64,000 nt of DNA from Aquibacillus rhizosphaerae (GTDB taxonomy: Bacteria > Bacillota > Bacilli > Bacillales > Amphibacillaceae): the NCBI RefSeq assembly GCF_030282825.1, contig NZ_JASTZU010000063.1:434001-498000 (forward strand), given 5' to 3'. The stretch's first letter is position 1; every line of letters begins with the position of its first letter. Positions 1 to 64,000 of this stretch are shown here, piece by piece. The notes beneath the pieces are model-generated. The model was not told the origin of the DNA and did not search any database. It saw only the letters and a list, made by a program, of their open reading frames with translations. Made by a program: the position numbers and the translations under genes.

Positions 1-1733
1 GTGATCCTTCTGTTGGTGAAGGTGCATCAACAACGTTTGATACACAGAGCACTTATGTAATTCCAGTTGACCCTGAAAATGGAAAATATATTTATATGGG
101 TGACAGGTGGAATGAGGGTAATTTAAGTGATTCTAGGTATGTTTGGTTGCCAATTGAATTTGGTCAAAATGATCAAATTTCATTGAAATGGTATGACGAG
201 TGGAATCTAGAATTACTAGATAGCATGTTTAAAGTAGAGGTTAATACGGAACTACCTGAAAAAGTTTCAATAGGTGAACGCCCAGATTTACCAAGTGTCG
301 TTAATGTAACCGCAAACGGTGAGCAAATAGATTCAGAAGTAACTTGGTCAATTAATTCTGGTGATTTTAACTTGCCGGGAACTGTGGAGGTTACTGGGAC
401 ATTATCTGATCTATCCAATAAAGAAATTAGAACAGATATTATGGTTGTTCCTGATAATGTTAAGTATTTTGCAAATGCAGGTGGTACGGAATCAAGCAAT
501 TACATGAAATGGTCTTCATATATGGAAGATACACGTATTAACAAAGATGTTATGGATCAACAGTATGACCCTGAAAACGGACAAACATGGGGGTATGTTG
601 GAAGTAATACAAGCGTATCTGTACACGGATCTGAAGATATCTTCTCTACTCTTAGATATCTGACTGATGGTGATGATATTACGTATAACTTTGAATTAGA
701 TAATGGAGATTATTCGGTTTACGTTGGGTTTTATGACCCATGGTTCAGTTCTGGTGGGACTAGAAGAGCGAATGTTCTCCTTAATGATGAATTAAAAACA
801 GAAGGTTATACCTTCACAAATAATTATGATGTCCTTGGCTATGGAAATCTAGAAATCACGGATGGATTACTTGATGTGACAGTTGCAAGAGATTCGAACC
901 AAGATCCTCAGGTTAGCTGGATTATGGTTGCGGAGAATATAGATGATGAAACTTCAGTTCCAGAAGATAAGAAATTAACTGAAGGCGAGACAGTTCAGGT
1001 AAGCGCTAATTCGACGATATCAATAGAAAATACAGATACCAAAATCAAACTACCAATTGACTTACCTGAAGGTACAACATTAACCGTTGAAAAAGCCGAA
1101 CCAGGTAATACAAGTGATCAGGGAATTGAATTAGCTGGAGATGTTTATACTTTTGATTTTAGCTTCCCTACAGGTTCAGAATCTTACAATGGAGATTATT
1201 TTTTAACTATGGGATATGATGCTACTGAATTCAATGCAGATGAGGTAGCGATATATTATTACAATGGCTCTACTGAAAAATGGGAGCGTCGTGGTGGAAA
1301 TGTTGTAGATGATACGGTCATATTAGCTGTTAATAGTTTCTCAACTTACGGAGTGTTTGCCGAGTTGGATAATGATGGTGAAGATGGCCAAGACGGCACA
1401 GACGGAGAAGATGGCCAAGACGGCACAGATGGTGAAGATGGCCAAGACGGCGCAGATGGTGAAGATGGCCAAGGCGGCACAGACGGAGAAGATGGCCAAG
1501 ACGGCACAGATGGAGAAGATGGCCAAGACGGCACAGATGGTGAAGATGGCCAAGACGGCGCAGATGGTCAAGACGGAGAAGTTGGTAATGATGATAAAAA
1601 CAAAAGCGATAATGAACTTCCTGAAACTGCAACAAATATGTTCAACTTACTTGTTTTTGGATCAATATTGTTACTAGCAGGGGCATTTATCTTCATCATT
1701 AGACGTAAAAAGACAGAAATTAATAAGCAGTAG
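1..1733 (+). CDS. LPxTG-anchored GH43 exo-beta-1,3-galactanase-like protein, C-terminal part (5' end outside window)
   Basis: The reading frame is open from base 3, so the start lies left of the window. The first visible residues (YVIPV, then YIYMGDRWN and SRYVWLPIEF) resemble the C-terminal blades of GH43 galactan 1,3-beta-galactosidases (subfamily 24 type); the catalytic residues are not in view. Then come a bacterial Ig-like segment (about 230-450), a CBM35/malectin-like beta-sandwich (about 460-950), a wall-proximal module ending in FSTYGVF (about 970-1365), a Gly-Asp-rich nine-residue repeat tract, the sorting motif LPETAT at 1617, a hydrophobic helix and an RRKK tail. Sortase should anchor it to peptidoglycan. 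It precedes a GH30 enzyme with the same C-terminal architecture. The expected activity is exo-release of galactose from beta-1,3-galactan backbones. The family call rests on a short piece, so subfamily is moderate confidence. Confidence 0.75.
   Translation, partial: DPSVGEGASTTFDTQSTYVIPVDPENGKYIYMGDRWNEGNLSDSRYVWLPIEFGQNDQISLKWYDEWNLELLDSMFKVEVNTELPEKVSIGERPDLPSVVNVTANGEQIDSEVTWSINSGDFNLPGTVEVTGTLSDLSNKEIRTDIMVVPDNVKYFANAGGTESSNYMKWSSYMEDTRINKDVMDQQYDPENGQTWGYVGSNTSVSVHGSEDIFSTLRYLTDGDDITYNFELDNGDYSVYVGFYDPWFSSGGTRRANVLLNDELKTEGYTFTNNYDVLGYGNLEITDGLLDVTVARDSNQDPQVSWIMVAENIDDETSVPEDKKLTEGETVQVSANSTISIENTDTKIKLPIDLPEGTTLTVEKAEPGNTSDQGIELAGDVYTFDFSFPTGSESYNGDYFLTMGYDATEFNADEVAIYYYNGSTEKWERRGGNVVDDTVILAVNSFSTYGVFAELDNDGEDGQDGTDGEDGQDGTDGEDGQDGADGEDGQGGTDGEDGQDGTDGEDGQDGTDGEDGQDGADGQDGEVGNDDKNKSDNELPETATNMFNLLVFGSILLLAGAFIFIIRRKKTEINKQ
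1377..1565 (+). repeat. Seven tandem 27-bp units coding a Gly-Asp-rich spacer
   Basis: Seven in-frame copies of a 27-base unit encode GEDGQDG followed by Thr-Asp or Ala-Asp; one copy has QGG instead of QDG. The copies are nearly identical at DNA level. The tract sits between the wall-proximal module and the LPETAT signal, so it probably acts as a flexible acidic stalk through the wall. Long non-stop frames on the other strand here are a by-product of the repeat. Confidence 0.95.
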
Positions 1734-1759
1734 AATATACAATACTTTTCTGATGATTA

Positions 1760-1853
1760 GGGTGACTCATAAGCTTAAAACTATTAATCTCAGTTTGTTC
1801 TTAATAGTTAGTGGTTAAAGAGTAGTTAAGCTTCTCACATTTGAGTCACCCGT
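1760..1853. repeat. 94-bp interrupted inverted repeat between the two wall-anchored enzymes
   Basis: The outer arms GGGTGACTCA (1760-1769) and TGAGTCACCC (1842-1851 region) are perfect complements. Inside them AAGCTTAA and AACTATTAA on the left also find complements on the right, where extra bases interrupt the pairing. No T-run follows, so this is not a classical terminator. It could be an mRNA-processing hairpin or a decayed miniature element; I see no clear target-site duplication. Confidence 0.6.
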
Positions 1854-1998
1854 CAACCTAATACTATTCCGTCTATGCTATTAATTCAGTTTTATTACAT
1901 CATTTGTTTAGATAAAAATGAGTTTAGATTGCTGTTGATAAAGGATGATAAATTTTTTGATAGTGTTCATTAAATATAATATAGAAAGGGTGCTTTAA

Positions 1999-4900
1999 GT
2001 GAAGCGATTTATTAGTAAGTTTTCTAAAAAGGCTATTGCACTAGGATCAATCGTTGTTCTTTCATTAGGACTCGTTACTCCCGCAACAACAACAGTTCAA
2101 GCAAAGGAAGCTGTATTAAGTACTGCCGATAAAACAGTAAAGTTGGATCCTAGTTATCAACAGGAATCATTTGATGGATGGGGAACAGCTTTAGTATGGT
2201 TTGCAAATGTTACAGGAGGTTGGCCTGATGAGATTCGTACAGAATTAGCTGATGCCTTATTTGGGGAAGACGGCTTAAACTTAAATATAGCACGCTATAA
2301 TATTGGTGGTGGAGATGCACCGGAAACAGAGCCGTATATGCGCCCAGGTGGAGCTGTACCTGGCTACTGGAATAGACCAGTTGAGTTTGATCCACCCGAG
2401 GATGCTGACGAAGATTGGGAAGAACAAGAAGACTGGTGGAACCCAGATGATCCAGATCACTGGAATTGGGATGCAGATGCCAATCAACAATGGTGGTTAG
2501 AAGCTGCTAAGGCACATGGAGCAGACAAGTTTGAAGCATTTGCAAACTCACCGCCATATTTCATGACGCAAAGTGGTTATACATCTGGGAACTGGGATTC
2601 AACCCAAGATAATATACAAGCCGATAAATATGTAGAATTTTCAACATATTTAACACGCGTAGTTAATCACTTACAAGATGATTTGGATATTGAAATTCAA
2701 ACGTTATCTCCAGTAAATGAACCGAATACAAATTATTGGGGAGCACAAGGGAGACAAGAAGGTGCTCATTGGGATCCGTCTTCTCAAGCAAAAATCATTA
2801 ATGAAGTTGCTAAGAGAATAGAAGAATTAAATCTGGATACGGTGATTTCTGCGATGGATGAAACTAATCCATCAACATTCAGGGGAAACTGGTCCAATTA
2901 TGATACAGCAACAAAAGAAAATGTTGGGCAAATGAATGTGCATACGTATGGGACTGGAGGGCGTACAGCGGTACGTGATCTTGCAAAAATTGAAGATAAG
3001 CGTCTTTGGATGTCTGAGGTTGATTTAGGACCAAGTGGCATTCCGCAGGATTTTGACAATATCGAACCAGGTCTTGCTTTATCTGAACGTATTACCTCAG
3101 ACATTACTAACTTAGAGCCTTCCGCATGGGTGCTATGGCAAGCGATTGAAGACCAAGTAAACATGAATGCAGAAAATGAAAATATGAATTGGGGTCTAAT
3201 CCATGTTGATTTTCAACCAGAAAATTTTGAAGGATTAGAGTGGCACAAGAATAAAAAGTATTATGCAATGGGGAACTATACGAAGTTTATCCGCCCAGGA
3301 CATCATATTATTAACTCTGACAGTTCGGATACACTTGCTGCAATGGATAAAGAAGGCGATAAAGTAGTTGTAGTGTATACAAATCAATCGAATGAATCAG
3401 AAGTTGTTGATTTTGATTTGTCTGGTTTTGAAACAATTGGTGAATCTGCTTCAGCAACACCTTATGTAACTTCAGGGCAAGACAATATTGCACAAAAAGA
3501 AGCAATTGCCGTCACAGATGACCGCTTATCAGCGACAGTGGGTGCAAAATCAATTACGACATTTGTTATCTCCGATGTATCTGGTGTTGAAAATGATGCT
3601 AGTTATCTACAAGAAGATAAGGAATTTAAAATTATTAACAAGCATAGTAACAAAGCAATGGATTTAGATGAAGATGGAACTTCCGTCGTGCAAAATGCAA
3701 ACAATCGCAATGCAGACAACCAGGAGTGGTCATTTAGAAAAGTATCAGATGGATATACAAATAAAGAAACATATAAGATCATTAGTGCTTCTGGAGATGT
3801 ACTAACAAATGATAATGGCTCTGCTGTATTAGCCATTGATGAAAATCTAGATACACAACTTTGGACATTGTCTACCACTAGCACAGAATACACGTTTATA
3901 AATGAAGACAGTGGAAGACTACTAGAGGTTGGTGGTCAATCAACTGACGATGGCGCTTCTATTGGATTATGGACAGCTAACTCTGGTAACAACCAGGCTT
4001 GGTATGTGGTAGAAGCTGGAGTAACAAGTGTTGAGTCGGTTCATGTCTGGACAACGCCTGGACAAGCACCAGTACTGCCAACAAAAGTAAATGCTAGCTA
4101 TAGTGACGGGGAAACAGTTGAAATAGAAGTAGAATGGGACGAAATGGATGCTGGACAATATGCTGAAGCTGGTGAATTTGTTGTGGAAGGAACTATTACA
4201 GATTCATCTGTAAAAGCAGAAGCAATTGTTTCAGTTAGTGAGATTGTAAGTATTGTAGACGAAAAAGTCAAAACTGTCCCTGGTATTGCTCCAACACTAC
4301 CTACTGAAGTAACAGCAAATCTAGGTACTGGATCACAAGTGACCGTACCAGTTAGCTGGGATGAAATGGATGAGAGCGAATATGCTGACTTAGGTCAGTT
4401 TACTGTGACAGGTAGTGTTGAAGGAACAGATGTCGAGGCTATCACTTATGTAAAGGTAGCTGAACGTGCAAATACAAACCTGGCATTAGATGCGAATCCA
4501 AGTGCTTCTTTTACAGGGGAATGGGATAGTGTGGATCGCATTAACGATGGTGATTACTCAAGTAATCGCTGGACAAACTGGATTTCTGGCGAATGGAGAG
4601 CAAGTGATTGGGTAGCGCTTGACTTTGGTGAAGAAAAATCCATCTCAGAAGTTAAGTTCACTTTCTATGATGATGAAGGTGGAACAAGACCGCCTGAATC
4701 TCTCTATTTAGAGTATTGGGATGAATCTGAATGGGTGGAGATTCCAGGTACACAACTAGATGTAGAAGCTGAAGATGAGGCAACATTAACTTTTGATAGA
4801 GTAACGACTTCTCAAGTTAGAGTTCAAATGGATGCTATGCCAGATACATGTATTGCAATTGTAGAAATGGAAGTAATAGGCATAGGCGATGTTCCGGTTT

Positions 4901-5988
4901 CAAGTAGTGATGCTTCCCTTTCAAACATCCTTGTAACTGGTGAGGCGTTAGCAGACTTTGACTCTGGTAAACTAACTTATGACGTAGAGTTAGCTACAGG
5001 TACTACAGAAGTACCAACAGTAGAAGTAGTACCAACAGATCTATTTGCGACATATGAAGTTGCTTTACCGAATGATCTACCAGGAGATGCTTTGGTTACA
5101 GTAACTTCTGATGATGAATCTACTACAGAGACGTATACTATTCATTTCACACTGGAAAATAATGATGAAATAGTAGACAAGGCGGCGTTGTCCGATAAAA
5201 CAAAGCTGGCAGAAGAATTAGATGAAGGAAGCTATACAGAAGCTAGTTGGTCAAACCTTCTTACTGATTTGGATAATGCGCAACAAGTACTCGATGATGC
5301 GAGTGCTACACAATCCGAAGTAGATCAAGCGATAGATTCATTGCAAACGGCAATGGACAGTTTGGTAGTGATAGAAGACAAAGAAATTTCCGTTGGTGAG
5401 ACAAATCAAGTATTCGCTGGTACAACGGTATCTATAGAAAATACGGATACTAAAATTAAATTGCCAGCAGACTTACCAGAAGGAACGACACTTATGGTTG
5501 AAAAAGAAGAATTAGGTAATACAAGTGAACAAGGAATTGAAATCGCAGGCGATGTTTTTACATTTACTTTTAGCTTCCCAACAGGTTCAGAATCTTACAC
5601 AGGAGATTATCTTCTAACTATGGGATATGATGAAAATGACGTTGAATCAGATGAGGTAGCAATATATTACTTCAACGAATCAAATGAAAATTGGGAAAAC
5701 AAAGGCGGAAAAGTTGAAGATGGTATAATCAAATTAACCGTTAACCACTTCTCCACTTACGGTGTGTTTGCAGAAGTGGATACAGATGTCTCAGACGGCC
5801 AAGACGGTGTAAATAGTGGAGAGGAAAAAGAAGAAATAACTGACCAATATGAAAAGAATGTGGAAAAAGGATCTGGTGATGAATTGCCAGAAACTGCTAC
5901 ATCAACCTATAATTTTTTGGTAGTTGGTTTGTTACTTCTAACTTCAGGAGCAACATTTATCTTTATTCAAAGACGAAAAAAAGTATAA
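1999..5988 (+). CDS. LPxTG-anchored GH30 endo-beta-1,6-galactanase-like protein
   Basis: 1329 residues starting at GTG after GAAAGGG. Signal peptide about 1-36. GH30 catalytic domain about 45-520: the acid/base is probably Glu241 in SPVNEPNTNYW and the nucleophile Glu340 in WMSEVDLG; the stretch after NEPN resembles GH30 subfamily 5 beta-1,6-galactanases. Then follow a ricin-B-like lectin domain (536-674), two Ig-like Big_4-type domains (679-825), an F5/8-type (CBM32-like) domain (825-964), a cadherin-like beta-sandwich (969-1053), a FIVAR helix bundle (1058-1131), the wall-proximal module ending in HFSTYGVF (1131-1261), and LPETAT at 1296 with a membrane helix and RRKKV tail. It would cut beta-1,6-galactan side chains of arabinogalactan at the cell surface. 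It lies downstream of the GH43 galactanase and upstream of a sugar importer. GH30 is firm; exact substrate is inferred. Confidence 0.88.
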   Translation: MKRFISKFSKKAIALGSIVVLSLGLVTPATTTVQAKEAVLSTADKTVKLDPSYQQESFDGWGTALVWFANVTGGWPDEIRTELADALFGEDGLNLNIARYNIGGGDAPETEPYMRPGGAVPGYWNRPVEFDPPEDADEDWEEQEDWWNPDDPDHWNWDADANQQWWLEAAKAHGADKFEAFANSPPYFMTQSGYTSGNWDSTQDNIQADKYVEFSTYLTRVVNHLQDDLDIEIQTLSPVNEPNTNYWGAQGRQEGAHWDPSSQAKIINEVAKRIEELNLDTVISAMDETNPSTFRGNWSNYDTATKENVGQMNVHTYGTGGRTAVRDLAKIEDKRLWMSEVDLGPSGIPQDFDNIEPGLALSERITSDITNLEPSAWVLWQAIEDQVNMNAENENMNWGLIHVDFQPENFEGLEWHKNKKYYAMGNYTKFIRPGHHIINSDSSDTLAAMDKEGDKVVVVYTNQSNESEVVDFDLSGFETIGESASATPYVTSGQDNIAQKEAIAVTDDRLSATVGAKSITTFVISDVSGVENDASYLQEDKEFKIINKHSNKAMDLDEDGTSVVQNANNRNADNQEWSFRKVSDGYTNKETYKIISASGDVLTNDNGSAVLAIDENLDTQLWTLSTTSTEYTFINEDSGRLLEVGGQSTDDGASIGLWTANSGNNQAWYVVEAGVTSVESVHVWTTPGQAPVLPTKVNASYSDGETVEIEVEWDEMDAGQYAEAGEFVVEGTITDSSVKAEAIVSVSEIVSIVDEKVKTVPGIAPTLPTEVTANLGTGSQVTVPVSWDEMDESEYADLGQFTVTGSVEGTDVEAITYVKVAERANTNLALDANPSASFTGEWDSVDRINDGDYSSNRWTNWISGEWRASDWVALDFGEEKSISEVKFTFYDDEGGTRPPESLYLEYWDESEWVEIPGTQLDVEAEDEATLTFDRVTTSQVRVQMDAMPDTCIAIVEMEVIGIGDVPVSSSDASLSNILVTGEALADFDSGKLTYDVELATGTTEVPTVEVVPTDLFATYEVALPNDLPGDALVTVTSDDESTTETYTIHFTLENNDEIVDKAALSDKTKLAEELDEGSYTEASWSNLLTDLDNAQQVLDDASATQSEVDQAIDSLQTAMDSLVVIEDKEISVGETNQVFAGTTVSIENTDTKIKLPADLPEGTTLMVEKEELGNTSEQGIEIAGDVFTFTFSFPTGSESYTGDYLLTMGYDENDVESDEVAIYYFNESNENWENKGGKVEDGIIKLTVNHFSTYGVFAEVDTDVSDGQDGVNSGEEKEEITDQYEKNVEKGSGDELPETATSTYNFLVVGLLLLTSGATFIFIQRRKKV

Positions 5989-6187
5989 GAAGTGCTAAAA
6001 TGAACCTTTCTTCTTACGAAGTTACCGAAACTAATGATGGCACAGAAGTATTACTAAGCGAAGATTAATTAGAGATGTCAAGTTCAAATATTTGTAGAAG
6101 AGCTTAGGATTAAAGGCAATGCAAATTGTCAAAGCACTGGGGGAAATGTTACTAGAACAAATTTGAAATGAACAAAAGGTTAAATGA
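5989..6187 (+). other. Gene-poor stretch with a possible coding relic
   Basis: A short frame from 6001 (22 codons, ending at 6068) and another from about 6119 (MQIVKALGEM, ending at 6165) follow the galactanase. The second reads like the end of a larger protein, but I cannot assign a family. No credible ribosome site precedes either. Probably non-functional. Confidence 0.25.
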
Positions 6188-6226
6188 AAAAATAGTAATC
6201 ATTCATTGAATGGTTACTATTTTTCA
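6188..6226 (+). terminator. Rho-independent terminator of the galactanase transcript
   Basis: A 17-base stem (6188-6204 with 6208-6224, one G-U pair) with a 3-base loop, A-rich 5' side and T-run 3' side. The symmetrical A/T flanks make it potentially bidirectional. Confidence 0.85.
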
Positions 6227-6447
6227 TACTTTCTGGCTTTTATAAAAGTGTCACATCATTTTTTTACTAAAAATCAATCCTGAGAGGTACTGCTTCTAGT
6301 GCGCTAATTTACAATTGCCATTATTAAATACATTGGTAAAAAAAATTACTATTGTAGTAAAAAAATTTTCTATTCAGTTCCACGAGTCTTTATTAAAATT
6401 ACGTTAAGCCAAGTTAATAGGGAAAAAATAGAACAGGGGGAGGCTGT

Positions 6448-7083
6448 ATGGATTTGCAAGGTGGTTGGTCAGGTGGAATTTTCCGGATTTGTGAGTGGAT
6501 TTATCGGTTAGCGTATCTTAACTTATTATGGATACTTTTTACTTTAGTGGGTTTTATCATTGTTGGGCTTGGACCCTCAACGTTAGCGATGTATTCAATT
6601 ATGAGAAAATGGATGAATGGTGAAGAAGAATTTTCATTGTTCCATACTTTCTTTGCTTATTATAAACAAGAGTTTAAACAAGCAAATGTAATTGGATTGG
6701 TTTTAGTTACCTGTGGAGTATTTATTTTAATTGATCTGAGCTTGTTAGGTTCGTTTGACGGTCCTTTTCAATTTTTAATATTAGGTAGTTTTACTACTGT
6801 TTTTATCTTGTATTTGTTAGTTATGCTTTATATATTCCCAGTTGTGGTTAATTTCAAAAACACTACATTTGAGCACTTCAAATCGGCATTGATAATCGCC
6901 ATTTCTTTTCCAATTCAAACATTAATCATGGGAGTAGCTGTCATTTCGGTATTATTTATCTGTTTGGTATTTCCTGCTATTGCGTTTCTCTATTTAGGAA
7001 GTGGACTTAGCTTCATTACAATGTTCTTTTCTAAGCACTTATTTAAGAAGATTAGTCATCAGCCAGTAGTAATAGCTAAATAA
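6448..7083 (+). CDS. yesL: YesL-like DUF624 membrane protein
   Basis: 211 residues after a strong GGGGGAGG ribosome site. Hydrophobic segments near 20-45, 85-105, 110-135, 145-170 and 175-195 predict a polytopic membrane protein. The N-terminal pattern (a Trp/Gly-rich start, then a long helix ending GLGPSTLAMY and a basic K-W loop) is typical of DUF624/YesL. Members sit beside oligosaccharide ABC importers and YesMN regulators, as here; the biochemical role is unknown. It ends one base before a cre-like operator. Confidence 0.85.
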   Translation: MDLQGGWSGGIFRICEWIYRLAYLNLLWILFTLVGFIIVGLGPSTLAMYSIMRKWMNGEEEFSLFHTFFAYYKQEFKQANVIGLVLVTCGVFILIDLSLLGSFDGPFQFLILGSFTTVFILYLLVMLYIFPVVVNFKNTTFEHFKSALIIAISFPIQTLIMGVAVISVLFICLVFPAIAFLYLGSGLSFITMFFSKHLFKKISHQPVVIAK

Positions 7084-7097
7084 TGATAGCGCTATCA
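7084..7097. promoter_or_regulatory. CcpA-type cre operator
   Basis: A perfect 14-base palindrome, TGATAGCGCTATCA, matching every fixed position of the Bacillus cre consensus TGWNANCGNTNWCA. It lies directly after the yesL stop and 70 bases before the permease start. It suggests carbon catabolite repression of the importer. LacI-family regulators other than CcpA bind similar palindromes and cannot be excluded. Confidence 0.75.
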
Positions 7098-7166
7098 AAT
7101 AACTGTGAAGCAATTTACTTTGGGTTTCTAACCTATTTGTGAAATACAAAAAATGAGGTGAAACAA

Positions 7167-8111
7167 ATGAAAGAAAATGTAGAAGTGGGGTCTGGTCTTA
7201 AGAGGCTACCGAAAGCGAAGTTCAAAAAAACAAAAATTGAACGTAATGAAAATATAGCGGGTGCTTTATTCGTATCACCAATGTTACTTGGAGTTTCAGT
7301 CATCGTTTTATTTCCAATCATAGCGACCTTTATTCTTAGCTTTGCTGATTGGAAGTTTGTGCAAGGTTTGGACCAATTGCAGTGGGTAGGCTTTCAAAAC
7401 TTCAAAGAGTTGTTAGGGGATGACATATTTGTAAAGTCACTAATTAACAATGGTATATTTATTTTAACAGTCCCTTTAACAATGGCTTTCTCAATTTTTC
7501 TCGCCATTATCATTGATAAGCATGTTTATATGAAAGATTATTTCAAAGTTGCCTTCTTTATGCCTTATATATCAAACGTAGTAGCGATTGCAATTGTATG
7601 GCAAGTATTGTTTCATCCATCCGCAGGGCCAATAAACCAAGTCCTTATGTCTATAGGGATTGATAACCCACCGACTTGGATAGCTGATCCTAATTTCGCT
7701 TTAATATCTGTTATGTTAATCCATATATGGATATCTATAGGTTTTAACTTAATTATTTATATTGCTGGTCTCCAATCAATTCCAAAAGAATTATATGAAG
7801 CGGCAGAAATGGACGGAGCAAATGCGTGGTATAAATTCAGAAATATTACTTTACCTTTGATTTCTCCAACCTCATTTTTCTTGCTAGTAACTGGGATCAT
7901 TGCTACTTTCAAAGTGTTTGATTTGATTGCTGTATTGACTGCTGGTGGTCCATTGCATTCAACTTCGATGCTTGTTTGGCACTTGTATGAAACTGCCTTT
8001 ATCAACTTAGAAATCGGCTATGCTTCAGCAATAGCGGTAATACTATTCCTTTTCGTATTCCTAATTACAGCTTTGCAGTGGTTAGGGCAGAAAAAATGGG
8101 TTAATTATTAA
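7167..8111 (+). CDS. ABC sugar importer permease, first subunit (LplB/UgpA type)
   Basis: The ATG at 7167 is preferred because GAGGTG sits six bases upstream; the GTG at 7158 lies inside that site. The protein (314 residues) has a basic cytoplasmic N-terminus, then about six membrane helices starting near residue 30. The cytoplasmic EAA loop (ELYEAAEMDGAN, then LPLISP) that contacts the ATPase is intact. It pairs with the next permease, 15 bases downstream, and the lipoprotein binding protein. Substrate is probably a galactan- or arabinogalactan-derived oligosaccharide, judged from the neighbouring enzymes only. Confidence 0.93.
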   Translation: MKENVEVGSGLKRLPKAKFKKTKIERNENIAGALFVSPMLLGVSVIVLFPIIATFILSFADWKFVQGLDQLQWVGFQNFKELLGDDIFVKSLINNGIFILTVPLTMAFSIFLAIIIDKHVYMKDYFKVAFFMPYISNVVAIAIVWQVLFHPSAGPINQVLMSIGIDNPPTWIADPNFALISVMLIHIWISIGFNLIIYIAGLQSIPKELYEAAEMDGANAWYKFRNITLPLISPTSFFLLVTGIIATFKVFDLIAVLTAGGPLHSTSMLVWHLYETAFINLEIGYASAIAVILFLFVFLITALQWLGQKKWVNY

Positions 8112-8126
8112 AGGGGGGACAAACAG

Positions 8127-8966
8127 ATGAATAGCTTAAAACATATTAACATAAAAAAAATTATTGTAACCATTGTAATGTTCTTTTGTAGTATTGCTTT
8201 TTTACTACCGTTTATATGGATGCTCTCCACTTCCTTCAAGATTGAAGGAGATGTGTTCACGTTCCCAATTCAATGGATTCCGGATACTTGGAATATGATA
8301 AATAACTATAACGAAGTTTGGTTTGGTGACTATCCATTTTATTTATATTATTGGAACTCGATTAAAGTAGCAGTATTAACCACATTGGTATCGTGTGTGG
8401 TTTCATCGCTTGCGGCTTATGGATTTTCGAAGATTCGCTTTCCAGCAGGAAGTTGGTTATTCCTAATTGTATTAGCGACTTATATGGTCCCGCCACAGGC
8501 TAGCTTAGTACCACAATTTCTTTTGTTTAGAAGTATTGGCTTATTTGATAGTCATTTAGGATTAATTTTACTAGGAAGTTTTAGTGTTCTTGGTACGTTC
8601 ATGTTGCGTCAATTCTTTATGGGTGTTCATACAGACCTTATTGATGCTGCTAAGATTGATGGCGCGGGACACTGGAAGATTTTTTGGAAAATTGCATTAC
8701 CAATTGTTCGTCCAGCTGTTGCTACTTATGCAATACTAAGATTTATTTGGACATGGAACGATTATCAAAATCCACTGATTTTCTTGAGAACAGATGAATT
8801 ATATACGATTCCATTAGCGTTGCAAAAGTTTACAACGATCAATGGTGAATTTTATACATTAATAATGGCGGGGGCAGTCTCTGCTATTTTGCCACTATTA
8901 ATCGTCTTTATAATCGGACAAAAACATGTAATTGAAGGTATTGCTCTTGGGGGAGTTAAGGGTTAG
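8127..8966 (+). CDS. ABC sugar importer permease, second subunit (LplC/UgpE/MalG type)
   Basis: 279 residues after AAGGGGGG. Six predicted membrane helices, with the EAA loop at DLIDAAKIDGAG followed by LPIVRP and an FIWTWNDYQNPL segment typical of the MalG-like subunit. It forms the translocation pore with the preceding permease. The gap to that gene is 15 bases, indicating one operon. No ATP-binding gene is nearby. Confidence 0.93.
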   Translation: MNSLKHINIKKIIVTIVMFFCSIAFLLPFIWMLSTSFKIEGDVFTFPIQWIPDTWNMINNYNEVWFGDYPFYLYYWNSIKVAVLTTLVSCVVSSLAAYGFSKIRFPAGSWLFLIVLATYMVPPQASLVPQFLLFRSIGLFDSHLGLILLGSFSVLGTFMLRQFFMGVHTDLIDAAKIDGAGHWKIFWKIALPIVRPAVATYAILRFIWTWNDYQNPLIFLRTDELYTIPLALQKFTTINGEFYTLIMAGAVSAILPLLIVFIIGQKHVIEGIALGGVKG

Positions 8967-9119
8967 TAGTAGGGATAACGTAATGTCAATTTTTTTACTA
9001 TATAGGTAAAAATAGTTTTATTCCAAGATTTTTAAATTTGTTACAATCCTAATGTAAAGGCTTACATAAATTGCGGCTATTTGTCTCGATTTATGCTAAA
9101 ATTAAAGGGGGTATAGTTC

Positions 9120-10529
9120 ATGAAAAAGAACTATTGGTTAGCTTTTATTGCTGTATTTATTTTGATTGGTATCCTAGTTGGTTGTAACTCTGGTGATGAT
9201 GAGGAGACTACATCAGATGCTAACGCTGACGATAACGAGAGTACGGAGCAGACTGACGAACAAGAAAATGAGACAGAGGAGCAAGAGGAGCAAGAGGAAG
9301 TAACAATCAAGTTCCACACACATGGAAACGAAGCATCATATAATTGGTCAGAAACATTAGGAGCTTTTGAAGAAGAACATCCAAATATTAACGTGGAATT
9401 AGTGATCCTAAGTGAAAAAGGCGATACAAATGAAGCGTTACAAAAATTAGATTTAGCTGCAGCTTCTGGCGAGCAACTAGATGTGTTAATGTTTAGTGAC
9501 CCTGCTTCTTACGCAGAACGAGTAAGTTTAGGTATGGTAGCACCTATTGATGAATTTATTGAAGAAGAGGGCTATAAGGTAGAAGAGGAGTATAAAGTTA
9601 ATACAATTTTAAATGATCAATACTATGCGTTACCAGGTAAGTTTAATCCTTGGTATGTGCTAGTAAATAAAGACCATCTAGCAGAAGCGGGTCTTGAGGT
9701 TCCAACTGAATGGACATGGACAGAATACATGGATTATGCCAAGCAATTAACAACCGATGATCATTATGGCACCTATTTCCATGGCCCTCAAGGAGGTGGC
9801 TGGATGGAGTATATGAAACTTGCACTTGCTAGTAAATACGAAAATTCAACATTTATCAAAGAAGATGGTACCGCGAATTTTGACGACCCAATGTTCCGAA
9901 AAACATTAGAAATGCGTGTTAAAATGGAAAAAGAAGACAAATCAGCAACACCATATACAGATATATTGTCACAAAAACTTCATTATCGAAACAATTTCTT
10001 TAATCAAGATGCAAGCCTTGTATTAATTGGTAGTTGGATGAATACAGAGCTTGGTGGAACAGATCAATTCCCGTTAAACTTTGATGTAGGAATCGCTCCA
10101 TATCCTACAAATGAAGGTAGCGACGAAAGTGGATATACACCAGTAACAACAGATTATATGTCTGTTGCAGCCAACTCGGAACATAAAGAGGAAGCGTATA
10201 CATTTATCCGTTGGTACACAACAGAAGGGCAAGTAATTCAAGGTAAAAATATTCCTTCTTGGAATGGTGTGGATGAAAGTGATTTTGCTAGCATTGTCGA
10301 TACGATTTTAGCGGATACGGTCAGCCCAGAAAGAGTTGATAAAGAGTCGTTAATCAATGTTTTAACAAATGCAAAATCGTCGAAGCTAATTCCTCCTGTT
10401 GCAAGTCAAGCGGAGATATTTCAGGCTGTCAATGATGAATACGAAAAGCTAATATACGGAGAACAAGATATTGACACAACTATTGAATTACTACAAGAAA
10501 CAGCTACGGAGATCTTAGAAAGTAATTAA
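9120..10529 (+). CDS. Sugar-binding lipoprotein of the ABC importer
   Basis: 469 residues after AAGGGGGT. A lipoprotein signal peptide ends in the lipobox LVGC, with Cys22 as the lipidated residue, followed by a Glu/Asp/Thr-rich linker (about 25-58) that tethers the domain. The rest is a family 1 extracellular solute-binding protein (DVLMFSDPASYAE, a central hinge near NPWYVLVNKDHL, and a C-terminal NSEHKEEAYTFIRW segment). It captures oligosaccharides outside the membrane for the two permeases upstream. The 153-base gap before it is A/T rich, which may give it extra expression or separate processing. Confidence 0.93.
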   Translation: MKKNYWLAFIAVFILIGILVGCNSGDDEETTSDANADDNESTEQTDEQENETEEQEEQEEVTIKFHTHGNEASYNWSETLGAFEEEHPNINVELVILSEKGDTNEALQKLDLAAASGEQLDVLMFSDPASYAERVSLGMVAPIDEFIEEEGYKVEEEYKVNTILNDQYYALPGKFNPWYVLVNKDHLAEAGLEVPTEWTWTEYMDYAKQLTTDDHYGTYFHGPQGGGWMEYMKLALASKYENSTFIKEDGTANFDDPMFRKTLEMRVKMEKEDKSATPYTDILSQKLHYRNNFFNQDASLVLIGSWMNTELGGTDQFPLNFDVGIAPYPTNEGSDESGYTPVTTDYMSVAANSEHKEEAYTFIRWYTTEGQVIQGKNIPSWNGVDESDFASIVDTILADTVSPERVDKESLINVLTNAKSSKLIPPVASQAEIFQAVNDEYEKLIYGEQDIDTTIELLQETATEILESN

Positions 10530-10537
10530 GTAGTAAC

Positions 10538-10575
10538 TTGTGTCGGCTTTGTTTAATACGTCAAAGTCGACACAA
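10538..10575 (+). terminator. Hairpin after the binding-protein gene
   Basis: A 14-base stem (10538-10551 with 10562-10575, one G-U pair) nine bases past the stop codon. The T-run is poor, so it may stabilise the transcript as much as terminate it. Confidence 0.55.
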
Positions 10576-10612
10576 ATTAATCAGGATAGGAAACATCATA
10601 CTTTTAAAATAA

Positions 10613-10642
10613 CCATCAGTGATCATGAAGTATCACTGATGG
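10613..10642 (+). terminator. Second hairpin before the two-component system
   Basis: A perfect 11-base stem, CCATCAGTGAT with ATCACTGATGG, and an 8-base loop, followed by AAATTTCCTTTT. With the preceding hairpin it probably separates the importer transcript from the sensor kinase gene; an attenuator role is possible. Confidence 0.5.
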
Positions 10643-10696
10643 AAATTTCCTTTTCATCAGAAAAAATGGAATTCCATCCGTATGAGGAGACTTTTT

Positions 10697-12496
10697 ATGT
10701 GGTTTAAGCCTCGTGTTTTTAAGTCTATGTCTTTTCGGTATAAAGTTATGTTTTCTTCCGTAATATGTATAGCTGTACCGGTTATTATTTGTTTGTCTAT
10801 TTACAACTATTTAACAAAGGATGCTGTAAAAGAACAAGCGATTCTTAATGCAAATAAGGAACTTGAACTAACGGAAGAGTATGTATCCAAATTGTTAGAA
10901 GATATGTTGTATATCGTTAACTTTGTTCAAGTCGATACGAAACTAAATGCTATTTTAAAACAGAAAGCAGAGCAAGCTGAGAGTAGTTTAGCAAATCAAG
11001 ATTATGACCAATTTGTAGATGATAGAAATGTAATGAAAACAATAGAGGACATTACACTAGTAGGTGAAAAATCTCAAGTAACGATTCTACTGAAAAATGG
11101 AAAGTATTATACGAATTACCCAGTGACAGATTATAACCCGCTGAACATATTTGATGAGAAATGGTTTAAACAACTAGATACATTACATGGGTATGAATCG
11201 GTCTGGATTGATAGTCAGCCTACCGTTTTTGAATCAGAAAAAACAAGAAATCCGTATCAATTATCTGTTGCTAGACCTCTGCGTAATGAGAAGTCAATCA
11301 TCTATGGATATGTAGTTGTAACCATGTTTGAAAATAAAATAAGTCAAATCTTTGAGAGTCGTGCGGGTAACGAAGAAATTATGTTAATCAATGCAGATGG
11401 TAAAGTGTTATCTCATAGAGATACCGCTCAAATTGGTCAACGCTATCCTCAAGGGGAAAAGGATGAGAAACAATCAGATATAATCTATAGGAAAGATCAA
11501 GACTACTTAGTGTCAAATAAGTCTGTTTCATTCAATAATTGGAGGCTTATTTCTTTTGTTCCTTATCGAGAAGCTGTATCTAATATTAATTCGATTTTTA
11601 ATAAGGTTTTTCTTCTGTTATTTTTCTCTTTTGCTATTTTCTTTATCATATTAACGTACCTCATTACTAGAATAACCAAACCTTTAGTGCATTTAGGGAA
11701 TGTTATTGTAGATGTACAAGGTGGTGACTTACGCGTTCGCTCAAGTATTGACAATGATGACGAAATTGGACGATTTTCAAAATCGTTTGATCATATGTTA
11801 GATCGTATTAATGAAATGATTGAAGAAGTTAAAGAAACACAGGGTAGGAAAAGAAAAGCTGAATTAGCTATGTTACAAGCACAAATAAATCCTCATTTTT
11901 TATTTAACGTTTTAAATTCTATTAGGATGAAAGTTTATAAGAATGGAGACAAAGAAAGTGCCAAAATGATTAGTTCGTTATCCAAATTGTTGCGTATGAC
12001 CATCGATACCGATAAAGGCACTATATCCTTTTATGAAGAAGTTAATATGGTCACGGATTATGTTTTGTTAATGAATATGAGACAAAAGAATAAGGTTACT
12101 TTTGTGACTAGTATTTCCAATGAAGCATATGAACAATTTATTCCTCGTTTTATCTTACAACCAATTATTGAGAACTCTATTATTCATGGTTTAAATCAAA
12201 GTGGAGGGACAATTAAACTTCATTCACTTACTACAACTGATAAATTCATCATCGAAATTGAAGACAATGGAGAAGGAATGGATCCAAAAACACTTAGGAG
12301 TCTTCAAGTGAATGTTGATTCAACGAATGGCTCAACGAAAAAGTTAAAAAGCTCTAAATCCGGTTTTTCAAGTATTGGACTTTACAATGTATATGAACGT
12401 TTAGTGATGACTTTTGGTCAAGAATTTAACATGAAAGTGGATAGTGCAAAGGGCAAGGGAACAAGGGTTACATTGCTTATTCCAAGGGGGAATTAA
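10697..12496 (+). CDS. YesM-type sensor histidine kinase
   Basis: The ATG at 10697 is chosen because GAGGAGA lies six bases upstream; the earlier in-frame ATG at 10682 has no site. About 599 residues. TM1 near 16-36, an extracellular dCACHE-like sensor region to about 290, TM2 near 292-316, a HAMP linker (ITRITKPLVHLG onward), then the LytS/YesM-type His-kinase domain with the phospho-acceptor in INPHFLFNVLNS and an HATPase domain (QPIIENSIIHG, DNGEGM). These kinases sense sugars or binding protein outside and phosphorylate an AraC-type partner, here six bases downstream. It likely controls the importer and surface enzymes. Confidence 0.93.
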   Translation: MWFKPRVFKSMSFRYKVMFSSVICIAVPVIICLSIYNYLTKDAVKEQAILNANKELELTEEYVSKLLEDMLYIVNFVQVDTKLNAILKQKAEQAESSLANQDYDQFVDDRNVMKTIEDITLVGEKSQVTILLKNGKYYTNYPVTDYNPLNIFDEKWFKQLDTLHGYESVWIDSQPTVFESEKTRNPYQLSVARPLRNEKSIIYGYVVVTMFENKISQIFESRAGNEEIMLINADGKVLSHRDTAQIGQRYPQGEKDEKQSDIIYRKDQDYLVSNKSVSFNNWRLISFVPYREAVSNINSIFNKVFLLLFFSFAIFFIILTYLITRITKPLVHLGNVIVDVQGGDLRVRSSIDNDDEIGRFSKSFDHMLDRINEMIEEVKETQGRKRKAELAMLQAQINPHFLFNVLNSIRMKVYKNGDKESAKMISSLSKLLRMTIDTDKGTISFYEEVNMVTDYVLLMNMRQKNKVTFVTSISNEAYEQFIPRFILQPIIENSIIHGLNQSGGTIKLHSLTTTDKFIIEIEDNGEGMDPKTLRSLQVNVDSTNGSTKKLKSSKSGFSSIGLYNVYERLVMTFGQEFNMKVDSAKGKGTRVTLLIPRGN

Positions 12497-12501
12497 ACAT
12501 T

Positions 12502-14124
12502 ATGTACAAAGTGATGTTAGTTGATGATGATTATCCAGCCTTAGAATTCTTAACTGAAATGATTGAATGGGAGTCGCTTGACTTGGAATTGCAAAGTACG
12601 CATGAGAATGGAGCCAGTGCACTAGCATACGCACTAGAGGACATGCCAGACATTTTAATTACAGATATTGGTATGCCGAAAATGGATGGACTAGAATTAA
12701 CTGAAAAAATGAAGGAACAAAAAGCAGACTTGCAAGTAGCGATTCTTTCTTGTCATAGTGAATTCCAATATGCGCAAAAAGCATTGAAGTTAGATGTTCA
12801 GGATTACTTATTAAAAGATACACTGGACCCAGAAGACTTAACGAGGCTTTTACTAACGATAAAGAAAAAATTAGAAACGGAACATCAAAGTAGTCTGAAA
12901 CAGGTGAAGTTGCAACATGTGGTAAATAAAAGCAAACATTTAGCAAAAGACAAGTTTTTCCGTGAACTCATTTATCAATCTCCACAAACGAAACATGACT
13001 GGTGTTACAGGGACAATTTCTCTGGATTTAAACTAGAGAAAAGATTCTATATACCAATTTTGTGCTTTTTAGAAAACTATAAATCTCAAAAGTCTACGTA
13101 TGCATCAGAAGATACATTTCAGTTCGCTGTTCAAAATGTGGTGGAAGAAATATTTGAAAATTGTCATATAAAGGCTACACATTTTAATTTTGAGAGGAAT
13201 AAGTCTTTTATTTTATATCCTTATCAAGATTCATTAAAAATGGATAATTATGGTGACGTGGTTGGTGTACTAACAAAGATTCAAGATGCACTAAACAGCT
13301 ATTTAAACGTTTCTGTTTCTTTTTTATTAGGTGATCATCGTGACCCTGAAGAGCTTCAGTTTGAAATAACGAATTTATTAGCCGCAAAAAGACAGCGCTT
13401 TTACATGAAAAATTGTGTCATTTTAAAGATAAATGATGTTGAGGAACAATATAGCAAAGATTTATTTGCGTATTATGATGAGGCAACCGTTGAACTGCGT
13501 AATTTAATATTCCAGAAACAAGTGAATCATATCGACCCGTTCGTAACGAAATGGTTACAGTTTATGAAGGAAAATGCTTTTCCGCCAGAATTAGTAAAAG
13601 AATGGGTATTGAAACTATTACTTGAGTTGAAAGTGAAGCTAAAAGCACTTCAATACTTTCAATCTAGTTTTAATATGGAGATTATTCATCAAGAAATTTT
13701 ATCAATGGAAACAATCCATGAATTACGAATATGGCTAATTGATTGCTTGAAATCCGCTTTGAATCTTGCTAACGAAGCACTTTATAGTTCTAAGAATAAG
13801 GAAATACTGGAAGCATGTGTATATGTCTCCATGAATATTGAGAAAAAGTTATGCCTAGATGAAGTCGCTAACCACTTATTTTTGAATTCAAGCTACTTTA
13901 GTAGATTATTTAAAAAAGAAGTTGGCAAAACATTTGTAGATTACGTAAAAACGATGAAAATGGAACGTGCAAAAGAATTACTTGATCAAACTGCTGATTC
14001 TGTTGGCAAGGTTTGTGAGAGGTTAGGTTATGATAATCAAAGTTATTTTATTAAGTTGTTTAAGAATTATACGGGCATTACGCCATCAGATTACAGGGGA
14101 AACAATGTTTGCCACTCGAAGTAA
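12502..14124 (+). CDS. YesN-type response regulator with AraC DNA-binding domain
   Basis: 540 residues; AAGGGGG overlaps the end of the kinase gene. The receiver domain (1-120) has acidic residues in VDDD (8-10), phospho-acceptor Asp55 in ITDIGMPKMDG, and the conserved Lys in YLLKDTL. A long middle region without a motif I recognise is followed by an AraC-type double helix-turn-helix (about 435-535: LDEVANHLFLNSSYFSRLFKK, then VCERLGYDNQSYFIKLFK). It is the cognate partner of the upstream kinase. Family members activate oligosaccharide transporters and lyases, consistent with this locus. Confidence 0.94.
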   Translation: MYKVMLVDDDYPALEFLTEMIEWESLDLELQSTHENGASALAYALEDMPDILITDIGMPKMDGLELTEKMKEQKADLQVAILSCHSEFQYAQKALKLDVQDYLLKDTLDPEDLTRLLLTIKKKLETEHQSSLKQVKLQHVVNKSKHLAKDKFFRELIYQSPQTKHDWCYRDNFSGFKLEKRFYIPILCFLENYKSQKSTYASEDTFQFAVQNVVEEIFENCHIKATHFNFERNKSFILYPYQDSLKMDNYGDVVGVLTKIQDALNSYLNVSVSFLLGDHRDPEELQFEITNLLAAKRQRFYMKNCVILKINDVEEQYSKDLFAYYDEATVELRNLIFQKQVNHIDPFVTKWLQFMKENAFPPELVKEWVLKLLLELKVKLKALQYFQSSFNMEIIHQEILSMETIHELRIWLIDCLKSALNLANEALYSSKNKEILEACVYVSMNIEKKLCLDEVANHLFLNSSYFSRLFKKEVGKTFVDYVKTMKMERAKELLDQTADSVGKVCERLGYDNQSYFIKLFKNYTGITPSDYRGNNVCHSK

Positions 14125-14136
14125 AGGAGATTTCTA

Positions 14137-15969
14137 ATGAACCAGGAGAATATCATGAAAGCTTTAGCTACTAGTAAAAACGATGATTTTTCCCTTCTAT
14201 TTTCAAGTAATCAAGAGCAGGAAAATTGGTTTGAATTAATCAAAACTAAAGCTGTGTTCAAGCCTGTTCTTAATGAAATTATTGTAGAAGCTAAAAGGTT
14301 GTTGGAGGAGCCAAAAAGAGAAATCACTTACTCCGTATTTAAACAGTTCTCACAGGATGGGTCGCGTTTAGAATATGAGAAAATATACTTTGAGAAACGA
14401 AGACGACTTACGACATTTGCTTTGGCAACGGTAATAGAAAAGGGGAATCATGCATATTTGCAAGAGCTACATGAAATAATTTGGTCTATTTGCGATGAAT
14501 ATACATGGTGTTTACCTGCTCATTTATCCAATAGCCCGGAAATTGCAGTCGATAAACAGTTTACACTGGATCAAGAACCTACACGTTATACGATTGATTT
14601 ATTTGCGTCTGAAACAGCATTTGCACTTAGTGAAATTTTGCAATTAGTGGGTAATAGACTAGATCCGTTCATACAACAAAGAGTTCACCAAGAGGTTTAT
14701 CATAGAATTATCTGGCCATATATTCATCAAGAAACATTTGAGTGGGAGAAGGCCACCCATAACTGGGCAGCTGTATGTGCAGGCTCGATTGGCAGTACAG
14801 CATTACATTTGTTTAAAAATGATGCTGAGCTTGCAATCGTTCTAGAACGGGTGCTTCAAACCATGGAATGTTATTTAGAAGGATTCAATCATGATGGAAC
14901 ATGTATGGAAGGTTATGGCTATTGGGAATATGGCTTTGGTTTCTATGTGTATTTTGCTGATTTACTTAAAAAAAGAACGAGCGGAACAATAGATTTGTTT
15001 GACATGGAAAAAGTTCATCAGATTGCACTATTTCAACAAAAATCGTTTCTAGATAAGAATAGGGTAGTGAATTTTTCAGATGCTCAACCAAGAGCTTCCG
15101 TATTCTTAGGCTTAAGTCATTACTTAGCGAAGCTTTATCCGGATTTTGACCTACCCGAAACGGAATTGCGTGCACACTTTACAGATGACCATTGTAGCAG
15201 ATGGGCACCCGCACTGAGAAATTTAATATGGTTGGATGAATACCAAGAAGGTCATCCATGGGGTGATACGTCTTATTTTTTAGAGGAATCCCAATGGTTT
15301 ATTTCTAGGCATGCTTCTAATCATGGGAGGTTTGCTTTTGCGGCGAAGGGTGGTCACAACGGGGAGCCTCACAACCACAATGACATTGGTCACTTCATTC
15401 TTTATGGTGAGGAAGAAACATTTCTCAAGGACTTAGGTAGTGGTGAATATAATGCTGCTTATTTTAGTGAAGAGAGATATTCTTTTTTATGTACCGGATC
15501 ACAGGGGCACTCCGTTCCGATTATTAATAATCAATTACAGTCAGAAGGTAAGTCGAAATCCGCGAAGGATCTCAGCGTCACGCATGATGAAAATGTGGAA
15601 TCAATCGAGATGGACATAGCGAATGCTTACACCATGGAAAGCTTGGATCAATTAACACGAAAATTCACATGGAAAAAAACGGCAAAACCATGTCTGATTT
15701 TAGAAGATACATATTGTTTTTCTGAGCAACCCACATCGATTATCGAGCGGTTTATCACTCCAATCCTTTCTATTAAAGAAGATTATTGTGGGATTATTCT
15801 TGGTGACAAGTTAAAAATAGAGTATGAACGTGATTTGCTAGATTTAAAACTAGAAAGAATAGAATTTAATAATCATGCAGGAACAAGAGAGGAAAATCTA
15901 GCGTTAGATTTTCGTGTTAAAAAACCAATAGAGGACTGTTATATCAAGATTGCTTTTCAATTTAGGTAA
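14137..15969 (+). CDS. Heparinase II/III family protein, probably cytoplasmic
   Basis: 610 residues after AAAGGAG. No signal peptide or membrane helix, so it should act inside the cell. The N-terminal two-thirds is alpha/alpha-toroid-like (motifs THNWAAVCAGSIG and GTCMEGYGYWEYG, which occur in heparinase II/III-type lyases); the C-terminal beta part contains GEPHNHNDIGHF with His412 and His414 of the family signature. These enzymes eliminate or hydrolyse uronic-acid-containing glycans. With an importer and galactanases upstream, a plausible job is opening glucuronate-capped galactan oligosaccharides after uptake. The exact reaction cannot be read from sequence. It is 12 bases from the regulator and 15 from the DUF2264 gene. 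Confidence 0.8.
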   Translation: MNQENIMKALATSKNDDFSLLFSSNQEQENWFELIKTKAVFKPVLNEIIVEAKRLLEEPKREITYSVFKQFSQDGSRLEYEKIYFEKRRRLTTFALATVIEKGNHAYLQELHEIIWSICDEYTWCLPAHLSNSPEIAVDKQFTLDQEPTRYTIDLFASETAFALSEILQLVGNRLDPFIQQRVHQEVYHRIIWPYIHQETFEWEKATHNWAAVCAGSIGSTALHLFKNDAELAIVLERVLQTMECYLEGFNHDGTCMEGYGYWEYGFGFYVYFADLLKKRTSGTIDLFDMEKVHQIALFQQKSFLDKNRVVNFSDAQPRASVFLGLSHYLAKLYPDFDLPETELRAHFTDDHCSRWAPALRNLIWLDEYQEGHPWGDTSYFLEESQWFISRHASNHGRFAFAAKGGHNGEPHNHNDIGHFILYGEEETFLKDLGSGEYNAAYFSEERYSFLCTGSQGHSVPIINNQLQSEGKSKSAKDLSVTHDENVESIEMDIANAYTMESLDQLTRKFTWKKTAKPCLILEDTYCFSEQPTSIIERFITPILSIKEDYCGIILGDKLKIEYERDLLDLKLERIEFNNHAGTREENLALDFRVKKPIEDCYIKIAFQFR

Positions 15970-15987
15970 AGGGAGACGATACATTTG

Positions 15988-17844
15988 ATGGCTTTTGATT
16001 TACCAATTACTAACAATCCCTTAAAGACAAGAGAGGACCTACAACTGGCTTTAAAACAAATTTGTGATCCTTTAGAACCTTTCTATAGTAAGGGGCGGGC
16101 ACATATTAAACTTGATAACACAAGTGCAGCTTATGCAGATTCAATCGCAGAAATGGAAGGGTTTTCAAGGGTTTTGTGGGGGATCGTACCTCTACTTGCT
16201 GGCGGTGATGAGTATTCATTATGGAATCTTCAAATCGAAGGGATAAAAAACGGAACAAATCCTCTACATCCGGAATACTGGGGTGAAATCAATGATTATG
16301 ATTAACGAATTGTTGAGATGGCAGCATTCGGATTAGCATTAGCCCTCATTCCTGAAAAACTTTGGAATCCACTTACTGAACAAGAAAAAACAAACCTAAT
16401 CGCTTGGTTGGATCAAGTGAATCACCATCCTTCCCATGATTGTAATTGGTTATTTTTTTCAGTGCTTGTAAATATAGGTTTCAAAAAAGTTGGTGTAGCT
16501 TACAATAAAGAACAAGTCGAGCTGAACTTGGATAGAATAGATGAATTTTATATAGCAGATGGCTGGTATTCCGATGGTGTTAATGGCCATGTGGATTACT
16601 ATGTTTCCTTTGCTATCCATTACTATGGATTATTTTATGCAAAAGTAATGGAAGAAGAGGATCCTGAGCGTGCGAAACGGTATAAACAAAGAGCAGCGTT
16701 ATTTGCGCATGATTTTGTCTACTGGTTTGCAGAAGATGGATCGGCTTTGGCTTATGGAAGAAGTATGACTTACAGGTTCGCACAATCGGCTTTTTGGAGT
16801 GCGCTCGTTTTTGCACAAGTAGAAGTATTTCCTTATGGTGTGATGAAAGGGATTATTTTAAATAATTTGCGATGGTGGTTTCAGCAACCAATATTTAGCC
16901 CATGTGGAACATTAACAATCGGCTATAGTTACCCGAATTTAGTAATGGGTGAAAACTATAATTCCCCAGGGTCACCCTATTGGGCATTAAAAACGTTTTT
17001 AATCCTAGCTTTAAATAAAGATCATCGTTTTTGGCAAGCGGAAGAGCAACCTTTACCAGATTTAAACGATAAATCTGTGCAATTCCACCCATACTTTATT
17101 GTTTGTAGGCAAGAAACTAAAAATCATGTTGTGGCTTTTAATACCGGACATAAATCAACCAATGAACATACACATACATCTGCAAAATATGAGAAGTTTG
17201 CCTATTCTAATTTTTTTGGTTTTAGTGTACCTAGAGCAGAATGGGGCCTAGCCCAAGGAGCGTTTGACTCTATGCTTGCGTTAAGTGAAGGCGATAATCT
17301 CTACCGAGTCAAAAGAAGTTGTGAAGAAACTGCGATCGAAAACGGTGTGCTTTTTGCTGAATGGAAGCCATGGTTTGATGTTCAAGTAAGTACGTGGTTA
17401 ATACCTGGTACACCGTGGCATATCCGAATTCATCGTATAGAGACAGAACGATATTTAGATACTGCTGAAGGTGGTTTTGCTATAGCGATAGAAGATGCTC
17501 GTTATAGAGAGGAACAGATAGGGAGAAGCCAAAATGAAAAAAAAGTTTTGGTCACATTTTCTTGGGGATCGAGTGGTATTAAAGATTTTAGTGGTACGGG
17601 AAAACCAGAGCTTGTTTTTCCAAATTCGAACACCAATTTGTTACATTCCCGAACCGTTATTCCGACGATTAAATCTAAAATCAATCCAGGAACAAGTTGG
17701 CTAGTGTCCGCTGTATTAGGTGAACCGGATATGTTTAATAATGATAGTTGGGAAGCTGCTCCGCGGGTAGAAGTAAATGATAATCATGTGGTTGTTTATT
17801 CCGCAGGCCAAGGTAAGATAATTTTTAAAAAGAATATCGTATAA
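15988..17844 (+). pseudogene. DUF2264 protein gene interrupted by an in-frame TAA
   Basis: Start ATG at 15988 after GGGAGA (a TTG at 15985 is possible). The first part encodes about 105 residues ending GEINDYD, then TAA at 16303-16305; the same frame continues at once with RIVEMAAFGLALALIPE to 17844. Bacterial DUF2264 proteins run through this junction, so CAA to TAA is the simplest explanation. The rest is intact: a toroid-like fold (HDCNWLFFSVLVN, SDGVNGHVDYYVSFAIHYYG) and a beta-rich C-terminus. DUF2264 genes often neighbour heparinase-like and uronate genes. It may be dead, a recent mutation, or a sequencing error; reinitiation at ATG 16318 is conceivable but lacks a ribosome site. Confidence 0.85.
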
Positions 17845-17890
17845 TGCGAAAGAAATGCTTTTTTTAGAAGAATGTTGAAATAGTAAATCT

Positions 17891-17938
17891 AAAAAAGAGT
17901 CGAGGCTGTGTAAACGCATAACTTTCGGCTTTTTTTGT
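17891..17938 (+). terminator. Terminator at the end of the utilisation operon
   Basis: A-rich left arm (AAAAAAGAGTCGA) pairs imperfectly with TTCGGCTTTTTTT, ending in a T-run. It follows the DUF2264 stop by 47 bases. Confidence 0.55.
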
Positions 17939-18017
17939 TTAGTAATCCTTTGTTGAGATCGAGCAACTAACATGGAAAATTGTGTTAAAACTAGTAGAGA
18001 TAACAGGAGGTTTACTA

Positions 18018-18380
18018 TTGTTAAAAAATAATATTTGTTTCTGCAGTAATTATTAGTATGTTGGTCTTGCTAAATGTAATGATTCACGATTATTTTGAAT
18101 TTGAAACCGCAAATGCAAGAACATCTGAATGGATGGATATTCTTTCATTTAGGATGTCATTATGGGCATTTATTTTTGGTGTTTTAATAGAGTGGAAAGG
18201 ACTAGAGAAACTGGTGAAGAAGCAATTTAATTTGGATTGGTCTTTATTTATACCCTGCATTGTTCACCAGCACCAACATTTATAACTTTTGCACTTAATT
18301 TATTTTTAGTCACTGACACGCATGTCGTATTAGCGGTATTAACTGGGGTATTATTTATCCGTTCTATTACTAGAAAATAA
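18018..18380 (+). pseudogene. Small membrane protein gene with two frameshifts
   Basis: AGGAGG at 18005-18010 and a TTG at 18018 mark a real former start. One extra base in the A-run at 18023-18028 breaks the frame; removing it gives LLKIIFVSAVIIS joined to the frame from 18058 (MLVLLNVMIHDYFEFE and on). Near 18250-18260 the frame shifts again and continues as APTFITFALNLF to GVLFIRSITRK and TAA at 18380. The repaired product is about 120 residues with three or four hydrophobic segments. I do not recognise the family. Confidence 0.7.
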
Positions 18381-18550
18381 ATTGAAGACAAAAAGCTTTA
18401 AATAAACATAAGATTTTAATAACTTCTCAGATGTTTACAGAATTTTTGATAATCTATGAAAGTTTAACAAGAAACTGGTTAAGACTTTAATAGTGAATTT
18501 TTTAGAAATAGCTATATAGAATTTGGATTACATTAAACGGAGGTTGTTGT

Positions 18551-18964
18551 ATGTATAAAAATTTTTACTAGCAACAGATGGTTCTGAACATTCTAGGAGA
18601 GCTGCTGAAAATGCAATTTATATTGCAACTTGTAGTGCGGATGCAATATTGGAAGTTATTTACGTTGTTGACGCAGGTCATTCTAAATCTGATGCACTAA
18701 GTAGTTGGAATTCTGTTGATGTCAATGATTTACGAAAATCCAAAATGAGAGAAGTAGAAAAAATGGCAAAAGAGGCTGGAGTGTCTTATGAAAATATTAC
18801 ATGGTGAACCTGGTCCAGCAATTGTGGAATATACGATTGAAAATAAAGTTGATATTATAATAATAGGAAGTAGAGGTCTTAATGGCCTACAAGAGTTTGT
18901 ATTATGAAGTGTCAGTCACAAAGTTGCCAAACGTGCGCATTGCCCTGTACTTATTGTGAAATGA
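18551..18964 (+). pseudogene. UspA universal stress protein gene with three lesions
   Basis: GGAGG precedes the ATG at 18551. The intended protein reads MYK, then (after a frameshift near 18560-18570) LLATDGSEHSRRAAENAIY, the standard UspA opening. A second frameshift near 18810 separates VSYENI from LHGEPGPAIVEYTIE. The third is a TGA at about 18905-18907 replacing a Gly codon just before SVSHKVAKRAHCPVLIVK. The ATP-binding G-2x-G-9x-G(S/T) region (IIGSRGLNGLQEF) is therefore cut. Clearly non-functional. Confidence 0.9.
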
Positions 18965-19303
18965 TTCTTATGTAATAAATGGATACATATTATTAGTGAT
19001 TTAAAAACGGCTTTAGTTATTTTAAATTGCAAATTATATTAAACCTTAGTATTTTTGGCGCGTTAATAAATAATGCGCTTTTTTAAATGGATAGAGTTTC
19101 TGTTCTAAGTTCGCTGGAAAAGTTCTGTTTATATGGATGTGTGGTAATTTATGTTAAAATAAGTATCTATAATAATTATTAAGTACTATGAGTTTATATA
19201 GAACGTTGCGAATGCATATAAAAATCGGTTAATAACATAAAGATGTTAAAGGAAGCAAAAGAACCGTCAAAGTGCTTCTATCAATAAGGAAAGTTGTGGA
19301 GAT
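18965..19303 (+). other. Non-coding stretch before the SNF2 helicase gene
   Basis: A/T-rich and without a credible gene. It holds the hairpin at 19058-19084 and presumably the helicase promoter, although no convincing -35/-10 pair stands out. Confidence 0.4.
19058..19084 (+). terminator. Terminator downstream of the UspA relic
   Basis: GCGCGTTA pairs with TAATGCGC (one G-U) and is followed by six T. It looks like the former terminator of the UspA transcript. Confidence 0.75.
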
Positions 19304-22300
19304 ATGGAAAGTTTACCAGTTTATTTGGAGGAAATTGAAAAGCGCTTTTTAGACACTATGTATCAAAGAGGATACAACTATTTTTTGCAAGGTCGTGTTA
19401 AAACGCTTCATTATGAGGGGTATAACAATAAATGGTATGGAAAAGTGGTTGGTAGCAAAATATATCACGTTATTGTTTCGATAACAGAAGATGACATTGA
19501 CTTTGATTGTGAGTGTTTTGCTTTTCGTGAATTTGATGAGTGTAAACATGTTGTTGCTTGTCTTTTGGAGATTGAAAGTAGACAGCCTAATAATTCTCCT
19601 GAAATGAATGTTGTTAAACAGGAAAGAGAACAACAAACAATCAATTACTTTGTTAACGCTTTTTCGAGCTTCCAACAAACACAAGCCTATAGTAAGGAGA
19701 TAGTGACGAAGCAACCACTTCTAGTAGAGTTTATCGTAAAAACCCAATCCCAATTTACTAGATCTAATTTATGGTCTATTGAACTAAAGGTCGGGGTTAA
19801 ACGAACATATGTTGTAAAAAATATAAATCAGTTTTTAACAGCGGTTGAAGCGGATGAAAACTATTTCTTTACTGAAAGATTCACCTATGACCCTACTGAA
19901 CATGTATTTACGCGTGACGACTTTGATGTTATTCAGTTATTGTTAAAAATTAAAAAGAATGAATTAGCTTATGCTTCAAACTTTTATAGAAAAGATGATA
20001 GAAGCCTGACAATTCCACCAATGGTTGTTGATGAGTTTTTAGCAAAGCTCAAACAAACAAATTTTTCATTTGATTCTACCTATGGTTCCTATAAACAAAT
20101 AGAAATTATTGATAACGAAATACCATTTAGTTTTAAATTAGATAAGGGATCAAATGATAACTTTAGCTTAGATATAACTACACTAATGCAAACACAACTT
20201 TTTGATGCTTACAACTATGCATGGACAAATAACGCGCTATATAAGCTAACAGGTGAACAACAGACTATTTTAAGGGAAATTTCTTCTGGGCTTAAGCAAC
20301 CAGGACGAAGGTTTGTTGAACAAGAGTCAATCCCAATTGCAAAAGAACAGATGGAGTCTTTTTTATCTATCGTTATACCTGAAATGAAAAAAGTAGGTCA
20401 GTTAGAAATCACCGAGCAAGTATCCGATCAAATTTCACAGTATCCTTTAAAAGCTAAAATGTTAGTTGACCTGGATGAAGAAACGCTGTTGGTAGATGTG
20501 GAATATAATTATGGTCCGATTACAATTAATCCTTTCCAACAATATAGTGTTTCTGAGGTTGCAGACACAAACGAGTTAATTATTCGTGATGTGCAAAAAG
20601 AACAAGCAATCATGACTGCAATTGAAACAGCCCTACTAAAATATAATGGCAAAAAATTATATGTGGAAGGCGAAGAAGATATGTATAACTTTCTCTTTCA
20701 TACATTGCCTTATTTGGAGGACAAAGCAGATATATTTCTAACCAACGCAGTGAAGACACTTCTTTTACCAGAGAGTCATGCTCCGGAAACATCATTTGAT
20801 TTTAATAGTGATGGTAGTTTGTTGGAAGTCAGCTTTGATATGAAGGATGTAGATAAAAACCACTTACAAGATATTCTACAAACGGTTATAGAAAAGAAAA
20901 AATATTACCGATTGCCAAATGGTACATTTGTTTCAATTGAAGGCAACGATCAGTTTAGAAATATTAGCAAGTTGTATGCTGATTTAAATGTTAGTTCATC
21001 GGAATTTGAGGATGGTAAGTTGCAGCTGCCAGTGTACCGTGCGCTTCAAGTAGACGAAATTATTAATGAGGGAAGTAGAAATAAAATTCGGGTAGGGAAA
21101 CAATTTCGTCGACTTATTAACGATTTAAAAAATCCTGATCAATTAGATTTTGATAAGCCAGTTAATCTTCAGGCTGAGCTGAGAGATTATCAAGAAATTG
21201 GTTTTCAATGGTTAAAAACGTTAGCACATTATTCGCTTGGTGGGATTCTTGCGGATGATATGGGACTCGGAAAAACATTACAAGCAATCACTTTTTTACT
21301 TTCGGAGAAACAACAATCAGAAGAAGCTAAACCAGCATTAATCGTTTCCCCAGCATCGCTTGTTTATAATTGGAAAATGGAATTTGAAAAATTTGCACCA
21401 GACCTTCAAGTGGAAGTTGTTATTGGTTCACCAATTGAACGCCAAGCGATGTTGGAAAGTCAAGTGATGCCAGATGTATGGATTACTTCTTACCCAACAC
21501 TTCGGCAAGATATTGATTGGTACGCAGATCGAAAGTTCAGCTCCTTTTTCTTAGATGAGGCGCAAGCCATTAAAAATGCGGCTACAAAAACATCAAAAGC
21601 TGTTCGTAGTATTAACGCTCATAAACGTTTTGCTTTAAGTGGTACGCCGATTGAAAATTCACTTGATGAGCTGTGGGCGATTTTTCAAGTAATCTTACCA
21701 GGATTCTTCCCACAGCAAGCAGTTTTTCGCAAACTAGAGGAAGAAAAAATATCGAAAATGGTTCGTCCTTTTATTCTAAGACGTTTAAAAAAAGATGTAC
21801 TAACCGAGTTGCCTGATAAAATTGAAACAACCCATGTTTCGGAACTGACCACAGAACAAAAAGGATTGTATATAGCATATCTTGAAAGAATTCAAAAAGA
21901 GACGAAAGAAACGTTACAGACGGAAGGTTTAAATAAGAGTAGAATCAAGATTTTAGCAGGCTTAACGAGACTAAGACAGTTATGTTGTCATCCGTCTTTA
22001 TTTATTGAGAATTATGAAGGTAGTTCAGGCAAGCTTGAACAGTTAATTGAAATTGTAAGCAATGCCCAAGACAATAAAAAGCGAATGTTAATCTTTTCGC
22101 AGTTTACAAGTATGCTTCATATCATTCGTGAACAGTTAACTAGCATGGGGATTCCTTTCTTTTATATTGACGGGCAAACACCATCAAAGCAACGAGTAGA
22201 GATGGTGGAACGCTTTAATCAAGGTGAAAATGATATCTTTCTTATTTCTCTTAAAGCAGGTGGTACGGGACTGAATTTAACTGGTGCAGACACTGTGATT

Positions 22301-22540
22301 TTATATGACCTATGGTGGAATCCTGCGGTGGAAGAGCAAGCGGCAGGAAGAGCACACCGTATGGGACAGAAGAATGTTGTCCAAGTCATCCGATTATTAA
22401 CAAAAGGAACGATTGAGGAAAAGATTTATCAGTTACAGCAAAGAAAAAAAGAATTAATAGAAAAAGTCATTCAACCAGGTGAAGCAATGTTATCAAGCAT
22501 AACAGAAGATGAGATTCGCGAGTTATTAAGCATAAATTAA
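19304..22540 (+). CDS. SWIM zinc-finger SNF2-family helicase
   Basis: 1078 residues after GTGGAG. A SWIM zinc-binding motif lies at 69-82 (Cys69, Cys71, Cys80, His82). A long middle region of unclear fold follows, then the SNF2 motor: Walker A in DDMGLGKT (about 650), DEAQ box (about 750), SGTPIEN, and the C-terminal helicase domain with SLKAGGTGLNLT and the arginine finger in QAAGRAHRMGQ. Proteins with this order (B. subtilis YwqA type) are ATP-dependent DNA translocases, often linked to DNA repair or transcription-complex removal. It is monocistronic, with terminators on both sides. Confidence 0.93.
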   Translation: MESLPVYLEEIEKRFLDTMYQRGYNYFLQGRVKTLHYEGYNNKWYGKVVGSKIYHVIVSITEDDIDFDCECFAFREFDECKHVVACLLEIESRQPNNSPEMNVVKQEREQQTINYFVNAFSSFQQTQAYSKEIVTKQPLLVEFIVKTQSQFTRSNLWSIELKVGVKRTYVVKNINQFLTAVEADENYFFTERFTYDPTEHVFTRDDFDVIQLLLKIKKNELAYASNFYRKDDRSLTIPPMVVDEFLAKLKQTNFSFDSTYGSYKQIEIIDNEIPFSFKLDKGSNDNFSLDITTLMQTQLFDAYNYAWTNNALYKLTGEQQTILREISSGLKQPGRRFVEQESIPIAKEQMESFLSIVIPEMKKVGQLEITEQVSDQISQYPLKAKMLVDLDEETLLVDVEYNYGPITINPFQQYSVSEVADTNELIIRDVQKEQAIMTAIETALLKYNGKKLYVEGEEDMYNFLFHTLPYLEDKADIFLTNAVKTLLLPESHAPETSFDFNSDGSLLEVSFDMKDVDKNHLQDILQTVIEKKKYYRLPNGTFVSIEGNDQFRNISKLYADLNVSSSEFEDGKLQLPVYRALQVDEIINEGSRNKIRVGKQFRRLINDLKNPDQLDFDKPVNLQAELRDYQEIGFQWLKTLAHYSLGGILADDMGLGKTLQAITFLLSEKQQSEEAKPALIVSPASLVYNWKMEFEKFAPDLQVEVVIGSPIERQAMLESQVMPDVWITSYPTLRQDIDWYADRKFSSFFLDEAQAIKNAATKTSKAVRSINAHKRFALSGTPIENSLDELWAIFQVILPGFFPQQAVFRKLEEEKISKMVRPFILRRLKKDVLTELPDKIETTHVSELTTEQKGLYIAYLERIQKETKETLQTEGLNKSRIKILAGLTRLRQLCCHPSLFIENYEGSSGKLEQLIEIVSNAQDNKKRMLIFSQFTSMLHIIREQLTSMGIPFFYIDGQTPSKQRVEMVERFNQGENDIFLISLKAGGTGLNLTGADTVILYDLWWNPAVEEQAAGRAHRMGQKNVVQVIRLLTKGTIEEKIYQLQQRKKELIEKVIQPGEAMLSSITEDEIRELLSIN

Positions 22541-22575
22541 GGGCATAGTACAGGTTATCCTGTACTATGTCCTTT
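22541..22575. terminator. Bidirectional terminator between convergent genes
   Basis: A 14-base stem (22541-22554 with 22559-22572, one G-U pair) and 4-base loop right after the helicase stop; it also overlaps the 3' end of the reverse-strand DUF2254 gene. Confidence 0.85.
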
Positions 22576-23959
22576 CGTTCATTTCATTTTTGTATTTTTT
22601 AAGTAATTTATCGTAGGCTTGTTCATTTCCTGTTGTTTTTGCGATGTTGTATAATGCTTTCGTGTATTTTCTCTTATCTAAATCATACATATAATCATAT
22701 TCAAAACCACTTGCTATATATTCTGCGAAATCCCAGACATGTTGGTGATCACGTTCTTCTGTACCCTGAGCGATGGCATCTAAGACTTTTAGAAGTTCAA
22801 CTGTTACCACTACATTAGATCTTGCATAGTGTCGTATGGAAGCAAAACCTATATATAAATAGTCTTCAAAAGAAATATCCTGAAGCATCATCCGTAATTT
22901 TGATTCACTGTCAATCATGTAGGGAGTGAATTTTACCTTTTGAGAAATATTTATAAGTAAATCACCAATTTCATAAAGGGTGCCAGTTGCTGTTTTCGGA
23001 TCATCATTTCCTAATGCTCGAATAGAAATTTCAACGAATTTATTAATACTAAATTCAATATCTTGAATTTCCGTCTGACTTTGCGCGATATGAAACATGT
23101 TTTTGTATTTAACTTCATCAATTGCTGCGTCCTGTTGTTTCCAATAGGTTAATACAGGTGTTGAACCAAAAACAAAATGACCAACATTATGTTCTAGCTT
23201 AATAATAAGATCATCATTAATTGCTTCCTCCATTAATAAAGCAAAATCAATGGTTTGTATATAACCAGAATTATTAACAGCAATTTTGTGGCCTTCTTTC
23301 ACTTCTGGAATTTGATCTTTAATTGTATTCTCATTTTCTACTCTATATCTGTCTAATTCATTAAGTAATGACTTTTCGATAATATTAACGGATTCTTTTT
23401 TCATCTCACCTGTCACATGTGACACTTGAAGCCATTTAACAATATGATTAATAAATATAGCAAAATAAGCAATCGATATAGTGGCAAGTAATGTTGCTGT
23501 TGTTGGTACGAAAAAATATGGCGTGGAGTCTTCGTCACCTAAGAATAATAAAGATAATAATACATAAAGAAAGCTTCCACTAAAAACTCCTAATGTTTGT
23601 TGGGTAACCCTAGTCATCATGAAATTTTTAATTATCCTCGGCGAAAATTGACCTGAAAACGTAGTTAAAGCTGTTAAAACACCATAGAAAGTAAAGGAAG
23701 TTAAGGATAAGAGCCCGCCAGTGAGCGTGCTTAATATAGTTTGTGTCAGTTGATAGTCTGCAGTCAGAACAGATGCCATATTATTATTTATTTCTAAGGC
23801 CATTTCCGCCCATAAGGTTATACCAAATAAACAAAGTGCTATGAATCCAAGAAGAGCTGGCCTTATTAATAGATTAGAATAGATTTGATGTCTTCGCTCT
23901 CTGTGTGACATATTGATTAATTTTTTTAACGTTTCAGGGAGTCTTTTAATTGCAATCAT
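22565..23959 (-). CDS. DUF2254 membrane protein
   Basis: 464 residues. Four hydrophobic segments (about 32-52, 75-98, 122-142, 150-175) are followed by a large soluble C-terminal half. The sequence between helices two and three (SLTSFTFYGVLTALTTFSGQFSPRI) is characteristic of DUF2254, a family of uncharacterised bacterial membrane proteins. It stands alone on this strand, converging on the helicase. Function unknown. Confidence 0.85.
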   Translation of the reverse strand: MIAIKRLPETLKKLINMSHRERRHQIYSNLLIRPALLGFIALCLFGITLWAEMALEINNNMASVLTADYQLTQTILSTLTGGLLSLTSFTFYGVLTALTTFSGQFSPRIIKNFMMTRVTQQTLGVFSGSFLYVLLSLLFLGDEDSTPYFFVPTTATLLATISIAYFAIFINHIVKWLQVSHVTGEMKKESVNIIEKSLLNELDRYRVENENTIKDQIPEVKEGHKIAVNNSGYIQTIDFALLMEEAINDDLIIKLEHNVGHFVFGSTPVLTYWKQQDAAIDEVKYKNMFHIAQSQTEIQDIEFSINKFVEISIRALGNDDPKTATGTLYEIGDLLINISQKVKFTPYMIDSESKLRMMLQDISFEDYLYIGFASIRHYARSNVVVTVELLKVLDAIAQGTEERDHQHVWDFAEYIASGFEYDYMYDLDKRKYTKALYNIAKTTGNEQAYDKLLKKYKNEMNERT

Positions 23960-24152
23960 TTTGACACATCCTATTTGAAAGTTATCTGTATTTCTCCCTA
24001 TACCCTCTGTTAGGGTATGATTAACATCTAATCCTTCGTAAATTAGTAGAAGATGTATAGAAAAAGGTGAAATTGAATGGTAGTGTTAGAAGAATGAATT
24101 GGAAGAAGAGGAACCTAATCCTATATAAAATGATAAGAGAAGGAGTGTAAAA

Positions 24153-24833
24153 ATGAGTTCATTTGATTGGCATCAGAAAGCGAGGGAACAATGGGATGAA
24201 AAAGCCGAGTTTTGGAATCAAAGTAGTAAAGGCATGTGGGAGAATGGAAGTCGTAAAACAATCATTCCATTTATAGAAAAACATATGCCAAAAGGAAGAT
24301 ACATTGCAGACCTAGGGTGTGGCGATGGTTTTGGTTCATTGAAATTGTATCAAGCAGGCTATCGCGTGGTTGGTATAGATTTATCGAAAGAAATGATAGA
24401 AAGAGCTAAGAAGGAAAGTGAGCATAATCAATTAGCGTTTGTTGAAGGTGATTTAACTAGTTTGCCTTTTAAAAATGAAACTTTCTCGGGTTTAATGGCT
24501 GTTAATTCGATAGAGTGGACCGAAAAACCTTTAAAAGCATTAAATGAAATGCATCGAGTGTTAAAAAAGGACCATCTATTATGCTTGGGATTACTTGGAC
24601 CAACGGCTGCTCCCCGTTCCAATAGTTATCAGCGTTTGTATGAATCATCCGTTATATGCAATACGATGATGCCTTGGGAGTTTGAACAACTGGCAAAAGA
24701 AAATGGTTGGGAAGTAATAGATAGTCTTGGTGTTTATAAACAAGGGGTTCGTGAAGAATTGATAAAAGATTTACCGTCAGACTTAAAACAAGCACTCACA
24801 TTTATGTGGTTGTTTATGATACGGAAATTATAA
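24153..24833 (+). CDS. Class I SAM-dependent methyltransferase
   Basis: 226 residues after AAGGAG. Methyltransferase_11-type Rossmann fold: motif I IADLGCGDGFG (about 50-60) binds S-adenosylmethionine, the acidic end of strand 2 is VVGIDLSKEM, and motif IV is near MAVNSIEWTEKPL. No membrane segment. The ABC exporter genes begin only 45 bases downstream, so a shared transcript is likely; whether the substrate relates to the exporter is unknown. Confidence 0.88.
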   Translation: MSSFDWHQKAREQWDEKAEFWNQSSKGMWENGSRKTIIPFIEKHMPKGRYIADLGCGDGFGSLKLYQAGYRVVGIDLSKEMIERAKKESEHNQLAFVEGDLTSLPFKNETFSGLMAVNSIEWTEKPLKALNEMHRVLKKDHLLCLGLLGPTAAPRSNSYQRLYESSVICNTMMPWEFEQLAKENGWEVIDSLGVYKQGVREELIKDLPSDLKQALTFMWLFMIRKL

Positions 24834-24878
24834 TAGAGTATAATGAAGCGAGATACAATGGAAGGGGTGATAGGAACG

Positions 24879-25799
24879 ATGATAGAAAACATGATTGAAG
24901 TGGAAGGATTAATCAAAAAATACGAGAAAGCTACGGCTGTTAACAATGTGAGATTCTCCGTCGGTGCTGGAGAAGTTTTTGGTTTACTTGGTCCAAACGG
25001 GGCAGGAAAAACAACAACGATTGAAATGCTGGTTGGTCTCCGTAAACCTGACGGGGGTACGGCGAGACTTGGAGGTTTTGATATTCGTAAACAAATCGGC
25101 CATGTTAAAGAGGTTATTGGTGTACAACTACAATCGACTTCTCTTTTTGAATTATTAACCGTTTCAGAAATAATGAAGATGTATGCAAGTTTTTATCCGA
25201 GTCATGTTTCGATACCAGAATTAATTGAAGACGTCCTATTAACGGAAAAACAAAAGGATAGAGTGAAGCATTTATCGGGAGGGCAAAAGCAACGCTTGGC
25301 GATTGCTTTGGCGATTATTCATGATCCGAAAATTGTCTTTCTTGATGAACCAACAACAGGGTTAGATCCGCAAGCACGAAGAACACTATGGGACATTATT
25401 GAAAACTTGAAATCAAGAGGTAAAACTATTGTTCTCTCCACCCATTATATGGATGAAGCACATGTCTTATGTGATCGGATAGGGATTATGGATCAAGGTG
25501 AATTAATTGCCCTCGACACTCCTGCTACTTTGGTGAAGAACCTCCAATCAGATAGCGCTGTTGAATTTTCACTTTTACATAACGAAGATGATTCATTTCT
25601 ACATTCATTACAAGGTGTCAAACAAATGAGCAATCAAAACGGGCGCTATGTTCTGTACACTGATTCTGTTCAATTGACCTTAACTGATTTGATTCAACAA
25701 GCTTCTACGCAAAATATCAACCTCCAAGACCTCCAAATGAGAACTGCAACTTTAGAAGATGTATTTATAAAGATGACGGGAAGGAGTTTACGAGAATGA
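24879..25799 (+). CDS. ABC exporter ATP-binding protein
   Basis: The ATG at 24879 is preferred over 24843 because AAGGGGTG precedes it at nine bases. About 306 residues. Walker A is GPNGAGKTT, signature LSGGQKQRLA, Walker B IVFLDEPTTGLDP, and the switch His is in LSTHYMDEA. The C-terminal tail is the usual DrrA/CcmA-like regulatory region. It shares a four-base overlap (ATGA) with the ABC-2 permease gene and forms an exporter with it. Drug or toxic-compound export is the common role; the substrate is unknown. Confidence 0.93.
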   Translation: MIENMIEVEGLIKKYEKATAVNNVRFSVGAGEVFGLLGPNGAGKTTTIEMLVGLRKPDGGTARLGGFDIRKQIGHVKEVIGVQLQSTSLFELLTVSEIMKMYASFYPSHVSIPELIEDVLLTEKQKDRVKHLSGGQKQRLAIALAIIHDPKIVFLDEPTTGLDPQARRTLWDIIENLKSRGKTIVLSTHYMDEAHVLCDRIGIMDQGELIALDTPATLVKNLQSDSAVEFSLLHNEDDSFLHSLQGVKQMSNQNGRYVLYTDSVQLTLTDLIQQASTQNINLQDLQMRTATLEDVFIKMTGRSLRE

Positions 25800-26896
25800 A
25801 AGCATACTGGCAACTTACGTTAGCTCAACTTCGAATTTTTTCGCGTAATCGGCAAGTACTATTCTTCACTTTGCTGTTTCCTCTTATTTTAATGGTTGCA
25901 CTTGGATCATTTATAGGTAATAGTGATGGCGTTACACTTTCGCTGACGATTGTAAATCAGGATAATACGAATGCTTCAAAGGAGTTTGTTGCTCTTTTAC
26001 AGGAAAAGGAAGCGGTAGAAATACACCAATCAGATGATTTAGATGGGTCACTTGAATCTTTAGAAAACGGTGACTTACAAATGGTATTGGAAATTCCTAA
26101 GGGTTATGGTGATGCGATTTCCAATCGAATAGAAGATGACGCTGCTTATTCCTTGCCTGTTTACTATAACGAAACGAATATGTCCGCTTCAGAGCTTGGA
26201 CTCACTGTTATCAATGCCACTGTTGATGAATGGAGTAAACAAACAGCGAATTATACCCCAATTGTTGAAATTGAAGCTCAAGGCGTTCGTGCCCTAAACA
26301 TTAAGTATATTGATTTTCTCGTTCCTGGAATTGTAGCAATGATGATTATGAGCAACAATATGAATGGAGTTGCTGGGCAAATTTCAGCATGGCGTGAGCG
26401 TGGTATTTTAAGAAGAATGCAAGGGACTAGACTAAAAGCGTCAACATTTATAGCAGCCCAAATTACTGCGAGGTTAGCCTTAAATGGACTACAAGCTTTA
26501 TTAGTTGTACTTATTGCTAATTTAATCTTTGGTGTTAGCGTTATTGGCTCTTGGTTCCTATTAATTGGATTTGTCGTTTTAGGGACATTAGCTTTTATGG
26601 CTCTTGGCTTTATTATTGCAGGGGTTGCGAAAAACCCAGAGAGTGCTGGGCCAATTGCAGGGTTTGCTACTTTTCCAATGCTTTTTTTAGGAGGAGTTTT
26701 TTTCCCGATTAGCAACATGCCGGATTTTCTTCAACCAATAGTCCAAATCTTGCCTATAGCTCATTTAAGTACGGCACTTCGAGGAGTAATGAATGTTGGT
26801 ACTTCCATAACAGGACTCTGGTTGGAACTGCTCATCCTCAGCGGCTGGGCGATTGTTGCATTTATCATTGCCAGCCGTACATTTAAGTGGGAATAG
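25796..26896 (+). CDS. ABC-2 type exporter permease
   Basis: 366 residues, start overlapping the ATPase stop. One helix near 22-40, a large extracellular loop to about 170, then five helices ending near 360, the ABC2_membrane_3 layout. The loop before TM2 carries DFLVPGIVAMMIMSNNMNG and the FFPISNMPDFLQPI motif lies before the last helix. It is the membrane partner of the preceding ATPase. Its stop codon lies inside the terminator stem. Confidence 0.92.
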   Translation: MKAYWQLTLAQLRIFSRNRQVLFFTLLFPLILMVALGSFIGNSDGVTLSLTIVNQDNTNASKEFVALLQEKEAVEIHQSDDLDGSLESLENGDLQMVLEIPKGYGDAISNRIEDDAAYSLPVYYNETNMSASELGLTVINATVDEWSKQTANYTPIVEIEAQGVRALNIKYIDFLVPGIVAMMIMSNNMNGVAGQISAWRERGILRRMQGTRLKASTFIAAQITARLALNGLQALLVVLIANLIFGVSVIGSWFLLIGFVVLGTLAFMALGFIIAGVAKNPESAGPIAGFATFPMLFLGGVFFPISNMPDFLQPIVQILPIAHLSTALRGVMNVGTSITGLWLELLILSGWAIVAFIIASRTFKWE

Positions 26897-26920
26897 GGAC
26901 AGCGTTCCTATTCCCTATTT
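26889..26920. terminator. Terminator between convergent exporter and UbiA genes
   Basis: GGGAATAGG (26889-26897) pairs with CCTATTCCC (26907-26915); TATTT follows. The stem contains the exporter stop codon and a GGGACAG word in its loop. Confidence 0.75.
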
Positions 26921-26930
26921 CTCCATTTAA

Positions 26931-27860
26931 TTAAATAAAAATACCAAGCCAAATGCCGTTAACCATTGCAAGAATGAGGATGATTTTCTCGAATGCCGAT
27001 ACTTGTTCATCATTATTTATATCCATTTTTATAACAAGAAAAATAGCAGTACTAAGGATAGCTGCTAGTCCAATCATTGCACATAGTCGACTAAATCCTA
27101 ACCAGAATGCGCACAAAGCCGTCAGGAAAAAGTAGAGTAAAGCAGGAAATCGACTGAATCCCATGCCAAATTTTTCAGATGCCCAAACAACGCTTGTTCT
27201 CTTTAAAGGAAAGGCTCGTTTATCTGCATCACGGTCAGGTATATGGTGAACCATTACCCAAGCGATACAAAATAGTCCATTGATCATGGCATTTTGTAAT
27301 GCCCACTCAGGAATAGCCTCAAAGGCTAGCCAAGCACCCGCTATGCCGAGTGCTAAAACGGATGGAAAAGTAGACAACCATTCACCAATAAAAGGGCGGT
27401 AGCTTAATCGTAATGGTGGAAGAGAATAGGAAATCGCTCCCCATAATCCAATCGTTAATAGGAGTGCAAGTTTATAATGGGCGAATAGAGCAAGTCCTAC
27501 TACAAGTGAACTGAGTAGAAAAATCATCGCTATACCAACACGTCTAAGGGAACGAGATGGAATTAGCCCAGTTTGTATCACTCGACTTCCGCCAGATAAA
27601 ATAGCTGGACTATGCTGATCTGTTCCTGATTTGTTGTCCATGTAATCATTTAACACGTGCGTGAGTACTCCATGTATTAAAAATGCAGCAAAAACCAGCA
27701 GGAGAAATATATAAAACAACCTATTATTTGGAACGTTGTAGTATAAATATATTGGAAGCATGGTAGATACAATCGTAGTGACACTAGATGAAATAACTGC
27801 AATTCCGCGTAGTAGGAGCCAACCGCCTTTAATATGGTTAGTAAAGGATGAATCATTCAT
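26931..27860 (-). CDS. UbiA-family prenyltransferase (MenA-like)
   Basis: The start at 27860 is chosen because AAGGAG (27868-27873 on the complement) sits seven bases upstream; the longer frame from 27899 lacks a site. 309 residues with eight or nine membrane helices. The two Mg-binding Asp motifs are present: NDYMDNKSGTD (about residue 72) and DRDADKRA (about 215). UbiA enzymes attach prenyl chains to aromatic rings, as in menaquinone synthesis. The isolated location means this may be a second, specialised paralogue rather than the main menA. Confidence 0.85.
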   Translation of the reverse strand: MNDSSFTNHIKGGWLLLRGIAVISSSVTTIVSTMLPIYLYYNVPNNRLFYIFLLLVFAAFLIHGVLTHVLNDYMDNKSGTDQHSPAILSGGSRVIQTGLIPSRSLRRVGIAMIFLLSSLVVGLALFAHYKLALLLTIGLWGAISYSLPPLRLSYRPFIGEWLSTFPSVLALGIAGAWLAFEAIPEWALQNAMINGLFCIAWVMVHHIPDRDADKRAFPLKRTSVVWASEKFGMGFSRFPALLYFFLTALCAFWLGFSRLCAMIGLAAILSTAIFLVIKMDINNDEQVSAFEKIILILAMVNGIWLGIFI

Positions 27861-28114
27861 AAAAAAACTCCTTACTTGTTTCATGATTTGTAAGTTCAAT
27901 CCAAAGAGAGCGCCTAACCCTAATTTAAACTTATACCCGTTTTACTTGAAATTTAAATGCAATTTTTTTCATGCTTGTAATGTTTACTAGATGTATTCTT
28001 AGGAAAAAATTCTATTTCACTTATAAAAAACTAAGCATTTAAATTTGTTTCTGGTGTTCTTGTTGATACTATGAAATGGACAAATGGAATTTCCAACAAG
28101 AAAGGACAGTTTAA

Positions 28115-29116
28115 ATGACAAACATAAAAATCCCCTTATCCGTGTTAAATCTAGCCCCTATTCGTGAAGGACAAGATGCTAAAGGAGCTATTGATGCAAT
28201 GGTGGATTTGGCGCAAGCGACGGAAAAAATGGGCTATACAAGATATTGGATTGCTGAGCATCATAATACACCAACCTTAGTAAGTTCAGCCACTTCTATG
28301 TTAATAAAACATACATTAGAACATACCGACCAGATTCGAGTTGGGTCTGGGGGAATTATGCTTCCTAACCATGCTCCGCTTGTAGTTGCCGAGCAATTTG
28401 GAACAATGGCAACGATTTACCCTAACCGCTTGGATTTGGGATTAGGTCGGGCACCGGGTACTGATATGGTGACCGCCAGTGCACTACGAAGATCGCAAAA
28501 TGACAGTGTTTATACGTTTCCAGACGATGTATCTGCTTTGCTGAAGTATTTTGGACCTGAAGAGGATCAGGATTATGTAAAAGCTTATCCAGGTGTTAAC
28601 ACGAATATTCCTATTTATATCCTTGGCTCATCGACGGATTCAGCTCATTTGGCAGCTAAACTGGGCTTACCTTATGTATTTGCATCGCACTTTGCACCGA
28701 CACATATGGAAGAGGCTATATCGATATACCGCAGTCGATTCCAACCATCTGAATATTTGGACGCACCTTATATGATGGTATGTCTAAATGTAATAGCAGC
28801 TGATACGGATGAAGAAGCTGCATTCCAGTTAACTACGATGCAACAGTTTTTCTTGAATGTGGTTCGCGGCTCAAAGACACCGTTGCAGCCACCAGTTGAA
28901 AACATGGATCAGATTTGGAGTCAGCGTGAGAAAGAGATGTCATTAGGGATGTCTAGTATGACTCTTTTAGGAGGAAAATCATCGATTCGTGAACAACTGA
29001 CCAGGTTTCAGGAAAAATATAACGTCGACGAAATTATGGCAGTATCTTATATTTACGATCCTGAAAAACAAAAGCAGTCCTATGAGATTTTAAAAGAAGT
29101 AGTAGATGAAAATTAA
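28115..29116 (+). CDS. LLM-class flavin-dependent oxidoreductase
   Basis: 333 residues after AAAGGA. Luciferase-like TIM barrel: the N-terminal strand [13 protein letters not shown], the WIAEHHN motif near 46-52, [20 protein letters not shown], and GLGRAPGTD. These mark the alkanal-monooxygenase-like group found widely in Bacillus (YwcH type). It would oxidise a small substrate using reduced FMN; the substrate is unknown. Single-gene transcript with a strong terminator. Confidence 0.92.
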
Positions 29117-29128
29117 GAGTTAAAACAT

Positions 29129-29166
29129 AAGCAATCCCGGTTTTATTCCAGGGGTTGCTTTTTTTA
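29129..29166 (+). terminator. Terminator of the luciferase-like gene
   Basis: AAGCAATCCC (29129-29138) pairs with GGGGTTGCTT (29151-29160, one G-U), followed by seven T. Confidence 0.88.
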
Positions 29167-29378
29167 TATCGGAAATTATAGATTTAGGCTGCAGGTGGAT
29201 TAGGATGATATAAATAAAAAATGTAGAAACAAGAGGTGTATGCTTCATCTGCAGGCACAAATTTAATTGGCAATTCTTCTTATCCATTTTCAAAGTGATA
29301 CAAGAGACCCGTCCCCTGTAACAAGAGATTTGTTAAGTGTATATACTACCTTATCTAATTTTGTTTGGGGTGTTGAAG

Positions 29379-30218
29379 ATGGAGTTGGCTTTAATAAGTT
29401 TACCTGTAGTTTTAAACAACCCATTCACAAAAGTTATAGCGGGGTTAATTCTAAGTTTTCTACTTACTCGGGTACTTCGTAGTGTTGCTAAATTTATTTT
29501 TAAACGGACTGATTTATTTGATAAACGAGATGAACGCACAGTCCAATCTATGTTTCATTCAGTTATAAAATATACGGTTACCTTAGGTTTCATTATTTAT
29601 CTATTGTCTATTTTTGACGTGGAGTTTGGCAGTATCTTAGCTGGTGCAGGTATAGTTGGTATCATTGTTAGCTTTAGTGCAAGAAATTTAATTAAAGATC
29701 TTCTAGCAGGGGTTTTATTCCTATATGAAAATCAATTTAATAAAGGAGATTGGATTAGAATCAATCAGACTTTTGAAGGTTCTGTAGAAGATATAGGGTT
29801 TCGTTCTTTACAAATACGCCAATGGTCTGGAAAGTTACTGATGATAAGAAATAGTCAGGTTCACACAATGCAAAATTATAATAAAGAAAAAATGCGTGTG
29901 ATCGAACACCTTACTATCAGTTTTTATGAGGATCCACAAAGGGTATTTAGCATGCTTGAACAGGCCTGTAACCGTCTTAATCGTGATTTGGGAAATACTT
30001 TGAAAGAAGATAAAGATGGTAATCACATAGAGCCGTTTCATGTTTATGGAGTATACGCTTTAAACGATAAGAATATAGGTTATCAATACACAGTCACAGG
30101 GCTTTGTAATGATGCCTCTTATTTCTTTGCTTCAAAAGAAACTAGAAGGATATTAGCAGAAACAATGTACGAAAACAAAGTTCAGATGGCAAGTGCGTTA
30201 ATAAAAGGAATGGATTAG
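29379..30218 (+). CDS. MscS-family small mechanosensitive channel
   Basis: The ATG at 29379 has TTGGGGTG six bases upstream and is preferred over the ATG at 29337. About 279 residues. Helices near 5-30 and 60-85, then the pore-lining TM3 (FGSILAGAGIVGIIVSFSARNLIKDLLAG) with its Gly/Ala pattern, and the MscS beta domain (FNKGDWIRINQTFEGSVEDIG). It releases solutes on hypo-osmotic shock. The C-terminal alpha/beta domain is present, so the gene looks complete. Confidence 0.9.
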   Translation: MELALISLPVVLNNPFTKVIAGLILSFLLTRVLRSVAKFIFKRTDLFDKRDERTVQSMFHSVIKYTVTLGFIIYLLSIFDVEFGSILAGAGIVGIIVSFSARNLIKDLLAGVLFLYENQFNKGDWIRINQTFEGSVEDIGFRSLQIRQWSGKLLMIRNSQVHTMQNYNKEKMRVIEHLTISFYEDPQRVFSMLEQACNRLNRDLGNTLKEDKDGNHIEPFHVYGVYALNDKNIGYQYTVTGLCNDASYFFASKETRRILAETMYENKVQMASALIKGMD

Positions 30219-30888
30219 AAGCCTTACTACAAGAAAATGTGGTATTGGAAGTATTATGTCGGTAGTTATCTGCTATTAGTACTAAAGGTAAGTAATGATA
30301 TGCAAGGAGAATTTCTGGAAACTATTTCTGAGAGAAATCTCACAGAATGAAAGCTTTATCGGACAACTTCTAGTGAAAACGAGTCATCGTAATTATTTAT
30401 AGATGTAAAGCAGACCATCTATTGTAAAAAAGTTGAGGTATTCAAAAAAGTAAAGGTAACCTTTTCTAAAGAAGTCTGACTATCCTACTTCATTGAAACT
30501 TCTAGTATTTTCACATAGACATTCAGAAAGTTTTGCTAATCAACGATGAGACAATTGAAATGACAGGGATTCTATATCTTTAGTCCATGTTGTCCATATC
30601 TCTAGAAATGTCAGTACCTGAAATAATGAAGTCGTCTACTTTTTCCTTCATTTCAGTTTTCGTCTTCTCTGTGAAATCAGTCATAGCTTTATAAAATATT
30701 AGGGAGTGAAGATCGTCACGTTTCTAAAAAAATTACATAAGAAATGGCACGAATATGGAACGAATTTTCAAAAGGATAGTACAAACTATTGAGAAGAAGA
30801 TAGTAGATTTTAATAACCGTTTCAAATTAGTTTATCTAGTTAAATCGCGGGTATGGTTTAATAGATTTTTAAAAGGAGGAAATCGAGA
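30219..30888. other. 670-bp stretch with no convincing gene
   Basis: A reverse-strand frame at 30580-30684 could encode a 34-residue acidic/basic peptide (MTDFTEKTKTEMKEK onward) but has no ribosome site, so it is more likely a relic. The rest is A/T rich with scattered stops. The DUF488 promoter probably lies near the right end. Confidence 0.35.
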
Positions 30889-31248
30889 ATGCCTGTTCAA
30901 TTAAAAAGAATCTACGAGAAAGCTAACAAGGAAGATGGGGTCCGTGTTTTAGTGGATCGAATTTGGCCAAGAGGTATATCAAAAGAAGATGCACAAATCG
31001 ATTATTGGATGAAGGAAATTGGTCCATCGAATGATTTACGAAAATGGTTTGGGCATGACCCGGATAAATATAATGAATTTAAAAATAAATATAAAGATGA
31101 ATTTCAAGATGGAGAGCAACAAGAACAGCTTGAAAAGCTAAAGGGAATCACTAAAAAGCATAATAAAAATATAACACTATTGTTTGCAGCAAAAGATGAA
31201 AAGTATAATCAGGCAAAAGTTATTAAAGAAATACTAGACCATCAATAA
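30889..31248 (+). CDS. DUF488 family protein (YeaO-like)
   Basis: 119 residues after AAAAGGAGG. The DUF488 pattern is clear: a start of VQLKRIYE, then [16 protein letters not shown], followed by [15 protein letters not shown]. This small soluble family is widespread but of unknown biochemical function. It has its own strong ribosome site and precedes an SDR gene by 137 bases. Confidence 0.9.
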
Positions 31249-31385
31249 GGAAATGGTTACCTTTTCTATTACAATTAAGCCTTATAAGGGACACCCAAGT
31301 CGAGTTACGTTTAATCTCATGTATGTTGGGAAAACAGTCATTAGTATCAAAGAATCTACAAATTTTTCAAAAGGATGATAGTATT

Positions 31386-32129
31386 ATGTTAAATATTAAA
31401 GATAAGGTAGTTATTATAACTGGAGCTTCAAGTGGAATAGGGGAGGAAACAGCAAAGGAACTTGCACAAAATGGAGCAAAGGTTGTCCTCGCAGCTAGAA
31501 GGGAAAACAGACTAAAGGAAATACAGAAAGTAATTGAAGATAAAGGAAATACAGCGACTTATAAAGTGACGGATGTTACTTCTTTTGATGAAATGGAATC
31601 ACTAGCTCAAACAGCACATGAAAAATTTGGGAAGGTAGATGTGATTGTAAATAATGCGGGGCTTATGCCATTATCTTTTCTAAACAAAAGGAAAATAAAT
31701 GAATGGAATACAATGATTGATGTGAATATTAAAGGAGTGCTAAATGGGATAGGCGCCGTATTACCATATATGCGTGAGCAGAAAGAAGGGCATGTTGTTA
31801 ACATATCTTCTGTTGCGGGTCATTCTGTCGGACCAGGAAGTGCTGTTTATAGTGGAACAAAATTTGCTGTTCGTGCCATTACAGAAGGATTACGTAAAGA
31901 AGAGTCTGCAAGTAGCAATATAAGGGCAACCATTATCTCACCGGGTGCGATTGAAACAGAGTTAACGGATCATATTACTGATGAAGATATTAGAGCAGCT
32001 ACTGGAGAAATTAAGAAAATGGCAATAGAACCTGAACATATTGCGCGTACGATTCGCTTTGCAATTGAACAACCAGAAGAAGTCGGAATTAATGAAATGG
32101 TTGTGCGCCCAACGGTACAGGGGAATTAA
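31386..32129 (+). CDS. Short-chain dehydrogenase/reductase
   Basis: The ATG at 31386 (after AAAGGATG) begins the fold directly and is preferred over 31323. 247 residues. The Rossmann NAD(P) motif [12 protein letters not shown], the catalytic Ser in NISSVAG, and YSGTKFA (Tyr-x-x-x-Lys) are all present, so it should be active. An Arg pair after strand 2 (AARREN) suggests NADPH. Substrate unknown; its sequence type is the common general-stress-like SDR of Bacillaceae. Confidence 0.92.
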
Positions 32130-32160
32130 AAGGGACATGGGGCAGCCTTGTCCCTTTTAA
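32128..32160. terminator. Terminator of the SDR gene
   Basis: AAAAGGGACA (32128-32137) pairs perfectly with TGTCCCTTTT (32149-32158) and begins in the stop codon. It is one of the GGGACA-type hairpins of this window. Confidence 0.85.
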
Positions 32161-32816
32161 TTTCAAATTCATCCGTTTAGTTGTACAAAAAACGACCCCT
32201 ATGCCCCGCCTACTTTTCACTGTTGTTCTTCTATAATGCTTTTAGTAATTGTCTGAACTGAAAAAAATAGAGAAAAGTACATGATTAAAATAGGGAACCA
32301 GCATCTAAGTAGATAATGATGCGAATGGTCGGCATATCTGGACCTAGAATGATTGATTCCTCAATAAATATCTCAAACGTGCAACTATAACTCGTATATT
32401 TGAAACTGTTCGATAATATGAAGCTCAAAAGTATTGCTAAAAAAGGGGGATACAACTAATCAAAAAATTCCCATAAAACCTAGAAAATAATGTACGAAAA
32501 TATTTAACCCCATTTAATTCCCTCTTAAGTTTAATAAGAACGTGTTCCTAGTTCTCTAAGTAAAAAAACTTTCTACAATAATGATGAAAATAACAAGAAT
32601 TTTTTTTGATGAGTCTAATTTTGATGAGTCTAAATGGATTTTTCTCAAAATTTCAGAAGTAGTTAAAACTAGATTTGATCTTGAATATTCATCTTTTAAA
32701 GTAGATGGTGTCAACAGTTGTGAATCTATAGTCAAAAAAGTAGTGAAAAGGTATAAATATTAGTACAATATCCAGTATGTTCACGAACAGTATTTTACGA
32801 TTACATAGATTTGGAG
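32161..32816. other. 650-bp stretch before the EamA transporter
   Basis: A CGACCCCTATGCCCCGCC segment at 32188-32206 resembles the GGGACA-type repeats. A 60-codon frame at 32581-32763 has no ribosome site and contains an internal repeat (two copies of GATGAGTCTAA), so I do not call it a gene. Nothing else is recognisable. Confidence 0.35.
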
Positions 32817-33740
32817 ATGACATCATTGAAAGGTTTGTTTGAGAAAAAATGGTCGGTTATTGGGGTTGCAGTACTTTGTTCAATTTTATGGGGGAGTGCC
32901 TTCCCAGTACTTAAAGTAAGTTATGAGGAGCTACAAATGGCTCCAGATGACGTGATTGCAAAGATAGTGTTTGCAGGTGTGCGTTTTTTACTTGCAGGTT
33001 TAATTGTCTTGATATTTTTGTTATTTTCTAATCCGAAAAAAATCTTAGTTACACGTAGACAATTTATGGTTTTAATAATTCTAGGGATTGTACAGACGGC
33101 TTTGCAATATTTTTTCTTTTATAATGGCTTAGCAAAAGTATCAGGGATGCAAGGGGCGATTCTTTCATCTAGTGGTACATTCTTCACCGTTATTCTCGCA
33201 CATTATTATTATAAAAATGACCGTTTGAATTGGAAAAAAACAATTGGAATGATTGCAGGGTTTACTGGAATTGCAGTTGCAAACTGGGGGCAAGAGCTTC
33301 AACTTAGTTTTACATGGGACGGAGAAGGATTTATGATCTTTGCTGCAATTACAAGTGCAATCGCAACGATTATGGCAAAAGAATTAGCAATCGGAATCCA
33401 CCCGTTTGCTGTCACCGGTTGGCAACTAAGTATAGGAGCAATCATTATGCTTTTAGTTGGTTTGCCGCAAATCGATTCTGGTGCAATTGTATTTACAGCG
33501 TTTGGCTGGGTACTATTATTATACTCCGCATTGCTTTCTGCAGTTGCTTTTGCACTTTGGTATTCTTTATTGAAATATAATCATGCTGGAGAAATAAGTA
33601 TTTATAAATTTATTGTTCCCGTAGCAGGAACTTTACTGTCTTCTCTATTTATTCCAGGAGAAAACTTAAATATATTTATTCTTGTCGCTATCGCAATGGT
33701 TGCAATGGGAATTGTTGTCGTGAATTTAAAAAGAAGTTAG
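32817..33740 (+). CDS. EamA/DMT-family transporter
   Basis: About 307 residues. Ten predicted membrane helices in two EamA repeats; the first begins ILWGSAFPVLK, the classic DMT opening, and the second repeat contains WDGEGFMIFAAITSAIATI. The start is uncertain: GGAG lies immediately before the ATG at 32817, but a TTG at 32826 has better spacing to it. These proteins export metabolites such as amino acids; the substrate is unknown. It stands alone. Confidence 0.88.
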   Translation: MTSLKGLFEKKWSVIGVAVLCSILWGSAFPVLKVSYEELQMAPDDVIAKIVFAGVRFLLAGLIVLIFLLFSNPKKILVTRRQFMVLIILGIVQTALQYFFFYNGLAKVSGMQGAILSSSGTFFTVILAHYYYKNDRLNWKKTIGMIAGFTGIAVANWGQELQLSFTWDGEGFMIFAAITSAIATIMAKELAIGIHPFAVTGWQLSIGAIIMLLVGLPQIDSGAIVFTAFGWVLLLYSALLSAVAFALWYSLLKYNHAGEISIYKFIVPVAGTLLSSLFIPGENLNIFILVAIAMVAMGIVVVNLKRS

Positions 33741-33917
33741 GAGAGCATGAGGATAAATCCTTGTCGCTGTTTTTTCTATTTTGTTTTCTCCTGTAGAAAA
33801 ACTATACGGAAAATCGTGAAACAGGGATAACTATTGTTGTAGATATACTAAGTATAAAAGTAGGAAAATAGTAAAACTGTAACATTATCTTAACCTTGAT
33901 ATAAAAGAAATGGAAAA

Positions 33918-33942
33918 GGGACAAAGAAACCCTCTTTGTCCT
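33918..33942 (-). terminator. Reverse-strand terminator of the SpoIIAA-like gene
   Basis: GGGACAAAGA pairs with TCTTTGTCCT around a 5-base loop; on the reverse strand CTTTTCC follows. Another GGGACA-type hairpin. Confidence 0.7.
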
Positions 33943-33946
33943 GGCT

Positions 33947-34306
33947 TTAAGAAACTGTTAGCCAATCGATTGCGTCATCTCTTTCTGTGAGATTAAAATG
34001 CTTAGCGTTCATATTTGGTAAAAAACTACTTACTTTTGTAACAAGTTCCATCCATTTTTTGTCACTGATGACAGCAAGCTTGTTCACATCATTCCAATGC
34101 TTGGCATCAAACTTTAAGTCTTCTATTAAACTTTGGACAGAATAACCTTTAAGATCTTTAATCATTAATAATAGGTTAACTTTTCCGTCCGCAGCATTTT
34201 TAAGTTTAAAATATTCTTTGAATTCAATCATGTCTGTCTCGGTAATCTTACCCTCAACATGAACTTCAACTACGGATTCTAGATTATTTGTTCTTAGAGT
34301 AATCAA
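33947..34306 (-). CDS. SpoIIAA-like (STAS-fold) small protein
   Basis: The start is probably the TTG at 34306, eight bases after GGGAGG; the longer frame to 34360 runs through that site. 119 residues: a beta-strand opening (VVEVHVEGKIT), a middle NLLLMIKDLKGYS and a FDAKHWNDVNKLAVISDKKW segment typical of the SpoIIAA-like PF11964 family. These proteins resemble lipid-binding CRAL-TRIO/STAS folds. Function unknown. It has its own terminator and faces the vWA relic on the other strand. Confidence 0.82.
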   Translation of the reverse strand: MITLRTNNLESVVEVHVEGKITETDMIEFKEYFKLKNAADGKVNLLLMIKDLKGYSVQSLIEDLKFDAKHWNDVNKLAVISDKKWMELVTKVSSFLPNMNAKHFNLTERDDAIDWLTVS

Positions 34307-34391
34307 AATGAATTCCTCCCTTAAAATACAATACCCGTCTGTAAGATTTAATAAACACATCTGTGGGACACCGAATCTGCCTTTAAGTCCC

Positions 34392-34736
34392 CCCTACCAG
34401 AGCTTTGGCGATGGACAACGACCTGAGACAGTCATCTTTGTCATTACGATGGATGGAAAGGAAAATGCAAGCCTGGAGTTTACCTATGGTAAAGTAAAGG
34501 AGCTTTTGAACCTCTCATGACTGAAGTCACAAGTGTTATCAGCTTAATCATAAATTTTGACCAAGAAAAGCAATTGACGATTTATATTTCTAGGAGCAAA
34601 TATCGATACTGCTCAAGAAGCTGACAACCTAGGAATTAATAACGATCATGCCTATAGTTTTCAGGCTTCAAGTATAGGTGTTGAGATCATGTATGATATG
34701 GTTAATGAAATTATTGTAACTAAAAATAGAAAATAA
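34392..34736 (+). pseudogene. Relic of a vWA-domain protein gene
   Basis: Two pieces in different frames match the C-terminal half of bacterial vWA-like proteins. The first (to TGA 34518-34520) reads VIFVITMDGKENASLEF, the usual TDGxENAS strand; the second reads FIFLGANIDTAQEADNLGI and ends VNEIIVTKNRK with TAA at 34734. The N-terminal half with the MIDAS start is missing and the join is frameshifted. It is a dead gene lying just before the kinase gene. Confidence 0.8.
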
Positions 34737-34815
34737 AGGGGAATGGGCCTGTTCATAAGTCACGAGTAAAGTATAATAGTATGAAAACTGCAATTGAAAA
34801 AGTGGTGAAAAGATT

Positions 34816-35616
34816 GTGAAAGCTTATAAAAGGCTGAAGCGGGGATATAGGTTACTTACAGACCGGCGTTACAAGCAAGGGGATTTGTTAGCTGGAAAAT
34901 ATTTAGTTAAGTCAGCGTTAGGAATGGGTAGTTATGGGATGACCTATTTGTGTATAAATTTAGAAAGGCAACAGTTGTGTGTCATAAAGCAAATGACGAA
35001 AAGCAAAAAGCAGAAAGTAATACGTGAGCAATACAACCATGAAACGCAAATACTAGAACACCTAAACCATCCAAATATTCCAACATTTTTTGAACAGTTT
35101 ATATTTGAAAAAAATTATTTTTTCTCTATGGAGTACATAAAAGGACGAAATTTAGAAGATGTTTTATTTGCAGATAAGTTCAGTTTTACTGAAAGAGGAT
35201 CGTTAGTTTTAGTTAGAGATTTACTGAATATTGTTGCTTATGTACACTCAATGGGGATTATCCATGGAGATATAAGAATACCGAATGTGATTCTTCAAAA
35301 TGATAAACCTTATATTATAGACTTTGGGTTGGCTGAATTGTTCGAAAATCCAACAGAAACAAGTAAGAGAGACCAGAAGGAAAAGATTGATTTGCTTAGA
35401 GAAGACTACTTTGATATTGGTGACTTATTGTTGTTCTTGCTCTACTCTAATTACGGTACGAACGTAAAAAAAGGTCGTTCTTGGACGGAAGAATTAACAC
35501 TTCATCCACAAACGACTTATTTTTTAAAAAGGTTATTAAACATTAGAGAACCTTATACACATACGTTAGCAGCTATAAATGATGTCAATCGTGCAATAGT
35601 TTGTTTAAAAGATTAG
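34816..35616 (+). CDS. Serine/threonine protein kinase (YbdM-like)
   Basis: 266 residues from GTG, with GTGGTG eight bases upstream. All main kinase elements are visible: Gly loop LGMGSYGMTYLC (about 36-47), ATP Lys in CVIKQM, Glu in the alpha-C region, catalytic loop IIHGDIRIPNVI (HGD in place of HRD), and DFGLAE. The HGD variant is common in bacterial and small-molecule-kinase-like proteins and keeps Asp and Asn, so activity is expected. There is no membrane anchor or PASTA domain, unlike PrkC. It converges with a 63-residue basic protein gene, with two bases between stop codons. Confidence 0.9.
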   Translation: MKAYKRLKRGYRLLTDRRYKQGDLLAGKYLVKSALGMGSYGMTYLCINLERQQLCVIKQMTKSKKQKVIREQYNHETQILEHLNHPNIPTFFEQFIFEKNYFFSMEYIKGRNLEDVLFADKFSFTERGSLVLVRDLLNIVAYVHSMGIIHGDIRIPNVILQNDKPYIIDFGLAELFENPTETSKRDQKEKIDLLREDYFDIGDLLLFLLYSNYGTNVKKGRSWTEELTLHPQTTYFLKRLLNIREPYTHTLAAINDVNRAIVCLKD

Positions 35617-35618
35617 AC

Positions 35619-35810
35619 TTAACTACTGCTGCTCCCGTACCCTTTTCTTTTATAACGATGACTTCCTTGGAATGGCGAATGTCTATGGTGACCACTACTA
35701 CTGAAACGTCTAGATTTACGGCCGCTTGAGCTATGCTTATACCTGCGGTGCTTTTTTTTGCTACTACTACCACTATATTGTTTTATTTTTTTTAGAAATT
35801 TATCAAACAT
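35619..35810 (-). CDS. Ser/Arg/Lys/His-rich 63-residue protein
   Basis: AAGGAG lies eight bases before the ATG, so this is a real gene. The product opens MFDKFLKKIKQY and is then dominated by Ser runs, basic residues, His and Gly, ending in four Ser. No fold or family recognised; it should be disordered and strongly positive. The composition suits nucleic-acid or polyphosphate binding, or a kinase substrate, and it lies tail-to-tail with a Ser/Thr kinase gene. That link is inference. Confidence 0.75.
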   Translation of the reverse strand: MFDKFLKKIKQYSGSSSKKKHRRYKHSSSGRKSRRFSSSGHHRHSPFQGSHRYKRKGYGSSSS

Positions 35811-36192
35811 TCAAAAGACTCCTTTCCATGTAAATATGAATACGAATATGTTAATCATAATGTTTCAAAAAGTTCAATCTTTTTTGTTGAGTGTAATACA
35901 AATATTAATTATTACATTAAAATTAATCAGCGAATTTTCTGTTGGATTTTCAAGTGAAGATAACCTCAACATACTACTAGTTCTGTTTATTACCACATGT
36001 TTTAAAAATATTCCCTGTGGTAATTTTTTTAAAACATTTCCCATTTAGATTAAGCAAGAAGAAAAGTAATCATGAAATTCATCATTCAGAGGGGTTAATA
36101 AACAAGCGATTTTTGAAGGTAATTACGTCTTGTAGAAACAATTTAAATAATCCCTTACATAATAGAGAGATTTGCTCTCATGTAACTAAAAA
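35811..36192. other. Non-coding A/T-rich stretch
   Basis: Overlapping frames exist but none has a ribosome site or a protein-like composition. It should contain the promoter of the reverse-strand 63-residue gene. Confidence 0.35.
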
Positions 36193-36223
36193 ACAATCCC
36201 CTCGTAGTTTTAGAGGGGATTGT
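36193..36223 (-). terminator. Terminator of the 25-residue peptide gene
   Basis: A perfect 11-base stem, ACAATCCCCTC with GAGGGGATTGT, and 9-base loop; on the reverse strand TTTTTT follows directly. It ends the small reverse transcript starting near 36363. Confidence 0.85.
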
Positions 36224-36285
36224 TATAATAAGTTTCTATATATCTCATTAATGGCTTCTTTATAACATAGTTCTTAAAACTGACT

Positions 36286-36363
36286 TTATTTTGCAAAAGC
36301 CATTCTTACGGCAAGTACTAAGAATGAAAATGAAAAAAGATTAATATTCTTTGTTTCGTTCAT
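36286..36363 (-). CDS. 25-residue hydrophobic peptide
   Basis: On the reverse strand AGGAGG lies eight bases before ATG at 36363. The product MNETKNINLFSFSFLVLAVR plus MAFAK is a short polar start followed by one hydrophobic stretch and a Lys end, suggesting a membrane peptide. A perfect terminator lies 63 bases downstream, so the transcript unit looks complete. No family recognised; many Bacillaceae encode such tiny sporulation or stress peptides. Confidence 0.6.
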   Translation of the reverse strand: MNETKNINLFSFSFLVLAVRMAFAK

Positions 36364-36523
36364 GGTTAGTTCCTCCTAAGTGTCTGAATATTTAAACTAA
36401 TGCAAGGATAGCATGGTACTTGAATTATTAAAACAATCATGTAAGGAAACTTAACATGGTTTTTAAGTTTCTTTTTCCGAAAATTAATGCGGTTTATTTA
36501 AATAACTGTACACCAATAGATAG

Positions 36524-36573
36524 AAAACCCAGATAATGAGTGCCATTGTATCGGTACTCATTATCTGGGTTTT
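36524..36573. terminator. Long perfect terminator hairpin
   Basis: An 18-base perfect stem (36524-36541 with 36556-36573), extendable inward by a few pairs with one G-U, flanked by A and T tracts. It ends the reverse-strand CAP gene and could work on both strands. Confidence 0.9.
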
Positions 36574-36580
36574 AGCTTAA

Positions 36581-37711
36581 CTATTTTGTTAAATAATTCT
36601 CCGTGTAATATGGTTGTGATTCTTCATTAAAAGCAACACCGACAGCGAGTGCTTCAAAATCTGAATGTAATTTATTTTCGCGATGTCCAATCGAGTTCAT
36701 TAAACCTTCGTGGGCGAAGATACTACTTGGTTGACCTGCTGCGAGGTTCTCACCAGCCATTCTATACGTAATATTATCTTCTGTCATTCGATCAAAAGGT
36801 GATTGCCCCTCAAGGTTTGTATGGCCAAAATAGTTGTTGTCAGCCATATCTTTACTATGGTCGCGAGCAGTTATTCTTACTGACTCATCCCAACTCAAAA
36901 CGGAAAGGTTGTGGTTTACCCTTGCGGCATTGGTAAGGTCGAATAGTTGATATTCGAATCCAGCTTTTAATTCCTCATTTGCCTCCGCAAAATACGCTTC
37001 TTTTTGTTGTTCGAGTTCTTCACTAATAATTTGAATCGCTGTTACTGTCAAATTTTCATGCTTATCGAAAAAAACAGTTACATAATTGTTATCGATATGG
37101 AACGTGTTATATTCTTGATTGTTTTCAATCTGATAATTGACAAACCCTTTTCGAATACTTTTAAGTGGCTCATTTAACATGGAAAGAACTGAATCTCTCG
37201 TACTGTTGAAGGTAATCCCTTGTGTTGATGTTAGTAAGTCTTGATTCGTATAAAGTCCGATCACTTCATTGTCATCATTATAAGCGGTCATGAAAAAGTT
37301 ATGATAATTTTCATGGTAAGCAACCCAATTGACCCCGTATTCATTTAATGAAGTACGTTTGGGTTGGCCAGCTTGTTGTTCTACTTTAGAACGGTCGTCA
37401 CCAAGCTCGATATTATGAACAGAAAACGACTGTTTAGATGGTCCATCAAGTTCAGGTTTATCAGGTGTAGGCTGGCTAGGTTCTTTAGTTTCATCTACGT
37501 TATCTTTCAATTTATTCAATAAAAGTTGAATTTCATTATTTATAAATTCTACTGTTTGAATCACTTTTGGATTCTCTTTTATTTCAATAACATCTGAGCG
37601 CATATCTTCATAAACGCCTTGAAAACCAGATTGGTTGAAGGTTTCTCCATAAAAATGCCAAAGAGCACCTACAATAAGTATTAAAAAGATGATACTCCGT
37701 ACTTTTGGCAA
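36581..37711 (-). CDS. Membrane-anchored CAP-domain protein (YlbC-like)
   Basis: The TTG at 37711 is preferred since GAGGTG lies six bases upstream; an ATG at 37729 sits before that site. About 376 residues. One N-terminal membrane helix (VRSIIFLILIVGALW), a polar linker rich in Pro/Lys/Glu, a CAP-associated domain (about 115-240: EYGVNWVAYHENYHNFFM) and a C-terminal SCP/CAP domain with DMADNNYFGHTNLEG, AGENLAAGQ and NSIGHRENKLH. CAP domains hold a His/Glu cluster; the role in bacteria is unclear. A second CAP protein lies near 56.2 kb. Confidence 0.9.
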   Translation of the reverse strand: MPKVRSIIFLILIVGALWHFYGETFNQSGFQGVYEDMRSDVIEIKENPKVIQTVEFINNEIQLLLNKLKDNVDETKEPSQPTPDKPELDGPSKQSFSVHNIELGDDRSKVEQQAGQPKRTSLNEYGVNWVAYHENYHNFFMTAYNDDNEVIGLYTNQDLLTSTQGITFNSTRDSVLSMLNEPLKSIRKGFVNYQIENNQEYNTFHIDNNYVTVFFDKHENLTVTAIQIISEELEQQKEAYFAEANEELKAGFEYQLFDLTNAARVNHNLSVLSWDESVRITARDHSKDMADNNYFGHTNLEGQSPFDRMTEDNITYRMAGENLAAGQPSSIFAHEGLMNSIGHRENKLHSDFEALAVGVAFNEESQPYYTENYLTK

Positions 37712-38067
37712 ATTAGACACCTCATTCATACTAATAAGTAAGTTATTATTGTAGCAAGTTTTATATATATAAACAATAGCGGGGACGAAGGGACAGTTCT
37801 CTTGCTCTTTTAATTTTATATCAATAATATGGCAGATGATAATTCGATATTTTTAATATGTTGAAAAAGCAGGAAATTGTAATGGTTAGTTGAATAGAAT
37901 AACTAATATATCTTTTTATCCATAAATCTACTTGATATGCTTTAATATTACAAATAAGTATATTATATTTCATTTTATAGACATTTTATTTATTGCGGTT
38001 TGGTTGTAGATTTTATTGGGTAGATATAAAAAAATAGGTGTAATGGAGTACACGTGGAGGGCGCCTT
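37712..38067. other. Divergent intergenic region between CAP and LTA-synthase-like genes
   Basis: It must hold promoters for both divergent genes. At 37779-37802 the segment GGGGACGAAGGGACAGTTCT is a clear member of the GGGACA-type repeat family. The right half is very A/T rich. Confidence 0.4.
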
Positions 38068-39963
38068 ATGCAACTTAATAAAAATAAATTACCTTTATAT
38101 ATTGTTTCGAGTATTTTATTTGGTTTGAAGACGTATATTGCCTATCGTTTTTTATTTAATATTTCTATAGAAAATTTTTTGCAGGAAATCATTTTAATTA
38201 TCAACCCCGTTGCCTCTGCATTACTTGTATTTGCTGTGAGTGTTTGGCTCAAAGAAAAGTGGCAAATGAGATATCTTCGTTATTCTGCTCTGCTTGGATC
38301 ACTTATATTGTATTTTAATTTGATTTTCTATCGTAATTTTACTGACTTTTTAACTTTACCAGTTTTATTTCAAGGTAGTAATGCAGCGGATTTAGGTTCA
38401 AGTATACTGGCCCTAATGTACCTTCCCGATATTTTCTTATTTACAGATGTATTAATTATTTGGTATTTAAGTAAGAAGCATTATTTTCCGGTTAAAGAAA
38501 GCTATAAGAAAAAGTCAAAGAAGTTAGCGATAATAGCAGTAACGTCTACGTTATTTGTGAACTTTGTTTTAGCGGAAATTGAACGTCCACAATTGTTGCA
38601 AAGAGCTTTTGATAGAGAATATCTAGTTAAAAATTTAGGCATTTTTAACTTTCATATTTATGATTTAGTGTTGCAATCTAAAACAAAAGTACAACGTGTG
38701 TTTGCCGATGGAACGGAAATGACAGAGATAAGGGAGTATGTTAAAAATCATCAATCAAGTAAAGAAGTGTCAGACTTATTTGGTGTTGCTGAGGATAAAA
38801 ATGTTATTATCGTGTCGTTAGAGTCTGTTCAAAGCTTTGTGATTAACAATACTGTCAATGGAGAAGAGATTACACCATTTTTAAATGAACTTATAGAAGA
38901 GAGTTATTACTTTGAAAACTTCTATCATCAGACAGAACAAGGAAAAACCTCAGATCATGAATTTTTAGTAGATAATTCTTTATACCCGTTACCTAGGGGA
39001 GCTGTTTATTTTACCCATAGCCAAAATGAATATAATCCTTTGCCAGAATTATTAAAGGGGCAAGGCTATTATTCTACAGTTTTCCATGCCAATAATAAAA
39101 GTTTTTGGAATCGGGATGTCATGTATGAGAATAATGGTTATGATCATTTTTATGAAGAAGAGGCATATGAAATCAACGATGATAATTCAGTAGGATGGGG
39201 CTTAAAAGACAAACCTTTTTTTGAACAGTCGCTTAAATATTTACAGTCTATTCCACAACCTTTTTACTCCCGTTTTATTACCTTAACGAATCACTATCCA
39301 TTTAATTTAGGAGAGGACGATGCTTCCATTGAACCTTATGATTCAAATTCAAAGACTTTGAATCAGTATTTTCCAACGGTTCGCTATACAGATGAAGCAT
39401 TAGCGTTATTTTTTGAACAATTAAAAGAATCAGGTCTTTATGAAGATTCTATTATTCTAATTATGGGTGATCACTACGGGATAAGTGATTTTCATAATAA
39501 TGCAATGAGTGAATTTCTAGACAAAGAGGAAATCACACCATACGATCAAGTGCAATTACAACGTGTACCATTTCTTATTCATATACCTGGACATTCAGGT
39601 GAAACAATATCAAAAGTGAGTGGTCAAATTGATGTGAAACCAACATTACTTAACCTCCTTGGTGTGAAAAATGATAAAGATATTGTCTTTGGTACAGACA
39701 TATTCACTGATACAAGTAAAGATAATTTTATTGCTCTAAGAAATGGGAGCTTTATAAGTGAAAATTATATCTATACAAAAAATCAATGTTATGACAGGTT
39801 GACAGGTGAAGTCTTAGCGATTGATGGTAATGCCTTACAATCTCCTAAAGCAGGAGATAATCCATGTGAACCGATAAAAGAAAATGCGGAAAAAGAATTA
39901 TCTTATTCTGACAAAATTGTCTATGGAGACTTGTTCAGGTTTTATGATTTTGATGAAAAATAA
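38068..39963 (+). CDS. LTA-synthase-family sulfatase-fold protein
   Basis: 631 residues after GGAGGG. Five N-terminal membrane helices (within about 1-175), then the extracellular sulfatase-like domain. The metal/nucleophile set is recognisable: NVIIVSLESVQ, the catalytic Thr294 in GKTSDHEF, and MGDHYGIS. This matches lipoteichoic acid synthases or primases (LtaS, YfnI, YqgS, YvgJ), which transfer glycerol-phosphate from phosphatidylglycerol. The N-terminal cap differs enough that I do not assign which paralogue. It is followed by a YitT gene 100 bases on. Confidence 0.9.
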   Translation: MQLNKNKLPLYIVSSILFGLKTYIAYRFLFNISIENFLQEIILIINPVASALLVFAVSVWLKEKWQMRYLRYSALLGSLILYFNLIFYRNFTDFLTLPVLFQGSNAADLGSSILALMYLPDIFLFTDVLIIWYLSKKHYFPVKESYKKKSKKLAIIAVTSTLFVNFVLAEIERPQLLQRAFDREYLVKNLGIFNFHIYDLVLQSKTKVQRVFADGTEMTEIREYVKNHQSSKEVSDLFGVAEDKNVIIVSLESVQSFVINNTVNGEEITPFLNELIEESYYFENFYHQTEQGKTSDHEFLVDNSLYPLPRGAVYFTHSQNEYNPLPELLKGQGYYSTVFHANNKSFWNRDVMYENNGYDHFYEEEAYEINDDNSVGWGLKDKPFFEQSLKYLQSIPQPFYSRFITLTNHYPFNLGEDDASIEPYDSNSKTLNQYFPTVRYTDEALALFFEQLKESGLYEDSIILIMGDHYGISDFHNNAMSEFLDKEEITPYDQVQLQRVPFLIHIPGHSGETISKVSGQIDVKPTLLNLLGVKNDKDIVFGTDIFTDTSKDNFIALRNGSFISENYIYTKNQCYDRLTGEVLAIDGNALQSPKAGDNPCEPIKENAEKELSYSDKIVYGDLFRFYDFDEK

Positions 39964-40063
39964 CTAGAAAAATCATCTGTAATTTCACTCTTGACTTTTA
40001 CTTTTGTGGAGCTTAAAATTCATTGGGTATTTCTATTATTCTATGAATTGGAGTGTTAAGTCC

Positions 40064-40882
40064 ATGAGGCGTTTATATAGTCTTATTGTTATATTAGTAG
40101 GTTCTTTAGCCTTAGGATTTGCTTTTAATATATTCCTTCTTCCCCACGAAGTTTTATCAGGTGGGGTGACAGGTCTTGCGATGATTTTTGGACTACTTTC
40201 GCCAGTGAACAGTGGAATTTGGTTTTTTCTTTTAAATATTCCTATTTTAATTATCGGATGGATGAAGTTAGGAAAAGAATTCATTGGGAACAGCATTTTT
40301 GCTGTTGTGATTACATCTATTTCCATGCAATATATTCCAGTCGTTGCAGTAACGGATGACCCGTTGTTATCTGCTGTATTTGGAGGAGTTATTTCAGGTG
40401 CGGCTATAGGGGTTATTATTCGTTTTTATGGGTCAACTGGAGGTTTTGATGTCGTTGGACTTCTTCTTACTCAGAAGCGTGATATTCCTTTAGGTGGATT
40501 AGTTTTCTGTTTAAATAGTGTTGTTGTGTTTATTTCTGGATTTATCTTTTCTTGGGATTTAGCATTGTACACAATGGCTTCCATTTATATTTCTGGGATT
40601 GTTGTGGACCGTGTTCATACTCGTCATATAAAACTGAACTTAATGGTTGTAACCAATCAAGGTGAGGAGCTTAAAAACGAGTTAATTAACAATTTGATCC
40701 GTGGTATCACCGTCATGGATGGCCAAGGTGGATATTCAAATGCGGAGCGAAAAGTTTTATATACGGTTATATCTCGTTATGAATTAGCGATTGTTAAGTC
40801 GCTTATTAAACGTGTAGACCAAACAGCATTTGTTAGCGTTAGTGAAACAGTTGAAGTAATTGGGAATTTTAGAAGGGAATAG
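40064..40882 (+). CDS. YitT-family membrane protein
   Basis: The ATG at 40064 follows GGAG by ten bases and starts the first helix cleanly; earlier in-frame ATGs lack sites. 272 residues with five or six helices (FNIFLLPHEVLSGGVTGLAMI, then GFDVVGLLLTQK) and a C-terminal DUF2179 domain (RGITVMDGQGGYSNAERKVL). Bacillus species carry several YitT paralogues; their role is unknown, although one influences sporulation-stage processes in some species. It ends in a complex terminator shared with the beta-propeller gene. Confidence 0.9.
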   Translation: MRRLYSLIVILVGSLALGFAFNIFLLPHEVLSGGVTGLAMIFGLLSPVNSGIWFFLLNIPILIIGWMKLGKEFIGNSIFAVVITSISMQYIPVVAVTDDPLLSAVFGGVISGAAIGVIIRFYGSTGGFDVVGLLLTQKRDIPLGGLVFCLNSVVVFISGFIFSWDLALYTMASIYISGIVVDRVHTRHIKLNLMVVTNQGEELKNELINNLIRGITVMDGQGGYSNAERKVLYTVISRYELAIVKSLIKRVDQTAFVSVSETVEVIGNFRRE

Positions 40883-40948
40883 ATAGACAGGTTCCTATTC
40901 CCAATCTTAGCAGACCCACCTAATGCCAAATAGGGACGCAACCTGTCT
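40875..40948. terminator. Nested hairpins between convergent genes
   Basis: GGGAATAG (40875-40882) pairs with CTATTCCC (40895-40902), and AGACAGGTT (40885-40893) pairs with AACCTGTCT (40940-40948). The two pairings interleave, so they are alternatives. They lie between the converging YitT and beta-propeller genes. Confidence 0.65.
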
Positions 40949-40955
40949 TTAAACC

Positions 40956-43205
40956 CTACGGTAATTTAATTGTTTGAGTGATACGCTCATCATTTATGTC
41001 ATAGACATTCATTTGATCAAATGAAAGGGTATAGAGGAGATCACCTACGGAAACCATGCGCATGATTTGCGATTCCCATTCAGGATATTCAATGTCTTGT
41101 GCTTGGTCTTGGTGTGTGATCGTATCTTTTAACTCAATCCCTGCATCAGGTGAGATTTCGTATAAAAAAGCTCCTTCATAAACGTAGGTTTGTTCTTCAT
41201 AAATCGCATCTCCTTTATGTACAGTTTTTGTTTCATATATTTGAGCTGGAAAACCAAAGAGGTTTTTCTCCGGATGTTTATATAATGATTTATGATTATA
41301 GTTGATCTCTGAGTAGGATCCACCTTGACCGAGTATTTCACTAAATTTTTCTTTCGGATTTCTAGGGTCACTTACATCAAAGACAGATATTTTAAGACCA
41401 ACTTGTCGAACACGAGGCTCACTACTTCCTTTGACATCTTCTAATTTAGTATGTTGGCCGAATCCAATCACATGGTTGTCATCGAGTGGATGTAGATAAT
41501 TACTAAAGCCTGGAATCTTTAATTCCCCTAACACTTCTGGATTTTCTGCGTCCTCTAGATTAATAACAAATAAAGGATCGACCTGTTTGAATGTGACCAT
41601 GTATGCCACGTTCTCCATAAACCTGACACTGTAAATTTGTTCTCCTTTAGCTAGGCCTTCGATTTCACCTAAAGAGTTTAAATCAGTATCAAAGGTGTAC
41701 AAGTTATTAGTGGATGGTTGATTATCTTGCCACATATCCCCTTTAGTAGTGGCGACGCGGAAGGTTCCATTTCGTTCGTCCATAGCAAATTGGTTAATCA
41801 ATGTCCCATTAACGATAGTAGAAGCGTTGTAGGTCATTTTTCCACCATCAATGTTAAATTGAATTATTTCCGTGTCGGCAGATTGAGGCATCATGATGTC
41901 AGTAGTAGTTTTTTTACTGGTTGATTCACTAGGATGATACTTATTCACTGCTGTGTATAAGTGGTTTTCTGACATGTATATTTGATTGGAAGCGCCCAAA
42001 TAGGTTTCAACATTTGCTTCTTGTTCCATGTCATTCAAATCGATTGTGCTTAGCAACATAAAACTTTCTTCGTCACTTTCTGGGAAGAAATACAAATCCT
42101 CATAATTGATTGGCTTGCCCTCATCACTTACTGCTGTATCTTTCACAAAGGGACGAAATTCAATAGCCTGCTCATCAATATTTTCTCCCTCATTCCGCAT
42201 CAAGTGATACGGAGGATGGTTATTTCCAACTACATATAAAAAGCCGTTCATTTTTCGAGAAGCAGTCAGGTCGCCTTCTATGGTAAATTCTCTAATTTGT
42301 TTAGGATCTTCTTTGTTAGAAATATCATAGATAAATACACTCGTTTGAGTCGAATAGACTGGTGGATAAGCAATATCTTCGTTGGGTGACTGCTCAGAAA
42401 GTTCATTTTTTATATCACTTCGAATACTTTCATATGTGTAGCCAATACTGATTAAGAGGTCGTTGTGTAAAAGTAATTCTTGTGCATGAAATTCTTTTTC
42501 TTGAATTCTGCTAATAACGTTGCTGCTGGTTCCATTTGTCGATGCAATAACGATGTCATTTTCCCTTGCAAAATAAAGATAGTCACCATCGGATTTTACG
42601 ATGTCACCTTCATCGATTCCTTCGACCTGGACATTAGTTTCAGAAGTTGGAGCATCATTACCGGCACCAGAACTAGTAGCTGTATCTGCTGCAGAATCGG
42701 AGCTCTCAGTTGTTTCGTCCTGAAAGGAAAATCCCTCATTGCCCTGGATTGTTTTTTCTATCCGTTCATTTAATAGCGTGACTAATTGTTCATTGTTTTT
42801 AATGTTAGGTAATTCTTTTACTGCTTGGAAAGCATGTGTAAGGGACTTAGTTAAGTGGTCACCTTGAGCGGTTTCTATATTATCAGAAATGGTTATCAGA
42901 TAATTTTCATCCATATTATATCCATCTTCCGGAGATAATAAAGTCAATATGGTATAATCATCATTCCATTCTATAGTTACGGATACTTTATCGTTGTTAT
43001 TATCAAAAACGGTTACTGTTTCATTTGTAAATGTGTCGGGATTCATTTCATCTGAGAAATGGACGGACCAATCTTTAAATGTCGATGCATAGCTTGAAGC
43101 AGAAGGAATCATAGCAGTTACATTATTTGAAAGAAAACTATACATAAGAACCCCAATCGCACATATACCAATGACACACATTAAAAAAAAAGATTTCTTA
43201 TTCAC
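40956..43205 (-). CDS. Secreted or anchored beta-propeller protein (PF09826 type)
   Basis: 749 residues from GTG with GAGGTG eight bases upstream. An uncleaved signal or membrane helix (about 5-26) is followed by a SbsA-type Ig-like domain (about 35-125), a Ser/Thr/Ala-rich linker, and a large beta-propeller domain starting near NVQVEGIDEGDIVKSDGDYLY, the signature of PF09826. Blade motifs such as LYVVGNN and ADTEIIQFNIDGG recur. Function unknown; it faces outward at the membrane. Its long 5' leader toward 43.4 kb contains no other gene. Confidence 0.88.
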   Translation of the reverse strand: MNKKSFFLMCVIGICAIGVLMYSFLSNNVTAMIPSASSYASTFKDWSVHFSDEMNPDTFTNETVTVFDNNNDKVSVTIEWNDDYTILTLLSPEDGYNMDENYLITISDNIETAQGDHLTKSLTHAFQAVKELPNIKNNEQLVTLLNERIEKTIQGNEGFSFQDETTESSDSAADTATSSGAGNDAPTSETNVQVEGIDEGDIVKSDGDYLYFARENDIVIASTNGTSSNVISRIQEKEFHAQELLLHNDLLISIGYTYESIRSDIKNELSEQSPNEDIAYPPVYSTQTSVFIYDISNKEDPKQIREFTIEGDLTASRKMNGFLYVVGNNHPPYHLMRNEGENIDEQAIEFRPFVKDTAVSDEGKPINYEDLYFFPESDEESFMLLSTIDLNDMEQEANVETYLGASNQIYMSENHLYTAVNKYHPSESTSKKTTTDIMMPQSADTEIIQFNIDGGKMTYNASTIVNGTLINQFAMDERNGTFRVATTKGDMWQDNQPSTNNLYTFDTDLNSLGEIEGLAKGEQIYSVRFMENVAYMVTFKQVDPLFVINLEDAENPEVLGELKIPGFSNYLHPLDDNHVIGFGQHTKLEDVKGSSEPRVRQVGLKISVFDVSDPRNPKEKFSEILGQGGSYSEINYNHKSLYKHPEKNLFGFPAQIYETKTVHKGDAIYEEQTYVYEGAFLYEISPDAGIELKDTITHQDQAQDIEYPEWESQIMRMVSVGDLLYTLSFDQMNVYDINDERITQTIKLP

Positions 43206-43410
43206 AATGAACTCACCTCGTTTAGTATAGGATATATTATCCTTTATAATTACTTTGACGTTTCATAAAGAAAATGGTTACATGGGACAAGGTTTCTTCT
43301 TTCCGAATTATTTTTTGTGTATTTGAAAAAGTTCGTCTGATAATTTGGTCAGAAGTACAACTTTATGCTAGTATGAACATCTACTAAAGAAAAAAAGGGA
43401 CGTGTTTTAT

Positions 43411-43767
43411 ATGATAGAAATAACAATACCAAAAGCGGATATTACGATTAATAAAAAGGATTATCCTGAAGAAAGCAATGTATATGGTTTTACAGAGCTT
43501 CACCTGATTCCTAGAGATAAAGGTGGGATTTTCATGTTTTATAACATTAATGAGGAATTACTTTTCGTTGGGAAGGCTAGAAAGCTAAGACAAAGAGTTA
43601 AGAAGCACTTTGAGGATAATGTATCGGTAATAAAAAATCACCGTGATGAAGTGGCTACGATTGATGTATGTCTCGTTGAAGATCCTGTCCATAGAGAAAT
43701 TTATGAAACGTATATTATTAATGAGCTTAAAGCAAAATATAATATAGACAAAGCGTTATTTAGATAA
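43411..43767 (+). CDS. GIY-YIG nuclease-domain protein
   Basis: The ATG at 43411 is chosen (AAAGGGA ten bases upstream); GTG at 43402 is an alternative. About 118 residues. The GIY-YIG core appears as GGIFMFYNINEELLFVGKA followed by RKLRQRVKKHF, as in the UvrC N-terminus, with a Glu in the HREIYETYIINELK helix that would hold the metal. A single small nuclease domain without partner domains; the role is unknown. Confidence 0.85.
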   Translation: MIEITIPKADITINKKDYPEESNVYGFTELHLIPRDKGGIFMFYNINEELLFVGKARKLRQRVKKHFEDNVSVIKNHRDEVATIDVCLVEDPVHREIYETYIINELKAKYNIDKALFR

Positions 43768-43828
43768 GTTGCTTACATTGATGGACTATTAGTGACAAGA
43801 GGTACAACTGCCCTTATGTCCCGAAAAT

Positions 43829-43875
43829 AAACATCCCTTGGAAAAAGATATACTTTTCCAAGGGATGTTTTTTTG
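43829..43875 (+). terminator. Strong terminator of the GIY-YIG gene
   Basis: A 15-base perfect stem, 43831-43845 with 43854-43868, extended by A/T pairs and followed by seven T. A GGGACA-like segment (TTATGTCCCG) lies just before it. Confidence 0.92.
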
Positions 43876-44108
43876 TTGGAGCTAATCTGTAAACTGAAAT
43901 GTAGTTTTACTAGTTTTTAGAAATCCGAAATATTAGTATAAGAATTAAAAGTGTAGCATTATTTCATTGATTCTTCCATTATGTATAGGTTTGCTAGCAT
44001 TTTTATTTGGGAAAGGGTAACTATAACCGTTTTGATTTCGGATTGTAAACTCTTGTAAGACGCATTTAACGAAACAAAGAAATAATGAATGTAGAAAGGT
44101 TGATATAG

Positions 44109-44315
44109 ATGAAAAGTAAGTTAGCTGCTGGATTACTAGGTATTTTCTTGGGAGATTTCGGAATACACAAATTTTATCTTGGTCAAAAAGGAAAGGGTAT
44201 TTTATATTTAGTATTCTGCTGGACAGGCATACCAGCAATTATAGGTTTTATAGAAGGTATCATCTATCTGTTTAGCTCTGAGGAGAAGTTTCAATCTAAA
44301 TATGTAGTTAGTTAA
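44109..44315 (+). CDS. TM2-domain protein
   Basis: 68 residues after AAAGG. Two membrane helices with the TM2 signature: LLGIFLGDFGIHKFYLGQKGKG and a second helix IPAIIGFIEGIIYLFS. Typical length for the family. The function of bacterial TM2 proteins is unknown. It has its own terminator. Confidence 0.9.
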   Translation: MKSKLAAGLLGIFLGDFGIHKFYLGQKGKGILYLVFCWTGIPAIIGFIEGIIYLFSSEEKFQSKYVVS

Positions 44316-44322
44316 AAAGCTT

Positions 44323-44366
44323 AAAGGCCGGTTGTATGGTATCTAAAATGCAACCAGCCTTTTTCT
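44323..44366 (+). terminator. Terminator of the TM2 gene
   Basis: AAAGGCCGGTTG (44323-44334) pairs with CAACCAGCCTTT (44351-44362, one mismatch), followed by T. Confidence 0.85.
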
Positions 44367-44486
44367 ATGTATGAAGAGGGCAAAAACTGCTGATGCGTCC
44401 TTTTAAAAAATACGAATCGCGCAAATGTATAAACAAAAAGAAAAGGTTAATTATACTTAGTAAGATTGTTAATAAGGAGTTTAAAA

Positions 44487-44714
44487 ATGAAACCATATCA
44501 GATTAAAAATATGATTATTGACGATGGATTTTATAACGCAGAAACTGTAACTGCTGATTTTACTAGCGAGGGTAAGAATTTTAGCGTAACTTTTGACAAG
44601 TCTGACCTTGGAATAGTTAATGCTTGGGCTTTTGAAAATCATACTTCTGTTCCTATTGATTTACCGGAGGACTTAATTGAATCAATCAAACAAGATGTGA
44701 AGAAGAAGATTTAA
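44487..44714 (+). CDS. Small protein of unknown function, 75 residues
   Basis: AAGGAG lies six bases before ATG 44487, which is preferred over 44466. The product is soluble, mixed alpha/beta in character (VTADFTSEGKNFSVTFDKSD, then a C-terminal helix of Glu/Lys). No family recognised and no obvious operon partner. Confidence 0.65.
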   Translation: MKPYQIKNMIIDDGFYNAETVTADFTSEGKNFSVTFDKSDLGIVNAWAFENHTSVPIDLPEDLIESIKQDVKKKI

Positions 44715-45221
44715 TTTTTATTTTGTTACTAGTTCTAGAAGGGAAAACAAACAATATGAAGCTAGAACTTACACTTATATAATCTTTATATTGGATTTAC
44801 TGTTCATGAAGCGACGATTTAAGTTATATTACCTCCTAAAATATTTACAGTCAATGCTAATAAATTATACCACTTGGACAAAAACATAGCCCCATTCAAA
44901 TAAATTCATCTCTTTTTCATCAGCATATTTTCACTAATTTCTAACTTATTAAATTTCTACAAAATCTTAGATAACGAAAAACAGCCTTTCTTTACCATTT
45001 TCCTTTTAAAAATCGTCTAACAAAAAAATTCAGAGACTCTGTTATATCCGCTAGTTTATACCTTCACGATAATATTTAAAAATACTTAAGAAAGTAATCC
45101 TCGCTAAGCCTTTATTCAATCTGAATCCCCATGCTGGGGAGAGCTTAGCCTTCCTATCATCATTTACATAAGATTATCCATGTTAAAAATTTTGAAAAGC
45201 TTTTTTCAGTTATTCGGTTGA
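44715..45221. other. Non-coding A/T-rich stretch
   Basis: About 500 bases with many stops in all frames, including oligo-A and oligo-T tracts. I see no gene, tRNA or clear hairpin. Confidence 0.4.
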
Positions 45222-45308
45222 AATAACAGTTTTATTTTGTTAGTAATTCTATTTATTCTATTGATTATCGTAGGTGACGACTACCCTATTGGTGGAGGGT
45301 ACAGTTAA
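45222..45308 (+). pseudogene. YjcZ-like sporulation peptide relic
   Basis: A short frame open from TGA (45219-45221) to TAA (45306-45308) reads SFILLVILFILLIIVG followed by DDYPIGGGYS. The LFILLIIVG block is the hallmark of the YjcZ family of tiny Bacillus sporulation membrane peptides. The usual Gly/Tyr-rich N-terminus, an ATG and a ribosome site are absent, so it is probably a truncated copy; initiation at TTG 45237 seems unlikely. Confidence 0.5.
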
Positions 45309-45461
45309 TAAATTACCACTTTTTTTACAATTTCTCTATGCAGGTAATGACCATAACCACCAAATGTACGCTTGATAATTACTCATCTTGTTGTATGGTC
45401 TTAGAAGAAAGGGTTTCTCCACCTTTTTTTAAAAAAAACATATTTGATTTTATCTATCAAA

Positions 45462-46154
45462 TTAACTAGATTTTTTCTCATAACCTACTACATATAATGG
45501 TTTGTTTGGCAGCCATTCAGCATAAAGGACTTCTTTATAATTCGTAATGCTTTGCATTGCTAGTTGATCTTTTAACCATTTTTCATCAAACCCAACTTCA
45601 CTTAAATTATCGTAAACAACTTCCCCATCCAAAATAAGTGTAATCGGTATATTTACTGGTTTAGTAGGCACGTTTAGATCACTATTTTTTGGAGTATCAT
45701 GCTCTGACTTGGGCAGAACACTAATTTTACCATTTGATTCCAAAACCCCAAACTCAACTTCTTGAATTGAGAAATAACCTTGTTGTCTTATTAAACTTTG
45801 TAATGTATTGATATCTATTTTGCCTTTTTTAAGAGCATCATATTTTATTTTTCCTTGATGAATGACTATGTTTGGTTCTCCTTCTAGAAGCTTTCGTGTA
45901 CCTTTAAATTTTTGAGTTAACATTTCTACAACATAAATAAGAATACCCCAACACAATATAGCTGCGGTTATATGACTAAATGTTATTTCATTATCATAAA
46001 TAGCATTACCTAGGAGTTCCCCTAAAATTATTGCGGAAATAAATTCAAAAGGAGAAATTTGCGCGAATTGTGTTTTCCCTAAACATTTTAAAACAACAAA
46101 CAATAAAATAAATCCCCATAATAGTTCAGTTATAATTGAAATATATTCATCCAT
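45462..46154 (-). CDS. DUF421 membrane protein (YetF type)
   Basis: 230 residues after AGGGGATG. Three N-terminal helices (within 1-80) with KCLGKTQFAQISPFEFI, the DUF421 signature, then a cytoplasmic domain with two YetF-like halves (GEPNIVIHQGKIKYDALKKGKI and ITLILDGEVVYDNL). The Bacillus family includes YetF, YrbG and YkjA; some are linked to spore germination proteins and membrane stress, but activity is unknown. It lies 292 bases downstream of a CLC gene that itself follows a second DUF421 gene. Confidence 0.9.
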   Translation of the reverse strand: MDEYISIITELLWGFILLFVVLKCLGKTQFAQISPFEFISAIILGELLGNAIYDNEITFSHITAAILCWGILIYVVEMLTQKFKGTRKLLEGEPNIVIHQGKIKYDALKKGKIDINTLQSLIRQQGYFSIQEVEFGVLESNGKISVLPKSEHDTPKNSDLNVPTKPVNIPITLILDGEVVYDNLSEVGFDEKWLKDQLAMQSITNYKEVLYAEWLPNKPLYVVGYEKKSS

Positions 46155-46446
46155 TGTTTCATCCCCTAAAAGTCAGTGTCAACCACATTATTACCATATT
46201 AAGGTTGTTCATACTAGAAGAGGTGAAATGATGGTTTACTTTCTGCGCAGAAAAATCTTGTCCCAACGTATTGTCCTAGCGGATTTTAAGTCCAATGTTT
46301 CTTTATAACTAAAGGATGGGTATCCCGATACTTAGAAAGTAAGCAGTTATTCGTATAATTGATTATCGTTTATGTCTTTAGCGTGTGTATTGCTTTTTGT
46401 GCTAAAACGCTAGCAATATGGAAGTGAAAAGAAAAGGAAAACAAGG
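46155..46446. other. Gap between DUF421 and CLC genes
   Basis: No gene on the reverse strand. A forward 26-codon frame at 46231-46308 has a GAGGTG site but no recognisable product. A TTGTCCCAACGTATTGTCC segment at 46260 has the TGTCCC word. Confidence 0.3.
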
Positions 46447-47754
46447 TCAGGTATCGTTATTCTTTTCAATACTTTTAATCGTTTTTCCATTGGGGATATT
46501 ATATAATCTACTTTTAGGTTCATGAACTTGTTGAGATGGCCATAGCCCGTGGTGTCCAGAAAATATATAGCTAACAAAGCAGGCAACAAAAAAGAACTCT
46601 AAACCTTTTCCATCAAACATTTCCAATGCCAATAAGAATGCTGTTATCGGTACATTAGCACCTCCGCTAAAGGTAGCGATTAACCCTAATGCAGCGAGAA
46701 ATGATATAGGCAAACCAATAAAATCATGTAACGTATTACCTAATGTAGCACCCATGAAAAATAATGGAATAGCCTCACCACCAACAAAGCCAGTTCCAAG
46801 TGTAACAGCAGTGAATACGAGTTTTGCTAAGAAGGCGAATGGAGGAACATCTTCGGTAAAAGATTGTTGCAACATTTCTAGTCCGCGACCATTGTAATCT
46901 TGGGAACCAATGATTAACGTGAATATTACTATAATAATTCCCCCCATAAAAGCACGTTTCATATGGTTTTTCTTGAATAACCTCTCGGACGTTTCCTGAA
47001 TCCAATGTCTTAACTGACAATATAATATACTTAAAAGGCTAAAAATAAGTGAGACTAGAATGACTTTTGCAAAGGTAAGTAGAGATAGTTCTGGCACCAT
47101 TTCAATTATTAATTCTTCATGCTCAACTCCCCAAGCGCCTGTCGTTATAAAATGTGCAACATAACTTGCGATAAGACATGGGATGATGGCTTCAAATTTA
47201 ATCATACCTAAAGCAACCATTTCGATTCCCATAAAAGCTCCAGCAATCGGAGCTCCAAAAGCTGCCCCAAATCCTGCGCTTATTCCACTCATAATCAGAA
47301 TGCGTTTATCGAAAATCTTTATTTTGAATAAACGATTAACCGTTTGGGCTACACTTCCACCCATTTGAATAGCAGCTCCTTCTCTTCCAGTCGATCCACC
47401 AAATAAAACGGTGATGAAGGTAGCTAAATAGGTGATTGGCCCCATACGTTTTAATAGTTGTTTTTTTCCTTGTACTCCTTCAATCACCAAGTTATTTTGT
47501 TCTGCAGCATCATGTAATGAATGATTCAAATATACTTTTCCATAGTTCATATATATGTATCCGATTAAAATTCCACCTAAAGGAAGAAGAAAGACAAGCC
47601 ACTGACTATCCTTCTCACGTAACTCTCCTAAGTAATCGTTTGCCTCAAGTAATAAAGCCGTTGTTGATCCAACTACACCGCCAATAATGCTACCGAATAA
47701 TATCCACTGAATAAGCGTTAAAAAAAGGTTTGTATATTTTTCTTTTATGTTCAC
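46447..47754 (-). CDS. CLC-family anion channel or antiporter, possibly fluoride type
   Basis: 435 residues from GTG; its ribosome site overlaps the stop of the upstream DUF421 gene (12-base gap), suggesting translational coupling. About ten helices. The selectivity motif region reads GGSTGREGAAIQMGG, and the later one FSGGANVPITAFLLALEMF. The GREG-x-x-x-QMGG and A-N-V-P-I forms are closer to the fluoride-exporting CLC-F branch or YfeO-like group than to chloride EcCLC; this subtype is inference. No fluoride riboswitch is visible upstream. Confidence 0.85.
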   Translation of the reverse strand: MNIKEKYTNLFLTLIQWILFGSIIGGVVGSTTALLLEANDYLGELREKDSQWLVFLLPLGGILIGYIYMNYGKVYLNHSLHDAAEQNNLVIEGVQGKKQLLKRMGPITYLATFITVLFGGSTGREGAAIQMGGSVAQTVNRLFKIKIFDKRILIMSGISAGFGAAFGAPIAGAFMGIEMVALGMIKFEAIIPCLIASYVAHFITTGAWGVEHEELIIEMVPELSLLTFAKVILVSLIFSLLSILYCQLRHWIQETSERLFKKNHMKRAFMGGIIIVIFTLIIGSQDYNGRGLEMLQQSFTEDVPPFAFLAKLVFTAVTLGTGFVGGEAIPLFFMGATLGNTLHDFIGLPISFLAALGLIATFSGGANVPITAFLLALEMFDGKGLEFFFVACFVSYIFSGHHGLWPSQQVHEPKSRLYNIPNGKTIKSIEKNNDT

Positions 47755-47766
47755 GCCAATTGTCCC

Positions 47767-48378
47767 TCATTTCAAACCTTCAGGAGGTTCTTGTTTGTGT
47801 TCTTTATTTTTGACTTCGGTAAAGATATTTTCAGTGTCTTCAGGATTGTTTTTTATGAAATATGATGGTGGATAAAACTGGGTACCCTGAATTAATGATC
47901 TGAGCATTTGGATATCTTCTTTTGTTGCAGATTGTTTACCAGGCTTTAGCACATATCCTAACTGACCGTTTGGCTCAATTGTCGCCCATTGTAAATCGCT
48001 AATATGTTGGATATTTTGTTGTCGCAAACGTACTTCTAACATATCAACAGTTAAGCGTAGTTTTTTTAAGTTTTCGACATTGATCTGACCATTCTCAACT
48101 ACAAGGCGTGATTTTCCATAGATAAAGGTTTCTGCTTTGTCGTATCTTAAGGCAATACGTTCAATGAAAATAAGTGTAAAAACCATTATCAACGTGATTA
48201 CCATCGTAATCCAAATGTTACGGTCACCTACAGGTTGAATAATTAAGGAACCTACAGCAACCATCATGACAGTCTGTGCAACGGTTAACTGCGATATGGA
48301 TTTCCGCCCTGCTAAGCGTAAAATAAGTATTCCACCAATGACAACGACAATAGCTTTCCATGTGAAATGTAAATCCAA
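47767..48378 (-). CDS. DUF421 membrane protein, second copy
   Basis: The TTG at 48378 is chosen because AAGGAGG sits eight bases upstream; an upstream in-frame ATG lies before that site. About 203 residues. Three N-terminal helices with ILRLAGRKSISQLTVAQTVMM, then the YetF-like cytoplasmic domain (YGKSRLVVENGQINVENLKKL). It differs clearly from the copy at 45.5 kb. It begins the reverse-strand operon with the CLC gene. Confidence 0.9.
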   Translation of the reverse strand: MDLHFTWKAIVVVIGGILILRLAGRKSISQLTVAQTVMMVAVGSLIIQPVGDRNIWITMVITLIMVFTLIFIERIALRYDKAETFIYGKSRLVVENGQINVENLKKLRLTVDMLEVRLRQQNIQHISDLQWATIEPNGQLGYVLKPGKQSATKEDIQMLRSLIQGTQFYPPSYFIKNNPEDTENIFTEVKNKEHKQEPPEGLK

Positions 48379-48405
48379 ACACAATTCCTCCTTGTTAGCC
48401 TCCAT

Positions 48406-48526
48406 ATATATCTTGTTAAGAACAAGTTAAAATATACATATGCCGTGGTGTTTTTGTAGTTCAAAATACACGTATTATTGCTTATCGATTACATATTTGA
48501 AAGTGAAGTAGAAGAAAATAAATTAA
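48406..48526. other. Divergent intergenic region
   Basis: Short A/T-rich region that must carry the promoter of the reverse-strand DUF421-CLC operon. TCTTGTTAAGAACAAG near 48411-48426 is a small palindrome. Confidence 0.35.
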
Positions 48527-48697
48527 ATAATACGAAGGAGCTTCATAGAAGAGTATGCTGATAAATCTTACACTTATTTTAATCATACGAAGGAATATGG
48601 ATATTTCAGAATTCTAGGTGAAGTGATAGAATTTAACCTAATAGATAGTAATGGGACAACAAGAAATCTGTCCCATGTCGGAGAAGGTGGTGCATAA
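48527..48697 (+). pseudogene. C-terminal fragment of an unknown gene before the anti-sigma-like gene
   Basis: A frame without start codon runs from after TAA 48524-48526 and reads SFIEEYADKSYTYFNHTKE, then RILGEVIEFNLIDSNGTTR, ending GEGGA. Its TAA overlaps the ATG of the next gene by one base, the usual coupling geometry of sigma/anti-sigma pairs. The fragment does not look like sigma-factor sequence. It is probably the tail of a deleted gene; no family recognised. Confidence 0.45.
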
Positions 48698-50178
48698 TGG
48701 TTTGTAAAAAGTGTCGTCAGCAATTTAAGGAGTATTTTAATGGGAGTTTAGCAGATTCTGAAATTATAGTAGAATTAGAAAATCATCTAAATAGCTGTTC
48801 AAAGTGTAATAAGGCTTATAACAAATATAGTCAAAGAGCGGCTAGCATTTCAATTATTGCAATTGCTAAGAAGATTCCTAGATTTGTTTGGGGGAGCATA
48901 CTAATTATTGTACTAATAGGTTTAGGAATCATTTATGTAACTGGTGGTTTTCAAAAAGTTGTCAGTTGGTGGGACGGACTTGCCGTGAGTGAGGAAGATA
49001 CAATTACTGATATTCATCAGTTTGGAGTTGGAAATACTTTAAATCTCGAACAAGAGGATAATGGATTTGAGATCAGAATTACACATGTTTTAGCAGATGA
49101 GATTCAAACCTTTGTCTATTATGAAGTTGAGAATTTAGAGGAAGACAAATTGTATAGAGTTAACCCTTCTTCGGTTTCTGTTGCCGAGGATTACGATGTT
49201 TTTAATTGGTCTTCGAGTTCTAGCGATTCGATTGCTTTTACAAATGATATAGAGAGGATAAATAATCGTACCTATAGAGGCAGGGTTACCATGCTTCCAT
49301 TAAAAAAAGAACAATCAGAAATTGAATTGGAAATTTCAAAATTAATAGAAGTAGTGGAATCAGATGGGTATTTTGAACCTAAAAATGAAATAGGCCTAGA
49401 AGGCAAATGGACATTTACAATACCAATTGAGAAAGAAGAGATTATAGAAAAACAGATTGATCAAGAAATAGAAGTAGCTGGTCATATGGTTTCTTTTAAT
49501 AAGCTTATCATTGCTCCTACAACTACCTTTCTTTTCTATCAAAATAATACGGGGGAGGAAAGGACAAGCAATTATTTTTCTTTTGAAAAGTTATCTACAG
49601 ATACAGATGATCTTGAAAGGATGGACTCGTTAATACCTGATGAGTGGCGCTTCAACGAACAGAATCGTTACACGCAATTTTTACCTTTCGACTCTATGTA
49701 TTACAACCAAAAAACATCATTTAATGTCCATGTATCTTTAATTAATGAAAATATACCAGTGGATAAATCGTATGACATAAATCCTAGTCAACTTCCTCAA
49801 ATGTTTCAGTTTAGAGGAATAGATATAACAGTGGAAGAAATCGATCTAGATCCACCCGGAAAATTATCAGTAGGGATTGAGTGGGAAGAAGGACGCGATT
49901 TTGAACGATTGGACGTTGAGGCTGTTGGTGAGAGTGGAAGCTCGATGCCTAGTATGCAAGTCGATGGGGTTTATGTGACAGAAAACGGTGATGTTTTTAA
50001 TCGAGAACAATTAAAAGATTGGACCGGAGATGGGCAAATTAGCTTCTTTGTAACACAATCTGAAATAATTCTTGATGACGGACAGGGAGAAGTAATCAAA
50101 CCCAAGGCAATTAAAATAAATAGTTATGGAAAAACAACGTACCTAGATGAAAAAGTCGAAATTGAGTTAAATGATTGA
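48697..50178 (+). CDS. Zinc-finger anti-sigma-like protein with DUF4179-type ectodomain
   Basis: 493 residues after GGAGAAGGTGG. The N-terminus is a zf-HC2-type zinc-binding anti-sigma domain (Cys3, Cys6 and HLNSCSKCNKAY with the H-x3-C-x2-C pattern), followed by one membrane helix near 63-84 (WGSILIIVLIGLGIIYV) and a large extracellular region of DUF4179/DUF5643 character. Such proteins hold an ECF sigma factor at the membrane until a signal arrives. No sigma-factor gene precedes it here; only a short unrelated fragment is present. Either the sigma gene was lost or the partner is elsewhere. Confidence 0.82.
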   Translation: MVCKKCRQQFKEYFNGSLADSEIIVELENHLNSCSKCNKAYNKYSQRAASISIIAIAKKIPRFVWGSILIIVLIGLGIIYVTGGFQKVVSWWDGLAVSEEDTITDIHQFGVGNTLNLEQEDNGFEIRITHVLADEIQTFVYYEVENLEEDKLYRVNPSSVSVAEDYDVFNWSSSSSDSIAFTNDIERINNRTYRGRVTMLPLKKEQSEIELEISKLIEVVESDGYFEPKNEIGLEGKWTFTIPIEKEEIIEKQIDQEIEVAGHMVSFNKLIIAPTTTFLFYQNNTGEERTSNYFSFEKLSTDTDDLERMDSLIPDEWRFNEQNRYTQFLPFDSMYYNQKTSFNVHVSLINENIPVDKSYDINPSQLPQMFQFRGIDITVEEIDLDPPGKLSVGIEWEEGRDFERLDVEAVGESGSSMPSMQVDGVYVTENGDVFNREQLKDWTGDGQISFFVTQSEIILDDGQGEVIKPKAIKINSYGKTTYLDEKVEIELND

Positions 50179-50452
50179 AGAGTGTTTGCAGGTTTTAATG
50201 GTGTAGACGCAAGGTTCATCCTATGTAATCGATGCTAAATCCCTATAAAAGCAGTGCTCCTATTTTGGTTGATGGACTTTTATGGGGACGTTCTACAACA
50301 GTGTGATAAGTGATCTTGGTATTGTATGTGTATATAGATTTTAGATACTTGAATGGGACAAGGGCATCGGTGAACCGGACAACTTTTTGTGTTGGTTTTG
50401 ATATATTAATAAATAAGTACGTCTCTAGACTAATTTTACTTGCAGATACAGG
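50179..50452 (+). other. Non-coding region after the anti-sigma-like gene
   Basis: No gene seen. The segment GGGACAAGGGCATCGGTGAA at 50354-50373 followed by CCGGACAAC is a GGGACA-type repeat copy. Confidence 0.4.
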
Positions 50453-50481
50453 TTGACAATTATTAAACGGTGTATTATGTT
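50453..50481 (+). promoter_or_regulatory. SigA-type promoter of the arabinanase gene
   Basis: TTGACA at 50453-50458, a 17-base spacer, then TATGTT at 50476-50481 (four of six matches). It would give a leader of about 335 bases before the GH43 start. Confidence 0.55.
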
Positions 50482-50518
50482 AAGTAGTGTTTAGAGAAGT
50501 TAACTTATTAATAACTTT

Positions 50519-50534
50519 TTGTAAACGCTTTATA
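50519..50534. promoter_or_regulatory. Weak cre-like site in the arabinanase leader
   Basis: TTGTAAACGCTTTATA matches the central cre core but misses the final CA. It lies about 30 bases after the predicted start of transcription. Confidence 0.35.
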
Positions 50535-50643
50535 GTTATAAGTACATCTATTGTATTGGAGGGGGTTAATGAATCAATAGCTTTATGTCGTAACGTGTAA
50601 CATTCCGCAAAGTTTTTAGCCACTAAATTTTTTGTTTAACTAA

Positions 50644-50657
50644 GTTGCTCATGCAAC
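50644..50657 (+). other. Small hairpin in the arabinanase leader
   Basis: GTTGCTCATGCAAC can fold with a 5-base stem and 4-base loop inside the long leader. It has no T-run. Confidence 0.35.
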
Positions 50658-50774
50658 AGCCACTTTTGTATTCTAATTACATACACCAAAAGAAAAAAGA
50701 GCAAAATCTCCTTGTTCTTCTACAGCGAGACGATTACCTAAATTAAATTCTTGATTTTAAACAAATCAGTTAAA

Positions 50775-50788
50775 TGACGACGTTTACA
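50775..50788. promoter_or_regulatory. cre-like site just before the arabinanase start
   Basis: TGACGACGTTTACA fits the cre consensus at all but one fixed position and lies 34 bases before the ATG, where a bound CcpA could block elongation. Confidence 0.5.
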
Positions 50789-50822
50789 TTAGTTGTTATT
50801 AAACGAGAGGGGAAATTAATTA

Positions 50823-53800
50823 ATGAGAAAGTCTTTTCAACTACTTATCTCTATCTTTATATTATTAATTTTATTAGTTCCTAATACAGTTCTTGGAAAT
50901 GAGCAAACCGAACCGCTTGAATTTGATAGAGCTTCCGTTCATGATCCATCGATTATTAAAGAAGAGGGGGAAGATGTTTACTATGTGTTTGGTTCACACA
51001 TTGCAGCAGCTAAATCTGATGACTTAATAAATTGGACCTCTATCGTAGATAGGGAGTATGAAACTCCAGAAAATAATCCGATTTATGGAGATTTATCAAA
51101 TAATCTTGCTGAGTCATTTGAATGGGCAGGAGAAGATGATGCGGATAGTTCTGGAGGATTTGCGGTATGGGCACCAGACATTTTCTACAATAAAGATTAT
51201 CTCCATGAGGATGGGTCTACTGGCGCGTATATGATGTACTACAGTGTATCTTCTACTTATATCAGATCAGCAATAGGAATTGCGGTATCTGAAAACATTG
51301 AAGGACCGTATCAGTATGTTGATACAATTATGTACTCTGGCTTTACGAATTATGAAACGTATGACAATAGTAGTGATGTCAATAAACACTATGAAAATAC
51401 AAACATTCCAGATCTTATTGAAAAAGGGGATATTGATGAGGTAAATCCAGATTGGTTTACTGAAGATGGTGATTTTAATAATGCGCTTTATACAAATGCC
51501 ATTGATGCCAATATTCTTTATGATGAAAATGGTACATTATGGATGACCTACGGATCTTGGTCAGGTGGTACATTTATCTTAGAATTGGATAAACAAACCG
51601 GTCTACCAAAATACCCTGGAAAAGATGGTCAAACAGAAGATGGTAGAATGATAGATAGATATTATGGTACGAAAATTGCTGGTGGATATGGTAGATCCGG
51701 CGAAGCTACGTATGCAGTGTACGATGAGGAGTCAGAATATTATTATCTTTATATCACCTATGGTGGATTAGCATCCGATGGTGGTTATCAAATGAGACAG
51801 TTTAGATCTGAAAACATTAAAGGACCATATACAGATGCTTCAGGGAACAAAGCAGTATTTCCAGATAGTTTCGATATGGGTGTAGGGAATTTTCCGGGAA
51901 ATGATGACCATAAAGATATTGGTAACAAAATGATGGGGAACTTCTTGTTCAAGAGAGATCTTGGAGAAGATGGCTCTGGAATAGGGACAGGTTATGCGGC
52001 TCCTGGTCATAACTCTTATTACTCTGATTCTGAGACTGGAAAAGAATTTATTGTTACCCATACGCGTTTCCCAGAACAAGGAGAAATGCATGAGGTTCGT
52101 GTGCATCAAACGTTTAAAAATAGTGATAAGTGGCCAGTGCCAACACCGTATCACTATGCTGGTGAAACAATTGAAACCGTTTCAAGTGGAGATGTAACTG
52201 GTGACTATAAATTTATTAACCATGGCGAAGAGATTACTGGTGAAGTAACAGAATCGACATGGGTTAAGTTAAATGAGGATAACACTATTTCTGGTTCTGT
52301 TGAAGGTACTTGGGAATTGTACGACAATTACAGAGCGAAATTAACGATTAATGGTGATAACACCTACGATGGTGTATTCATCAAACAATATGATCCTACA
52401 TCAGAGAGTTGGGTAATGACTTTTAGTGCTATGTCTGATGATGGTGTTGTTATCTGGGGTAGTCACGTAGAAGAGTCATCAGATGAAGAGTTAGTGGCAG
52501 CCATAAAAGAAGAACTAAGGAACACAATTTCGGAAACTGTTACTAATGATCTGTCACTTCAAACTGTAGCAACAAGAGGAACTGAGATATCTTGGGAATC
52601 CTCAAACACTGAAGTGATTTCAAATGAAGGCGAAGTAGTTCGACCGAGGTTGGGTTCGGATGATGTATCAGTTACACTGACAGCAAATATTTCATTAGGG
52701 GATGTGACAGAAACACTTACAGTTGAAACTACTGTACTTGCCGAGTCAGAAGGTGGATTAGCTGCCTACTATAATTTTAATGATAGCTTTGAAGACACGA
52801 CCGGAAGTAAAGATGATGCAACCGTTACAGGTAATAGAATCGATAATGAAGGTGGGAATATCACGTTTGCTGATGGTGTAGTTGGACAAGCAGCTAAGTT
52901 TGATGGTGAATCTGGACTACGTTTAGCAGATGGCTTAATAGCTAGTGATACGTACACGGTATCATTATGGGTGAAACCCGAGGAAATTACTGAATTTACG
53001 ACAACCTTCTTTGGTGCAAGAACAGAAAACAACTGGATTAGTGTCACGCCAAATGCCGGTGGTGTAACTAAGGCATGGGTTCATAATGGAAGTGATTGGT
53101 ATGATTTAACATCTGATTCCATTATTCCAGTAGATGAATGGACGCATTTTACATTGACGGTTAATGGAGGAGAATCCAAGGTTTACATCAATGGTGAAGA
53201 GAAATATAGTGGACAAGACTTCCCGAATATATTTACATCAGTAGATGCAAGCTTTGGGTTAGGTGTTAATTACTGGGATACACCTTTTAAAGGCTTAATG
53301 GATGAAGTTCGTGTTTATGATGGCATGGCTTTACCAGAACAAGAGGTTCAGCAACTTTATCAAAACCCAGAAGGATTAACAGCGAATTATAATTTTGAAG
53401 ATAGTTTAAATGAAGAAACAGGTAATTTTGATGCAGGTTCCATTACTGGAGACCTCATTGATAATACAGGTGGTTCTATTTCTTATACAGAAGGAATCAG
53501 TGGACAAGCTGCAGTATTCAATGGAGAATCTGGAGTAAGATTACCAGATGGATTGCTTTCAGGTAATGAATATTCTGTTTCCTTGTGGTTGAATCCATCA
53601 GAATTAAATGACTATACAACTGCATTTTTTGGGACAAGAACAAATAGTAACTGGGTTAGTTTGGTTCCAGCAGGCCCGGTAGGTGGAGAAACGCACACGG
53701 ATGTAATGGTTGATAGTGATGGAAATGATCGTTATCATGCAACAATAGGTGATACGATTCCAACAAACGCATGGACACATGTAGCTTTCACTGTTGATAA

Positions 53801-55175
53801 CGGTGATGCTGTAGTCTATATCAATGGTGAGGAAGCGTTTGCCGGACAGGACTTCCCGAATGTATTTACGACTGAAGAAGCATTGTTTGGTTTGGGTGTA
53901 AATTACTGGGATACGCCATACAAAGGTTTAATGGATGATTTACGTATATACGGTGAAACAGCACTTTCTGCACAGGATATTAAGGCTTATTATGATAGCG
54001 TTGTTGAAGATCCTAGTGAACCAGAAATTGATGTAACGGATTTAGAGCAATTAATTGAGACAGCTAAAGAATTTTCTAGTGATAGATATACAGAATCTTC
54101 TTATGCAGCCTTACAAGCAGCGATAACAGATGCACAAGCAGCACTCAATGTTGTTAATTCACAAGAAGCAGTAACTGCAGCTATCACAGCTTTACAAGCA
54201 GCGATTGATGGATTAGTAGAGCAAGATTCAGATCCGAATCCAGATCCACAACCAGAGCCAGAAGAAACGATTATAAGTGATACAAAAGATTTAGAGTTAG
54301 ATGATAATGTCTACAAAACAAATAAGGTCACAAAGACTACTGAGTTTAAAAAAGAGGTAATTAATCAATTGAATGATGATGCTTCTGTTGAAATGACTTA
54401 TAAAGAAGTAAAAGCGACAGTTCCAGTATCCGTATTAAAAATAAACGCCGATGTGACGTTTAACTTTGATGATGTATCGGACAAAGTTAAATCGAATAAT
54501 GCTGATAGTTTAAGTGAGTTATATGACTTTACACTAACTTCAAATGGTGAAAATGTAAGTTTTGATACACCAATTACACTAACATTTACGATTGACCCAA
54601 AGAAAGTAACAAATTGGGAAGATATAAAAGTAGTATATATTGATGAAAATGGAATAAAACAAGAAATGATTACGCCGATTTCTTATAATAAAGAGACTGG
54701 TGAAGTTGTTGCAGAAGTAACTCACTTTAGTGTTTATGGTGTGTTTGAAATAGCTGAAGCTGACCCTGATGTAACAGATTTAGAGAAATTAATTGAGAAA
54801 GCAGAAGAGTTATCTGGTGATGGATATACAGAATCTTCTTATGCAGCATTACAAGCAGCAATAACAGATGCACAAGCAGCACTCAATGCTGTTAATTCAG
54901 AAGAAGAAGTAACAGAAGCTATCATTGCCTTGCAAGCAGCGATAGATGGACTAGAAGAGACGGAAACAAATACCGAAGAACCAGTAGATGAAGAGGAAAC
55001 AACGGAAGATTCTAATGAAGAAACAAAAGAGGCTGACGCCGATGAATCGTCTGGGGAGGAATTACCAGAAACAGCAACAAACCAATATAACTGGTTAGTC
55101 TTAGGGGCTTTATTACTTGTTATTGGTTTTAGCACGATAATTGTTATAAGAAAAAACAAGAATCAAGAAAGTTAA
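50823..55175 (+). CDS. LPxTG-anchored GH43 endo-arabinanase-like protein
   Basis: 1450 residues after GAGGGG. Signal peptide 1-25. GH43 five-bladed propeller (about 30-460): Asp41 in VHDPS is the likely base, Asp228 in NAIDANIL the pKa modulator and Glu294 in SGEATYAVYD the acid; FAVWAPDI and YIRSAIG resemble the large endo-1,5-alpha-arabinanases (B. subtilis Abn2 type). Then a lipocalin-like GH43 C-terminal domain (460-545), an atrophied Ig-like domain (546-645), two LamG-type jelly rolls (648-845 and 846-1055), FIVAR (1068-1135), a wall-proximal module ending HFSVYGVF (1150-1315), a second FIVAR (1318-1380), an acidic Thr/Glu stretch, LPETATN at 1414, membrane helix and basic tail. It should cut arabinan at the cell surface. 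Confidence 0.88.
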   Translation: MRKSFQLLISIFILLILLVPNTVLGNEQTEPLEFDRASVHDPSIIKEEGEDVYYVFGSHIAAAKSDDLINWTSIVDREYETPENNPIYGDLSNNLAESFEWAGEDDADSSGGFAVWAPDIFYNKDYLHEDGSTGAYMMYYSVSSTYIRSAIGIAVSENIEGPYQYVDTIMYSGFTNYETYDNSSDVNKHYENTNIPDLIEKGDIDEVNPDWFTEDGDFNNALYTNAIDANILYDENGTLWMTYGSWSGGTFILELDKQTGLPKYPGKDGQTEDGRMIDRYYGTKIAGGYGRSGEATYAVYDEESEYYYLYITYGGLASDGGYQMRQFRSENIKGPYTDASGNKAVFPDSFDMGVGNFPGNDDHKDIGNKMMGNFLFKRDLGEDGSGIGTGYAAPGHNSYYSDSETGKEFIVTHTRFPEQGEMHEVRVHQTFKNSDKWPVPTPYHYAGETIETVSSGDVTGDYKFINHGEEITGEVTESTWVKLNEDNTISGSVEGTWELYDNYRAKLTINGDNTYDGVFIKQYDPTSESWVMTFSAMSDDGVVIWGSHVEESSDEELVAAIKEELRNTISETVTNDLSLQTVATRGTEISWESSNTEVISNEGEVVRPRLGSDDVSVTLTANISLGDVTETLTVETTVLAESEGGLAAYYNFNDSFEDTTGSKDDATVTGNRIDNEGGNITFADGVVGQAAKFDGESGLRLADGLIASDTYTVSLWVKPEEITEFTTTFFGARTENNWISVTPNAGGVTKAWVHNGSDWYDLTSDSIIPVDEWTHFTLTVNGGESKVYINGEEKYSGQDFPNIFTSVDASFGLGVNYWDTPFKGLMDEVRVYDGMALPEQEVQQLYQNPEGLTANYNFEDSLNEETGNFDAGSITGDLIDNTGGSISYTEGISGQAAVFNGESGVRLPDGLLSGNEYSVSLWLNPSELNDYTTAFFGTRTNSNWVSLVPAGPVGGETHTDVMVDSDGNDRYHATIGDTIPTNAWTHVAFTVDNGDAVVYINGEEAFAGQDFPNVFTTEEALFGLGVNYWDTPYKGLMDDLRIYGETALSAQDIKAYYDSVVEDPSEPEIDVTDLEQLIETAKEFSSDRYTESSYAALQAAITDAQAALNVVNSQEAVTAAITALQAAIDGLVEQDSDPNPDPQPEPEETIISDTKDLELDDNVYKTNKVTKTTEFKKEVINQLNDDASVEMTYKEVKATVPVSVLKINADVTFNFDDVSDKVKSNNADSLSELYDFTLTSNGENVSFDTPITLTFTIDPKKVTNWEDIKVVYIDENGIKQEMITPISYNKETGEVVAEVTHFSVYGVFEIAEADPDVTDLEKLIEKAEELSGDGYTESSYAALQAAITDAQAALNAVNSEEEVTEAIIALQAAIDGLEETETNTEEPVDEEETTEDSNEETKEADADESSGEELPETATNQYNWLVLGALLLVIGFSTIIVIRKNKNQES

Positions 55176-55194
55176 TAAAAGTATCATTCTTTGG

Positions 55195-55241
55195 AACCGT
55201 TTAGTTGCAGTAATAATCAACTAAACGGTTTTTCTTTTTTA
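55195..55241 (+). terminator. Strong terminator of the arabinanase gene
   Basis: A perfect 13-base stem, 55195-55207 with 55218-55230, and a 10-base loop followed by TTTCTTTTTT. Confidence 0.93.
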
Positions 55242-55442
55242 AAAAAGTAAATAACTTTCTACGTTACCTAGCGAGAGCAGAATACTCCAAAACTTCTGTT
55301 TCATAAATGAAAATCCGAAGATCCTTATATAATTCCAAACTAAAATAATCTTGGATAAATATCATCGTTGAACAAAAATAGGACATCACTATGTTTTTGC
55401 TAAGAGAAAGTTTTTCCACAACAGATAGAGAGTTTTAAAAGT

Positions 55443-55853
55443 CTAGGCTGTTTCTTTTACAGATTCTGCAGGTGCTTTCCGGAAACATAATCCACCCGCA
55501 ATAATAAGTAGGGCACTAGGAATTAATGAAGCAACATTGACAATTAGTGCTAGAATTCCTCCGATTAACAAAATAATTCCACTTCGTTTACTGCTTTTTT
55601 CTAGAAAAGATGGAATCGAAAAGATACAACTTACAATGTAAACTGCGGATAAGATGAATACTTGAAATAGAGTAATAATCAGGCCGATTCCATATGCTTC
55701 ATCTGATACAATATTATCAGGTTCACCTAAAAACCCTGAAGAGAAAGTGGCCCAAAATTCAATTCCCGCAAAAAACCATATTATTGTAAATAAGATGCCT
55801 AAAACTGAGCCGATTAATCCTAATATAAATTCAGTTGTATGTTTCAATAGCAT
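55443..55853 (-). CDS. DUF4064-like membrane protein
   Basis: 136 residues. AAGGAG lies three bases before the ATG at 55853 and nine bases before a TTG at 55847, so the TTG may be the true start. Helices near 10-30, 58-80, and two adjacent ones at 92-125, with a layout of TEFILGLIGSVLGILFTII opening as in DUF4064. The family is common beside uncharacterised membrane genes; function unknown. It has no close neighbour on the same strand. Confidence 0.75.
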   Translation of the reverse strand: MLLKHTTEFILGLIGSVLGILFTIIWFFAGIEFWATFSSGFLGEPDNIVSDEAYGIGLIITLFQVFILSAVYIVSCIFSIPSFLEKSSKRSGIILLIGGILALIVNVASLIPSALLIIAGGLCFRKAPAESVKETA

Positions 55854-56124
55854 TCACTCCTTAATTTTATTTATTAAACTCTAAATCTGTGTGGTATAAA
55901 GTCATTTAGCTTTCATGTCTGCGAGCAAGTTGAATGGCTCTTTGTCATCGGGGTATAGAAGTTTGATTTTACGAACTTAAGGTAAGCTAAATCGAATTTT
56001 GGGATAATAACTTGTAAATTATACCCCTAAATACTCTTTTATGCAAAAATGGTAAATCATAGTATTGGTAAAAGTAATAATATGTTCTAAACAGATTAGT
56101 AAGCATCTTTCCACTTCGTGTATA
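55854..56124. other. Divergent intergenic region
   Basis: No gene seen. It must contain promoters for the DUF4064-like gene (reverse) and the CAP lipoprotein gene (forward). Confidence 0.4.
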
Positions 56125-56161
56125 GATTGATAACTTATACAGATAGTATAAGTAATCAATC
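56125..56161. promoter_or_regulatory. Large dyad before the CAP lipoprotein gene
   Basis: GATTGATAACTTATAC (56125-56140) and GTATAAGTAATCAATC (56146-56161) are complementary except at one base and are separated by five bases. The dyad ends 19 bases before the ATG, right against the AGGAGG site. It suits a repressor operator or an mRNA hairpin controlling access to the ribosome site. Confidence 0.7.
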
Positions 56162-56180
56162 TAAGAGGAGGTGATAAAGT

Positions 56181-56894
56181 ATGAAAAAGGTAACCATATC
56201 GGTTCTGATTTTATGTTCAATCTTCTTTTTAGCAGCATGTAATAACAACAATCAAGAATCCTTAATGGAAACTGAAGATGAGAATCAAGTACCAAGACAA
56301 GTAAATTATGAAACGGATAATAGCCGAATTATTTATGAAGAAGATATTGCTAATCGTCAGCAGTCTGACGAACAAGATGAAAAAAGGTATAGTGGTCTTA
56401 CGTCAGAGTCGACAACGATAAATGAAGATAGGCAAAATCAAACTACCCGAAATATCAATGAAAATAATAATGCCAAAGAAAAACCTAAACAAACGAATGA
56501 TCAGGTTTCAGAAACAATGGGAGATTTCCAAACCAAAGTTGTTGAGCTCACGAATCAAAGAAGAGAGGAGAAGGGTCTTGCACCCTTGGATGCAGACCCA
56601 GAATTAACAAAAGTTGCTCAAGTAAAAGCCGAAGATATGGCTAATAGTAACTATTTTTCCCATACATCACCAAATTATGGTTCTCCGTTTGACATGATGA
56701 AGCAATTTGGTGTCGAGTACACAACAGCGGCAGAAAATATTGCTGCAGGTCAAACTACCCCTGATGAAGTGGTTAAGGGATGGATGAATAGTGAGGGACA
56801 TAGAAAAAATATCTTAAACGAACAACTCACCCATATCGGAGTAGGATTTGCAGAAAATGGCAACCAATGGACACAAATGTTTATTAAAAAATAA
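56181..56894 (+). CDS. CAP-domain lipoprotein (YkwD-like)
   Basis: 237 residues after AGGAGG. A lipoprotein signal with lipobox LAAC (Cys20), a long polar Asn/Gln/Glu-rich linker (21-110), then a compact CAP/SCP domain: FQTKVVELTNQRREEKGLAPL, NSNYFSHTSPN, TAAENIAAGQ and WMNSEGHRKNIL. The His/Glu pattern of the CAP cavity is kept. Proteins of this kind are abundant in Bacillus spores and surfaces with unknown activity. A striking dyad precedes it and a GGGACA-type terminator follows. Confidence 0.92.
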   Translation: MKKVTISVLILCSIFFLAACNNNNQESLMETEDENQVPRQVNYETDNSRIIYEEDIANRQQSDEQDEKRYSGLTSESTTINEDRQNQTTRNINENNNAKEKPKQTNDQVSETMGDFQTKVVELTNQRREEKGLAPLDADPELTKVAQVKAEDMANSNYFSHTSPNYGSPFDMMKQFGVEYTTAAENIAAGQTTPDEVVKGWMNSEGHRKNILNEQLTHIGVGFAENGNQWTQMFIKK

Positions 56895-56901
56895 AAGCTA
56901 A

Positions 56902-56938
56902 CAGGGACAAGGGGGAAACTTCTTGTCTCTGATTTTTT
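56902..56938 (+). terminator. Terminator of the CAP lipoprotein gene
   Basis: CAGGGACAAG (56902-56911) pairs with CTTGTCTCTG (56922-56931, one G-U) and is followed by six T. A GGGACA-type hairpin. Confidence 0.85.
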
Positions 56939-57128
56939 AGCGTATTTCTTTGATCTAATAGAATAAATTAAGGTACTATCTTTTATCTACTGAGTCTAGG
57001 CTGTATTTATTTAATACATCTAAATCTCCATTTAATCCAAACTTTTCCATGCACTAAACTCGAAATGAATTCAAAAATCATGTATCCTTAAAAAAGTAAA
57101 TATATAGATAAGGATGGAGGAAATACAT

Positions 57129-58127
57129 ATGAACAAAAAACGATGGATAGCACTTTTCGTTGCTGCGGGACTATTCTTCTTCTCAGTATTTTTTCAGTTT
57201 GTAACAAGCTTTGCAACTGCTGACTTTGAATCAATTCTTAGCTTACCAGAAGAAAATGGGATTAACGAAAAGGTGATTGAAAAAGGCTCAGCTACAAACA
57301 AAATTGCAGTACTTCACTTAAATGGAGTAATTCAAGACACAACAGCAAACACGCTGTTAAATACAAGTTCCTACAACCATGAACGGTTTTTGGATATGTT
57401 AGATGAAGCAGGGGAAGATCGTAACGTCAAAGGGATTATTTTAAGTGTTAATACACCTGGAGGCGGAGTAGTCGAAAGTGATGAAATTCACGATAAAATT
57501 TTAGAGGTTAAAGAAGAATATGATAAGCCGGTCTATGTGTCGATGGGAAATACAGCAGCGTCTGGTGGATATTATATTGCGGCACCAGCTGATAAAATTA
57601 TTGCCCATAACGCGACACTGACTGGATCCATTGGTGTTATAATGGAAAGCATTAATTTTGCTGAATTGGCTGATGAACATGGGATTGATTTTAACACGAT
57701 AAAAAGTGGCGAATATAAAGACATCATGTCGAGCTCACGTGAGATGACAGATGATGAACGGGAAATATTACAGACTATGATTGATGACATGTATGATGAT
57801 TTTGTGCAGGTAATTGTGGATGGTCGAAACATGTCTGAGGATCGTGTGCGCGAATTGGGTGATGGCCGCATATATACGGGGTCGCAAGCACAAGAGGTAG
57901 ACCTTGTTGATGAACTTGGTTCATTAAGTGATACGATTGCTATGATGAAAGAAGAGCAAGAAATAGACAATGCACAAGTAGTCGAATACGAACAAGGCTT
58001 AGGATTCAATCAGTTTCTTGGTGGAACGATGAAAAGTATGTTTGGCTCAGAAGCAGATTTAATAGGTATTAAAGATCTGCTCAGGGAAAGTAACGCCCCA
58101 CGTGCCATGTACTTGTATTCTAAATAA
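57129..58127 (+). CDS. sppA: Signal peptide peptidase SppA
   Basis: The ATG at 57129 follows GGAGGAAATACAT closely; a nearer upstream ATG at 57114 lies in the ribosome site. 332 residues. One N-terminal membrane helix, then the S49 serine protease fold. The nucleophile is probably Ser145 in NTAASGGYYIAAP and the general base Lys197 in SGEYKDIMSSSREMT, close to the Ser147/Lys199 pair of B. subtilis SppA. It degrades leftover signal peptides in the membrane. The RDD gene begins 12 bases on, as in the sppA-yteJ pair of B. subtilis. Confidence 0.95.
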   Translation: MNKKRWIALFVAAGLFFFSVFFQFVTSFATADFESILSLPEENGINEKVIEKGSATNKIAVLHLNGVIQDTTANTLLNTSSYNHERFLDMLDEAGEDRNVKGIILSVNTPGGGVVESDEIHDKILEVKEEYDKPVYVSMGNTAASGGYYIAAPADKIIAHNATLTGSIGVIMESINFAELADEHGIDFNTIKSGEYKDIMSSSREMTDDEREILQTMIDDMYDDFVQVIVDGRNMSEDRVRELGDGRIYTGSQAQEVDLVDELGSLSDTIAMMKEEQEIDNAQVVEYEQGLGFNQFLGGTMKSMFGSEADLIGIKDLLRESNAPRAMYLYSK

Positions 58128-58139
58128 GGGGGTGTCGTT

Positions 58140-58604
58140 ATGAGTGAAGAGTATGTTGAAAATGAAGTAACACAAACAATAGACATAAGGTATGCAGGGT
58201 TTTGGATGCGGTTTTGGGCTTATTTGTTAGACTTAATTATTGTAATTAGTCTCAACGGCATCCTGCTTATTCCGTTTAAATTTTTTGATAATGGTATGAG
58301 TATCGATATTGGATATTGGACTGTTACTGGAGTTCTAAGTTCTATTGTGTTCTATCTGTATTTTTTGTTAATGACCAAAAGTTTTAATCAAACATTAGGA
58401 AAAATGGTATTCGGCTTAAAAGTGATTCGGGAAGACGCACAACCATTACAATGGAGTGACCTTCTATTTAGAGAAGTAGTCGGTAGATTCATTCACCGTG
58501 TCTTTTTTATAGGTGTATTTTTGTATATAGTTGTTGCATTTGCTGCAAAAAAACAAGGGATTCATGACATGTTGAGTGATACGCGTGTTGTGTTGGATAA
58601 GTAG
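58140..58604 (+). CDS. yteJ: RDD-family membrane protein (YteJ-like)
   Basis: 154 residues after AAGGGGGTG. Three or four helices; the RDD signature is seen in AGFWMRFWAYLLDLIIV (Arg and Asp in the first helix) with a later LFREVVGRFIHRV region. In B. subtilis YteJ modulates SppA and LiaH-linked cell-envelope stress, and the same gene order occurs here, 12 bases after sppA. Confidence 0.92.
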   Translation: MSEEYVENEVTQTIDIRYAGFWMRFWAYLLDLIIVISLNGILLIPFKFFDNGMSIDIGYWTVTGVLSSIVFYLYFLLMTKSFNQTLGKMVFGLKVIREDAQPLQWSDLLFREVVGRFIHRVFFIGVFLYIVVAFAAKKQGIHDMLSDTRVVLDK

Positions 58605-58820
58605 AAGAAACCAGGAAAGATAATCAACCTTGTCTCTTCTTTTGTCTCGGTATATAGTTGATTTCTCATGGATGAAAACAAAAGTCTGTTAACTATGAGA
58701 TAATGAACATACAATTGAGTGTGTATGTTTGGTTATAGAAGAAGGTGTGAATTCTAAATCATTGATAAAAGAAATGGAATCTTTCCAGTAGAGGCAGTTT
58801 TTTATCTCTGTTATATAACT

Positions 58821-58853
58821 AAAAAACAGCGCATTTTTAATGCGCTGTTTTTT
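58821..58853. terminator. Bidirectional terminator
   Basis: AAAAAACAGCGCATT pairs perfectly with AATGCGCTGTTTTTT around a 3-base loop. It serves yteJ on one side and the YtxH gene on the other. Confidence 0.93.
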
Positions 58854-58874
58854 CTACTACTTACTTTACTAACT

Positions 58875-59378
58875 TTATAATTGACTTCTTTTAGATATCA
58901 TAGGATCAGATTGAGATTTTGAACCATTGACTAACTCTTCTTTTGCTTCATTTACTTTTTTCCCTACAGATTTTAAATCCTCTTTTGCATCAGAGACTGT
59001 TGAAACAGCCTCTTTGGAATCTTTTTTTGCTTCATTAACTGTTTCCATTGCAATTTGTGAGTCCTGTTTGACATTATTTACTTCATCTCGGATCTCGTCA
59101 TTAGCTTTATCATAGAGTTTTTGAACGCTATCGACTGCTTCTTTTAATACATTAGATGCTTCTTTTACACGGTTCATCATGTCATCTTTTGTTTCTCTCG
59201 GATTATCTTTTATATCACTTGTAATTTTGGTAACTGTTCCTTTAACATTATTAACATTTTGCTTTACTTTTTTCCGTGTGCCTCGATTGAACATAGTAGC
59301 TGTTCCACCAGCAATCGCACCTATTGTTACACCTTTTAAAAACATACTTTTTTCTTGACTTCGTTGTTGAGTTTGCAT
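58875..59378 (-). CDS. YtxH-domain coiled-coil protein
   Basis: 167 residues with AAGGAG nine bases before the ATG. The N-terminus (FLKGVTIGAIAGGTATMFNRGTRKKVKQNV) is the YtxH-type Gly-rich hydrophobic helix followed by basic residues; the rest is a long amphipathic, Lys/Glu/Asp/Val-rich helix resembling a coiled coil or LEA-like stretch (about 45-160). Such proteins are general-stress or membrane-associated proteins in Bacillus. Confidence 0.85.
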   Translation of the reverse strand: MQTQQRSQEKSMFLKGVTIGAIAGGTATMFNRGTRKKVKQNVNNVKGTVTKITSDIKDNPRETKDDMMNRVKEASNVLKEAVDSVQKLYDKANDEIRDEVNNVKQDSQIAMETVNEAKKDSKEAVSTVSDAKEDLKSVGKKVNEAKEELVNGSKSQSDPMISKRSQL

Positions 59379-59756
59379 AATGTTCAGCTCCTTCTTGTTA
59401 TCATTTGATTTAGATTTTTAAAAAATTGTTATTCCATCCTATATATAACTTGTACCACGACAGTTGCTCTCTTAAACAGTAGTCATCATCATTTGAGTTT
59501 AATAGACGGAAGGAGCAATAGCTTTCTAGCAGGTATGACAGGGGTACGCCATTTTTTATAACTTAGTATTAATAGATACTTATACACTCAGATTGAAAAT
59601 ATGACGATAGACTAAATCGCGCTTGCAAACCTAAGGCAATAATCGTCTTTCACACAAAGTTAACTCAATATTTACTAGCACTTATTACTATCTTCATCTC
59701 CAGAATTTATACTTTATTTGAATACTTGAATTTTATTTTAAAAAGAGGAGTGAAGA
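59379..59756. other. Divergent intergenic region before the lipase-like gene
   Basis: No gene or clear structure; A/T-rich. It must contain promoters for the YtxH gene (reverse) and the lipase-like gene (forward). Confidence 0.4.
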
Positions 59757-61268
59757 ATGTTGAAAAAACTGTTTTTTATTGTTTTTCTCATCGCTTTCAT
59801 GCTTCCATCTGTAACCCATGCTGGTTCCTTTGGGAAGGATGATCCATCAGGTAACCCAGGTGAGTGGTACACAGGAACAGCACCAGCCTATGTAACACCT
59901 TCGAAACATCCGATTCTATTTGTCCACGGCTTGAATAGTTCATCTAAGACATGGTGGGAAAGTAACAACATGTATGATACAGCTTTGCAGAACGGTTATG
60001 AGACGGCATTTATAGATTTACATCCTACAGATGATATGTGGTCCAATGGAGATCTTTTAGCGGAAAAGATGGAAGAAATGTACGATTACTTTGGAGAGGA
60101 AATTATAGTTGTAGCACATAGTAAAGGTGGTGTCGATACACAATCTGCGCTAGTACATTACGATGCACATCCATATGTAAAAGGAGTAATAACCCTTTCC
60201 ACACCACACTATGGTTCGCAGCTTGCGGATCTTGCTTATAGTAGCTGGGCTGGTTGGCTTGCAAATATCATAGGGAGTAAAAGTGACGCAACCTATTCCT
60301 TACAAACTGGTTACATGGATTATTTTAGGTCAGAAACAGATGACCAGGCTGCAGTTTCCGCAACCCCTTTTTATACCTTTGCTGGAACAGAACGTGGTAG
60401 CTTTGGTAGTTCTCTTTATTGGGGTGGTTTGTATTTAAGTACGTATGGTGCAAATGATGGGGCAGTAACTGTATCTAGTTCAAGACTGCCTTATGGAACA
60501 GAAGTGAGTGTAGGTAATTGGAATCACACTACTATTAAGGAAGGTTCGTCAACATTTGGATTATTTGAAAATTATCTTCAAGAAACAGGGTCGAACGAAT
60601 CATTGCAGGCGTACCAAGATGAAAGTGTAGCTATTGCAGCAACCTCAGCGACATCCAACGAATTATTATCTTCTATTGTTCGAGGGGGTCAATGTAAAGG
60701 AAAGAAAAAGGAATCTTTTTTAATCGAAGAGGGTGTGAACGAAATAGTAATTGATTGGATAAGCGATACGAAAAACACCAACATTGTTTTAAAAGATTCG
60801 CAGAAAAACGAATATGATTCTTTTACAGTGGAAGCCGATCAATCAAACTATTTCAACGGTGCTTTTCACCATATGTTAACAATTAAAGAACCTAATGCAG
60901 GAGAATGGACATTAGAAACTACAACAAATAAAGTACAGAGTTATCTATTAAATGTGGCAATTGATAGTCCATTAAACAAGGCTCTTACCTTTGATTTAAC
61001 TGATAAGAATGTAAAAGTAAAGACAACTAAGAAGGATATAAAAGTAAAAACAGAAGCAACGGTGGAATACTATAATAAGAATCAAAAACTAAAAGAAACA
61101 AAGTTTAAGATTACGAAGAAGTCTGATGAAATCCACGCTTTACCTAAACTAGGAGAAGGTGTTTATAACCTAACCATTGATGTTGATGGGAAAACAGGGA
61201 AAGAAAAATTTCAAAGAACAATTATAAAATCAGTGTATGTGGACAATCAAGGAGTTGCCCACTATTAA
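59757..61268 (+). CDS. Secreted lipase-like alpha/beta hydrolase
   Basis: 503 residues after GAGGAG. Signal peptide about 1-22 (cleavage after THA). The alpha/beta-hydrolase core has the oxyanion HG in PILFVHGLNSSS and nucleophile Ser122 in VVAHSKGGVD (an A-x-S-x-G elbow, as in Bacillus family I.4 lipases), with a likely His in NWNHTTIKEG and an Asp in GANDGAV. Residues about 300-503 form a beta-rich C-terminal part rich in Lys/Thr, perhaps a wall- or substrate-binding domain. It would release fatty acids from extracellular lipid esters. No sorting signal is present, so it is secreted freely. Confidence 0.88.
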   Translation: MLKKLFFIVFLIAFMLPSVTHAGSFGKDDPSGNPGEWYTGTAPAYVTPSKHPILFVHGLNSSSKTWWESNNMYDTALQNGYETAFIDLHPTDDMWSNGDLLAEKMEEMYDYFGEEIIVVAHSKGGVDTQSALVHYDAHPYVKGVITLSTPHYGSQLADLAYSSWAGWLANIIGSKSDATYSLQTGYMDYFRSETDDQAAVSATPFYTFAGTERGSFGSSLYWGGLYLSTYGANDGAVTVSSSRLPYGTEVSVGNWNHTTIKEGSSTFGLFENYLQETGSNESLQAYQDESVAIAATSATSNELLSSIVRGGQCKGKKKESFLIEEGVNEIVIDWISDTKNTNIVLKDSQKNEYDSFTVEADQSNYFNGAFHHMLTIKEPNAGEWTLETTTNKVQSYLLNVAIDSPLNKALTFDLTDKNVKVKTTKKDIKVKTEATVEYYNKNQKLKETKFKITKKSDEIHALPKLGEGVYNLTIDVDGKTGKEKFQRTIIKSVYVDNQGVAHY

Positions 61269-61322
61269 CAGAAGGAAAATTGTTAATCTGCTTTTGTAAT
61301 CGTAGGCTACATTTAGACTGGT

Positions 61323-61353
61323 AGAAGCAAGGGGGAAAGGTGACCTTGCTTCT
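61323..61353 (+). terminator. Hairpin downstream of the lipase-like gene
   Basis: AGAAGCAAGG pairs perfectly with CCTTGCTTCT; only a weak T-rich stretch follows. Confidence 0.6.
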
Positions 61354-61515
61354 GATTCTTACTCTCATATCTAAAAAAGTGATTTGTCAGTCATTAAAGT
61401 TTAAATACTACAAGTCAATAGGCTAATAAAGCCGGATAATGAGATTATAATATCCCTGATTTATCCCTAGCCTAATTATTGCTAATCGTTGAAAAAATAA
61501 GAAAACATCAAGGAA

Positions 61516-62565
61516 TTAAATTATTTCCATATTAACAAAGGGTGTATCGTATTCAAGTAGGCCTTTAACTTGTGTTATTTTCATGTTTTCACCTTTTAAG
61601 TAGCTTGTAAAATCAAAGATAACCGGCAATCGGTCACCGCCAAGTGCAAACCAAGCCTTTCCCTCGGAGGGATGGTACGCTGTGGTGTGTATTGTTCCTG
61701 AAAAAGCACCGTACTTATTTGAGAATAGCTGTTGATTCCTATCATTTAACAGTCTAAATGCCTCGTAAATAGTCAAATTACTCTGTCGAGACCCTTTGAT
61801 CACTTTCTGTCTTCGCAAAGAATCTTCCATATGGTAGCGATTTTCTTCAGTTAATATTTCAAAATGATTGGTACTCATATTTGATTTCCTGGCCACTACC
61901 GATCGTGGGGAAGCTTCTACGACAAATGTATCTCCCTTAGTATCCAATAACACATAAGTGAACGAAGTGCGATGAGGAATTTTTTTTAAGACAGCAATTG
62001 CTTCTTCTACTGTTGCACAAGTTTCAAGGATGATACGTCCAATCATATTACAGACAAATCCATCTCCAGAGCCAATCCGATTTATAAAATTATAGCCCAT
62101 AGCAAGCCCTTTTTCGTTCATACCATCGATTCTTCCTGTGATTTGCATAGAAGGGCCGATTACTGCGTAGCCTGTATCAGTAGGCTGATAGATGAGATAC
62201 CTACCCTCATAACCTGCTGGATGACTATCATAATTCCGAATTAAAAAGTCAGACTCAGTTAAGATCGAGCACCCGCTCCGCCCATAATCTACATAATAGC
62301 CGCCGAACTCTCTTAGCGCATCCTCCATTTTCCAATTTAACGCATCAGCCAAACCTTGAATCTCATCCAACATACCTGGTATAAATGTGGATAAAATACT
62401 AATCGCTTCGTTTTCATTGATCGAAAAATGGCGTTTTCTTTTTGCTGCCCACTGTTTTTCACGGTTAGGCAAAATAGGTGATTTCTTTAATAATTCACCT
62501 TGCATATATCCAAAATCATAATGATTTCCTCTAAACTGAATAATATCGCTGAAAACTTTTTTCAT
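61516..62565 (-). CDS. C45-type acyltransferase/peptidase (penicillin acyltransferase-like)
   Basis: 349 residues with AAGGGG before the ATG. N-terminal nucleophile hydrolase family: the auto-cleavage Cys is probably Cys99 in GRSGCSIL, followed by FLIRNYDSHPAGYE and ITGRIDGMNEKGLAMGYNFI, the acyl-CoA:6-aminopenicillanate acyltransferase-like signature. Bacterial members hydrolyse amides such as acyl-homoserine lactones, bile salts or N-acyl amino acids; the substrate here is unknown. It lies alone, with convergent terminators near. Confidence 0.88.
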   Translation of the reverse strand: MKKVFSDIIQFRGNHYDFGYMQGELLKKSPILPNREKQWAAKRKRHFSINENEAISILSTFIPGMLDEIQGLADALNWKMEDALREFGGYYVDYGRSGCSILTESDFLIRNYDSHPAGYEGRYLIYQPTDTGYAVIGPSMQITGRIDGMNEKGLAMGYNFINRIGSGDGFVCNMIGRIILETCATVEEAIAVLKKIPHRTSFTYVLLDTKGDTFVVEASPRSVVARKSNMSTNHFEILTEENRYHMEDSLRRQKVIKGSRQSNLTIYEAFRLLNDRNQQLFSNKYGAFSGTIHTTAYHPSEGKAWFALGGDRLPVIFDFTSYLKGENMKITQVKGLLEYDTPFVNMEII

Positions 62566-62851
62566 ACATAACCCCTTTGACCAAGCATAAACCTACCGTA
62601 TTTCGAAGTAGGTTCATTCATTATATAATGATTGGTCAAGGTGTTAAACGGATATGCATTTTAAGGATATGTGGAATTTGTTTTCGTGAGGGTAGAGGAT
62701 TTAACAAAAGTGTAAAAGGAAAAGAGTCAGTAAGTAGCTAAATGGAAACAGGATGATTTGATAAAACGATCATACTTAAATTCGCTTATGTTAATCGCTC
62801 TAGCTTAGATTCAATTATAAATAAGCGCTTGTTTAGAGCTTGTAGCCTGAA
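62566..62851. other. Gene-free stretch
   Basis: A/T-rich region upstream of the acyltransferase gene; presumably its promoter. No other feature. Confidence 0.4.
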
Positions 62852-63108
62852 TCACGTTTTCAAGTTTTTATTAATCTGGTTAAGTATGCCAGTAATGTCT
62901 TCTTGTAGGTTATATTCTATTCGTGAAATCAAATCGGTTACTTGTTCTAATTTCAGCTTGCTCAAATTGCACGTTAATTTTAGATTCTGCGTGATTAAAC
63001 TTTTCGTATATCTCTATTTTCATTTGATTAGATCGCTTGTTAGATTTATTTTCTGTAAGATTAAACCTATCTTTTAAAATATCCAACTTTTTGTCGGCTT
63101 GAGGTTAA
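62852..63108 (-). pseudogene. Frameshifted coiled-coil protein relic
   Basis: On the reverse strand two overlapping frames together read DKKLDILKDRFNLTENKSNK, then KFNHAESKINVQFEQAE, and finally (in the other frame) LEQVTDLISRIEYNLQEDI to TGA at 62852-62854. The pattern of RF-x-x-x-E and hydrophobic heptads suggests a coiled-coil protein. No start with ribosome site is visible. Low confidence. Confidence 0.35.
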
Positions 63109-63253
63109 ATAGGGATTTTAGATTGAGTTGTATGGAATTATAAGTGATGAGAGTTAAAAAAATGTGACTTTAATTTTAAAAAATTTAGTAATAATGAGTA
63201 GGTAAAAGGAAATCCGTAAAAGATAGGTATAGAAAATAACAGGGAGGATTATT

Positions 63254-63547
63254 ATGCCTATTCAAAATGATCATGAAATTCAACAATTATTTGAAGTTTC
63301 TCAGAAATTAGAGGATGCAGCACGCCAAGCGAAAAATAATGCTGACGCTGAGGCGATACAAGCGATTCAACAGGAATTGCGTGAAGTGCAGGATAAAATA
63401 CAAGATGCTCGAGGTAAAGCAATTAATGGAAGTGGTACTTCAACTGAGCCCTTATTTGAAGCTCAACTGCGTGTGGAAGAAACGCAGCACCAAATGGAAA
63501 GAGCTCTTACTAATTTGAATGCCCAGCAAGACAATGTTCAACCGTAA
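63254..63547 (+). CDS. Small coiled-coil protein, 97 residues
   Basis: GGGAGG lies seven bases before the ATG. The product is Gln/Glu/Ala-rich and helical: helix 1 (about 6-57), a Gly/Ser turn (NGSGTSTEP), helix 2 (about 68-90), a helical hairpin likely to self-associate. No signal or membrane segment. Family not recognised. A terminator follows. Confidence 0.75.
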   Translation: MPIQNDHEIQQLFEVSQKLEDAARQAKNNADAEAIQAIQQELREVQDKIQDARGKAINGSGTSTEPLFEAQLRVEETQHQMERALTNLNAQQDNVQP

Positions 63548-63556
63548 GTTACACAT

Positions 63557-63598
63557 AAAACTACACCCAACCAATTTACCAGTTAGGTGTAGTTTTTC
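63557..63598. terminator. Bidirectional terminator between convergent genes
   Basis: AAAACTACACCCAAC (63557-63571) pairs with GTTAGGTGTAGTTTT (63582-63596, one mismatch). It contains the stop codon of the reverse-strand isochorismatase gene. Confidence 0.85.
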
Positions 63599-64000
63599 TA
63601 AAAGAATCTATGTTCATGTTGTTACTCCTCTCAATAACTGAAAATGTAGAACGTTTGATAATTGTAAGTGCATTATCATTATCAACCTTACTTTCAGATG
63701 CAATACAATTCTGTGGAACCCATAAATCATATCCTCTCATATACGCATCATTTGCTGTAAATAATATGCATATATCTCCAGCGACACCAGTTATAATTAG
63801 TTTTTTTACCTGTAATTCATTAAGTAATATATCAAGAGGTGTTCCGAAAAAACCAGAATGCTTTGGTTTAATAATAAAAAAGTCGTTTTCTTCAGGCTGA
63901 AGTAATTCTACTACTTCTTTGCCGCGTCCTTTTTTACACTCTTCAACTAACTCATCAACATTGTCTTGCCACAATCCAAAATTATCATTTACATAAATAA
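63576..64000 (-). CDS. Isochorismatase-family cysteine hydrolase, C-terminal part (5' end outside window)
   Basis: The frame remains open to the right edge, where it reads IYVNDNFGLWQDN, the family's NDNFGxW strand. Later come VELLQPEENDFFIIKPKHSGFFGTPL and IITGVAGDICILFTANDAY, with the catalytic Cys in GDIC. About 141 residues are visible, two-thirds of a usual 180-200-residue protein. It would hydrolyse a small amide or ether, such as nicotinamide; the exact substrate cannot be told. The gene probably starts within 150 bases beyond the window. Confidence 0.85.
   Translation of the reverse strand, partial: IYVNDNFGLWQDNVDELVEECKKGRGKEVVELLQPEENDFFIIKPKHSGFFGTPLDILLNELQVKKLIITGVAGDICILFTANDAYMRGYDLWVPQNCIASESKVDNDNALTIIKRSTFSVIERSNNMNIDSFRKTTPNW

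Follow-up and report, generated by a model that had tools for sequence, protein, structure and literature searches.

The window analysed here is a stretch of 64,000 nucleotides from the genome of Aquibacillus rhizosphaerae, in which a gene coding for a Hanks-type protein kinase and a gene coding for a small Ser-rich basic protein converge upon each other, their stop codons being separated by two bases (35617-35618; Table 1). We refer to the latter gene as the mini-gene and to its product as the mini-protein. On the other side of the kinase gene lies the relic of a vWA-like gene, which ends 79 bases upstream of it.

Table 1. Features of the locus, in coordinates of the window
Feature	Position	Strand	Remarks
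vWA-like gene relic	34308..34736	+	pieces 34308-34520 and 34578-34736; neighbor only, outside the module
Hanks-type kinase gene	34816..35616	+	266 aa, GTG start, one open frame
Mini-gene	35619..35810	-	63 aa, Ser/Lys/Arg/His-rich product; convergent with the kinase gene
Ribosome-binding site	35819..35827	-	GGAAAGGAG; strong, 8 bases before the ATG of the mini-gene
Element of sigma-W type (ECF) by sequence	35841..35867	-	TGAAAC-N17-CGTA; genome-wide pattern match; 30 bases ahead of the mini-gene start codon
SpoIIAA-like gene (PF11964)	33947..34360	-	adjoins the vWA-like relic
Gene for CAP-domain protein	36581..37729	-	with CAP-associated N-terminal domain (PF14504, PF00188)

The kinase and the decayed vWA-like gene

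The kinase gene is intact. Its product is detected by the Pfam Pkinase model (PF00069) with an E-value of 6e-31 and a score of 108 bits (cut-off 31.7), and searches with it as query recovered orthologues in related genomes; in a search of 100 genomes, that of the window included, these stood clearly apart from other kinases. An alignment of 56 sequences shows that K58, E76, H150-x-D152, N157 and D169/G171 are invariant and F170 nearly so, and the Gly-rich loop (G38/S39/G41) is likewise invariant. The catalytic loop takes the form H-x-D-[LI]-R-x-P-N in all 56 proteins, an HxDxR version of the HRDLK that is usual in Hanks-type kinases. A simple hydrophobicity count found a transmembrane-like window in none of these sequences. 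The AlphaFold model (mean pLDDT 94.4) assumes the kinase fold and retrieves from the PDB mycobacterial PknG and a PknA/PknB entry first, followed by many eukaryotic kinases, with TM values of 0.65-0.73. The Gly-rich loop, the Lys, Glu, HxD, Asn and DFG elements and the fold of the Hanks-type kinases are all present, and the kinase, described as active-looking in the first-pass annotation of the window, is thus intact by sequence.

Fragments of the Bacillus subtilis kinase PrkD/YbdM, which is a soluble Hanks-type enzyme too, can be read from published primers (PMC4166321, PMC3033389), and the comparison with it concerns these primer-encoded fragments rather than the whole protein. They comprise the N-terminus (MALKLLKKLLFD), the lysine region (YVL-K-QLRPTKAKK) and the C-terminus (EDLNRAIQSVT, against DVNRAIVCLKD in the window kinase). 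The lysine region matches members of our family at the expected place with up to 10 of 13 residues (median 6 of 13 over 86 rows), whereas fragments of PrkC and YabT reach at most 6 of 12, at unrelated places. Because the fragments of PrkD/YbdM fit the family, the kinase is probably of this soluble type.

One orthologue, in the locus L248 (G338:C2:219000-231189), carries an insertion of some 6 kb that splits it, while the small gene upstream of it is intact. The insert can be read as coding for a DDE-type transposase and an ATPase; this content led us to reject the idea of an element excised in sporulation, and L248 is therefore a broken kinase locus.

The relic upstream of the kinase consists of two in-frame pieces separated by stop codons and a frame break, and the decay of this gene as initially described is thus real. 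None of the Pfam models matched the pieces. Intact homologues of 197 aa occur in relatives, one of which matches an ORF of the relic in the window with an E-value of 2e-8; they begin with ...FLLDRSGSMSG..., from which motif we take the family to be vWA-like. The proximity of the relic to the kinase had suggested a degenerate TerY-type module of vWA protein and kinase. However, when the intact vWA homologue was searched against the ORFs from 219 loci that contain the kinase gene or the mini-gene, only the window's own relic was recovered (in two loci, both from the window's genome). Furthermore, in the six genomes (60 relatives searched) that carry both a kinase and a vWA homologue the two are never close: they lie on different contigs in four, 1.6 Mb apart in one and about 290 kb apart in one. 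As no linkage of vWA and kinase genes is seen across species and the kinase/mini-gene pair is itself intact, we rejected the TerY-type module, which is most improbable, and the relic is incidental to the pair.

The mini-gene, its product and its linkage to the kinase

The first-pass annotation had staked its proposal of a signalling module in part on the small Ser-rich gene being conserved beside the kinase, and this is what we found. A script detected a small Ser/basic ORF flanking the kinase gene in 28 of the 30 top-ranking loci, which include that of the window; in the two exceptions the copy lies about 2 kb away (L007, as seen in the longer locus L036) or is frameshifted (L025). Among 80 named genomes, which are the best 80 of 301 relatives in the kinase alignment and thus biased to the closer ones, relatives of the mini-gene lie by the kinase in 77. 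The script recovered 75 of these, none of them more than 413 bases from the kinase, the others being L103 and L036, the latter at about 2 kb; no mini-gene was found at the kinase loci L067, L070 and L108. These 80 loci come from Paenisporosarcina, Aquibacillus, Jeotgalibacillus, Oceanobacillus, Gracilibacillus, Terribacillus, Anoxybacillus, Fictibacillus, Priestia, Domibacillus and Paenibacillus, among other genera. The conservation of the mini-gene beside the kinase makes it likely that the two products are partners. Two layouts are seen: the tail-to-tail arrangement of the window (layout A) in 35 of the 77 loci, comprising the window's clade and the named Paenibacillus loci, and an arrangement with the small gene upstream of the kinase gene on the same strand (layout B) in 42. 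A quickly built tree of the kinases (81 rows) requires at least two changes of layout; a filter there scored L059 as having none, although it does have a mini-gene. The pair was thus kept through rearrangement.

A survey of 398 Bacilli genomes recovered the kinase in 100 of them with E-values of 1.1e-49 or better, the next genome being at about 1e-37. A profile of the mini-protein (E<0.001) matched at least 43 of the 398, and all 43 also carry the kinase (hypergeometric probability 4e-30, a value uncorrected for shared ancestry); since the profile at this threshold misses variants such as those of the named Paenibacillus, 43 is a lower bound. The script places a small gene in the flanking DNA retrieved (1.5 kb for the 30 loci fetched first, 3 kb for the others) in 63 of the 100 kinase-bearing genomes, and a mini-gene is found somewhere in 81. 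In these counts G294 was tallied as having it elsewhere, yet by coordinates its mini-gene is about 15 bases from the kinase; genomes with zinc-ribbon fusions (L243, L246) were left out of the 81, and the few false small ORFs of the script (e.g. L186-L188, L206) were excluded. Neither profile nor script found a mini-gene in 19 of the 100 genomes; together with the three named loci lacking it, this implies that the kinase can work alone or that its partner is too diverged to be seen. In one family (f65) the pair is unlinked, the two genes being about 172-181 kb apart by coordinates in nine genomes, and 112-533 kb apart or on different contigs in the remaining f65 genomes with a match. A search of plasmids returned two loci only.

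The mini-gene is kept in frame and in position beside the kinase in the relatives. We drew 13 non-overlapping close pairs from 35 of the 73 mini-genes collected; dN/dS is 0.02-0.21 in 11 of them (dS could not be estimated in the other two), and over all 13 the pooled pS is 0.37 as against a pN of 0.05. Hence, the sequence of the mini-protein itself is under selection and the mini-ORF is a real gene. Current annotations might lead one to dismiss it as a chance ORF: in one of the two records inspected, that of Cytobacillus spongiae (NZ_CP089998, L299), it is absent from the gene table, which is stated to be incomplete, and in the other, that of Mesobacillus foraminis (NZ_CP033045, L298), it is overlaid by a hypothetical protein annotated in another frame, next to a gene annotated as a protein kinase. 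An artefact is nonetheless a negligible prospect, given the persistence of the ORF by the kinase across the named loci, dN/dS values well below 1, and a promoter element and ribosome-binding site of its own. As the gene was missing or mis-framed in these two records, protein databases may lack its product.

The mini-protein of the window contains 17 Ser (27%), 11 Lys, 8 Arg and 6 His, with Lys and Arg together making up 30% and His 10% of its length, has a pI of 11.6 and ends in HRYKRKGYGSSSS. The initial description of a 63-residue protein rich in Arg, Lys and His and encoded tail-to-tail with the kinase, two bases between the stops, was accurate in these respects, but the Ser content falls slightly short of the roughly one third that it had given. 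Searches of Pfam and NCBIfam with the mini-protein returned no match at E-values up to 1. Across 54 mini-proteins Ser makes up 23.4% of all residues as against 0.3% for Thr; the final residue is Ser in all 54, SSS is present in 52 and SSSD in 35, and their alignment displays a shared [Y/G]SSS[D/G] pattern and a Ser-rich C-terminus. AlphaFold predicts a single helix spanning residues 2-13 (mean pLDDT 71 over residues 1-10, below 60 thereafter). The helix is predicted to be amphipathic, with a hydrophobic moment of 0.64 over residues 1-13, while the tail beyond it, which bears the SSS clusters, is modelled as a low-confidence chain and is probably disordered. The mean N-terminal hydrophobic moment of the 54 mini-proteins is 0.54 as against 0.30 in shuffled sequences, which lends modest support to membrane binding.

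Two divergent forms were also observed. In L141 the mini-protein starts with a hydrophobic stretch that resembles a transmembrane segment, a hint that membrane attachment is the task of the N-terminal part. A sister form in L243, L246 and L247 carries an HYKxKG-like motif within a longer protein, encoded directly upstream of a shorter kinase (~240 aa); in L243 and L246 these longer proteins are zinc-ribbon fusions.

Promoter elements and recurrent neighbors

The element upstream of the window's mini-gene (G000:C63:469841-469867 in genome coordinates) recurs in other loci. The pattern [T/C]GAAAC-N16/17-CGTA precedes 37 of the 40 mini-genes in layout B and 13 of the 34 in layout A, and its strict TGAAAC form 32 and 9 of them respectively (these tallies cover 74 of the 77 loci, L059, L036 and L103 being left out). 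When spacings of 14-18 and any base before GAAAC were allowed, only spacings of 16 or 17 were found (29 and 8 genes respectively for layout B, 4 and 10 for layout A). In the same loci the element precedes none of the 34 layout-A kinase genes and just one of the 372 remaining ORFs that reach 120 aa or more, and first-order resampled sequences contained on average no more than 0.3 elements. It was not found before 21 of the 34 layout-A and 3 of the 40 layout-B mini-genes; some of these layout-A genes show near versions (e.g. GGAAC...CGTA in Terribacillus) and others nothing recognisable. Unlinked mini-genes retain GAAAC...CGT in five of the seven cases inspected (nine loci fetched). Matches to a sigma-70 type consensus around the pair were at chance level (6 found, against a mean of 7.1 in shuffled sequences). 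Of the kinase genes themselves 5 of 100 are preceded by the element. The kinase genes of L145, L147, L148 and L182, which are without a detected adjacent mini-gene, carry a sigma-W-type element.

Promoters recognized by sigma-W have CGTA as their -10 element at a spacing of 16-17, and both features are supported here because the same pattern precedes sigW and spo0M in the window's own genome. TGAAAC is given as the -35 consensus (PMC6713349). With TGAAAC, CGTA and a spacing of 17 the window's element has the sequence features of this type, and, judged by sequence, the element upstream of the mini-genes is of the sigma-W (envelope-stress) type. The own genome contains 50 occurrences of TGAAAC-N16/17-CGTA as against 18 of a backward control, so that single matches can be due to chance; those just upstream of sigW, spo0M and the mini-gene are among the 50.

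The basic, probably disordered chain and the sigma-W-type element would equally suit a cationic stress protein that binds membranes or nucleic acids independently of phosphorylation and is linked to the kinase by shared regulation only. We consider this unlikely, as the convergent layout needs no common promoter and yet the linkage is kept, and as the co-occurrence of mini-protein and kinase in all 43 genomes includes those in which the genes are unlinked.

The neighborhoods further contain spo0M, which directly follows the kinase gene on the same strand in 19 of the 80 named loci at distances of -52 to +19, and in 12 further loci, some of which share one genome. In L051 it lies upstream instead, and in the window's own genome it is on a different contig from the kinase. 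Other recurrent neighbors were noted as well. A YodL-domain protein is annotated after spo0M in L299, and a relative of it lies near the mini-gene, kinase gene and spo0M in 14 of the 80 named loci, in layout B (e.g. L055, L063, L100); another uncharacterised family recurs in 19 loci.

Possible roles of the pair and comparison with known systems

The recurrence of the pair in many spore-formers and the frequent envelope-stress element make the mini-protein probably the dedicated partner of the kinase, and the leading form of this partnership is that of a substrate. We propose, as a reading on which the scales are evenly balanced, that the two genes form a unit in which a sigma-W-induced, membrane-peripheral and phosphorylatable mini-protein is the dedicated partner of a PrkD-type kinase. 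Envelope stress would free sigma-W, leading to transcription of the mini-gene and, in the species with layout B, of the kinase gene and often spo0M on the same transcript. The mini-protein would be held at the inner face of the membrane by its short amphipathic N-terminal helix and its strongly basic tail (net charge +18), where the soluble kinase may phosphorylate its serine clusters, which comprise the [Y/G]SSS[D/G] pattern as well as the C-terminus rich in Ser. The charge of the tail would be cancelled by about nine phosphates, and phosphorylation would thus act as an electrostatic switch, by which the mini-protein might be released from the membrane or from nucleic acid, or might become a docking site for another protein. 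The physiological output would be tolerance of envelope stress. The gene pair, the selection on the protein, the promoter element, the predicted helix and tail and the intact kinase come from computation, and phosphorylation, the place at the membrane and the change in charge are inferred from composition, predicted structure and genetics. A basic tail of low complexity and rich in Ser could also serve other ends.

The main rival to the substrate reading is that the mini-protein chiefly activates or adapts the kinase, by recruiting it to the membrane or switching it on, with its own phosphorylation being secondary. The same linkage and co-occurrence data are compatible with such a role, and the mechanism by which PrkD is activated is described as not known (PMC4166321). 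Moreover, in layout A the element precedes mini-genes but no kinase genes, so the kinase could stay idle until an inducible partner appears. Against this speak the near exclusion of Thr by Ser in the mini-proteins and the retention of their Ser clusters, both of which suggest that the serines are what does the work. We therefore regard a primarily activating role as possible but doubtful, and retain the substrate as the preferred form.

Several known systems offer comparisons. Among them PrkD/YbdM of B. subtilis phosphorylates DegS at S76 in vitro (PMC3033389) and YbdM of B. cereus phosphorylates CodY (PMC12583987). In the available text of PMC4166321 and PMC3033389 neither a small partner nor sigma-W control is named for ybdM of B. 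subtilis, and ybdM and prkD are absent from that of the sigma-W regulon paper PMC3498285. A literature search of a limited library returned no paper on the kinase/mini-gene pair among the matches listed.

The CotH-CotB-CotG system of B. subtilis also combines a kinase with clustered genes for Ser-rich, polyphosphorylated partners (PMC7821199), a similar logic of composition which suggests that the pair might be a spore-coat module. In favor of this, ybdM of B. subtilis has been reported as a sigma-G gene (cited in PMC3033389), which does not fit a sigma-W unit in that species. In addition, a SpoIVA match is present in 96 of the 100 kinase-bearing genomes as against 268 of the 398 overall; however, this association may only mirror taxonomy, and in four genomes of one genus (G144, G360, G401, G442) the kinase is present and the SpoIVA match absent. 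The kinase is a Hanks-type PF00069 protein, and no CotH model is among its Pfam matches. CotH itself does not belong to the Hanks type, and CotB and CotG exceed the mini-protein in size. The system also differs in that the promoter element common to the mini-genes is of the sigma-W type, in scans that covered sigma-W-type and sigma-70-type patterns. Because of this element we dropped the spore-coat role as the leading reading, and we deem it improbable.

The suggested switch has a eukaryotic analogy in the MARCKS type, in which likewise the charge of a basic peripheral-membrane protein is lowered by Ser phosphorylation. The resemblance would be one of principle: we claim no relation in sequence, and no lipid anchor is known in the mini-protein.

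The sigma-W regulon offers a further comparison, since the putative promoters of the mini-genes are of the type that defines it. In B. subtilis spo0M is among the genes most dependent on sigma-W (core genes) and is given as a single gene in the table of PMC3498285, in the available text of which the word kinase is absent; in the loci described above it is instead a frequent downstream neighbor of the kinase gene. Spo0M belongs to the arrestin clan (PMC2515105), and its structure has been solved (5cl2). This raises a more speculative scenario, which we hold to be rather a long shot: under sigma-W control the kinase might phosphorylate the Ser-rich tail of the membrane-peripheral mini-protein, and Spo0M, whose gene adjoins that of the kinase in many species with layout B, might read the phosphorylated tail, much as eukaryotic arrestins read receptor tails phosphorylated by kinases. 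Were such a relay true, it would provide a molecular role for Spo0M and a cognate partner for the PrkD-type kinases. More generally, a small co-selected gene with a stress-type promoter allows a direct test with two proteins. Through the run-on into spo0M, which belongs both to the arrestin clan and to the core sigma-W genes, a connection of Ser/Thr phosphorylation with the envelope stress response can be put to the test as well.
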